A stretch of 45,472 nt of DNA from a bacterium (GTDB lineage Bacteria > Bacteroidota > Ignavibacteria > Kapaibacteriales > Kapaibacteriaceae), in contig JANJTN010000041.1 in NCBI GenBank assembly GCA_024711065.1, positions 1 to 45,472 on the forward strand. The letters are read 5' to 3'. This document shows positions 1 through 45,472 of this stretch, in pieces; positions within the stretch are counted from its first letter, which is position 1, and the number at the start of each line of letters is the position of its first letter. A program made the translations under genes and the position numbers. The notes under the pieces were generated by a model. That model saw only the letters and a program-made list of their open reading frames with translations. It ran no database searches and was not told where the DNA came from.

Positions 1-159
1 CGGACGCTGCCCTAACGCATCCAGGTCCGGAAACGCCCGCTTGTCGCGCGCACGCGGGTGCAACCCGGCATCGATCAGGATCCCGGTGCCGTCGAACTCC
101 AGATAGTAGGCGTTAGCGCCGATCTCCTCGGCGCCGCCCAATACGATCAGATCAGCCAC
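1..159 (-). CDS. MBL-fold metallo-hydrolase / RNA-processing exonuclease-like, N-terminal fragment (runs off window)
   Basis: Reverse-strand translation from GTG at 159: VADLIVLGGAEEIGANAYYLEFDGTGILIDAGLHPRARDKRAFPDLDALGQRP. GGAEEIGAN...ILIDAG resembles the N-terminus of RNase J/CPSF-like MBL proteins. Confidence 0.7.
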   Translation of the reverse strand, partial: MADLIVLGGAEEIGANAYYLEFDGTGILIDAGLHPRARDKRAFPDLDALGQRP

Positions 160-180
160 GAACGAAGATAGGGCGGCGGT

Positions 181-300
181 TAGCGGCTAGCGTCTAGCGC
201 TTAGCGTCTAGCCGCCAGACATTCAACACTAAACGCTAGACGCTAGACGCTCGACGCAAAACGCTCGACGCAAAACGCTCGACGCTAAACGCTAAAGGCT
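181..300. repeat. Heptamer repeat array in two opposed blocks (TAGCGTC-type, then AGACGCT/AAACGCT-type)
   Basis: Units read directly: TAGCGGC TAGCGTC TAGCGCT TAGCGTC TAGCCGC, 15-nt spacer, AAACGCT AGACGCT AGACGCT CGACGCA AAACGCT CGACGCA AAACGCT CGACGCT AAACGCT AAAGGCT. Confidence 0.9.
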
Positions 301-511
301 ACTCTCTGCTCTTCCTCGTGTTCACTCCAAAGGCGGCCCAGATCGGGCACCAGTTGATCATGGCCGTACCGGCGAAGATCACTGCCAGAGCGCCGGCACC
401 CCAGAACAGGGCCGATCCCTGCTCGATCACACCAAAGAACATCAGCGCTGCCAGGCCAAGGGCCAACAGATAGCGAACGATCTTGTCTGCACTCCCAACA
501 TTTGCCTTCAT
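299..511 (-). CDS. DUF2892 / YgaP-like small inner-membrane protein (70 aa)
   Basis: MKANVGSADKIVRYLLALGLAALMFFGVIEQGSALFWGAGALAVIFAGTAMINWCPIWAAFGVNTRKSRE. GGAGG Shine-Dalgarno upstream of ATG at 511; the 141-aa ORF start in the track is probably too long. Confidence 0.8.
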   Translation of the reverse strand: MKANVGSADKIVRYLLALGLAALMFFGVIEQGSALFWGAGALAVIFAGTAMINWCPIWAAFGVNTRKSRE

Positions 512-679
512 CACGATCCTCCGTGAACGGGTGGTGATATTGCTGTGGGTTCCTGCGAACCGATGACTGCAAACTGTGGTTTCCGGAGGACCTGCCACAT
601 GACCAAAGTCACGGAAGCAGGGAGAGATGACCGTTCGTCTTTTTGAGATCGCGGAAACCCCATATGTCCATGATGTGCG

Positions 680-687
680 TACTTTTG
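680..687 (+). promoter_or_regulatory. Putative -7 element TACTTTTG (TAnnTTTG type) upstream of the B12/G-protein gene
   Basis: Matches the Bacteroidota -7 consensus TAnnTTTG, 24 nt upstream of ATG at 712. Confidence 0.4.
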
Positions 688-711
688 CGTACTTATCCAC
701 AGCCATAGTGC

Positions 712-2118
712 ATGATGCATTCACCGGACCCCTACAAACCCGCCAACAAGGTTCGCGTGGTCACGGCAGCGTCGCTCTTTGACGGGCACGACGCTGCCAT
801 CAACGTGATGCGCCGGATCATCCAGGCCACCGGATGCGAGGTGATCCACCTCGGACACAACCGATCCGTGGCCGAAGTGGTGGACTGCGCTATCCAGGAG
901 GATGCGCAGGCCATTGCCATGACGTCCTATCAGGGCGGGCACCTGGAGTACTTCAAGTACATGTACGACCTGCTGCACCAGCGTGGGGCCGGCCACATCC
1001 GGATCTACGGCGGCGGCGGCGGCACCATTCTGCCCACCGAGATCCAGGAACTCCACGAATACGGGATCGCCCGGATCTATTCGCCCGACGATGGACGCGA
1101 AATGGGTCTGCAGGGCATGATCAACGATCTGGTGAAGGGGGCTGACCACGTGTCGCCGGATGTGTACGGGGCCGACCTGGAAACACGCGTTAAGGCGCGA
1201 GACCCTCTGGCGCTGGCTCAGGCGATCACCGCCTCGGAACTCGGCCAGACAGAACGGATCGCCTTTGCCCAGGGCGTAAAACGAGCACCCGTTCTTGGCA
1301 TCACCGGTACCGGCGGTGCCGGAAAGTCGTCCCTCACGGACGAACTGGTGCGGCGCTTCCTCATCGACCAGCCCGACAAGACGATCGGCATCCTGAGCAT
1401 CGATCCGTCCAAACGCAAGACCGGAGGTGCGCTGTTGGGCGACCGGATCCGCATGAATGCCGTGTATCACCCGCGAGTCTATATGCGCTCGTTCGCCACC
1501 AGAGAGGCTAATGTGGCCGTCTCGCGGCACGTGAACGAGGCGATCGACGTCCTGTCGGCCGCCGGCTTCGATCTGATCCTGGTCGAAACGGCCGGGATCG
1601 GCCAGAGCGATTCGCAGATCACGGACATCGCCGAGGTCACCATGTATGTGATGACGCCGGAATACGGTGCTGCCAGCCAGCTCGAAAAGATCGACATGAT
1701 CGACTTCGCCGATATCATCGCCCTGAACAAGTTCGACAAGCGTGGAGCGCTGGATGCACTGCGCGACGTAAAGAAACAGATGCAGCGCAGCCGTCAGGCC
1801 TTCGATCAGAAGCCGGATGCCATGCCGGTGTTCGGTACGATCGCCTCGCAGTTCAACGACCCCGGCACCAACACGCTATATCGGGCACTGATGGATCTGG
1901 TGATCCAGCGCTACGCCCTCCCTTGGACCAGTCACTTTCTCGTGACCGATGAAATGAGCGAGAAGATCTACGTGATCCCGCCGGATCGGACTCGGTATCT
2001 GGCCGAGATCGTAGACGAGAATAAACGTTATGACCGACACGTGGACCAGCAATCACAGGTAGCCCGTGCGCTCTGGCAGATCAACGGCGCTATCGAAACG
2101 CTGCGAACCACTACCTAA
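712..2118 (+). CDS. Cobalamin-binding domain fused to MeaB/ArgK-like G-protein chaperone (N-terminal half of an IcmF-type isobutyryl-CoA mutase)
   Basis: B12-binding [15 protein letters not shown]...[10 protein letters not shown]...SSYQGGH-type motifs; P-loop [20 protein letters not shown]; IcmF-linker-like tail [15 protein letters not shown]. Confidence 0.9.
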
Positions 2119-2147
2119 GAACTCCCACTCACCACCAGAGTAGTCCC

Positions 2148-3491
2148 ATGTACCGATTTCTTGCACTTCTTGCTCTCGTTGGCTTTGTAGCTGTTGGCTG
2201 CGGAGACGACGAGCCGAACGGGCCAGACCCGAACGACAATGCACCCAAGATCCGCCTGCTGCATGCGGTCTATGATGGAGGGGGCTTGGACCTGCGTGTA
2301 GACGACCAGATCGTGCACACCAACATCAAGTTCCTCGAGAGCAGCGGCTATAAGGGAACGCTCAACGGCAGTCGCAATGTGAGCGTACATCTTACCGGAC
2401 AGACGCAGGTGCTCAAGCTGGCAACGCGGACCCTGTCCGACGGTGCCTACTACACCATGTACTGCTACCCGCCGCAGTCAGCGTTCGCAGCGCAGGTGTC
2501 ATCAGACGAACTCCAGGCAGCTCCGGAGAATGCTCGGATCAAGTTCGTGAATGCCTCGTATGCGCCGGCACCAAAACTGGAAGAGTATGCTGTGATGATC
2601 ACCGGCAACAAGACGCTGTTGCACAACTACATCCGCCGAACGGAGTCCACACTCTACACCGATGTTGTTGCCGGCACCTACTCGTTCACGCTGAAGCTGA
2701 AAGAGGACACATCGTTCACACGGACCTATCAGCTGGTGAACCTGGATCCGGGTAGTGCCTACACCATCGTACTGCACGGCACCCGCGATGATGCCGATGC
2801 CTACCCGCTGGCGTTGCGCATGTACAAGGACAACGGATCGAAGACCGACGTGGTGGACTTCGTGGAAGTGCCAACGGCCAATCTGCAGTTCCTGCAGACC
2901 ATCGCCGGAACGGGCCTCGTGGACGTTGCCGTAGATGGTGGATCGCCACAGATCAAGGGCATGCGGTTCGCCGATGCGTCGGGCTATCGCTTCTTTGGTG
3001 TTGGCGAGCACGCCTACACGGTGTCTTCCGGCACCACGCCGTTGCTCGTGGCTCAGCCCCTTACCATCCAGGCCGGAAAGAATTACACGTCCATCCTGGT
3101 AGGCGACGGCAACCTGAACACTGTGGAAGCGCTGAACCTGGAAGATGTGGTCGTTCCTAATCCGTCCCAGTCGCTTGTACGCTTCGTGCACACGGCCTCG
3201 GATGCACCAGCCATCAATGTGGTCACCGAACTTGCTCCGGGCAGCGATTATCCTATCCCCGGCATGCAGGGTATTCCGTACAAGGGTGTGGGCCAGTCGT
3301 CCACCACAGGCAGCCAGTTCCTGGTGATCCCACCGGGCACCTACAACATTCGGTTCTTTGATGCCGTTGGCGATTCCGTGCTTACGCGAGAGAACGGGAT
3401 GACCTTTGGTGCCGGAAAGATCTATACGCTGTGGTACGGCGGACGCAAGGCGAACGCCACGCTGAAGGGCCGATTGTTGACGCACAACTAA
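2148..3491 (+). CDS. DUF4397 domain-containing lipoprotein
   Basis: Lipobox signal [22 protein letters not shown]; repeated [18 protein letters not shown] / [12 protein letters not shown] / [17 protein letters not shown] units typical of DUF4397. Confidence 0.85.
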
Positions 3492-3498
3492 GACCGAC

Positions 3499-5520
3499 AT
3501 GAGCACCAAACAACGATCTGCCCAGGCTACGGCTGCCACACCCGCCCCGGTTCCGGAGGCGATCGCCACGCTGGAGCAACGGGCCAAGGAACTGGAACAG
3601 CAGCTGGACCATGAAGTGCGTCAGCTCCTGGCATCCTGGAATGAAAAGCGAGCCGCCTACGAAGGCGAGGAGTTCGTGTACACGGTGCGTGGCAAAGAGA
3701 TCCGCGTGCGAAATCACACGGAATCGCTGTCGCATACGCGCATTCCCAAGATCGCCCTACCAAAGTTCCAGGACTGGGGCGAGATCGTTCGGTGGTGTAT
3801 GCAGGAGAACGTACCGGGCGAATTCCCGTACACGGCCGGTGTGTATCCGTTCAAGCGGACCAACGAAGACCCAACGCGCATGTTCGCCGGCGAGGGTGGC
3901 CCCGAACGCACCAACAAGCGCTTCCACTATCTCTCTCATGGCATGCCGGCAGCTCGCCTGTCTACGGCGTTCGACAGCGTAACCCTCTACGGTGAAGACC
4001 CCGGAGTGCGTCCTGACATCTACGGCAAGATCGGCAACTCCGGTGTGAGCGTGGCCACGCTGGACGATGCCAAGAAGCTGTACTCCGGATTCGATCTCTG
4101 TGCGCCGAGTACGTCGGTCTCCATGACGATCAACGGTCCCGCACCGATGTTGCTGGCATTCTTCTTGAATGCTGCCGTCGACCAAGAGTGTGAGAAGTAC
4201 ATCACGGCCCATCATCTCGAAGCCGAGGTACAGGCAACTATCGATCGGATCTATGCGGATAAGGGGCTTCCTCGGCCGCACTACCAACAGGCCGATGGTA
4301 CGCGCACGCTGCCTGAGGGCAACACGGGTCTCGGCCTGATGCTGCTGGGGGTAACCGGCGACCAGGTGTTGCCCGCCGACGTGTATGCCGAGTGCAAAAA
4401 GCGAGCTCTGACGAGCGTGCGCGGAACCGTGCAGGCCGACATCCTGAAGGAAGATCAGGCGCAGAACACCTGCATCTTCTCTACGGAGTTCGCCCTGCGG
4501 ATCATGGGTGACGTGCAGCAGTACTTTATCGACGAAGGGGTGCGGAACTTCTACTCCGTGTCCATCAGCGGCTATCACATAGCCGAAGCCGGAGCCAACC
4601 CGATCACGCAGCTGGCCTTCACGCTGGCCAATGGCTTCACCTATGTGGAGTACTATCTGTCGCGTGGGATGGACATCAACGACTTTGCCCCCAACCTGAG
4701 CTTCTTCTTCAGTAATGGCGTGGATCCGGAGTACTCCGTGATCGGCCGCGTTGCTCGACGTATCTGGGCCAAGGCCATCAAGCTGAAGTATGGCGGCAAT
4801 GAGCGGTCGCAAATGCTCAAGTACCATATCCAGACATCCGGACGTTCGCTGCACGCGCAGGAGATCGACTTCAACGATATCCGAACCACGCTGCAGGCGT
4901 TGTACGCCATCTACGACAACTGCAACTCCCTGCACACCAATGCCTACGACGAGGCCATCACCACGCCTACCGAAGAAAGCGTGCGCCGCGCCGTGGCCAT
5001 CCAGCTGATCATCAACCGCGAACTGGGCCTGGCCAAGAACGAGAACCCAATGCAGGGTTCCTTTATCATCGAGGAACTCACGGACCTTGTAGAGGAAGCC
5101 GTGTACACCGAGTTCAAGCGCATCGCCGAACGCGGCGGCGTCCTGGGTGCCATGGAGAACATGTATCAGCGGAACAAGATCCAGGAAGAGAGTCTGTACT
5201 ACGAAACGCTGAAGCACACCGGAGACTATCCGATCATCGGTGTGAACACGTTCCTCAGCTCCAAGGGATCGCCCACCGTGATCCCGCAGGAAGTGATCCG
5301 TTCCACGACGGCGGAGAAGGAACAGCAGATCGCGAACGTGGCGGCAGTTCAGCAACGGAACGTCGATCGGTCACCTGCGGCACTGGATCAGTTGAAGCAC
5401 AAGGCCGTACAGAACCACAACATCTTTGAGGCCTTGATGGAGGCGGCCAAGGTGTGTTCGCTGGGTCAGCTTACGCACGCCTTGTACGAAGTGGGTGGAC
5501 AGTACCGGCGAAGTATGTAA
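3499..5520 (+). CDS. Acyl-CoA mutase large domain, IcmF-like (isobutyryl-CoA/methylmalonyl-CoA mutase family)
   Basis: [18 protein letters not shown]...[37 protein letters not shown]...[23 protein letters not shown]...[24 protein letters not shown]...[12 protein letters not shown]. Confidence 0.92.
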
Positions 5521-6462
5521 GTGGTTGACCTTTCGCAGATACGGGTAGCGGCAGAACGGATCGCACCGTACGTGCATCGTACGCCGGTGCTGACGTCGCA
5601 TTCCCTGAACGCGATGTTCCAGGCAGAGCTGTACTTCAAGGCCGAGAACCTGCAGAAGGTTGGCGCCTTCAAGGCGCGCGGAGCCGTGAATGCCGTGATG
5701 CAGCTCAGCGAGGCCGACGCGGCGCGTGGTGTTGCCACTCACTCGTCCGGCAACCATGCCCAGGCTTTGGCCTATGCTGCCAGTCTGCGATCCATACCGT
5801 GCACCATCGTGATGCCGGAGAACTCTCCACAGGTAAAGGTGGCGGCCACACGAGGATATGGAGCCGACATCGTGTTTTGCGAGAGTACCCTGCAGGCTAG
5901 GGAGACAACATTGAACGCGGTCCTCGAACGCACCGGTGCAACGATGATCCATCCGTATGACAACGATCACGTGATCGCCGGGCAGGGCACGGCAGCTCTG
6001 GAACTCCTGGAAGAGCGTCCCGAGCTGGACGTGATCATGGCTCCCGTCGGCGGCGGTGGTTTGATGAGCGGAACCTCCATTGCGGCGAGATCCCTGAAGC
6101 CTTCGATCACGATCATCGGTGCTGAACCGGAAGAAGCCGACGATGCTGCCAGGGGGCTGCGTAGTGGCACGTTGCTCCCACCAAAGCCCCCTACCACGAT
6201 CGCCGATGGTCTACGAACCGCCTTGAGTCGTCGCACCTTTGACTACCTTACCGCTAACGGCGTTCGTATGGAAACCTGTTCCGAAGCGAGCATTCGGCGC
6301 GGACTGCGCCTGATCATGGAGCGCGTGAAGACCGTGATCGAACCCAGCGCGGCCGTTACGATCGGCGTCCTGCTGGACCACCCCGATCTGGTCCGCGGTC
6401 AACGCGTGGGTATCATCCTGTGTGGAGGCAACCTGGATCTGGAACAGGCGGCCGGAGCATGA
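5521..6462 (+). CDS. PLP-dependent threonine dehydratase / serine racemase family protein
   Basis: GTG start immediately after the preceding TAA. PLP motif AFKARGAVNA, THSSGNHAQALAYAA, PVGGGGLMSG; fold-type II enzyme without ACT domain. Confidence 0.88.
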   Translation: MVDLSQIRVAAERIAPYVHRTPVLTSHSLNAMFQAELYFKAENLQKVGAFKARGAVNAVMQLSEADAARGVATHSSGNHAQALAYAASLRSIPCTIVMPENSPQVKVAATRGYGADIVFCESTLQARETTLNAVLERTGATMIHPYDNDHVIAGQGTAALELLEERPELDVIMAPVGGGGLMSGTSIAARSLKPSITIIGAEPEEADDAARGLRSGTLLPPKPPTTIADGLRTALSRRTFDYLTANGVRMETCSEASIRRGLRLIMERVKTVIEPSAAVTIGVLLDHPDLVRGQRVGIILCGGNLDLEQAAGA

Positions 6463-7505
6463 GGACCGAACGTGTTTCGCTTTCGCGAATGAGCGTGGCG
6501 ATCCTGCCGCGGCGTGTGGTGCAGGAAGAGTATCTGATCCGACTGGAAGAGATCCTGGAGCCGGTGGCAGACACCTGCCGCTTGCCAAGTCAGGGATCGC
6601 TTCTACAGTCTCGCCTTCGGGGCGGTCAGCGGTTTGATGCGCTGTATTTGCAGTGGATCGACAACAAGATGATCGACGACCGCGGACGCCTGTCGATGAA
6701 GGGCGTGATTCGCGCCTATGTCAAGGTACTGGTGTACCGACTCTGGGCGCGCCGGATCGTCTTTGTTCGGCACAATCGCTACCCGCATCGCACGCATCCG
6801 GATCATGCGGAACGCGTGGCGCGGGCCGTGGACCGCTTTGAGCGTTGGTGCGATCGAGTGGTAGTGCATTCGCCGGTGGAAGCCGGCCCGGCATATCCGC
6901 ACCGTGTGTACTGTCCGCATCCGCTCTACGAAGTGGAGCCAGCTACCGAAACCGACGCAGACCTCCCGGAACGTCTTGTGTGGGAGCCAGGGTACTTTGT
7001 GTCGTTCGGACGCATGGAGCCCTACAAACATCTGCCGGATCTGATCGACGCCTTTCCGGAGTCGCAGCGTTTATTGGTCTTTGGCGCTCCACCGACCAAC
7101 AAGGACTACCAAGCCCGGCTCGAGCTGATGCAACGTCCGGGCGTTCATGTGGTACCGGCGTTCCTGGACAACGCCGTGATCCAACACGTACTCCGGAAAG
7201 CCCGGGGCTTGATCGTGGTGCATGCCGATCGCGACATGATCGCTTCGGGAAGCGTGGTGTATGCGTTGTCTCTCGGTATACCCGTCTTCGGGGTAGAGAC
7301 ACCCTATCTGTGTGCGCTGGCCGAGCAGCTGGGTCCGGAGCTCATTCAGGTCGCTGGAGACATTCCATCGCTGATGGCGGTTGTTGCAGCAGCCGCACCG
7401 GAACCACGATCTTCGATCCACATGGAGCGTATTCAGCAAGTCTTTGGCGACCACGTCGTGCGTGAAGCGCTCTGCCAAGCGTTATTCGAATCCGGTAAGG
7501 ACTGA
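6459..7505 (+). CDS. Glycosyltransferase (GT4-like)
   Basis: ATGA overlap with the upstream stop. FVRHNRYPHRTHPDHA...VVVHSPVEA...VSFGRMEPYKHLPDLIDAF...GSVVYALSLGIPVFG pattern. Confidence 0.75.
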   Translation: MRTERVSLSRMSVAILPRRVVQEEYLIRLEEILEPVADTCRLPSQGSLLQSRLRGGQRFDALYLQWIDNKMIDDRGRLSMKGVIRAYVKVLVYRLWARRIVFVRHNRYPHRTHPDHAERVARAVDRFERWCDRVVVHSPVEAGPAYPHRVYCPHPLYEVEPATETDADLPERLVWEPGYFVSFGRMEPYKHLPDLIDAFPESQRLLVFGAPPTNKDYQARLELMQRPGVHVVPAFLDNAVIQHVLRKARGLIVVHADRDMIASGSVVYALSLGIPVFGVETPYLCALAEQLGPELIQVAGDIPSLMAVVAAAAPEPRSSIHMERIQQVFGDHVVREALCQALFESGKD

Positions 7506-7507
7506 TC

Positions 7508-9487
7508 ATGAAGTGGATGTTGACCGGTCTGCTGTTGATGTCCGCAGTCAGTATGCAGGCACAAGTATCGCTGGACTCCCTGGCGAATGCCCGCCTGCAG
7601 CTGGTGCTTCCCGAGGTGGACCAGCAGCATGTGCTGAACGACCTGAACATTTCTACGCTTGGCTACGAACCGGTAGACATGGAGCAGTTCGGATCGGATC
7701 ATCTCCTGCTGCGAACCGTGCGTCAGGGTTTTCGCAACGTGTTCACCCTGCCGTCAAAGAGCGGCAACTATGCCCGCAGTGCCGCTCGAAACAGTAGTCT
7801 GTCCGGTCTGGTGCGTATTGCAGCATCCATGGCCGACATCTCCGCAGGGCGCTTCACCGAGGCCAAGATCGACACGACCGTCCTGGAAATCGCCGATCCG
7901 GCGTTCGCTCTACTGCCGGCAGCGACCCAGAGATTGATCTCACAGATCGTGCGAGCTGCGGAGGACGCCGATCCGTTCCTGCATCAGGCCTTTCGTGGCT
8001 CGGCCTACGACGCACTGTTCTCGTCCAGGCCAACACCAGCAGATATGTACCATGCCGTTACGGCACCATGGCGCGAGGATCGCGGCGGACAATACGCCAG
8101 TACGCATCCATTTGGATTGGACGCCCTGGACCAGATCGACCGTAAAGCCCTGACCTTCTGCGGTGTGCTACTGACCGCACATCTCGACTCAGCCATCGCG
8201 CACTGGCTTGCTGATGCATCTGTGCCAGCCTCTACTCCGAACGGTCAGATCGCGATCCAGACACCGCGCGGCTGGGTGGTTTGTTCCGGTCCCGGTGCGG
8301 ACACCATTTCGCCGTCGCATCAACCACTGCTGGCCGTGATCGATGCCGGCGGGAACGACGTGTACCTTGGCCGCACTGCCAGCACCATGGTTCCTCGGCA
8401 GTACTTCTCTGTCGTGATCGATCGCAGTGGCGATGATGCATATGAGTCCCCCGGAGACACGGCAGCAATCTGTGCCGGAGTGTTGGGGGTAGCGGTCCTG
8501 GTAGACGTGGACGGGAACGATCGGTACGTGGGCGGCACTCTCTCCATTGCTGCCGCGTTCCACGGCATTGCCGTACTGCAGGATCGCGCCGGAAACGATG
8601 CGTACGAGTTGCAGGGACAGTATGGGCAGGGGGCTGCCACGGCAGGCATTGCGGTACTGGATGATCGGTCCGGCCACGATGTCTATATCTGCGCTGCCGA
8701 GGGGCAGGCCTATGCCCAGGCCCTTGGTGCAGCGATGCTGATCGACCGTGACGGCAACGACCACTATCTGGCGCGTCTGGATGGCGCTCCCAGCGAGATC
8801 TATCTGTGGCAGTCGGTGTCTCGTGCGCAGGGCGCGGCATTCGGACGTCGGGCCGATCTGGGCGACGGACATAGCCTGGCCGGTGGTGTTGCGCTGCTGC
8901 TGGACGTTCGGGGTAACGACACCTACACCGCCGGGGCGTGGAGTCAGGGATGCGGATACTGGTGGGCCCTGGGCATGCTGGAAGACTGGGAGGGAGACGA
9001 CACCTACACCAATGGCAAGTACTCGCTCGGTGCCGGTGCCCACTTTGCGATCGGCGTTCAGGTAGACCTGATGGGCAACGATGCCTATAACGTGGGCAAT
9101 GGCGACGTGGTGAACCAATACCAGGGTCATGCCCGCGACGGCAGCATTGGCGTGAGCATCGACGGAGCCGGGAACGACCAGTACCTGCTGCGCACGCACT
9201 GCGGAGGAAGTGCCGATCTGAACAGCATCGGCTGGCTCTGGGACCGGGGCGGAAACGATGTGTATGCCTGCGACTACGTGTTGCTGGGAGACCCCAACGG
9301 GTGGACGGATACGCCGCCGTTGGGAACCACCACGCTGAACGCTCCATTTGGCACCTACCGAGACGAACTGATGAGCGTTGGGGTCTTCATCGATGGCGTG
9401 GGCTCGGACTCCTGCCGATGGTCTGGCGCAGCAACGACCCACAAGGACCGCGTCACAGGTGGATATTCGGTCCGCCGAGAGCCGTAG
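7508..9487 (+). CDS. Secreted repeat protein with about 12 'hGhhhDxxGNDxY' units
   Basis: Signal peptide MKWMLTGLLLMSAVSMQAQ; units such as VAVLVDVDGNDRY, IAVLQDRAGNDAY, IAVLDDRSGHDVY, AAMLIDRDGNDHY, VALLLDVRGNDTY, IGVSIDGAGNDQY. Confidence 0.85.
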   Translation: MKWMLTGLLLMSAVSMQAQVSLDSLANARLQLVLPEVDQQHVLNDLNISTLGYEPVDMEQFGSDHLLLRTVRQGFRNVFTLPSKSGNYARSAARNSSLSGLVRIAASMADISAGRFTEAKIDTTVLEIADPAFALLPAATQRLISQIVRAAEDADPFLHQAFRGSAYDALFSSRPTPADMYHAVTAPWREDRGGQYASTHPFGLDALDQIDRKALTFCGVLLTAHLDSAIAHWLADASVPASTPNGQIAIQTPRGWVVCSGPGADTISPSHQPLLAVIDAGGNDVYLGRTASTMVPRQYFSVVIDRSGDDAYESPGDTAAICAGVLGVAVLVDVDGNDRYVGGTLSIAAAFHGIAVLQDRAGNDAYELQGQYGQGAATAGIAVLDDRSGHDVYICAAEGQAYAQALGAAMLIDRDGNDHYLARLDGAPSEIYLWQSVSRAQGAAFGRRADLGDGHSLAGGVALLLDVRGNDTYTAGAWSQGCGYWWALGMLEDWEGDDTYTNGKYSLGAGAHFAIGVQVDLMGNDAYNVGNGDVVNQYQGHARDGSIGVSIDGAGNDQYLLRTHCGGSADLNSIGWLWDRGGNDVYACDYVLLGDPNGWTDTPPLGTTTLNAPFGTYRDELMSVGVFIDGVGSDSCRWSGAATTHKDRVTGGYSVRREP

Positions 9488-9500
9488 AACGCACCTACCT

Positions 9501-9596
9501 ACCATTCCTTCGGCAAACGACCGGGACTGCTCCCGGAATCAGTGACTCCCGGAATAGTCCGGGACTGCTCCCGGAATCAGTGACTCCCGGAATGGT
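9501..9596. repeat. Two 35-bp direct repeats, each with hairpin arms, bounded by ACCATTCC/GGAATGGT
   Basis: CCGGGACTGCTCCCGGAATCAGTGACTCCCGGAAT at 9521-9555 and 9559-9593; internal CCGGGA-N4-TCCCGG palindromes; outer inverted pair ACCATTCC (9501-9508) and GGAATGGT (9589-9596). Confidence 0.9.
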
Positions 9597-9664
9597 GGTA
9601 GTGGGTTCGTGGATTATCCGTAGAAGTGTGGCACCTGGGTAGCCCCCTACCCGTTTGATTTCCG

Positions 9665-9672
9665 TAGTTTTG
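9665..9672 (+). promoter_or_regulatory. Putative -7 element TAGTTTTG upstream of gatB
   Basis: TAnnTTTG match 27 nt upstream of ATG at 9700. Confidence 0.35.
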
Positions 9673-9699
9673 ACGTCCTTGCGACACACTCCGGACAGC

Positions 9700-11163
9700 A
9701 TGCCCACCGCGTACGAACCCGTAATCGGACTCGAGATCCACGCCCAGTTGAAGACCGCCTCCAAGGCCTTCTGTGCGTGCCCAACCACCTTTGGCGCCAA
9801 GCCGAATGTGAACACCTGTCCGATCTGTCTTGGCCACCCGGGCACGCTGCCCGTGTTGAATGCCAATCTGGTGACGTTCGCCGTCCGCATGGGCCTGGCA
9901 ACGCACTGTTCGATCCGTCCGGTAAGCACGTTCGCCCGCAAGAACTACTTCTACGCCGACCTGCCCAAGGGTTATCAGATCTCTCAGTACGAGGATCCGA
10001 TCTGCTATCAGGGCTTTGTGGAGATCGAGCAGGAGGATGAGACCACCAAGCGGATCGGGATCACCCGCATCCACATGGAGGAGGACTCCGGCAAAAGCAT
10101 CCATGATCTGGATATCGATACGCTGGTAGACCTGAACCGCGCCGGCGTGCCGCTGATCGAGATCGTGTCCGAACCCGATATCCGGTCTGCCCGCGAGGCC
10201 TATCTGTACCTGCAGCAGCTGCGGCAGATCCTGATCTATCTGGACATTTGCGACGGCAACATGGAAGAGGGCTCGCTGCGTTGCGATGCCAACGTGTCCG
10301 TTCGCCCGGTGGGTACCGAGCCTTTCGGGACCAAGACCGAGGTGAAGAACCTGAACTCCTTCCGAAACGTCGAGAAAGCCATCGAATACGAGATCGCCCG
10401 TCAGATCGAGGTTCTTGAGGCAGGGGGCTCGGTAGTGCAGCAAACCATGATGTGGGACGCCGGCACACAGTCCACCAAGGTGATGCGCAGCAAGGAAATG
10501 GCCCACGACTACCGGTACTTCCCGGAACCCGACCTGCCCCCTGTGGAAGTGTCGGAAGCCTGGGTGGGTGAACTCGGTAAGTCTTTGCCTGAACTAGGTT
10601 TAGACAAGAAGCGGAGGTTCCGCTCCCAGTATGGACTTCCGGCCTATGATGCCGGGATCCTGGTAGACGACGTGGAGCTGGCCCATTACTACGAACAAGC
10701 GGTCAAAGGGCTGAAGAACCCCTCGAACGACACCTTCAAGCAGGTGTCGAACTGGATGATGACGGAGATCCTGCGCATCATGGGAGAGCGCAAGATCGGT
10801 GTGAGCGAGGTAGGCCTAAGCCCCCTTCAACTTGCGTCGCTGGTTGATGTGGTGGCCGATGGGACGATCTCCAACAAGACCGCCAAGGAGATCTTTCCGG
10901 ATCTGGTGGGCACGGAGCGGCTGGCTGGGGAGATCGTCGAAGAACGAGGGTTGGTGCAGGTTTCCGATGTTGGCGCGTTGCGCGCGATCGTCAGTGAGAT
11001 CGTTTCGGCCAATCCTGACAACGTCCAGAAGTATCGTGAAGGCAAGACGAAGCTGCTGGGATTCTTTGTAGGCCAGGTCCTGAAGGCTACCGGAGGTTCG
11101 GCGAACCCCAACGTGGCAACGGACCTGATGCGGGAGGCCCTGGACGGGCAGCCCGCGGAGTAA
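9700..11163 (+). CDS. gatB: Aspartyl/glutamyl-tRNA(Asn/Gln) amidotransferase subunit B
   Basis: MPTAYEPVIGLEIHAQLKTASKAFCACPTTFGAKPNVNTCPICLGHPGTLPVLN; RGMP-type core and YQYL tail domain features; start corrected from the 9655 ORF. Confidence 0.97.
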   Translation: MPTAYEPVIGLEIHAQLKTASKAFCACPTTFGAKPNVNTCPICLGHPGTLPVLNANLVTFAVRMGLATHCSIRPVSTFARKNYFYADLPKGYQISQYEDPICYQGFVEIEQEDETTKRIGITRIHMEEDSGKSIHDLDIDTLVDLNRAGVPLIEIVSEPDIRSAREAYLYLQQLRQILIYLDICDGNMEEGSLRCDANVSVRPVGTEPFGTKTEVKNLNSFRNVEKAIEYEIARQIEVLEAGGSVVQQTMMWDAGTQSTKVMRSKEMAHDYRYFPEPDLPPVEVSEAWVGELGKSLPELGLDKKRRFRSQYGLPAYDAGILVDDVELAHYYEQAVKGLKNPSNDTFKQVSNWMMTEILRIMGERKIGVSEVGLSPLQLASLVDVVADGTISNKTAKEIFPDLVGTERLAGEIVEERGLVQVSDVGALRAIVSEIVSANPDNVQKYREGKTKLLGFFVGQVLKATGGSANPNVATDLMREALDGQPAE

Positions 11164-11176
11164 CCTGGAGAAAGCG

Positions 11177-12154
11177 ATGGCGATCACCCCTACGAGATCG
11201 ATCTGGAAGGATGGCAAGTTCATCCCCTTCAAGCAGGCCACGACCCATGTGCTGTCGCACGCCATCCACTACGGCAGTTCGTGGTTCGAGGGCATTCGCG
11301 CCTACCACACGGCCAACGGCACGGCCATCTTCCGGTTGGCTGATCATATGAAGCGGTTCCACCAATCGCTGAAGGTCTATCGAACAACGCTGCCGCACAG
11401 TGTAGACGAGCTGAGTACCGCTGCGGTGGCTCTGTTGCAGCGCAACGAATTGTCGCAGGCCTACATCCGACCCTTTGCTTTCCGAGGCTTCGGTAACATG
11501 GGTGTGTATCCGCAGAACAACCCACTGGAAGTGTATATCGCCACGTGGGAATGGGGTGCGTACCTGGGCGACCTTGCAGCCGAGATGGGTGTGGACGTCT
11601 GCGTGTCGTCCTGGGACCGGATCACGCCGAATTCCCTGCCGTCCATCTCCAAAGCGGCCGGTAACTACATGAATTCACAGTTGGTGAAGATGGAGGCCAT
11701 CGAGAACGGTTATGCCGAAGGCATCTGTCTGGACACGTATGGCAATGTGGCCGAAGGAAGCGGCGAGAACATCTTTCTGGTGATGGATGGCGAGATCATT
11801 ACCCCGCCGTCCGCCAGCAGTTTGCTGCCGGGGATCACCAGGGACACTGTCTGCGTGCTTGCCGATGCTCTTGGCTACCGAGTCCGAGAGCAGAACATTC
11901 CTCGGGCGCAGTTGTATACCGCCGACGAGATGTTCATGACCGGTACTGCCGTGGAGATCACCCCGGTGCGGTCGGTAGACCGGATCGCCGTGGGTAAGGG
12001 CAAGGTTGGGCCGGTTACCAGAAAGATCCAGAAAGCGTTCGCCCAGGTCACCGTAGAAGGAAACGACCCCTACGGCTGGCTGACGTTTGTCCCCAGCTCG
12101 AAGACTAGCCCGAAGGCTAGCTCGCAAACCAAACAATTGAACAGAAAAAAGTAA
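11177..12154 (+). CDS. ilvE: Branched-chain amino acid aminotransferase
   Basis: HAIHYGSSWFEGIRAY, YIRPFAFRG, AGNYMNSQLVKMEA, EGSGENIFLV, GITRDTVC, FMTGTAVEITPVRSVD; lysine-rich low-complexity C-terminal tail. Confidence 0.93.
   Translation: MAITPTRSIWKDGKFIPFKQATTHVLSHAIHYGSSWFEGIRAYHTANGTAIFRLADHMKRFHQSLKVYRTTLPHSVDELSTAAVALLQRNELSQAYIRPFAFRGFGNMGVYPQNNPLEVYIATWEWGAYLGDLAAEMGVDVCVSSWDRITPNSLPSISKAAGNYMNSQLVKMEAIENGYAEGICLDTYGNVAEGSGENIFLVMDGEIITPPSASSLLPGITRDTVCVLADALGYRVREQNIPRAQLYTADEMFMTGTAVEITPVRSVDRIAVGKGKVGPVTRKIQKAFAQVTVEGNDPYGWLTFVPSSKTSPKASSQTKQLNRKK
12095..12130 (+). repeat. 12-bp tandem repeat (AGCYCGAAGRCT family) at the ilvE 3' end
   Basis: AGCTCGAAGACT AGCCCGAAGGCT AGCTCGCAAACC, encoding SSKT SPKA SSQT. 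Confidence 0.85.
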
Positions 12155-12176
12155 ACGATCCAGGAGTACGACCATC

Positions 12177-14300
12177 ATGGCAAAGGCGAAGACCGCAGCC
12201 AAGAAATCCGCCCCGAAGGCTGGCCCGAAGGCCAGCTCGCAGACCAGCTCGCAGACAGCAGCCCCCTTCGACGTATCAGGGTTCGACAAGGCCACGCTGA
12301 TCGACTGGTACCGCACCCAGGACCTGGGGCGCAAGCTGGACATCAAGGCAGCCAACTATCTGAAAATGGCCATGGGCTGGTCGTATCATGCACCGTTCGC
12401 CGGGCACGACGGGATCCAGCTGGCAATGGGCAAGATCTTCCGTCAGGGCAAGGACTTCCTGTTTCCGTACTACCGCGACATGCTCACGTCGCTTGCGGGT
12501 GGAGTAACGGTCGAAGAGATCATTGCCAATGGTTTGAGCAAGGATGCCGACGTGGCTGGTGGTGGACGCCACATGTCCAACCACTTTGCCAAACTGTCCG
12601 TGAACCTCCAGAACTCCTCGTCCTGCACCGGCAACCACAGCCAGCAGGCCGTGGGCACGGCGCGTTCGATCAAGAAATTCAAGGGCAACGAAGTGGTGTT
12701 CTGCTCTACGGGCGAATCCACCACATCGGAAGGCTACTACTACGAGGCCGTGAACGGTGCCGATCGCGAGAAACTGCCCATCGTGTTCGTGATCCAGAAC
12801 AACGGCTATGGGATCTCCGTGCCGGTGCGGGAGCAAACCGCCAACACCAAGGTGAGCGACAACTTCCGCGGTTTCAGCAACCTGAAGATCATCGAATGTG
12901 ATGGCCGCAATCCCATGGACAGCTACAGGGCCATGGAAGAGGCTGTTGCCTATGCTTTGTCCGGCAAGGGGCCTGCCATGGTGCACGCTGATTGCGACCG
13001 TATTGGATCGCACTCCAACTCGGACAATCACACGCTGTATCGTCCGGACGAAGATCTGGAGGCCATGAAGCAGCGTGATCCGTTGCCGCGGATGCGGGCA
13101 GCATTGATCAACGCCGGAATGCTTACCGAAGCCGAGGCCGAGGCCATCGAGAAAGAGAACAAGCGGATCATCAATGCCGCTGCCGATGCTGTAGAGCCCC
13201 TTCCCGACCCAGCCGGAGAGTCGTACATCGACTTCGTGCTGCCGCCCGCCGTTGTAGACTATTCGGACGATTCGGAGTCGACCGCCGTACCCGCAGCGGA
13301 TGCCCCGGTGGTCACGCTGCGAGAAGGCATCAATCAGGCCATGATCGAGGAATTCCGGCGCAATCCGGCCACATTCTTGTTCGGGCAGGACGTGGCATCG
13401 TTCAAGAAGCAAGGCATCTTCAACGTCTGCAAGGGCCTGCTGGACGAGTTCGGCAACGACCGCGTCTTTAACGCACCGATCGCCGAAGACTTTATCGTGG
13501 GCACGGCCAACGGCATGACCCGGTATCGGGACGACATCCGTGTGGTGGTGGAGGGTGCCGAGTTCGCTGATTACTTCTGGCCGGCCATGGAGCAGCTGAT
13601 CGAGTGTACGCACGACTACTGGCGTACCAAGGGTCAGTTCGCTCCCGCCATGGTGGTCCGCCTGGCCTCCGGTGGCTATATCCAGGGCGGCCTGTATCAT
13701 TCGCAGAATCTCGAGGGCACGTTCACCACGCTTCCCGGCCTGAGAGTGGTGATGCCGGCCTTTGCCGACGATGCCGTTGGCCTGATGCGCACGGCGATCC
13801 GCTCTCGCGGAACCACCATGTACCTGGAGCCCAAATTCCTCTATAACTACCGCCCGACCTCGGCCCAGATGCCCCCGGAGAACTATCTGGTTCCGTTCGG
13901 CAAGGCACGGGTCCGGCGTAGCGGTTCGGACCTGACCATTGTGTCGTGGGGAACCGCCGTTCACTGGAGTCTGAAGGCTGCCGAGCAATTGGCCGAATCT
14001 GGTAAGTCCCTCGAAGTCATCGACTTACGTTCCCTTGCCCCTTGGGACAAGGAACGCGTCCTGGAGAGCGTACAGCGTACCGGGCGATGTGTGGTAGCGC
14101 ACGAAGACAAGGTGACAGGGGGCTTTGGAGGCGAAGTGGCGGCGACCATAGGCCAGGAGCTCTTCCGGTATCTGGATGCCCCGGTGGCTCGGGTAGGATC
14201 CAAGGACACGCCGGTGGGTTTTGCCAAGAACCTGGAGGCTGCCATTCTGCTCACGGTAGACGATATCGTGGCTTCCGTGGAGCAAACGCTGAGCTTTTAA
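12177..14300 (+). CDS. 2-oxoacid (probably branched-chain 2-oxoisovalerate) dehydrogenase E1, alpha-beta fusion
   Basis: Alpha part LDIKAANYLKMAMGWSYHAPFAGHDGIQLAMG...GESTTSEGYYYEAVNGA...IGSHSNSDNH; beta part REGINQAMIEEFRRNPATFLFGQDVASFKKQGIFNVCKGL...RTGRCVVAHEDKVTGGFGGEVAA. Confidence 0.9.
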   Translation: MAKAKTAAKKSAPKAGPKASSQTSSQTAAPFDVSGFDKATLIDWYRTQDLGRKLDIKAANYLKMAMGWSYHAPFAGHDGIQLAMGKIFRQGKDFLFPYYRDMLTSLAGGVTVEEIIANGLSKDADVAGGGRHMSNHFAKLSVNLQNSSSCTGNHSQQAVGTARSIKKFKGNEVVFCSTGESTTSEGYYYEAVNGADREKLPIVFVIQNNGYGISVPVREQTANTKVSDNFRGFSNLKIIECDGRNPMDSYRAMEEAVAYALSGKGPAMVHADCDRIGSHSNSDNHTLYRPDEDLEAMKQRDPLPRMRAALINAGMLTEAEAEAIEKENKRIINAAADAVEPLPDPAGESYIDFVLPPAVVDYSDDSESTAVPAADAPVVTLREGINQAMIEEFRRNPATFLFGQDVASFKKQGIFNVCKGLLDEFGNDRVFNAPIAEDFIVGTANGMTRYRDDIRVVVEGAEFADYFWPAMEQLIECTHDYWRTKGQFAPAMVVRLASGGYIQGGLYHSQNLEGTFTTLPGLRVVMPAFADDAVGLMRTAIRSRGTTMYLEPKFLYNYRPTSAQMPPENYLVPFGKARVRRSGSDLTIVSWGTAVHWSLKAAEQLAESGKSLEVIDLRSLAPWDKERVLESVQRTGRCVVAHEDKVTGGFGGEVAATIGQELFRYLDAPVARVGSKDTPVGFAKNLEAAILLTVDDIVASVEQTLSF
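12210..12257 (+). repeat. 12-bp tandem repeat of the same family at the E1 5' end
   Basis: GCCCCGAAGGCT GGCCCGAAGGCC AGCTCGCAGACC AGCTCGCAGACA, encoding (S)APKA GPKA SSQT SSQT. Confidence 0.85.
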
Positions 14301-14380
14301 CGAAGGTGTGGAGTGCGTTCCACACTCTGTCTGCACACTCCTAACCCCAAGAAATTGTATGGGTTGGGCGGAGTGAACAG

Positions 14381-14414
14381 TTGTTGTGATTTCACCGATG
14401 CCGCGATATATTTG
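14381..14414 (+). promoter_or_regulatory. Bacteroidota-type promoter TTGTTG-N20-TATATTTG
   Basis: -33-like TTG (14384-14386) and TAnnTTTG -7 element (14407-14414) with near-canonical spacing. Confidence 0.55.
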
Positions 14415-14521
14415 TGGCCTCTGGTCCGTGGGCGAAGTGCGCCTATACGGAACATATGTGTTTGCAGCGACCCGTGCCCTACTGAGCATGGGTTGCGTAG
14501 CATGAGAGAATTGAGGACTTC

Positions 14522-15229
14522 ATGATCGAAGAGCAAGGCGAAGTACAGCGGCCCGGTAGTGCTGGTGGGGACGACGTTCCCGCATGGGCTGCAACGGCGC
14601 AAAAGAAGTGGAAGCTCACGGCAGGCATCGCCCTGGTGATCACAGTGATCATCGCCGGCGGATACTGGTATATGTCCAATCAGGCCACCAAGAACCAGGA
14701 GGCGGCCACACACTTGTCTCGCATCCGAGGGTTGTTCGAGCTGGGAGAGTTCGAAGCAGCACTCACGGCAGATACCGTATCGCCGGTGGGTCAGGACAAG
14801 GTGCTTGGCTTGCTGGAGATCGCCGATCAGTATGGTGGAACCGACGCCGGGAAGATCGCCGCATTGATGGCCGGCAACAGCCTGGTGAACCTCGGGCGGT
14901 TCGACGAAGCGAAAACCCGCTTTGAAACCGCACGATCCAGCAGCTCCACGATCATCGAACTCGGTGCAATGCAAGGACTTGCAGCATGCGCAGAGGCCGC
15001 GGGCGACTTGGCCGGGGCAGCAGACCTCTACGAACAAGCTGCTACACGGGGCCTCAAGACCGGTCTGGAAGCCCCCTGTTTTTACAAAGCAGGCCTGTGT
15101 TACGAAAAATCCGGCAACAAGGAAAAGGCTGGCGAACTTTACCGAACAGTAGCTAAGCAGTATGAAATATCAGACGTTGCACCATCTGCCCGAACCGGGT
15201 TGGCACGTCTTGGCATGGCAATTGATTAG
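14522..15229 (+). CDS. Single-TM TPR-like (YfgM-like) protein
   Basis: TM segment WKLTAGIALVITVIIAGGYWYM followed by TPR-like helices AALMAGNSLVNLGRFDEAKTRFETA, AGLCYEKSGNKEKAGELYRTVAKQY. Confidence 0.75.
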   Translation: MIEEQGEVQRPGSAGGDDVPAWAATAQKKWKLTAGIALVITVIIAGGYWYMSNQATKNQEAATHLSRIRGLFELGEFEAALTADTVSPVGQDKVLGLLEIADQYGGTDAGKIAALMAGNSLVNLGRFDEAKTRFETARSSSSTIIELGAMQGLAACAEAAGDLAGAADLYEQAATRGLKTGLEAPCFYKAGLCYEKSGNKEKAGELYRTVAKQYEISDVAPSARTGLARLGMAID

Positions 15230-15334
15230 GGAGCATCGGCATTCTATGCCCTTTTTGCCGTTTTCGGCATGTATCAGAACGATAACGTGAAAAAAGCAGA
15301 TCAAAGACATAAGGTTTTTACAACTGGAGGTTGT

Positions 15335-18300
15335 ATGCAACGTTGGTTTCGTCTAAGCAGCTTGCTGCTAGCGCTGACCGCCGCTCTCGCCGTAGCCCAA
15401 GCACAGGACTACGTGGAGGTTCGCGGTAGTCTTGCACCGGGCGATGTTCGTGTTTTCGTAAGGGACACGGTCTACCGGATTAGCGGCACGTACACGATCG
15501 GCGGTACACTGGTCATCGAGCCAGGTACGCGGGTCGAGTTTCTGCCGAACGGCCGGCTGATCGATTCGACGGGTGGTCGAATCATCGCTGACGGTCGTGC
15601 TTCGGCTACATATAATGCGAACGCCGCAAATGCTTTGCAGCCGCCGTACAACGGATATGATGATCCGTCGTACTTCGGCGCGCCGGGTGTTGTGACGTCG
15701 ACCATTGCCACTGAACCGACGATCCATGCGTCGAACTATGGCCAGGTCTTTCACGTCAACCTCAGCAACAGCGATCCAAACCTGCAGGGTTTGACGCCGG
15801 CTGAGGCGGTCATGTACAAGGCAACCCGCCTTGAACTTGGCGGCGTGATCTCGGCCATCCGACTGAACCCGTGGTTCCGTGAAAAGCTGAACAGCCCGGT
15901 GAACGTATCGGCTGCTCGCATCACGTTCATCGCTGGTGACGTGAACAACTTCTCGCGCGAGTGGGGTCACATCATCGTACTTCCGGGTGCTCATGCAGCC
16001 TTCTTCCGGGATGTGGACTTCCTGAACTTCCGCAAGGACACGACGGTCGACAACGAGCCCGTCTATCTCAAGAACGTGAACGGCGACGCCTTCTCGCGTG
16101 CAGACGCAGAGATCGCCAACAACACGCTGCTGACCGAGACCAACGGTAGCGGTGGTGCCATCACCACCTACTCCGTTCGTACCTGGCTGGTTGGCTGTAC
16201 GTTCCGCAACAACATGGCCCGCTATCATGGCGGTGCTCTGCAGATCCTGCAGGCTCCGGCAGATAACGACAACAACCCGAACCTGCGGTTGTATCCTCTG
16301 GCCGACAACATCTATAACGCTCTGCCGAACTACGACCCGAACACGAACCCGTTCCTGACGAGTCCGTGGACGGCTCAGCCGATCGCGCAGAACGTAAAGG
16401 CGATCGACCGTCTGTACATGCCGAACTACTCGGCTGAACTTTCGGACGCAAACCGCCAGCGCTACGACGATGCTCGTCTGGCACTTCTGCTCGGCCGCAT
16501 CCGTCAAACGCGCTTTATCGGCAACCACACCCTTCTGTCGGACGTGGACACGGTCCGCATCGGCGGAATTCGCGTGGTTACGGATGCCGATCGCGCAGCA
16601 ACGGTCTTCGAAACCGAGAACCGCTCCCGCAAGAACAGCTCGTTCGGTGGCGCCGTGTACATCGCCGGTCGCAACCCGATGATCGTTGGCCTTGGTATCA
16701 ACGACTTCCAGGGTAAGGACACCATCGAGTTCACGGGCAACTACGCAGAGAACCGTCAGCCGAGCACGCCGGTGAACAACGTGTTCACTAAAGGCGCTCG
16801 TGGTGGTGCTGTGTACGTTGGTGGCGCAACGTCGGTGATCTTCGCCGGCCGCTACACCAACAACATGACCACGGTTCCGTACATCACCGAGAAGACCCTG
16901 TCGAATCCGGCAGTTGCCATTCCGACGTACTCTCACGGTGGTGCGATCTACGCTGCCTCCAACGCCCTGTCGTTGGAAGTGCGTGGCAACCTCGACAACA
17001 ACCCGCCGACCCACTTCCTGAACAACAAGTCCGGACGTGGTGGCGCTATCTATGTGGCCTACAACTCGGCCGACAAGAATCCTTCGCCGCACGTTGGTGG
17101 CTCTGATGGTATCATCAATGCCCGCAACTACGGTTTCAACATCAAGTTCAAGGACAACTCCGCTGTTGCTTCGGGTGGTGCCATCCACACCGAGCGCAAC
17201 ATGCGCGTGTATGGCGCCGGTGGTGCTTCGGGCCCGCTGTGGGTCTACGGCACCAACTATGGTGTGGAGTTCTCGAACAACATGGCCGGCTACTATGGTG
17301 GCGCTGTGGCAGTAGACATGGCTCCGGGTCTTCCGATCCAGGAGCGTGCACTTCGCTACACGCGTGCTCACTTCCTGAACAACACAGTTGGTAACGTGGC
17401 AGACACCCTGCTCGGCGATGTTCGCGGTGGTGGTGCACTCTACACGATCAATGCCGATCTGAACGTTGTGAAGGGTGTTGAGTTCCGTGCCAACAAAGCC
17501 TGGAACGGTAACGGTGGAGCCGTTGCTGTGGTCACGCCGGACGACCTGACGCGCAAGCGCTTCATGGTTACCGACCTGGATGCCATTTCCTACGACGGAA
17601 ATGGTGTGGCTCAGGGATACACGCCGCGCAACGACGTGTTCACCTTCCAGACCATGGCCCCTCAGGCTGATGAGCGCATGCTCACCCGCTTCTACGACAA
17701 CGTCGCTACGCCGAATATGGACCGTATGGGTTCTGGCACCACGCAGATCGGCGATATCGATCTGACGCATCCGGGTACCACCATTCGCGAGAATGGTACC
17801 GGTCTCGGTGGCGCTCTGTACATCCTCGACTCGGTTCGCGTTCGTGTAGACACCTTCGGTTTCGATCGTGTTCGTATCCAGGGTAACCGCGCCTACACGG
17901 GTGCTGCCATCTACTCGGATAACTACGATCTGAAACTCGCACTTCTCCGCAGCTACATCACCAGCAACGTTGCTACATCGGACATCGGTCGTCAGAACGA
18001 CAAGATCGAAGGTCCGTTCGTGAACGCCGAAAACCCGGCTTCCAGCGACCTTGCCGGTGCGATCCTTTACGGTGAAGTTGTTGGACCGCTTCCGTGGACG
18101 AGCTACAGCTTTGCAGCTAACTCCATCTACGGCAACGACGCCCGCTTTACGATCCGCCTGCCGGATGCTCAAGACTCCAAAGGTGTTCTTGCTGGTACGA
18201 CCGGTATCGGCTTCGGTGGCGTAGACACGCTCCGCGGCAACTACTGGGGTCGCACCGAAGCCAACGTGAACACGATCCTGCCGCTGTCTGCGAACAACAC

Positions 18301-21300
18301 GTTCCGCCGCGTTCAGGAAACGTTCTTCATTGCTGGCAACGGCGAAACGCACATGCAGTTCATCCGCAACGGTTCCGGCACGCAGCAAGGACCGTTCGAA
18401 TCGACATGGCGCATTTCGTATACGCCGATCGACACGTGGACGATCCCCGACACGCTCCTGATGGAAGGCCGTGTGTACGACATCTTCGATAAGGGAACGG
18501 ACATCAAGACGGCCGACTACTCGAACCGTCGTATGGCTCCGATCGAAGACTTTGCCGTTGGTATTCCGCCGCGCATGCTGGCGTATACCGACGCTACGAA
18601 GCCGTCGTTTAACAAGCACGTCAAGCGTTGGACGCGTGACCCGTATGATGCAGAGATGTACGACTACATCGATGCAGTACAGCGTGAATTCGTTGGCGAT
18701 CACCCGATCGGCTATCCGTTGTTCCTTGAGGCTCGCGCAGACTACAGCCAAACGGCTGAGATCTCGAACAACGATGCCCGCGCGATCAACGAGTCCGTGT
18801 ACTTCGTGATCAACGAACGCACGGGTGACTACATCCGCGCCATCATGCGTCAGCGCAACGAAACGGACACGATCTATCGTGCTCGCGTCGAGCTGGTTCC
18901 GGATTCCACCAATGGTGCTGATCCGACCCTGCGTCGCGCTTACGAAGGCCTCGCTACCTACGGTACGGGTGCCACGCTGCTGAACATTCTCCGCGGCAAC
19001 GCCGTGCGTGAAGATTCTTCTGCACTGAAGGGTCGCCGTTGGGATGGTAGCACGGCTGCTGGTGAACTGGGTGGTGCAAACTTCCGCCTGGGCAACCGCC
19101 CGTCGCTTCCGAATTCGAACAATGGCAAAGAGAACTACTACGGCGGTGAGCGCTTCCGTGCTCTGCCGGTTCGCGCTGGCGACAACGTGATGGTGGTATC
19201 TCGTACCATTCTGTGGAAAGAAGGCGTTACGGCTGCTCTGAATGGCGCTTTGACGTTCACCGTGAACAACAACACGGTTCCGCCGGCCTTCACTGGCTCT
19301 GGCGATACACTGGCCAACGATCCGACGATCCATCCCGAAATGCGCAACCGCGTGTTCGTAACGGAAAATCGTCTGTACACGCCGGTCACGGCTGCTCAAT
19401 CGCGCCGCAATGACGGTAACGGTAGCTGGTTCAATGAGCCGGCTTCGTATCCGGCTGACTCGACGGGTACGCCGATCCTGAGCCGTGACTGGATGGAGCG
19501 TGACTCGATCTTCACGCTTACCGCTATCGACCCGAATGGTTTCTATGATCCGCGCACGATCATGGACGACACGTTCGGTTCGGAACTGTCGTACTTCTGG
19601 AAGATCACCACGCCGAACTCGGCACTTCGCTACTGGCTGCGCGACACCCTGGTGCGCGTGTCGAACAACGACAACACGGCTTGGGGTGCGAAAGGCTATC
19701 TGATCCTGCGTGGTCGTCCGATCAACCCGTACATCGTGCCGGGTGGTGAAGAAGTGGAAGTGGTAACGAAGAACTTCCCGCCAAGCTTGGAGATCGTTGA
19801 CTCTCTGCGCAAGGCTGGCTACGGCGAAGACGTTGTGTCGCGCTGGTTCTACACCTATCCTTCGTACTTCCACGCTGAGAAGTATGACAACAACGACCTT
19901 GCACTTGCAGACCGTAACCCGAGCAACACAAACGCTCGCTATCTGCAGCAAGACTCGGTGAACTTCGGTTGGCTCGACACCACGTCGTACCGCTTCCGCA
20001 TTCATGTTGTAGACAGCATGCCGCGCTTCCTCTGGGCTCACAAGCCTGCAGGTTTCGGTCCGCAGTACACGAACATGTTGAAGGGCGACACGACGATCGT
20101 TCTGGACCCGACAACCACGGACAGCAACATGTTCGCTGGCGGCAAGTACCTCGATACGCTGCGCATGCACGTAACGGAGTCTCGCGTTGGCCGTCGTCTG
20201 GTACAGCCGAATGCCATTAACAACGAGATCTATAATGATCCGGCTCGTAATCAGCCGGACTCGATCAACATTCAATTCGTTGCTAACCTGACGGACTCCC
20301 TGCGCTTCAAGCTGGACGTCAACACGGACGACGAGTTTGAAGATGCAGCCGCAGCTGACGGATCGCGCTACGTGGTTCAGCAGTTCGGTGCATGGGACTT
20401 CCGCTATGGCAAGACGGCCTACGGCTTCAAGTCGACCGCCGTTCGTGAAACCCCTGGTGACACGACGCTCGACGAAGTTGTGATGTCCCGTCCAGTCTGG
20501 ATGAGCAATCAGTATCTGCGCCGCTTCGATGCAAGCGAGACGCCAGACCCGTTTGCCGAAGACTTCACCACCACTGGTCAAGTCAACATCCGTATCGATG
20601 CTGCTGAAGCATTCGAGATCCTGAAGGGCGACAATCCGCTGGATCCGAACAACCCGTATCACCGCGATCTGAACACGGACTCGATCATGACGGTCGTTGT
20701 CAATGATGGTCACGGTGGCATCAACCAGCTCACGCGTCGTGTCTTCGTGAACGTTGTTCCGGAGATCCTCACGACGTCGCTGCCGGACGCCATCGAAGAC
20801 ATCGACTACAACGTTGATCTGGGCGATTCCGACCGCGTGATCAAGGTGTACGATCCGAACTTCGGCCAAGCCCGTGAATACGAGCTTGTCTATGTAGGCG
20901 ATCAGCGCGATCGCGTTGCCATCGACCCGTACTTCCCGGAAGCTGGCGACATCGTTCTGGACGCATCGAACAAGACCACGCCGGACTGGCTGAAGATCAA
21001 TCGCAAGAGCGGTCTGCTGTATGGCACCCCGCGTGTGACGGACCTTCCGTTCCAGGACACGATCGTGAACGTTACGGTTATCGTAACGGACGACGGTGGT
21101 CTGAAGGACATCGCCACGATCCCACTGCGTGTTGAAGCTCGCAACCATGATCCGAAGCTGTTTGAGTCCCCGATCATCAAGTGTATCGACCTTGATGGCG
21201 AGTACGAAGACACGCTGACCGTTACGGATCTTGACCTGCTGCGCAAGCAAGCTGGCAATGAAACGCTGACCTTCGAAGTGATCGAGCCGGCTGGTAGCTG

Positions 21301-22336
21301 GACCATCACGCCGGAGCAGCTTCAGAGCCCGATCGCTGATACGCAGAAGATCGTGATCAGCAACTCGGCCATCAACGGTACTCTTGAGAATGGCCGCCTG
21401 CGCATCCGCGTAGTTGTGCGCGACGCTCAAGGAGCTGCTGATACGCTGTCCTACGTGGTTGCAGTCTCTGCTCAAACGCGCTTCACGGCCGACATTCGCG
21501 TGGAAAACCGCTATGGTGCCTTCGATATCCTCACCTTTGGTGTGGGTGGCTCCGAGCCGGCAACGCGCGGTGATGGCACGGATGACACTGCTCCGTTCGG
21601 TAAGCTCGATTCCAACTATTGCGAATTCGAACTCCCGCCGGTTCCGTATGTCGACGTCTTTGACGCTCGTTGGACGATCCCGAACCGTAACGGTGTGGAC
21701 CGCAACATCTATCCGTTCTCGACTGACCCGGGTGAGGCGATCTATCGCGCTCGCTTCCAGGCTGGTGGCGAAACGGGTCAGAGCTCGGCTTACTATCCGG
21801 TGAAGATCTCGTGGTGCCGCGCCGACATTCCGGAAACGGATGCCGCTAATCCTGGATCCTACTACATCCGCGACGACATTTCGAATGGTGCCAACTTCGC
21901 CTTCAACATGAAGACGGGTGAAGGCCGCTCGGCAGCAGACATCCTCCACCGCACCGATGGTGCGTGCGATACGATCGTCATCAGCCGCGACGCTCTCAAA
22001 GGCTTTATCATCATCTATGATTTCACCACAGATGTTGCTGAAGACAATGAGACCATGACGAATGTTCTGGCGATCACGAAGACGGCTCCGAATCCGTTCG
22101 CAGCTTCTACGGTGATCACCTTCAATGTGCCGGCTACGAAGCCAGTGTCTGTGGAAGTGTTCGATGCCATTGGCAACAAGGTTGCCACCCTGGCCAACGA
22201 CCTCTTCTCGGCTGGTCAGCACTCGATCGAGTGGAACGGTACGTCGAATGGCCTGACGCTTGCTAACGGCATGTATACGGTCCGTATCTCGGACGGTTTT
22301 GCCACCGCAACGCAACAAGTCGTTCTGGCTCGCTAA
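15335..22336 (+). CDS. Giant secreted surface protein (about 2333 aa) with Pmp-like GGA[I/V/L] beta-helix repeats and T9SS C-terminal sorting domain
   Basis: SD ACTGGAGG before ATG at 15335; signal peptide MQRWFRLSSLLLALTAALAVAQAQ; repeats FRNNMARYHGGALQI, FLNNKSGRGGAIYVAYN, FKDNSAVASGGAIHTERN, FSNNMAGYYGGAVAV; CTD APNPFAASTVITFNVP...VEVFDAIGNKVATL...GMYTVRISDGFATATQQVVLAR. Confidence 0.92.
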   Translation: MQRWFRLSSLLLALTAALAVAQAQDYVEVRGSLAPGDVRVFVRDTVYRISGTYTIGGTLVIEPGTRVEFLPNGRLIDSTGGRIIADGRASATYNANAANALQPPYNGYDDPSYFGAPGVVTSTIATEPTIHASNYGQVFHVNLSNSDPNLQGLTPAEAVMYKATRLELGGVISAIRLNPWFREKLNSPVNVSAARITFIAGDVNNFSREWGHIIVLPGAHAAFFRDVDFLNFRKDTTVDNEPVYLKNVNGDAFSRADAEIANNTLLTETNGSGGAITTYSVRTWLVGCTFRNNMARYHGGALQILQAPADNDNNPNLRLYPLADNIYNALPNYDPNTNPFLTSPWTAQPIAQNVKAIDRLYMPNYSAELSDANRQRYDDARLALLLGRIRQTRFIGNHTLLSDVDTVRIGGIRVVTDADRAATVFETENRSRKNSSFGGAVYIAGRNPMIVGLGINDFQGKDTIEFTGNYAENRQPSTPVNNVFTKGARGGAVYVGGATSVIFAGRYTNNMTTVPYITEKTLSNPAVAIPTYSHGGAIYAASNALSLEVRGNLDNNPPTHFLNNKSGRGGAIYVAYNSADKNPSPHVGGSDGIINARNYGFNIKFKDNSAVASGGAIHTERNMRVYGAGGASGPLWVYGTNYGVEFSNNMAGYYGGAVAVDMAPGLPIQERALRYTRAHFLNNTVGNVADTLLGDVRGGGALYTINADLNVVKGVEFRANKAWNGNGGAVAVVTPDDLTRKRFMVTDLDAISYDGNGVAQGYTPRNDVFTFQTMAPQADERMLTRFYDNVATPNMDRMGSGTTQIGDIDLTHPGTTIRENGTGLGGALYILDSVRVRVDTFGFDRVRIQGNRAYTGAAIYSDNYDLKLALLRSYITSNVATSDIGRQNDKIEGPFVNAENPASSDLAGAILYGEVVGPLPWTSYSFAANSIYGNDARFTIRLPDAQDSKGVLAGTTGIGFGGVDTLRGNYWGRTEANVNTILPLSANNTFRRVQETFFIAGNGETHMQFIRNGSGTQQGPFESTWRISYTPIDTWTIPDTLLMEGRVYDIFDKGTDIKTADYSNRRMAPIEDFAVGIPPRMLAYTDATKPSFNKHVKRWTRDPYDAEMYDYIDAVQREFVGDHPIGYPLFLEARADYSQTAEISNNDARAINESVYFVINERTGDYIRAIMRQRNETDTIYRARVELVPDSTNGADPTLRRAYEGLATYGTGATLLNILRGNAVREDSSALKGRRWDGSTAAGELGGANFRLGNRPSLPNSNNGKENYYGGERFRALPVRAGDNVMVVSRTILWKEGVTAALNGALTFTVNNNTVPPAFTGSGDTLANDPTIHPEMRNRVFVTENRLYTPVTAAQSRRNDGNGSWFNEPASYPADSTGTPILSRDWMERDSIFTLTAIDPNGFYDPRTIMDDTFGSELSYFWKITTPNSALRYWLRDTLVRVSNNDNTAWGAKGYLILRGRPINPYIVPGGEEVEVVTKNFPPSLEIVDSLRKAGYGEDVVSRWFYTYPSYFHAEKYDNNDLALADRNPSNTNARYLQQDSVNFGWLDTTSYRFRIHVVDSMPRFLWAHKPAGFGPQYTNMLKGDTTIVLDPTTTDSNMFAGGKYLDTLRMHVTESRVGRRLVQPNAINNEIYNDPARNQPDSINIQFVANLTDSLRFKLDVNTDDEFEDAAAADGSRYVVQQFGAWDFRYGKTAYGFKSTAVRETPGDTTLDEVVMSRPVWMSNQYLRRFDASETPDPFAEDFTTTGQVNIRIDAAEAFEILKGDNPLDPNNPYHRDLNTDSIMTVVVNDGHGGINQLTRRVFVNVVPEILTTSLPDAIEDIDYNVDLGDSDRVIKVYDPNFGQAREYELVYVGDQRDRVAIDPYFPEAGDIVLDASNKTTPDWLKINRKSGLLYGTPRVTDLPFQDTIVNVTVIVTDDGGLKDIATIPLRVEARNHDPKLFESPIIKCIDLDGEYEDTLTVTDLDLLRKQAGNETLTFEVIEPAGSWTITPEQLQSPIADTQKIVISNSAINGTLENGRLRIRVVVRDAQGAADTLSYVVAVSAQTRFTADIRVENRYGAFDILTFGVGGSEPATRGDGTDDTAPFGKLDSNYCEFELPPVPYVDVFDARWTIPNRNGVDRNIYPFSTDPGEAIYRARFQAGGETGQSSAYYPVKISWCRADIPETDAANPGSYYIRDDISNGANFAFNMKTGEGRSAADILHRTDGACDTIVISRDALKGFIIIYDFTTDVAEDNETMTNVLAITKTAPNPFAASTVITFNVPATKPVSVEVFDAIGNKVATLANDLFSAGQHSIEWNGTSNGLTLANGMYTVRISDGFATATQQVVLAR

Positions 22337-22351
22337 GCGCTAATGATCAAC

Positions 22352-22380
22352 GGGGCCGGTGTTTTGGCCGGCCCCTTCCT
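22352..22380 (+). terminator. Rho-independent-like terminator hairpin
   Basis: GGGGCCGG-TGTTTTGG-CCGGCCCC followed by TTCCT, 15 nt after the giant gene stop. Confidence 0.75.
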
Positions 22381-22421
22381 CCAAATCGAACGAAAAGCAT
22401 ATTAGTAATCATGGAGTATGT

Positions 22422-24449
22422 ATGAAGAAACAGGTAATCATTGCCGCGGCAGTGGTACTCTGTTCGATCGCGTTCGGCGCAGTGGAGGGTATGGCGCAGC
22501 AGATCTTCAATCAGTTCCGCCAACCTGAGCTCGTCGTCGGCCGCCCGTATCGCGATATTGATGATTGCAATACGGCACGGTTGAACAAAGTCACACTTCC
22601 TTCAACGGCATTTGTGCTTCCGCCGACCAACGTCGTGAACCGCGACGATGGGTACGCACGGATCACGTTTCCGCAAGGATTCCGTTTCGCATTCGCCGGT
22701 CGGGTCTATGACCAGATCTTCGTGAGTGTGAACGGTTTCGCGACCTTCGATGGTACCAAACTGGTGCCAGCGAAAGAGTCGGCCGGTCTGTTCACCAACT
22801 CGGCCTCGTATCCCGACAACGTGATCGCGCCGTTCTGGGGCGACCACTTCTATCGCACCTCGGCCGATATCGCCCAAGGCTACATGCCGACGGAGATCTC
22901 GTACGTATATGATGTTGACCGTGATGAGAACTGCGACACGATCAAGCCGGTTCGCCGTGTGCTTGTGATCCAGTGGAAGAACCTCAACATCAACAATGCC
23001 GCTATCAACTCTTCTGTGGGCAACTTCCAGGCTCGCCTCTATGTTGGTGCTGACTCGACCAACTGGCAAGGCGATGTGGAGCTGGCTTACGGTCAGATCG
23101 GTGGCAACCCGAATACCTCCAATACGACCGTTGTAACCCGCGGTGCTACCGTTGGTATCAAAGGCAATGGTGGTTTCCCGGGCTTCATCAGTGACTTCTG
23201 GAACGGTCTCCTCTGGTCTCCGGCTGCAGGTGCGAACCGTCGTACGGATTCCACCACGCGCTGGCAGCCGTCTGACGGTCGCAGCGACGCTGTGATCCGT
23301 TTCGGTGCCATCCTGTATTTCACGTTCGACAACTGGGGTTACGGCGATGCCGATACTTCCGCTGCACAACGTGAGCGCCACGAAGGTCTGCCGCAGAACC
23401 GCCGTGTAACGGCGAACGATGCCCGCGTGATCATCCGCTCGATCGTGACCGGCATTCCTCTGGACTCTGTCTGGAAGCGTCAGGCATATCAGGGCGACGT
23501 AAACCACAGCGGCCGTTTCTACTACACGCGTCTGAATCGCGCATTCACGGCTGATTCGATCAATCCGAACACGGGTCAGATCGAGATCTGGCGTCGTACG
23601 ATCGACGTTGATCAGTTCACCGGTAAGCAGGTTCTGCGCGTCCTGTTCGAAGGACAAGGCCTCTACGGTGTTGGTGGTCGTGCTCCTGACGTGAGCTCAC
23701 TGAACCAGATCTACTACGAGGTCACCGAATACGATGCCGCATTGATCATGCGCTATCTGTCGGGTCGCCTTCCGTACCTGCCGTGGGTGTACGATAACGA
23801 CACCACCGGTCCGGACTTTGGCAAAGTTGCCGACGCTGATGTTGCAACCAACGTGACATTTGGCGCTCCGGTTGCCATCGGAAATGGTCTGGTTCGCGTT
23901 CCGGTATACCTCAATGGTGACCACAACGGTGCTTTTGGTGTGCGCTTCTCTTCGAATGCTGCCATCGAAGGTGTTACGCCGGTCTCCATGGTGAACAGTG
24001 AAGTTGGTAGCGACTTCTCCAGCCATACGGCAGTGCTCGTTGGTAATGGAACATTCGCAGCCGGCTCGCCGATCGCCTTCGTGGTCGTTAAAGAGCAGAA
24101 CGCGATCGAGCTGAGCAACATCCGCTTCAATGAAGTGAATGCAGGTTCGGTGAAGCTGAACGGTCTGGAAGATGCATCGATGAACGTGTCGACGTATCCG
24201 AACCCGATGACCTCGTCGGCTACCATTGCCGTGACCGTTCCTGCTCAAGGCAACGTGATCGTGAAGATCTTCGATGTCTTTGGCTCTGAGATCAACACGG
24301 TGTATGCCGATAACGCTGCACAAGGCACGCTGACCACATCCTGGAACGGAACGAACTACAGCGGTACACCGGTTGCACCGGGCACCTATGTTGTTCGCGT
24401 TGTGGGTGATGGCTTCTCGACGACCAACAAGATCACGGTTGCCCGTTAA
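22422..24449 (+). CDS. Secreted protein with dockerin-like segments and T9SS C-terminal sorting domain
   Basis: Signal MKKQVIIAAAVVLCSIAFGAVEGMAQ; VTANDARVIIRSIVTG...GDVNHSG dockerin-like; CTD YPNPMTSSATIAVTVPAQGNVIVKIFDVFGSEI...GTYVVRVVGDGFSTTNKITVAR. Confidence 0.88.
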   Translation: MKKQVIIAAAVVLCSIAFGAVEGMAQQIFNQFRQPELVVGRPYRDIDDCNTARLNKVTLPSTAFVLPPTNVVNRDDGYARITFPQGFRFAFAGRVYDQIFVSVNGFATFDGTKLVPAKESAGLFTNSASYPDNVIAPFWGDHFYRTSADIAQGYMPTEISYVYDVDRDENCDTIKPVRRVLVIQWKNLNINNAAINSSVGNFQARLYVGADSTNWQGDVELAYGQIGGNPNTSNTTVVTRGATVGIKGNGGFPGFISDFWNGLLWSPAAGANRRTDSTTRWQPSDGRSDAVIRFGAILYFTFDNWGYGDADTSAAQRERHEGLPQNRRVTANDARVIIRSIVTGIPLDSVWKRQAYQGDVNHSGRFYYTRLNRAFTADSINPNTGQIEIWRRTIDVDQFTGKQVLRVLFEGQGLYGVGGRAPDVSSLNQIYYEVTEYDAALIMRYLSGRLPYLPWVYDNDTTGPDFGKVADADVATNVTFGAPVAIGNGLVRVPVYLNGDHNGAFGVRFSSNAAIEGVTPVSMVNSEVGSDFSSHTAVLVGNGTFAAGSPIAFVVVKEQNAIELSNIRFNEVNAGSVKLNGLEDASMNVSTYPNPMTSSATIAVTVPAQGNVIVKIFDVFGSEINTVYADNAAQGTLTTSWNGTNYSGTPVAPGTYVVRVVGDGFSTTNKITVAR

Positions 24450-24481
24450 GGGCCCCTGGTCGTAGTTGATCGAAACGTACT

Positions 24482-25639
24482 ATGAGAACATTGGTGGTAG
24501 TACTGCTGGCCGTCTTAACGGCGGCCAGCAGTCTCGCCGCCGCCTCTGACACCCTGCGGGTGATCTCGTATCGCACGGTCGACATCTGCAGTTCAGAGCG
24601 CCGCTGGCTGATCTCGGTCTACATGGGCGAGGTCTTTGCCGGCGACAGTCTACAGTCCTTTGACATCACAATTGGCTACGATACAAGTCGCATCGTTCCG
24701 ACAGACGGTTTGATCATTGGGACACTCTCCGAACAAATGAAGTTTGGTGATGTGAGTCCCTTCTTCAACTTCGTTGTTCCCGGCGAGATCCGTGTTGGTG
24801 CCTTTACCGTTACGCGTAACGTCAAGGGAGATCAACCTCTGTTCGCAGTGGCAGGAACCTATAAAGGAGCTTGCAACGAACAGGACGCGTTTACGCTACC
24901 GTGGAATCCAGAGTTCAACGAAGAATTCAAAGGCGGTATCACTTCCTTTGTCTCCGACAGGATCACAACCATTGCATCTCCCAAAGCGGATGTCACACAG
25001 GGTTCTTTGATCACGGAGGACACGGTGACGATGCAAGGACTGGACAAGTCAGGTGTATTTGAGTTGGAGACGCGTGCAGACTCCATGCTTGGACAACAGA
25101 TCGTCGAGGTACTCACGCTGGACAGTCCACTGTTCAGGATCGACTCGATCTCATCAACCCAGGTCGACAGTACAACTCTCAGTGCTGCACAAGACTCGCT
25201 GATGATCTTCAGGACGATCACGAACAGCGATCCGATCACCACATCCGTATGGGTCACGTCCGTCACAAACTCTGAGGACACCACAAGCACGCTCAACGTG
25301 CAGATGACGCCGCTTTCTGAATGTGGCTGTACCACACCTCAAATGAAGGATACACTTACGCTTCGTAGTCAACAACCAACATCAACCATTGTAGAATGGG
25401 ATGTCCATGAGAGCTCTGACCTCCGCATCTGGAACAGAGCAGGAATACTGGAACTTCAGTGCTCTCATGGGCAGCCTTGGACTGTAACGCTGGCTGATCT
25501 GCTGGGTAACATCTACTCTCAGACTCAAGTCCACGCCGGAAGTACACAGAGGCTCTCACTCGAATCGTTTCCCCGCGGGCTGTATATGATCACGGCCACA
25601 AACGGGGATCGTGTTCGAAGAACGAATGTTTTGAATTGA
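24482..25639 (+). CDS. Secreted protein, probable T9SS cargo
   Basis: Signal MRTLVVVLLAVLTAASSLAAA; C-terminal ...VTLADLLGNIYSQTQVHAGSTQRLSLESFPRGLYMITATNGDRVRRTNVLN resembles a type A sorting domain. Confidence 0.8.
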   Translation: MRTLVVVLLAVLTAASSLAAASDTLRVISYRTVDICSSERRWLISVYMGEVFAGDSLQSFDITIGYDTSRIVPTDGLIIGTLSEQMKFGDVSPFFNFVVPGEIRVGAFTVTRNVKGDQPLFAVAGTYKGACNEQDAFTLPWNPEFNEEFKGGITSFVSDRITTIASPKADVTQGSLITEDTVTMQGLDKSGVFELETRADSMLGQQIVEVLTLDSPLFRIDSISSTQVDSTTLSAAQDSLMIFRTITNSDPITTSVWVTSVTNSEDTTSTLNVQMTPLSECGCTTPQMKDTLTLRSQQPTSTIVEWDVHESSDLRIWNRAGILELQCSHGQPWTVTLADLLGNIYSQTQVHAGSTQRLSLESFPRGLYMITATNGDRVRRTNVLN

Positions 25640-25671
25640 AATCACATGATCATCTCAATAGAGGAGTTGGT

Positions 25672-28600
25672 ATGAATCGTCGATTCGCTCTTAAGGGGGG
25701 AAGCGCCATCCTAGGCATGGTGTTCCTTCTCGTAGCGCTGATCGGTGTTAGCACAACGGATACGGTTGCACAGAACCGTCCGGAACTGCCAACACTGTCA
25801 CTGACGGGTTCACAGTCGGGGTGGAATGCCTCGTACTATCCTGACGGGCGCATTTGGGTTCCGCAGCGTCAAACTGTGGGATCGAAGCGCACCCTGCTTG
25901 TTCCAGTGTTCATCAAGAACTGCTGGCGCAGCACGGACATTTTTGAAGCTTTCCCGATCTATAGCTTCAAATTCAAGGTGCAATTCGACAGTACGGCTGT
26001 GGAATTCGTTGGCGTCGAGAAGAACGGACCGCTGCGTGGACAACAGAACACGCCGCTGCCGTGCCTTGCTGATGACTTCGAGTTCTCGACCGACGTCGAT
26101 CGCGACACCACCTATCAGAGCGTTATTGACGCTCCGATCCAGAACCGCCTTCGTGGTAAGCGCGTGATGATCACGGGTATCTCCTCGAAGTCGCTGCCGC
26201 AAACGGGCGACATCAACAGCCCCTGCGACCAGCGTCCGTTCGTGGAGCTGTGCTACCTGCGCTTCAACGTGATCGCCGACCCGGTTCGGAACCCGGTGAG
26301 CGCTCGTACGCCACTGATCATCACGAACGATACGTTGTTCTACAACGACTTCCAGATGGGCTTTGAAAAGGCCTTCCCGGATGATCCGCAGCCGTCGACG
26401 TTTGCTGGCCTGGGCGGCGTAGACAACTACTTCCTGGACCAGAACCAGATCCCGCAGATCCGCGATCCTCTTCGTCCATCGAAGCCGGGTATGCTGTGGG
26501 TCGAAGTAACGGACCTTATCCCGCAACTGTCGTTCACGAACGTTGCCGATCCGCGCTTCCGCTTGGTGGACTCGGTCAACGGTTCGAACGGTACCGAGTG
26601 GTTCATTGTTGATCCGCTGACCATCGACGTTGGCACGAACTACGACGACAACGTAAATGGTATCGGTACGCGCGACATCGACGTGATCAACTCGGTCATC
26701 GGCTCGCGCGCTACGGACATCGTGGTGCAATCGGACTCGAAGTGGTTGAAGTTCAAGTCGTTCCTCAAGGGCGGCCAGGGCGAGATCAACCCGTTCCCGC
26801 AGCCGGTGCGCGAAGGCTACGTGACCATGCTGGACAAAGGTATCCTGGGCACACCGCTGGGCGTAACACCGAACGGCGATAACACCGTCTCCATGCGCGA
26901 CCTGAACATGCGCGTGATATGCGACCCGAACGAACTCGACCAAGGCTCCGGCAACGAGATCGCCGGTACCTACGTTGGTTATATCACGTTCAAGTCTGCA
27001 TCGCTGGCTCATCAGCCTGTTCGCCTGAAGGTGACCTTCATCTACTTCCGTAATCCGTTCGAGCCGAACGTGTTCGACGAGAATGGCAACTGGGAGCAGG
27101 ATCCTGACGGTCGTCCGGGCACGGGTATCCGTCTCGAAGTGCGGAACTCCGCTACGCCGGCTCAGCGCACGAATATGATCTTCGGCGTTGGTCACCGTGC
27201 AACGGACCGCGTGGACACACTCTTCGGTGAGACGGTGTATACCACCGCACTGCAGGGCTTTGGTGCTCGCTGGTATCCGCGCGACGAAAATGGTGCAGAC
27301 ATCTACACGAACGGTCTTGGCGACCTGTGGCAGGCTACGCAAACGCGTCCGGCTTACTCGTCCCGTGACATTCGCGACATCTATGCCGACACCACGTTGC
27401 TCTACTGGTGCCGCTTTGATGCAGGTGGAGAGTTGAACTACCCGGTGGTTCTCACGTGGGACACGGACGACTTCTCCCCGGCATCTGAGCTGTTCCTGCG
27501 CGACCTGATCGATGGCTCCCGCTTCAACGTGAATATGCGCAACGCCACCAACATCGGCGGATCGCGCTACTCCTATACGATCACGGATGCCGACATCGAT
27601 GGCTTCATTATCGAGTACACGTTGCCGAAAGTGACGCGCTTCCCGGTGATCAACAAAGGCTGGAACCTGCTGTCGATGCCGGTCAACCCTGCCTCGACGT
27701 ATTACAAGGATGTGTTCAAGAACGGTCTGAACATTCCGATCCGTTTCGCTCAGAACTCGTACCAAGAGAACGAAACCAACCTCCAGGTTGGCGTTGGTTA
27801 CTTCATCAAGTACTCTGACGAAGTGGATTCGCGCATCTCCGGTGCTCGTATCACGCGTATTGACGACAAGACCTTCCCGGTCCGTTTGTACGAAGGCTGG
27901 AACACGATCGGCTCGCTGTCTGACCCGATCAGCACCGAAGCTGTGCAACTGATCCCGTATGGTTCGGGTGCATTCCCGACCATTGAAGGCGACATCTTCA
28001 GCTACATCACGGACCGCGGCTACCAAGCTGTGACCGAGATCACGCCGGGACGTGGCTACTGGATCAAGATCGCTGGCCAGGCATATCTCCAGATGACGTC
28101 GAGCGGTCGCTCGAAAGCTGGTGTGAACTTCGCTGCCGTTCGTGAGTCGATGCAATCGGCTGCTACGACCGTGTCTGTGAACGACGCTGCAGCCAAGAAC
28201 ACTGAGCTGTACCTTGCTGAGCAAGGCACGGTCGACGCCATGAATGTATTCGAACTGCCGCCGTTGCCGCCGAACAACCTGTTCGACGTGCGCTTCACGA
28301 ACCAGGCGTATGTTGAGGACGCTTCGAATCCGATGATCCGCCTGCAAGGCGTGACCTATCCGGTAACGATGACGATCAACAACCCGGCACGCAACTACAC
28401 CGTGGTTAACCCGATCTCGGGTGAAGTGATCGGCAATGTTGTTGCAGGTCGCAACAACACCGTCACCATCACGGATGCCAAGAGCATCCGCCTGATGGGC
28501 GGCGATGCCGAGCTGGGTGTTCTGAACGTGAATGTGACGCCTAATCCGGTCTCTTCGAACGGCATCGTGAATATCACGGTACCGGAAGCTGGCCGCGTCT

Positions 28601-28776
28601 CGGTGGAACTGTTCAACGTGGTTGGTGAGCGCGTTGCTACGTTGCTTGATGATGTGAAGGCTGCTGGCGTCTACAGTGTGGACGTGAATGCCGTGGAATT
28701 CCCGGCCGGCCGTTACATCGTGAAAGTGTCGAATGGCGCTGCTATGGTCACCAGCACGATGACGATCGTTCGCTGA
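25672..28776 (+). CDS. Large secreted protein with T9SS C-terminal sorting domain
   Basis: Start MNRRFALKGGSAILGMVFLLVALIGVSTTDTVAQ; CTD LNVNVTPNPVSSNGIVNITVPEAGRVSVELFNVVGERVATLLDDVKAAGVYSVDVNAVEFPAGRYIVKVSNGAAMVTSTMTIVR. Confidence 0.9.
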   Translation: MNRRFALKGGSAILGMVFLLVALIGVSTTDTVAQNRPELPTLSLTGSQSGWNASYYPDGRIWVPQRQTVGSKRTLLVPVFIKNCWRSTDIFEAFPIYSFKFKVQFDSTAVEFVGVEKNGPLRGQQNTPLPCLADDFEFSTDVDRDTTYQSVIDAPIQNRLRGKRVMITGISSKSLPQTGDINSPCDQRPFVELCYLRFNVIADPVRNPVSARTPLIITNDTLFYNDFQMGFEKAFPDDPQPSTFAGLGGVDNYFLDQNQIPQIRDPLRPSKPGMLWVEVTDLIPQLSFTNVADPRFRLVDSVNGSNGTEWFIVDPLTIDVGTNYDDNVNGIGTRDIDVINSVIGSRATDIVVQSDSKWLKFKSFLKGGQGEINPFPQPVREGYVTMLDKGILGTPLGVTPNGDNTVSMRDLNMRVICDPNELDQGSGNEIAGTYVGYITFKSASLAHQPVRLKVTFIYFRNPFEPNVFDENGNWEQDPDGRPGTGIRLEVRNSATPAQRTNMIFGVGHRATDRVDTLFGETVYTTALQGFGARWYPRDENGADIYTNGLGDLWQATQTRPAYSSRDIRDIYADTTLLYWCRFDAGGELNYPVVLTWDTDDFSPASELFLRDLIDGSRFNVNMRNATNIGGSRYSYTITDADIDGFIIEYTLPKVTRFPVINKGWNLLSMPVNPASTYYKDVFKNGLNIPIRFAQNSYQENETNLQVGVGYFIKYSDEVDSRISGARITRIDDKTFPVRLYEGWNTIGSLSDPISTEAVQLIPYGSGAFPTIEGDIFSYITDRGYQAVTEITPGRGYWIKIAGQAYLQMTSSGRSKAGVNFAAVRESMQSAATTVSVNDAAAKNTELYLAEQGTVDAMNVFELPPLPPNNLFDVRFTNQAYVEDASNPMIRLQGVTYPVTMTINNPARNYTVVNPISGEVIGNVVAGRNNTVTITDAKSIRLMGGDAELGVLNVNVTPNPVSSNGIVNITVPEAGRVSVELFNVVGERVATLLDDVKAAGVYSVDVNAVEFPAGRYIVKVSNGAAMVTSTMTIVR

Positions 28777-28791
28777 TCAATGTCGATCAAC

Positions 28792-28826
28792 AAAAGGGCA
28801 GCAGGTTTCCTGCTGCCCTTTTTTGT
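28792..28826 (+). terminator. Rho-independent terminator
   Basis: AAAAGGGCAGCAGG-TTT-CCTGCTGCCCTTTTTTG perfect stem with T-tract. Confidence 0.92.
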
Positions 28827-28853
28827 TCGTACCATCACAGAGGTAGGGATCTC

Positions 28854-29639
28854 ATGATGACCAGGTTCGTTGTTTCGCTGTGTGTTACGCTCGCGTTGTC
28901 TGCTGGTACTCGCGCGCAGGAGTTTGCCGTTCCGATCAAGGCAACGCTGAACGTGGGGAGTACGAAGACCTTTGTCTATACATTCGGTGCCGATCGAGCA
29001 GCCACGGACTCTCTGGATCGTGAACTCGGAGAAATGGAGATCCCCACGCTGCGCCCACCTGGCGATATCTTCTACGTGTGGACCGTTCCGCCTACAGAGG
29101 AATTGATCTGGTTAAGTCCGCTGGATCTCCGTGAGTACATCGTAGATGCTCCATCCATTCTTGAGTATCGCGTTCAGGTGAACTGGTTCGGCGGCACTCT
29201 GACATTCTCATACGGATCCACTCCGCTACCTGCGCAGATCGACTCCATGTATATCGTTGACGGCTACACGGAGTTTCCCAACAACGTCTTGAAGATGAAG
29301 GTGGTGCCTGGCGCGTCCATGCAGACCAACAATCCTGCCTTCGAAGAATTCAAGGTGTTGATCTGGTGCAACGGCACCACAACAAGCGTTACAGAGGAAC
29401 GCTATGAACAGCCCCTTTCCCTCTATCCCAACCCTACGTCGGATGCGATCATGATCCGAGGCGATAACGTGGTCGGTTCAGAGGTTCAGATCGTTGCCTC
29501 TACAGGCGAAGTGGTGGATCGACGGACGATCTTGGAATCTGAACCAGTCATCCCCGTTTCGCATCTCGCGCCCGGATGGTATGGGGCTCGTGTGCAATCG
29601 TCCGAAGGGGTCATCATCCTGCCGTTTGTACGCCAGTAA
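28854..29639 (+). CDS. Secreted protein with T9SS C-terminal sorting domain
   Basis: Signal MMTRFVVSLCVTLALSAGTRAQ; CTD LSLYPNPTSDAIMIRGDNVVGSEVQIVASTGEVV...LAPGWYGARVQSSEGVIILPFVRQ. Confidence 0.82.
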   Translation: MMTRFVVSLCVTLALSAGTRAQEFAVPIKATLNVGSTKTFVYTFGADRAATDSLDRELGEMEIPTLRPPGDIFYVWTVPPTEELIWLSPLDLREYIVDAPSILEYRVQVNWFGGTLTFSYGSTPLPAQIDSMYIVDGYTEFPNNVLKMKVVPGASMQTNNPAFEEFKVLIWCNGTTTSVTEERYEQPLSLYPNPTSDAIMIRGDNVVGSEVQIVASTGEVVDRRTILESEPVIPVSHLAPGWYGARVQSSEGVIILPFVRQ

Positions 29640-29654
29640 GCACTGGCACCTATC

Positions 29655-30740
29655 ATGAGTGATCAGGAACATTCTTCGTCTCAACCGTCTTCCGAGCGCG
29701 GAGAGAACCGTCCGCAAGGACAGCGTCCTCATCGCCGGAGGCGTCGGCCAGGCGGCCGCGAGTCTGCCGGTGGTGCTGAACAGCGTCGTCCCAGAGCCGT
29801 TCGATCTCAGGGGTCGATCAGCATCGTGATTCCTCTGCTGAACGAAGCAGAGTCTCTTCCGGAGCTAGCACGTCGGTTGGAAGACGTGCTCCAGCGCTTT
29901 GCACCGAACAACTGGGATGTGCTGTTCATCGACGACGGGTCGACAGACGCATCGTTCGATGTGATCCAGCGCATTCACACACGCAATCAGCGATTCAATG
30001 CGATCCGCTTTCGACGCAACTATGGTAAATCCGCAGCGTTGGGAGTTGGCTTTGCCGAGGTCGAGGGCGACATTGTGATCACGATGGATGCCGACCTGCA
30101 GGATGACCCTAACGAGATCCCGGCGCTGATCACCAAGCTGGAGGAGGGATACGATCTGGTCTCTGGCTGGAAACGCAAACGGCACGACCCGTGGCACAAA
30201 ACGATGCCGTCGAAGCTGTTCAACTTCGTGACGTCTGTGATGAGCGGCATCAAGCTGCACGATTTCAATTGCGGCCTTAAGGCTTACCGTCGGGACGTGG
30301 TCAAAACCGTGCAGGTATATGGCGAAATGCACCGCTACATCCCCGCACTGGCTCACTGGGAAGGTTTCCGTGTAACGGAGATCCCCGTTCAGCATCATGA
30401 ACGTAAATTCGGTGTCTCGAAGTTCGGCATGAGCCGGTTCCTGAAGGGTTTCCTGGACCTGCTCACGGTGATGTTCACCACGCGGTACATCAAGCGTCCA
30501 CTGCACTTCTTTGGTACCGTTGGTGCGCTGTTCGCCGTGGTGGGTTTTGTGACGGATGCCTGGTTGGCAGTGGAGTGGTTTCTTGGATGGACCACGCTGA
30601 GTAATCGTCCGCTAGCCCTGTTCGGCATCGCCATGATCATCGTTGGCGTTCAGCTGATCTCCATCGGTCTTGTTGGCGAGCTGATCGTAAAGCAGAACCT
30701 CGAGCATCAACGATACAGTATCAAGGAGCGGCTACCGTAA
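29655..30740 (+). CDS. GT2 family glycosyltransferase (DPM1/ArnC-like) with basic N-terminal extension and two C-terminal TM helices
   Basis: SISIVIPLLNEAESLPEL...FIDDGSTDASFDV...FRRNYGKSAALGVGF...TMDADLQDDPNEIP; TM tails FFGTVGALFAVVGFV and LALFGIAMIIVGVQLISIGLVGELI. Confidence 0.93.
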   Translation: MSDQEHSSSQPSSERGENRPQGQRPHRRRRRPGGRESAGGAEQRRPRAVRSQGSISIVIPLLNEAESLPELARRLEDVLQRFAPNNWDVLFIDDGSTDASFDVIQRIHTRNQRFNAIRFRRNYGKSAALGVGFAEVEGDIVITMDADLQDDPNEIPALITKLEEGYDLVSGWKRKRHDPWHKTMPSKLFNFVTSVMSGIKLHDFNCGLKAYRRDVVKTVQVYGEMHRYIPALAHWEGFRVTEIPVQHHERKFGVSKFGMSRFLKGFLDLLTVMFTTRYIKRPLHFFGTVGALFAVVGFVTDAWLAVEWFLGWTTLSNRPLALFGIAMIIVGVQLISIGLVGELIVKQNLEHQRYSIKERLP

Positions 30741-30788
30741 CCTGTCCCCTGGTGCACGGTTACTCGCATCCCACTAGAACAGACACCT

Positions 30789-31559
30789 ATGACCCTCGTC
30801 CGCACTCTCACGATCCTTCTTGCACTGATCGCCCTTGGCACGTCTGCTAGTGGTCAGTCACAAGTACGTTTTCGCGTCGCCGCCGGCCTTTCCACGGATT
30901 GGATCACGAACGACAATCCTGCCGTGTACCGCATTGCCGGTACCGGTGATGAATCCGACACGAATGCCGGATTTGGAGGGGGCTTAGACGGCATGCAAAT
31001 GGGCTGGGGCATCAAGGCCTTTGCCGACCTGGACAAGCAGAAGATCCTTCGCATACCGTTCGGACTGGACTATTTCGACTACACGGGTGTGCAGTCCATC
31101 CAGTCCCAGAATTTCAAAGTGCGTGTGCAGCACGACGTAGACATCTTCTCGTACTACGGCGGCTTTGAGTGGTCGTTCGTCGAGTTCCCACTGGCCTATG
31201 CTCGTGCCTATCTGGGGGCCGAAGCGCGTGTGACCACGGTCTCGTCCAACACGATCGAGTTTCGCGAACAGTACTTCAACACCACGCCGCCGGTGGACAC
31301 TACCAGAACCACCACCGGCAAGCCTTCCGCTACCCGCCTTGGTGGTATGATGCGCCTGGGCATCGAGGGCGAACTCTACTATCCCGTCTTCCTGAATACC
31401 AGCGTGGCTTGGGGGGTGATGAACCTGATCGGACGAGACACCACTCCCACCTGGGAAGGTGGCCGTGGAGAACTGCTCACGCCATTCCCGGTGAACGAAG
31501 CTGGTGAAAGCCTGATCTGGCATCTCAACTTCACCTTCATGGTGCAGGTTCGACTATGA
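30789..31559 (+). CDS. Outer-membrane beta-barrel-like protein
   Basis: Signal peptide MTLVRTLTILLALIALGTSASGQ; alternating aromatic strands and C-terminal LIWHLNFTFMVQVRL. Confidence 0.65.
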   Translation: MTLVRTLTILLALIALGTSASGQSQVRFRVAAGLSTDWITNDNPAVYRIAGTGDESDTNAGFGGGLDGMQMGWGIKAFADLDKQKILRIPFGLDYFDYTGVQSIQSQNFKVRVQHDVDIFSYYGGFEWSFVEFPLAYARAYLGAEARVTTVSSNTIEFREQYFNTTPPVDTTRTTTGKPSATRLGGMMRLGIEGELYYPVFLNTSVAWGVMNLIGRDTTPTWEGGRGELLTPFPVNEAGESLIWHLNFTFMVQVRL

Positions 31560-32644
31560 CCGATGTCGGCGGCGTACCGCTGCGTACCGATTGTCTGCAG
31601 TTCCGGGGCGACATTCCGTGCAAGCCCCACAAAGAATTCGGCGTTCACTGCTCGGCGTGCGATCACTATCAACCTCGTGCCGGGCGATTGCTGATCATCA
31701 AGCTGGGCGCAGCGGGCGACGTGATCCGCACCACGGTGATCCTGGATCCCCTGCAGGCCAAGTATCCCGGCTATGAGATCTGGTGGCTGACGCTTACTCC
31801 GGACCTGGTGCCGCAGCGTGTGCACAAGCGTCTGCGCTTCTCGGCAGAGTCGCTACTCACACTGCAGCAGATATCCTTCGACGTTGTGGTGAATCTGGAC
31901 AAGGACCTTCACGCCTGTGCGCTGATGGCTTCGCTCACAGCAACGGAGCGCTTTGGCTTTACGCTCTCCGATGGTGTACCGGCTCCCGTGAATGCCTTGG
32001 CCGAACACAAGTTCGTGACCGGCGTGTTCGACGACCTGAATCAGCAGAACACCCTGTCGTACCCGCAGGAGATCATCGAGATCTGCGGTCTGGACTATGC
32101 GCGGCAGGAATACATCATGGATCCACCCGGACCGAATCCGCTCACGCTGCCGCAGGGCAGTGGACCGGTGATCGGTCTGAATACCGGCTGCGGCGATCGC
32201 TGGATCGCGCGCGAGTGGCCGATCGACTCCTGGATCGCGCTCATCAATGGCTTGATGGAACGGGGCTATCGTGTTGTGTTACTCGGTGGACCATCCGAGC
32301 ACGAGCGCAACGTGATGCTCAAGGAACGGACGGGAGCCACCTACGAAGGCACCTGGCCGTTGAAGCAGTTCCTGGGCGTAGTGAATGGCTGCGACGTGGT
32401 GGTAACGGCCGTGACCATGGCCATGCATATCGCGCTGGGGCTGCGAAAGCAACTGGTGTTGATGAACAACATCTTCAACCGCCATGAGTTCGAGCTCTAC
32501 GACCGTGGAGTGTTGATCGAACCGGACAAGGAATGCACCTGCTTCTTCCGTCACGACTGTGTGCGAACGGATTATCGGTGCATGGATCACCTACCGGCAC
32601 AGAAGATCCTGGATGCGGTGGACGCTCGCGTAGCTTACTTGTAG
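31556..32644 (+). CDS. Glycosyltransferase family 9 (heptosyltransferase-like)
   Basis: ATGA overlap; LLIIKLGAAGDVIRTTVILDPLQAKYPGYEIWWLT...GLNTGCGDRWIAREWPIDSWIALINGLMERGYRVVLLGGPSE. Confidence 0.9.
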   Translation: MTDVGGVPLRTDCLQFRGDIPCKPHKEFGVHCSACDHYQPRAGRLLIIKLGAAGDVIRTTVILDPLQAKYPGYEIWWLTLTPDLVPQRVHKRLRFSAESLLTLQQISFDVVVNLDKDLHACALMASLTATERFGFTLSDGVPAPVNALAEHKFVTGVFDDLNQQNTLSYPQEIIEICGLDYARQEYIMDPPGPNPLTLPQGSGPVIGLNTGCGDRWIAREWPIDSWIALINGLMERGYRVVLLGGPSEHERNVMLKERTGATYEGTWPLKQFLGVVNGCDVVVTAVTMAMHIALGLRKQLVLMNNIFNRHEFELYDRGVLIEPDKECTCFFRHDCVRTDYRCMDHLPAQKILDAVDARVAYL

Positions 32645-33636
32645 AACGTCTGCTCGTAGGCGAAGCCTTCGGGACGGTTCAAGATCACGCGGCGGACAAG
32701 CCCCCTACAGAATCCGATCCCGTATCCCAGCATCTGCACCAGCGAGGCTGCAACACTCAGGGCACCAACCGTGGGTGATCGCATGCGCAGCGTAGCATCC
32801 AGGAAGATCAGGGTGGCCCATGCGCCAAGTGGTAGCAACGCCCAGACGCCGTGTGGAACGAACAGGGCATAGAACAGCGCGATCAGCACATACGTGGTGA
32901 AGGCCGCCGGAAAGAAATGCGTGAGCTTGAGTGTTCCCGGGTGGCGCAGCGTAAGGTTGATCCGAGCCATACCGGAATTATGGACCTGCTTGAAGAACTT
33001 TCGCAGATCCGTCCGTCGCTTGTGATACACCCATGCATCGGGTATCAGGCCAACGCGGAACCCGGCCTTGATGATGCGGATGCTTAGGTCGATGTCTTCA
33101 CCAAACCGCATGGGCGAGAAGCCCTGCGAGGCCTCGAAGACCTGGCGGCTGAGACCCATGTTGAAGGATCGCGGGTGGAAGGCTCCGCCCACCCTGCGCT
33201 TGGAGCCGCGGATACCGCCGGTGGTCAGGACCGACGTCATGGCATAACTGATGGCCTTTTGTGTGGACGAGAAGTCGTCGTGTTCCCGATCCGGGCCGCC
33301 AAAGGCATCCCATCCCTGCTGGATCCGGCCCTGCTCGATGTGTTCCAGCCAGGTGGGCGGGCAGGTGCAGTCGGAGTCCAGGAAGATCATCACCTGGCCA
33401 CGGGCTCGCTCGCAGCCAAAGTTCCTGGAGGGGCCCGGACCCGAGTTCGGCTTGCTGAAGTAGGCGATCTCCAGGCGGTCGGCATAGCGCGCGCACACCT
33501 CTTCTGAGGACTGCGTAGAGCCATCCTCGACCACTACGACCTCGAAGTCGCGAATGGTCTGCTGCGTCAGGCTCTCCAGCAACTCGTCCATCTCGTCTGG
33601 ACGGTTGAACACGGCTACGATGATGGAGTACGTCAT
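32635..33636 (-). CDS. GT2 family glycosyltransferase
   Basis: Start MTYSIIVAVFNRPDEMDELLESLTQQTIRDFEVVVVEDGST...MIFLDSDCTCPPTWLE; start refined to 33636; converges and overlaps 10 bp with the GT9 gene. Confidence 0.9.
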   Translation of the reverse strand: MTYSIIVAVFNRPDEMDELLESLTQQTIRDFEVVVVEDGSTQSSEEVCARYADRLEIAYFSKPNSGPGPSRNFGCERARGQVMIFLDSDCTCPPTWLEHIEQGRIQQGWDAFGGPDREHDDFSSTQKAISYAMTSVLTTGGIRGSKRRVGGAFHPRSFNMGLSRQVFEASQGFSPMRFGEDIDLSIRIIKAGFRVGLIPDAWVYHKRRTDLRKFFKQVHNSGMARINLTLRHPGTLKLTHFFPAAFTTYVLIALFYALFVPHGVWALLPLGAWATLIFLDATLRMRSPTVGALSVAASLVQMLGYGIGFCRGLVRRVILNRPEGFAYEQTFYK

Positions 33637-33642
33637 GGCGGG

Positions 33643-33650
33643 CAAAGATA
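33643..33650 (-). promoter_or_regulatory. Putative -7 element TATCTTTG (minus strand)
   Basis: CAAAGATA on plus strand, 6 nt from the GT2 start codon at 33636. Confidence 0.6.
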
Positions 33651-33666
33651 CGGGCGTCGCAGGTGG

Positions 33667-33674
33667 TATCTTTG
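33667..33674 (+). promoter_or_regulatory. Putative -7 element TATCTTTG (plus strand)
   Basis: 7 nt upstream of GTG at 33682; forms a perfect inverted pair with 33643-33650. Confidence 0.6.
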
Positions 33675-33681
33675 GCGCGTT

Positions 33682-34521
33682 GTGACCCAGCCCCTTACCA
33701 CTTCGAATCCGGATCCGGCAGACGTGATCGCCGGCATGGACTGGCATCCACGGACCAAGCGGAACTTCCGCATGCAGTACCGTTTGGCCGTGCACACCCT
33801 GATCCCGTGGCTCGAATCCCTGCACCTGCTGCCTGCCAATGCGGCCGTCTGCGAGATCGGTTGTGCCGAAGGGGGCGTTTTGGATGCTTTCGTCGAGCGC
33901 GGCACCTCCTACGCCTTGGGTACGGACATCATGGCGCCGTTGCTGGAGCAGATCTCGGCACCCATTGCCGAACATCTGGGTCTGTCTGTGGCCTTCGCCC
34001 ATCACGATGTGATCTATGATGCGATCCCGGACGTGTGGCGTGAGCGCTTTGATGTGGTGGTCCTGCGCGACGTGATCGAGCACCTTGACGACGCCTCCAT
34101 CGCCCTGCAGAACATCAGTCGGATCATCAAACCGGGCGGCGTGATCCTGGTGACCTTTCCGCCCTATCTCTCCGCCTTTGGTGGACATCAACAGCTACTC
34201 GGGACCACAGCCGGCAATCTCCCGTGGGTGCATCTGCTGCCCAAGAGTCTGTTCTTCGGTATGATCGCCAAGGGCGATCCCATGAACCAGGACGAGCTCC
34301 GGCGTCTGCATCGTATCCGCTGCTCGCCCGATCAGATCCGACGCGATGCGAAGGGGGCTGGCCTGCAGCTTGCCGGAGAGCGCTACTTCGGTCTGCGTCC
34401 GGTGTTCCGCTGGAAGTACAACAAGCCGATCCCAACGCTGGAGCTTACGGCACTGAAAGGATTGCGCCCGGTGCGTGCATTGGCGATGGAAGCGGCATTC
34501 GTGTTTCGAAAGCCGGTATGA
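33682..34521 (+). CDS. Class I SAM-dependent methyltransferase
   Basis: GTG start; VCEIGCAEGGVLDAFVERG...VVVLRDVIEHLDDASIALQNISRIIKPGGVILVTFPPY. Confidence 0.88.
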   Translation: MTQPLTTSNPDPADVIAGMDWHPRTKRNFRMQYRLAVHTLIPWLESLHLLPANAAVCEIGCAEGGVLDAFVERGTSYALGTDIMAPLLEQISAPIAEHLGLSVAFAHHDVIYDAIPDVWRERFDVVVLRDVIEHLDDASIALQNISRIIKPGGVILVTFPPYLSAFGGHQQLLGTTAGNLPWVHLLPKSLFFGMIAKGDPMNQDELRRLHRIRCSPDQIRRDAKGAGLQLAGERYFGLRPVFRWKYNKPIPTLELTALKGLRPVRALAMEAAFVFRKPV

Positions 34522-35831
34522 ACAGAAAGGTCCTGGTGATCGCCTACCACTTCCCGCCCGGGGGTGGTCCAGGAGTGCAGCGCGTGCTGAAGCATGTGAC
34601 CTACCTGCGGCAATTCGGTTGGACCCCGATTGTGCTTACCGTGCAGGATGGGGATTTCCCGGCCCGAGATGAGTCTCTCCTCGTGAAGGTCCCAGCCGAC
34701 GTTCGCGTGGTTCGCGTTCCCATCATCGAACCGTACACGCTGTATCGCAAGTTCATGGGACGGAAAGGGGCTGCCGTAGACGTGAACGTGAACAAATCCA
34801 GCGATCAGCGATCCGGATGGAAGGAACATCTGAGCGAATTCATTCGCGCAACCTTCTTTATCCCGGACGCCCGGATCGGATGGTTGCGGGCCGCCACACG
34901 CAAGGCCGAAGAGTTGATCCACGAAGAAGGTATCTCGGCCATCTATACCTCGTCGCCACCCTACACCTGCGCCTTGATCGGCCGCAACGCCAAGCGGCGG
35001 ACGGGCCTGCCGTGGGTAGCCGGGTTTCGGGACCCGTGGACCGAGTTCCTGACCACGCCAGACCGCTGGTGGCTGCCGGCGTGGATCGATCGCCGCATGG
35101 AGCGATCGGTGTTCTCCGAAGCCGACCAGGTGGAGTGTGCCTGGCAAGGTATCGTAGACGACGCATTGGGCAAGTACCCGAGTCTTGACCGTCGCAAGTT
35201 TCATCATGTACCCAACGGCTTCGATTCTGCCGACTTTCCCAATGTTGCCTACGAGCGGAACGACGTGTTCACGATCACCTATACGGGATCGATGTACGGG
35301 CGCCGCACTCCCAAGGCCCTGCTCGAAGCGTTGGAGCGTCTACGAGTGCAGCAGCAGCTCGAGCCCGCACAGATCCGGCTCCGGCTGGTGGGGCGGTTTG
35401 GCGATGAAGTGCACCAAATGATCGATGCCTCGGCGTTTCGATCCAGCGTAGAGCTGATCGGTTACGTGCCGCACGCCGAGAGCATGGCGTATCTGATGCG
35501 CTCGGAGATGAGTCTGTTGATCGTAGACGATGCCAAGGAGTCGGCCGAGATCGTGCCCGGCAAGGTGTACGAATACCTGGGCGTCGGACGGCCGATCCTG
35601 GCCCTGGCTCCACGCCACAGCGCGATTGAACGTCTGCTCCAGGAAACGCGAGCGGGATTTTCGCTGCCGCAGGACGACGTTGTGGGGATCGCTGCGGCTG
35701 TGAAGTTGGCGATCGACCATTGGAACTCTGGCGAAGCGATCGCCGATCCCGTACGCAGTGAAGTGGACCGGTACGAGCGGCGGGAATCGGCCCGACAGTT
35801 GGCACACATCTTGGATAGGATCTGCTCATGA
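34518..35831 (+). CDS. Glycosyltransferase (GT4-like)
   Basis: ATGA overlap; MNRKVLVIAYHFPPGGGPGVQRVLKHVTYLRQFGWTPIVLT...FTITYTGSMYGRRTPKALLEAL...VPGKVYEYLGVGRPILAL. Confidence 0.9.
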   Translation: MNRKVLVIAYHFPPGGGPGVQRVLKHVTYLRQFGWTPIVLTVQDGDFPARDESLLVKVPADVRVVRVPIIEPYTLYRKFMGRKGAAVDVNVNKSSDQRSGWKEHLSEFIRATFFIPDARIGWLRAATRKAEELIHEEGISAIYTSSPPYTCALIGRNAKRRTGLPWVAGFRDPWTEFLTTPDRWWLPAWIDRRMERSVFSEADQVECAWQGIVDDALGKYPSLDRRKFHHVPNGFDSADFPNVAYERNDVFTITYTGSMYGRRTPKALLEALERLRVQQQLEPAQIRLRLVGRFGDEVHQMIDASAFRSSVELIGYVPHAESMAYLMRSEMSLLIVDDAKESAEIVPGKVYEYLGVGRPILALAPRHSAIERLLQETRAGFSLPQDDVVGIAAAVKLAIDHWNSGEAIADPVRSEVDRYERRESARQLAHILDRICS

Positions 35832-36010
35832 ATCTAAAGAACATTCTTGCCGTGGTCCTGTCGTTGATCGCGGCATACTTCGTCCTCAAGATCCTGTGGT
35901 GGCTTCTTTCAGCGGCCTTCACGATCGCTCTGGGCGTACTCCAGATCGTGGTGCTGCTGGTGATCGCCGTGCCGCTGTATGCCATCATTCGCTCCAAACT
36001 GCTACGGTGA
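35828..36010 (+). CDS. Small membrane protein (60 aa)
   Basis: ATGA overlap; MNLKNILAVVLSLIAAYFVLKILWWLLSAAFTIALGVLQIVVLLVIAVPLYAIIRSKLLR, two hydrophobic helices. Confidence 0.7.
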   Translation: MNLKNILAVVLSLIAAYFVLKILWWLLSAAFTIALGVLQIVVLLVIAVPLYAIIRSKLLR

Positions 36011-36015
36011 TCCCA

Positions 36016-37275
36016 ATGCAACGTTTCCTGCTGCTGTGCGCGATCCTGGTGAGCCCCTTACTTGTAACAGCCCAGCCACTGTGGAATCCGCTTGAAGTGG
36101 ATCTGACGCGTACGCTAACGCGGGACCTGTTCGAGAGCAATGCCGTGCCGTATGTGCAACCGATGGTCACCACGCTGAATGCCACGTCCAATGCGCGCTT
36201 CTACGACCATGCCTATGTGCCGAAGGAGGTGGACGCCCCCTATATCAAAGTAAGCGCGAACGGGATGTTCGGGTTGATCAGCGACCAGCTCAAAACCTTT
36301 ACGCCTGGTCTGGACCTTGGACCGCACCAGTCGCTGGCGCAACCGATCCTGGATTTTCTGAACACGCCCAACCCGGGGTACGACGATACCCTATCGCTGG
36401 TGACCACCATTGTGCGGGAGTTGTTTCGGGATGCGCAGGACTCCAACTTTCTGACCACGCCGCCGGTGGCGGCCACGTTGTTCGGCTATATGCCGGAGAA
36501 CCGTGTTGGCCTACCAAGCCCGGATCAGATGACCACCGTGCTGCATGCCCGTCCGGAATACCAGTTACTCAAGACCCTGGATCCCGATGCTGCTGCCCAG
36601 CTGGACACTCTACTTGCGTCTCTCACGCTGCCACCGTCGCTCACGATGCCGCCCGGCGTAGACATGAGCACGATCATCGCTGCCGTTCCACAGTTCGAGA
36701 TCGGTTGCTTGTGGGGAACCGAAGCGCTGGTGCGATTCATTCCTCCGGTGGAGTTCGATCCCAACGTTGGCGAATTCTCCTTCTGGGGCTTCGGCTTGAA
36801 GCACAGTGTTTCTCAGTACTTCCCCGAGCGATGGTTCGACATGGCGGTGCAGGCGGTGTATCAGGGAACGAATCTGACGAACACCGTTGGTTTCACGGAA
36901 TCCAAGCTGGAGGCCAGCGCTACCATCTGGAGCGGAAACGTGCACATCAGCAAGGAGTGGTGGGAAGCGTTCGCCGTGTACACGGGCCTGAATTATGAGT
37001 ACATCGATGTGACGTCGACCTACACCTACGTTCTCCCGCAAGAGGTTCAGATCGCCTTGGGTCTCTTGCCTGCGCCGCCGCCGGGTCAGCCTGCCGTACC
37101 AACACCCGAACAGCCCGGCGATCAGAGTCCGCAAGTGAGCGTGGTAACGGTAGACAACACCAACATCAAATGGACCATCGGCGCAACGGTGCACTATGCA
37201 GGATTCCGTTTGGCGGTGGACTACAGCGTAAGCAGCTTCAACATTTTCTCGGCGGGGCTGTCGTACCAGTTCTGA
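36016..37275 (+). CDS. Secreted / outer-membrane hypothetical protein
   Basis: Signal MQRFLLLCAILVSPLLVTAQ; beta-rich C-terminal half ending FNIFSAGLSYQF; start corrected from the 35758 ORF. Confidence 0.75.
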   Translation: MQRFLLLCAILVSPLLVTAQPLWNPLEVDLTRTLTRDLFESNAVPYVQPMVTTLNATSNARFYDHAYVPKEVDAPYIKVSANGMFGLISDQLKTFTPGLDLGPHQSLAQPILDFLNTPNPGYDDTLSLVTTIVRELFRDAQDSNFLTTPPVAATLFGYMPENRVGLPSPDQMTTVLHARPEYQLLKTLDPDAAAQLDTLLASLTLPPSLTMPPGVDMSTIIAAVPQFEIGCLWGTEALVRFIPPVEFDPNVGEFSFWGFGLKHSVSQYFPERWFDMAVQAVYQGTNLTNTVGFTESKLEASATIWSGNVHISKEWWEAFAVYTGLNYEYIDVTSTYTYVLPQEVQIALGLLPAPPPGQPAVPTPEQPGDQSPQVSVVTVDNTNIKWTIGATVHYAGFRLAVDYSVSSFNIFSAGLSYQF

Positions 37276-37284
37276 GTTGTCTCG

Positions 37285-38208
37285 CTACTCGTGCAGACGG
37301 TAGCGCTGCCCAATCCGCTGCAGCAGTCCATCCTTGATCAGTCGATCCAGAAGATCGTCCACGAAGGAAACGTCAATAGGCTCCAGTGAGGTAAACACCT
37401 CTCGGATCACGGCGGACCTGGTCCTGCCCTCGGGATGCTGATGAAGAGCCGCCACTATGCGTCCACGCCACAGGCGTCGCGGTTCTCCGCGGAACATCGG
37501 TTCAGGGGTCCGGCCACGCGATGTAGCGGAGGTGCGCCCGGTAGGTACGGTAATGGTATGCGCCGATGGGCAGACGGACGAGAGCGGGCACGCCTCGCAC
37601 GCCGTGCGCCGTGCCATACAGACCGTTGCTCCCAACTCCATCACGGCATTGTACCACTCGGAAGGTGGGGTCCTGCGCGGAAGCATGTGGCTGCCGAACT
37701 GGCGAACCATGTCGTCGGGGAGTAGATCGGTGGTAAGGGGCTGAGGAGAAGCGAGGCGACTGTATACGCGCCGCACGTTCACGTCCACCACCACCGTGGG
37801 AACGTCGAAGGCAAAGGCAGCGATCGACGCGGCTGCGTACGGTCCGATCCCGGGAAGGGTGATCAACAGCTCCGGATCCCGGGGGATCGAGCCACCATGA
37901 TCGGCCACGATCGCCCTCGCAGCGTCGCGCAGGCGCAGTGCTCGATTGTTGTATCCCAATCCCTTCCAGGCGCGGATCACCTCGGCATTGGTGGCCTGTG
38001 CCAGATGATGCACCGAAGGGAAGCGATCCAGGAATGCCGGCAAGAGTTCGGCTACCCGTGGTGCCTGCGTCTGTTGCAGCATGATCTCGCTGACCAGGAT
38101 CAGATAGGCCCCCGCAGAGGCTTCGCGCCAGGGGAATGCACGGGCATGCTTGCGGTACCACCGCAGGAGTAGGGAGCGGATACGCGTGGTATCTTTGGTG
38201 GCTCGCAT
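37285..38208 (-). CDS. mutY: A/G-specific adenine glycosylase-like (HhH-GPD, [4Fe-4S])
   Basis: WYRKHARAFPWRE...SEIMLQQTQAPRV...LPGIGPYAAASIAAFAF...VVDVNVRRVYSR; Fe-S CMARRTACEACPLSSVC = Cx6Cx2Cx5C. Confidence 0.87.
   Translation of the reverse strand: MRATKDTTRIRSLLLRWYRKHARAFPWREASAGAYLILVSEIMLQQTQAPRVAELLPAFLDRFPSVHHLAQATNAEVIRAWKGLGYNNRALRLRDAARAIVADHGGSIPRDPELLITLPGIGPYAAASIAAFAFDVPTVVVDVNVRRVYSRLASPQPLTTDLLPDDMVRQFGSHMLPRRTPPSEWYNAVMELGATVCMARRTACEACPLSSVCPSAHTITVPTGRTSATSRGRTPEPMFRGEPRRLWRGRIVAALHQHPEGRTRSAVIREVFTSLEPIDVSFVDDLLDRLIKDGLLQRIGQRYRLHE
38190..38197 (+). promoter_or_regulatory. Putative -7 element TATCTTTG upstream of cdd
   Basis: TAnnTTTG, 9 nt before ATG at 38207, located inside the 5' end of the divergent mutY-like gene's upstream/coding boundary. 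Confidence 0.5.
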
Positions 38209-38647
38209 GACGGCAACCTACAACACCGAACCCGATCCGGCGATCCTGAACCAGGCCATCGCGGCTGCCGCTATGGCACGGGAGCGGGCGTACGCACCGT
38301 ACTCCCGATTCCTTGTCGGAGCAGCGTTGATCGACCGTCATGGCGGTATTCACGTCGGCTGCAACGTCGAGAACGCCTCCTACGGTCTCACACAGTGCGC
38401 CGAGAGGTCCGCCGTTACCGCAGCCACGGCCGCCGGACAGCGCGAGATCATTGCCTGCGTGGTGATCACCGACACCGTAGAGCCCACCATGCCCTGTGGT
38501 GCGTGTCGTCAGGTTCTGGCCGAGTTCGCAACGGATCTCCTGGTGGTGTGCCGCACCCTGTCCGGTGCCGAGCTGCGCACCACGCTCTCGGCACTACTGC
38601 CGCTGGCATTCGATCCACTCCAGCTGCCGGGAGGCTCGCACACATGA
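38207..38647 (+). CDS. cdd: Cytidine deaminase
   Basis: YAPYSRFLVGAALI...GCNVENASYGLTQCAERSAV...MPCGACRQVLAEF. Confidence 0.95.
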   Translation: MTATYNTEPDPAILNQAIAAAAMARERAYAPYSRFLVGAALIDRHGGIHVGCNVENASYGLTQCAERSAVTAATAAGQREIIACVVITDTVEPTMPCGACRQVLAEFATDLLVVCRTLSGAELRTTLSALLPLAFDPLQLPGGSHT

Positions 38648-39912
38648 GCGCGGCGCCGGCCTCAGCCCCCTTCATGACCCCAAGGATCTGGTTGACCGTG
38701 CTGGTCTGCGGTCTGGGGTACTTTGTGGACATCTACGATCTGATCCTGTTCTCTATCGTGCGGCTGGATTCGCTGCGCGGCATTGGCGTCCCCGAGGCCA
38801 GCCTGATGGCTGCCAGCGAGCAGGTACTGCAATGGCAGATGATCGGCATGCTGCTGGGCGGTATCCTGTTCGGCGTGCTGGCCGACAAGCGTGGGCGTTT
38901 GTCCGTGCTTCTGGGTTCCATTCTGCTGTACTCCCTGATGAACATCGCCAACGCTTTTGTGAGCAGCGTGCCGATGTATGCTCTGTTCCGGTTCCTGGGT
39001 GGCATTGGCCTGGCCGGAGAGCTGGGCGTGGCCATTACCCTGGTGGCCGAGATCATGCCCCGCCATAGCCGCGGCTACGGAACCACGATCGTAGCGTCGA
39101 TGGGTATTCTGGGAGCCGTGGCCGCCTACTTTGTCCATGAATGGTTCGATTGGCGAACGGCATTCGTGGCAGGGGGCTTGATGGGACTGGCACTGTTGGC
39201 ACTGCGCGTGCGCGTACACGAGTCCGGCATGTTCCAGCGGATGGACAGTCACCCTGTGGCGCGCGGCAACCTGCTGATGATGCTCAAGCCGCACCGCCTG
39301 ATGATCTATGTGGCCTGCATTGCCATCGGCGTACCCATCTGGTACGTGGTGGGCATCCTGGTGACGTTCTCTCCGGAACTCACGGCGGCCTCGGGCTCGT
39401 CGGCTACCGTTGTGGCCGGACAAGCCGTGATGTGGTGCTATGTGGGCCTCTCGGCCGGTGATCTGGTGAGCGGTCTGATCAGCCAATGGCTGAAGAGCCG
39501 TAAACGGACGGTCGGCCTGTTCCTTGCGCTGCTCAGCGGCATCATTGCCTGGTATCTCCTAACGCCGGAGCGTTCGGCGGAGCTTACGTACTGGCAGTGC
39601 GCCCTAATGGGATTTGGATCCGGCTATTGGGCCGTGTTCGTGACCACAGCGGCGGAGCAGTTCGGGACGAATCTTCGTGCCACTGTTGCCACCACAGTTC
39701 CGAATTTTGTGCGTGGAGCCTTGGCACCGGCACTGCTGATCTTTGGCGCACTGCGCACAGGCACCCTTCCGGGTGCGGAAACCATGTTTGCGGGCCAGCC
39801 ACTGATCGGCAGCGCGATCATCGTTGGTATCGGCACCATGACCCTGGCATTCCTCGGATGGTACCTGCTGCACGAGACCTTTGGCAAGGATCTGGAGTAC
39901 GTGGAGATGTAA
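38644..39912 (+). CDS. MFS transporter (sugar/metabolite:H+ symporter-like)
   Basis: ATGA overlap; 12-TM-like; FVDIYDLILFSIVRL...GMLLGGILFGVLADKRGRLSVL...FLGGIGLAGELGVAITLVAEIMPRHSRG. Confidence 0.92.
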   Translation: MSAAPASAPFMTPRIWLTVLVCGLGYFVDIYDLILFSIVRLDSLRGIGVPEASLMAASEQVLQWQMIGMLLGGILFGVLADKRGRLSVLLGSILLYSLMNIANAFVSSVPMYALFRFLGGIGLAGELGVAITLVAEIMPRHSRGYGTTIVASMGILGAVAAYFVHEWFDWRTAFVAGGLMGLALLALRVRVHESGMFQRMDSHPVARGNLLMMLKPHRLMIYVACIAIGVPIWYVVGILVTFSPELTAASGSSATVVAGQAVMWCYVGLSAGDLVSGLISQWLKSRKRTVGLFLALLSGIIAWYLLTPERSAELTYWQCALMGFGSGYWAVFVTTAAEQFGTNLRATVATTVPNFVRGALAPALLIFGALRTGTLPGAETMFAGQPLIGSAIIVGIGTMTLAFLGWYLLHETFGKDLEYVEM

Positions 39913-40072
39913 ATGCACTGATGCACTAATGCACTAATGCACTGATGCACTAATGCACTAATGCACTAATGCACTGATGCACTGATGCACTGATGCACTG
40001 ATGCACTAATGCTCGAATGCACTGATGCACCAATGCTCGAATGCACTGATACACTGATGCACTCATGTTCGA
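39913..40072 (+). repeat. Octamer tandem array, unit ATGCACTR, 20 units
   Basis: Starts at the base after the MFS stop; e.g. ATGCACTG ATGCACTA ATGCACTA...; 3' units diverge to ATGCTCGA, ATGTTCGA. Confidence 0.97.
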
Positions 40073-40113
40073 ATAAGCGAACGTTCGTTTTCTCACATCT
40101 TCTGGATAGTGCT

Positions 40114-40776
40114 ATGAAACAGGCTTTGATCGTGTTGGCGGTACTCGTAGCCGTGGCTGCTCCGGCTGAAGCTCAGATGAAGCAGATCTATCTTGGACCG
40201 TCGCTGCTGTTCAAGGGTGGAACCAATGCCGGGAACATCCAGGAGGGGGCCAAGACCGGGTTCAACTTCCATGCGATCCCGGATCTTGGCGTAACCTTCA
40301 AGTTCATGTTCAGCAAGAGCTCCGGTGCCGGGGCGATCCTGGACCTTGAGTACGCTACCTACTCCTTCCGTATGCGGCCGGAATCTGAGTCGGCAGCTAC
40401 CGACGAGAACACCTTCATCTTCAAACCAAGCTACTTCTCCATCGCTCCGAGCCTGTATCTGAGTGGCGTGACCATCGGTGCTGCCTTCGGTTTTCCGATG
40501 GCGTATAACGTAAGCAACGTGGCTGGCACGGACCTGTCGTCCATCGCCGGAACCACGGACAACCTTTCCTCGCCATCCATCGAGCTGCGTCTCGGCGGAA
40601 TGATCACCGTGCTGGAGTCTGACCTTGGCCAGCTGAATGTTCTGATCCGCGGTGGCTACATGGTTACGGGTCTGTATAACAAGGACTACTTTGATGGCGG
40701 CTCCGACGAATTCAACCCCAAGATGGTCTCCGGAGGTCTTGGCCTGAATTATCTCTTCGATCTTGGAGCGTTGTAA
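40114..40776 (+). CDS. Outer-membrane beta-barrel protein (PorT-like)
   Basis: Signal MKQALIVLAVLVAVAAPAEAQ; repeated amphipathic strands; start corrected from the 40009 ORF, which began in the repeat. Confidence 0.75.
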   Translation: MKQALIVLAVLVAVAAPAEAQMKQIYLGPSLLFKGGTNAGNIQEGAKTGFNFHAIPDLGVTFKFMFSKSSGAGAILDLEYATYSFRMRPESESAATDENTFIFKPSYFSIAPSLYLSGVTIGAAFGFPMAYNVSNVAGTDLSSIAGTTDNLSSPSIELRLGGMITVLESDLGQLNVLIRGGYMVTGLYNKDYFDGGSDEFNPKMVSGGLGLNYLFDLGAL

Positions 40777-40947
40777 ATGCACTCATGCACTGATGCACTA
40801 ATGCACTAATGCACTGATGCACTAATGCATCAATGTTCAATCGCTCAATTGTTCAAACGTTCAAATGCTCAAGCGTTCAAACGTTCAAATGCTCAAGCGT
40901 TCAAGCGCTTGATAACCCCTCGCCCCTAACCCGTAACCCCTCGCTCA
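40777..40947 (+). repeat. Compound array: 17 octamers (ATGCACTR then NYGYTCAA) followed by 5 heptamers (TAACCCC/TCGCCCC)
   Basis: Octamer phase holds exactly 40777-40912 while the word changes; then TAACCCC TCGCCCC TAACCCG TAACCCC TCGCTCA (40913-40947). Confidence 0.93.
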
Positions 40948-40959
40948 TCGTCCTTTCCC

Positions 40960-42501
40960 ATGCAGCACAACGAACGCATCGTCATTCTTGATTTTGGATC
41001 GCAGTACACGCAGCTGATCGCCCGCAAAGTGCGCGAAGCGGGAGTGTACGCCGAGATCCATCCCTTTTCGATCAGCGAAGACACCCTCAAGGGTCTTGCG
41101 CCGAAGGGGATCATCCTGTCGGGCGGACCCAGCAGCGTGTACGCCGAGGGAGCGCCGCATCCGTCGTTCAATGTGTTCGGGCTCGGCGTGCCAGTGCTCG
41201 GGATCTGCTATGGACTGCAGCTGATCGCCTATCAGCTGGGTGGAGCGGTAGACAAGGCCGCCAGACGGGAGTTTGGTCGCGCAACCCTGCAGATCGACGA
41301 CGACACGGATCTCTTCAAGGGCGTGGGACCCACCACACAGGTCTGGATGAGCCACGGCGACCATCTGACGGCAACACCGCCGGGCTTTGAGCGAGTAGGT
41401 CACACGGAGAACGCCGAGATCTGCGCCATCCGCAACCCTGACATGCGGATCTGGGGTGTGCAGTTCCACCCGGAAGTACACCACACGTCGCAGGGAACCA
41501 CGCTACTCAAGAATTTCGTGGTGGATATCTGTGGATGTTCCGCCGACTGGAACGCGGCCCACTTCATCGATGCCGCGATCGACGAGATCCGAAGAGTGGT
41601 TGGCGATGGTGGCGTGATCTGTGCCCTGAGCGGTGGTGTGGACTCTACCGTAGCAGCGGTGTTGTTGCACAAGGCCATCGGCGATCGGGTGCATTGCATT
41701 CACGTGGACAGCGGTCTTATGCGCCAAGGAGAATCCGAGCAGATCGTACGACTCTTCAAAGAGCACTTCGACATGTCGGTGGACCTCGTGAACGGCGAGG
41801 AGATCTTCATGGGCCGTCTCGACGGCGTTACCGACCCAGAGAAGAAGCGCAAGATCATCGGCAACGCCTTCATCGAACTCTTCGAGGTGGAAGCCAAGAA
41901 GTTCAGCGATGCGCAGTTCCTCGCACAAGGCACGCTGTATCCCGATGTGATCGAATCCGTGAGCATCAAAGGTCCGTCGGTCACCATCAAGACCCATCAC
42001 AATGTAGGGGGCTTGCCAGACCGCATGAACCTGAAGCTCATCGAGCCCTTCCGAGAGCTCTTCAAGGACGAGGTGCGTGCTGTTGGTCGAGAGCTCGGTG
42101 TGCCGGATTGGTTCGTCAAGCGCCATCCCTTCCCGGGACCCGGTCTGGCGATCAGGATCCCTGGAGAGGTCACCAAGGAGAAAGCCGACATTCTTCGTGC
42201 AGCCGATGAGATCTATCTCGACGAGATCCGGAAGGCCGGACTGTACGACGAGATCTGGCAGGCCTTCGCCGTTCTGCTGCCGGTTCAGACCGTTGGCGTG
42301 ATGGGCGATGAACGCACGTATGAGTTTGTGTGCGGCTTACGAGCCGTAACGAGTGTGGACGGCATGACGGCCGACTGGTATCACATGCCGTATGATGTGC
42401 TGGCTCGCATGAGCAATCGCATCATCAATGAAGTACGCGGTATCAACCGCGTGGTATACGACATCTCTTCCAAGCCCCCTGCAACCATTGAATGGGAGTG
42501 A
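40960..42501 (+). CDS. guaA: GMP synthase (glutamine-hydrolysing)
   Basis: [31 protein letters not shown]...GICYGLQ...GVQFHPEV...[21 protein letters not shown]. Confidence 0.98.
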
Positions 42502-43034
42502 TCATGTTCGACCAACTCCAACTGCACCTGTGGTTCAACCACATTCCGATCATCGGAACCGCGATCGGTGTTCTGATCGTACTGGGTGGACTTCTCTTGA
42601 AGAGTGATGTGATCCGCAAGACCGGTCTGGTGATCTACGTGGTCACCGGCCTTGCTGTTTTCCCGGCCAACTTCACCGGCGAGGGCGCCGAGGATATCGT
42701 CGAAGACAAGGTCAGCTGGGTTAACGACAACCAGGTCCACGAGCACGAGGAGCTGGCCGAAACGGCCATGACGCTGACCGTGATCGGACTGGTTCTGGCA
42801 TTGCTGGTGTTGTTCCAGTTTCCACGACAGGCTTCTCTGCAGCGCCTGATCACGGCTGCGTATCTGATGGTGGGCCTTGCCGGGTGCGTGGTCATCGGTC
42901 TTGCCGGTCACGAAGGTGGCAAGATCATGCGTCCGCATCTTGGAGCAGCGAGTACCGAGCAGCGAGCAGCGAGTCCAGGGACAGAGAACCCGGGAACAGC
43001 CGGCCCAGAGCAGAACGAAGCCGACAACGACTAG
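42492..43034 (+). CDS. DUF2231-like membrane protein
   Basis: [26 protein letters not shown], four hydrophobic helices; low-complexity C-terminal tail. True start may be ATG at 42504. Confidence 0.7.
42943..42977 (+). repeat. Coding heptamer array (GAGCAGC/GAGTACC)
   Basis: GAGCAGC GAGTACC GAGCAGC GAGCAGC GAGTCCA at the DUF2231 gene 3' end. Confidence 0.85.
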
Positions 43035-43234
43035 AACGAGATGCCGAAGATCAGGGTATAGTTCGTTTCCGACGTACCCAGGCTAAAGACGTAGCCCGTT
43101 ACGTCGACCTTCCAGAACGAGACTCCTGCCAGGGGGCCAACCACTATCTCCGCGCAGGAGCAGGCGAAGCCGTTCTCCAAACTGTCCGCAGGATCGAGGT
43201 ATCTCTGCACAAAGGGTCGTAGCCATGAGCGCAT
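43031..43234 (-). pseudogene. Possible truncated outer-membrane protein remnant
   Basis: 67 aa [67 protein letters not shown]; strand-like C-terminus ending in F, no N-terminal signal. Confidence 0.3.
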
Positions 43235-43283
43235 GAAGGCATTCCTGTATGAGACCCTGCAATCTGCTAATTTGCGGGTCACT

Positions 43284-43832
43284 ATGACCATCCTCGTTCC
43301 CATCTCGAACGGCACCGAAGACATGGAAGCCGTGATCATCATCGACATGCTCCGGCGTGCGGGTCTGGACGTGACCGTTGCCGGCGACGGCGACATGGTC
43401 ACGTGCGCCCGAGGCACGCGGATCATCCCGGACATGGCCATCGACTCCATCGATGACGATGACTGGTACGACGCCATCGTACTGCCGGGCGGCAGTGTTG
43501 GCGTGTCGAACATGATCGACAACGACAGCCTGGCCCACATCCTGGCGCGGCATCGCAACAAAAAACGCCTGATCGGCGCGATCTGCGCTGCGCCTCGCGT
43601 GCTGCACGAGTTCGGCCTGCTCAAGGCAGGCGCTACCATCACGTCGCATCCGTCCGTTGCTGAAGACCTGAAGGTGTATGCCTACTCTCAGGACCGTGTG
43701 GTGGAGGACGACAACATCATCACCAGCCGCGGTGCCGGTACGGCCTTTGAGTTTGCCCTGATCCTCATTCAGCGCCTCACCGACGATGCCACGGCTACCA
43801 GGGTCGCAACCGACATCGTTCTCTACGAATGA
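43284..43832 (+). CDS. DJ-1/PfpI family protein
   Basis: MTILVPISNGTEDMEAVIIIDMLRRAGLDVTVAG...IVLPGGSVG...IGAICAAPRVLHEFGLL; start corrected from 43233. Confidence 0.93.
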   Translation: MTILVPISNGTEDMEAVIIIDMLRRAGLDVTVAGDGDMVTCARGTRIIPDMAIDSIDDDDWYDAIVLPGGSVGVSNMIDNDSLAHILARHRNKKRLIGAICAAPRVLHEFGLLKAGATITSHPSVAEDLKVYAYSQDRVVEDDNIITSRGAGTAFEFALILIQRLTDDATATRVATDIVLYE

Positions 43833-43872
43833 CTCAAGCCCTCAAGCCCTAAGCTATCAAGCCCTTGAATCG
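43833..43872 (+). repeat. Short octamer array CTCAAGCC-type between DJ-1 and metG
   Basis: CTCAAGCC CTCAAGCC CTAAGCTA TCAAGCCC TTGAATCG, starting at the base after the stop codon TGA. Confidence 0.7.
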
Positions 43873-45472
43873 CTACCTCATCACCTCTGCTCTTCCGTAC
43901 GCTTCCGGCATCACCCATCTGGGTAATGTTGTTGGCTCCACGCTACCTGCCGACATCTACGCGCGGTACTGCCGCCTGGCCGGACGCGAGACGTTATACA
44001 TCTGCGGGTCCGATGAGCATGGGGTGGCCATCACGATCGCCGCCGAGAAAGAAGGCATGTCTCCACAGGAGCTGGTGGACCGCTACCATACGGCAAACGC
44101 GCAGGCTCTGGCCGGCGCCGGGATCGCCTTTGATCAGTACGGCAGAACCACGGCCGACGTGCATTTCGACACGGCTCGCGAGTTCTTTTCGGTCTGGCTT
44201 GAAAAGGGGCTTCTCACCGAGCGAGAAGAAGACCAGTTCTATGATGAGGCAGCGGCGATCTTCCTGCCCGATCGCTACGTGGAGGGCATTTGCCCGAACT
44301 GTGGATACGACAAGGCCCGTGGCGATCAGTGCGACAACTGTGGTGCCTACTACAACCAGCTCGACCTGAAGAGTCCACGATCCATCGTCAGCGGACAAAC
44401 GCCGGTGGTGCGCAAGACCAAGCACTGGTACTTCCGCCTGGATGCGTTTCAGGACTGGATCCACGCATACATCGAGAATCATGCGGCCCATTGGAAGGAC
44501 AATGTGGTCCAGCAGTCTCGGTCATGGGTCAAGCAAGGCCTGGCCGAGCGCGCCGCTACACGCGACATGACCTGGGGGATCCCCGTTCCTGTTCCGGATG
44601 CCGACGGCAAGGTACTCTATGTGTGGTTCGAGGCCGTCCTCGGCTACATCTCGGCCACCAAAGAATGGGCTCAGGCTCAGGGCGACCCCGAGTTGTGGAA
44701 GAAATGGTGGTGCGATCCCGACACGGTCTACACGGCGTTCCTCGGAAAGGACAACATCGTGTTCCACACGATCATCTTTCCGATCCTGCTGCACACGCGC
44801 GCCGACGAGGGATACATCCTGCCCACGAACGTTCCCGCCAACGAATTCCTGAATCTGGAAGGCCAGAAATTCTCCAAGAGTCGCAACTGGGCCATCGATC
44901 TGGTGCAGTACCTCACGGACTTCCCGGAACCACAGCACGTGGATATCCTGCGGTATGTGCTCACGATGAACATGCCGGAGACCCGCGATAGCGACTTTAC
45001 CTGGCGCGATTATCAGACCCGCACCAACAACGAACTGGCGGCCATTCTGGGCAACTACGTCAACCGCGTAGTGCAGTTCACCCAGAAGAACTTTGGTGGA
45101 TCCGTTCCCAACGAAGATGGCCATGTAGGTGCCGATGAACAGGAGCAGGCCCTACGCGCAGCCGTACAGCAAGGCATCGAGTTGGTGGGCAAGAACCTGG
45201 ATGCCTTTCGGTTTCGCGATGCTGCCACCGAGGCCATGAACGTGGCTCGTGCAGCCAACAAGTATTTCAACGACAAAGCCCCCTGGAAGGCTATTAAGGA
45301 CGACCCGTCCGACGCAGCCCATACGATGAACGTATGCCTGCAAACCATTCGGACGCTGTCGGTCTTGTTTGCCCCATTCCTGCCGAACGCATCGGCGGCC
45401 ATGCAGAGCATGTTGGGCGAGCCTGTGAACACGGGAGCGCCGGGACAGAATGTGGTCGGTACCAACACCTGG
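43865..45472 (+). CDS. metG: Methionyl-tRNA synthetase, partial (runs off window)
   Basis: TTG start; NRYLITSALPYASGITHLGNVVGSTLPADIYARYCRLAGRETLYICGSDEHG; zinc CPNCGYDKARGDQCDNCGAYY; KFSKSRN; open to window end (536 codons). Upstream in-frame TAA at 43850 limits the start. Confidence 0.96.
   Translation, partial: MNRYLITSALPYASGITHLGNVVGSTLPADIYARYCRLAGRETLYICGSDEHGVAITIAAEKEGMSPQELVDRYHTANAQALAGAGIAFDQYGRTTADVHFDTAREFFSVWLEKGLLTEREEDQFYDEAAAIFLPDRYVEGICPNCGYDKARGDQCDNCGAYYNQLDLKSPRSIVSGQTPVVRKTKHWYFRLDAFQDWIHAYIENHAAHWKDNVVQQSRSWVKQGLAERAATRDMTWGIPVPVPDADGKVLYVWFEAVLGYISATKEWAQAQGDPELWKKWWCDPDTVYTAFLGKDNIVFHTIIFPILLHTRADEGYILPTNVPANEFLNLEGQKFSKSRNWAIDLVQYLTDFPEPQHVDILRYVLTMNMPETRDSDFTWRDYQTRTNNELAAILGNYVNRVVQFTQKNFGGSVPNEDGHVGADEQEQALRAAVQQGIELVGKNLDAFRFRDAATEAMNVARAANKYFNDKAPWKAIKDDPSDAAHTMNVCLQTIRTLSVLFAPFLPNASAAMQSMLGEPVNTGAPGQNVVGTNTW

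Follow-up and report, generated by a model that had tools for sequence, protein, structure and literature searches.

An octamer and heptamer array behind a stop codon, probably part of a species-specific burst of long-unit repeats in a Kapaibacteriaceae genome

The STRR sequences of cyanobacteria are heptanucleotide repeats, and several heptamer words can be found in one genome. Calothrix heptamers are mentioned by Rehm et al. (2015, PMC4692102), who described heptamer arrays of the word GGGNATC in Xanthomonas and Nostoc that abut stop codons and are not tied to mobile elements. Heptamer arrays of the word TAACTGA have been described from Beggiatoaceae, cyanobacteria and Bacteroidetes (MacGregor 2015, PMC4679880). 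As far as the earlier work of Mrazek et al. (2007) is recounted in the latter paper, repeats named LSSR have units of 5-11 nt with a peak at heptamers and are scattered over species. A literature search on tandem repeats in Kapabacteria returned nothing relevant.

Here we describe an intergenic array at positions 40777-40947 of the window, i.e. the whole stretch of 45,472 nt that was analysed, which is contig 200 of an assembly of 2.56 Mb in 216 contigs. We consider that the array belongs to a recent burst of simple sequence repeats with long units (6-8 bp), specific to this species, that grew by slippage and mutation, and assign a probability of about 0.68 to this reading.

The array and other repeats in the window

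The first base of the array, 40777, is the base after the TAA stop codon of the gene ending at 40776. The locus is composed as follows.

40114..40776, plus strand: upstream gene encoding a small protein, reading frame open from 40009
40777..40824, plus strand: six ATGCACTV octamers directly 3' of the TAA of the upstream gene; the word is species-specific
40825..40912, plus strand: in-register octamers with changing words (ATGCATCA, ATGTTCAA ... GCGTTCAA, GCGCTTGA)
40913..40947, plus strand: five heptamers of the TAACCCC/TCGCCCC type; identical words occur in longer arrays elsewhere
40960..42501, plus strand: downstream gene guaA (GMP synthase; PF00117, PF00958)

The product of the upstream gene had no Pfam match and is probably of outer-membrane type, judging by the character of its sequence. 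Cutting the array into 17 units of 8 bp and five units of 7 bp tiles it fully and without a gap, and reproduces every word of the 17 octamers and five heptamers that an earlier note on this DNA had listed. Identity at lag 8 was 0.76 over the 136-bp octamer part, while 2000 shuffles reached at most 0.42 at any lag from 2 to 29. The 7-bp tail is weaker by itself, with a lag-7 identity of 0.64 that lies barely above the 99th percentile of shuffles (0.625); its words TAACCCC/TCGCCCC build long arrays at L111:1-93, L143:2360-2515 and L148:1361-1466. Within the part with changing words, ATGCTCAA is an intermediate that is two substitutions away from ATGCACTA, and a 24-bp higher-order unit, ACGTTCAA-ATGCTCAA-GCGTTCAA, is present twice. 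Further arrays and a putative hairpin were identified in the same window.

39912..40067, plus strand: sister array in which ATGCACTV is repeated 19.5 times, including in-register ATGCTCGA variants, 3' of the stop of an MFS transporter gene
40065..40094, plus strand: hairpin that resembles a terminator and has a T-rich tail, formed where the sister array ends; predicted by a consensus scan only
225..301, minus strand: TAGCGTY (7/14-bp) array, 3' of the TAG stop of a minus-strand gene
43833..43865, plus strand: short intergenic array of the 8-bp word TCAAGCCC; the spacing of the flanking genes is 1 bp in the nearest relative
42943..42973, plus strand: GAGCAGC (7-bp) array within the coding 3' end of the gene at 42492-43034

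The sister array, which has the same word and is longer, lies 860 bp upstream; it was absent from the earlier note, as were the TAGCGTY array and the TCAAGCCC array. The TAGCGTY array has an inverted partial copy at 176-212. Another intergenic region of the window (9521-9593) contains, in duplicate, a hairpin-rich unit of 38 bp, CCGGGACTGCTCCCGGAATCAGTGACTCCCGGAATAGT, which resembles the AATCCCGGATTACT hairpin repeats at L120:17882-18274.

Distribution in the genome and in relatives

Our survey comprised 646 kb of the 2.56 Mb in 61 stretches, namely 60 contigs and the window; 14 of these contigs were chosen for ATGCACT arrays and the other 46 (430 kb in total) regardless of content. TRF returned 121 arrays with periods of mostly 7 (n=50), 8 (n=37), 6 (n=15) and 14 bp (n=13). 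The earlier note had proposed a genome-wide search for 7/8-bp-period arrays, and an excess of arrays with 6-, 7- and 8-bp periods was indeed present. The arrays share a small list of words: ATGCACTV, AYGTTCAA, TCAAGCCC, AATCTGCT, TAGCGTY, TAACCCC/TCGCCCC, CCCCATT, AACAGC(C), GAGCAGC and TGACCTACCGTCTC. Three consecutive ATGCACTN units gave 260 matches in the whole genome when up to two mismatches were allowed, and a reversed control gave none. The eighth letter of ATGCACTN arrays in the 646-kb sample was G in 87, A in 66, C in 50 and T in one case.

Most of the intergenic arrays are found behind stop codons and in sense orientation. In gaps between codirectional genes, 26 of 43 arrays start at most 12 nt from the stop, compared with 9.8 (95% range 6-14) under random placement in those gaps. 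Among 25 ATGCACT arrays, 20 follow a gene on the same strand, with starts that range from 17 nt before to 11 nt past the last base of its stop codon; counted over the 24 ATGCACTV arrays with a called upstream gene, again 20 follow a same-strand stop, and the others are mostly inverted partners.

A further 29 arrays of the survey lie within called genes, where the 6-bp word AACAGC is the commonest. Arrays in coding sequences keep the reading frame and occupy variable linkers. The gene for a dnaE2-type error-prone DNA polymerase (L124:3558-6764, on contig 172) carries five short 7/8-bp arrays of the common words, which constitute extra in-frame linker sequence compared with two relatives, and in a HIT/rhodanese fusion (L112:3010-4146) about 30 copies of the 7-bp unit GGCTGTT (202 bp) encode a linker rich in Q, N, S and T. 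Arrays of this sort are more readily explained by a mutational process, tolerated at sites where the damage is small, than by a regulatory element.

Relatives of the same genus contain about 0-1 array per 100 kb, with two arrays in total in approximately 350 kb from four genomes. Three perfect ATGCACTV units were found in none of 59 relatives, five of them from the same genus. When the guaA locus was compared between 30 genomes, 8-bp intergenic arrays were restricted to the genome of the window, apart from one marginal call (score 40) in L193. The guaA gene of the nearest relative, G003, is 86% identical, with a median identity of 68% over reciprocal best hits; among named genomes, guaA was closest in an Ignavibacteria bacterium and a Bacteroidetes bacterium (71%). 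Ten conserved gene pairs that are separated by an array here have a median spacing of 139 bp, compared with 42 bp in G003. For the small outer-membrane-type gene and guaA the spacing is 183 bp versus 6 bp, and for the gene pair at 43833 it is 32 bp versus 1 bp. The larger spacing means that the arrays were gained after the split from G003 or were lost there, and gain is the simpler assumption since the other relatives are also without arrays. A pre-existing ATGCACT motif throughout the genus was rejected as a source, with 46 occurrences in G003 where 44 were expected. Two genomes from other genera of the family, G006 (L223) and G008 (L226), carry some arrays of other words, namely ATTCGTA, AATGTGAA and AGTGACG, the last at two loci and both times ending 7-8 bp from the stop of a right-hand minus-strand gene. 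This hints at repeated lineage-specific bursts.

Word change in register and possible origins

Successive ATGCACT units are always separated by multiples of 8 (180 of 180 steps), and the change of word in register that was noticed in the array recurs at other loci. At all four loci where ATGCACTV passes into AYGTTCAA (the window, L116, L122 and L123) the 8-bp register is kept, and it is identical at the four loci, across 16-64 bp of degenerate units, in the rotation that gives the best word match. Transitions of a similar sort between 7-bp words were read by eye in L113, L128, L137 and L148. The idea that the period is conserved through turnover of the word is therefore borne out at these four loci, but the period is no fixed invariant, since it shifts from 8 to 7 in the window, L115, L120 and L124, and from 8 to 6/7 in L123 (L123:3383). 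The further suggestion that such a pattern goes beyond what slippage predicts was wrong or overstated. Substitutions leave the length of the unit unchanged, and word change in register is thus within reach of slippage. A simulation in which whole units were duplicated or deleted and bases were substituted gave a changed word in register (a consensus that differed at three or more of eight positions, with lag-8 identity still at least 0.7) in up to 34% of arrays with at least 12 units, a share that depends on the substitution rate chosen in this toy model.

We therefore propose that the arrays would grow by replication slippage of whole units, while point mutations would alter a word and renewed slippage would spread the new one, so that the register is kept as words turn over. 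The likeliest source of new loci and mixed arrays is the transfer of a few copied units from one array to another site through template switching or recombination between arrays, and such copying would also yield inverted pairs. As a sign of block copying, patterns of eighth letters common to different loci were only modestly above shuffles, suggestive at 4 units and weak at 5-6, in a test that is confounded by a 16-bp internal pattern. The position behind stop codons may mostly be what selection leaves, because it is the least harmful spot in a compact genome. Whatever the reading frame, a unit that contains a stop codon and whose length is not divisible by three would terminate it after at most three units.

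Plain slippage does not predict common words at unlinked loci or the strand bias of ATGCACTV. It is conceivable, though in our view rather unlikely, that a strand-aware process other than plain slippage seeds units of fixed length at stops and copies words in register between arrays; an example would be template switching linked to transcription or to the restart of replication. If strand-aware seeding were true, the species would have gained a shared array vocabulary after its split from the nearest known relative.

The arrays might alternatively be functional 3'-end elements that form strings of hairpins or long hairpins in the mRNA, ending transcription or protecting the upstream transcript and insulating the downstream gene. 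Their placement in sense behind stops would fit such a role, as would the terminator-like hairpin predicted where the sister array ends and the predicted folding of the array RNA (-39.3 kcal/mol compared with -26.7 kcal/mol for shuffles, z -3.7). The 8-mers can be read as a 4-bp palindrome with a 4-nt loop (TGCA-CUNA, ACGU-UCAA). Exact inverted repeats with arms of at least 12 nt, which would also fit, occur in 15 of 63 array-bearing intergenic regions, compared with 15 of 142 regions that lack arrays and 6 of 160 in G003, a comparison that is only indicative because array-bearing regions are longer. However, palindromic units fold well even when there is no selection. Words are moreover heterogeneous and several of them (TAACCCC, AACAGC) are without a stem, arrays are also found within genes and in the gaps of divergent gene pairs, orthologues from the same genus manage without arrays, and a search of Rfam gave no match. 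Taken together, we regard a function at 3' ends as improbable.

A role in translation appears very unlikely. ATGCACT[A/G] can be read as a mini-ORF of start, His and stop whose stop overlaps the next ATG (TGATG/TAATG), and ribosomes could use this ladder of termination and reinitiation to hop to the next gene. The stop of the host gene is in register with the TAA/TGA of the unit in 14 of 20 ATGCACT arrays (p about 4e-9 versus random phase), and four TAGCGTY arrays are likewise in register via TAG. This phase is partly automatic, because once an array has run over the native stop codon the frame can only end at a stop supplied by the array, and both ATGCACTV arrays of the window are one base off the stop register (TAA, then ATGCACT). 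The ladder would agree with the eighth letter, at which A, G and C occur but T is almost wholly missing, but C breaks the ladder and makes up about one quarter of eighth letters; the near-absence of T is in fact explained neither by slippage nor by the stop-codon idea. Convergent gene pairs also carry arrays, and the other words lack the feature.

It is most improbable that the arrays are an assembly artefact of a fragmented draft genome. Contig ends touch 15 of 112 arrays in the full sample where about 5% would be expected, which indicates that the arrays disturbed the assembly and that array lengths may be wrong. Against an artefact, arrays are located inside contigs and flanked by orthologous genes in the correct order, in-gene arrays keep their reading frames, the same words are common to many loci, and draft assemblies of relatives are without such arrays. 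A templated adding enzyme (reverse-transcriptase or telomerase-like) that adds units of one length while its template changes would account for constant unit length under changing words and for the telomere-like TAACCCC words, but is barely credible given that the reverse-transcriptase domain PF00078 (RVT_1) was not found in the genome and that unit lengths range over 6-8 and 14.

Several other causes were rejected. End-joining insertions are not supported, as Ku was found neither in this genome nor in 11 relatives. Loss of mismatch repair is not supported: MutL is present and mutS is present as well, split over two contig ends (C17:1-62 and C144:1-27) between model residues 177 and 185. As arrays are often met at contig ends, mutS may contain one and may not be intact. 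To our knowledge, MutS is not expected to act on loops of 7-8 nt. A convincing SbcD was lacking across the genus and in most of the family, and the absence of SbcCD, which may make inverted arrays tolerable, cannot account for the burst. Two viral contigs contain four ATGCACTV units, in unrelated repeat contexts, which speaks against a phage source.

The preferred reading remains a burst of slippage and mutation, recent and dense in 6-8 bp repeats, with array-poor sister species, array-free orthologous sites that fix the insertion points and several common words. Comparison of strains within the species could test why units are 7-8 bp long, how words spread and why they are found behind stops.

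Comparison with known repeat systems

With head-to-tail units of 5-11 nt that extend beyond chance length, as seen in the lag-8 identity and in the 121 arrays, we file the arrays under the known LSSR kind; they stand out by their octamers, by how large the shared vocabulary is and by having a stop codon within the unit. As far as LSSR are described in the account of Mrazek et al. (2007) given in PMC4679880, they are alike in the class of unit length and in prominent heptamers, and units in multiples of three are favoured in coding regions, as 6-bp words are found most often in genes here. Going by the same account, octamers nearly as common as heptamers, the small common word list and mixed arrays are points of difference.

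Post-stop placement is common to the GGGNATC arrays (Rehm et al. 2015, PMC4692102) and the arrays described here. GGGNATC, however, is one G-rich, quadruplex-forming word, whereas ATGCACTV and AYGTTCAA are without G-runs and do not qualify as G-rich units of this sort. For CCCCATT and TAACCCC, quadruplexes are conceivable on the opposite strand. Similar to the TAACTGA arrays (PMC4679880), the arrays are patchy between species and missing at orthologous intergenic sites of some close relatives; TAACTGA is likewise mixed with other heptamers in some genomes, and contigs often end there. In contrast to TAACTGA, which in Beggiatoaceae is mostly located just upstream of start codons, other words are used here and mostly behind stops. 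With REP elements, which are dispersed palindromes accompanied by a genome-specific RAYT transposase, the comparison is less clear-cut: Y1_Tnp proteins gave two matches in this genome but occur equally in array-poor relatives, and the units are tandem and not REP palindromes. STRR, finally, share with our arrays the occurrence of multiple heptamer words in one genome; going by their descriptions, the words differ.
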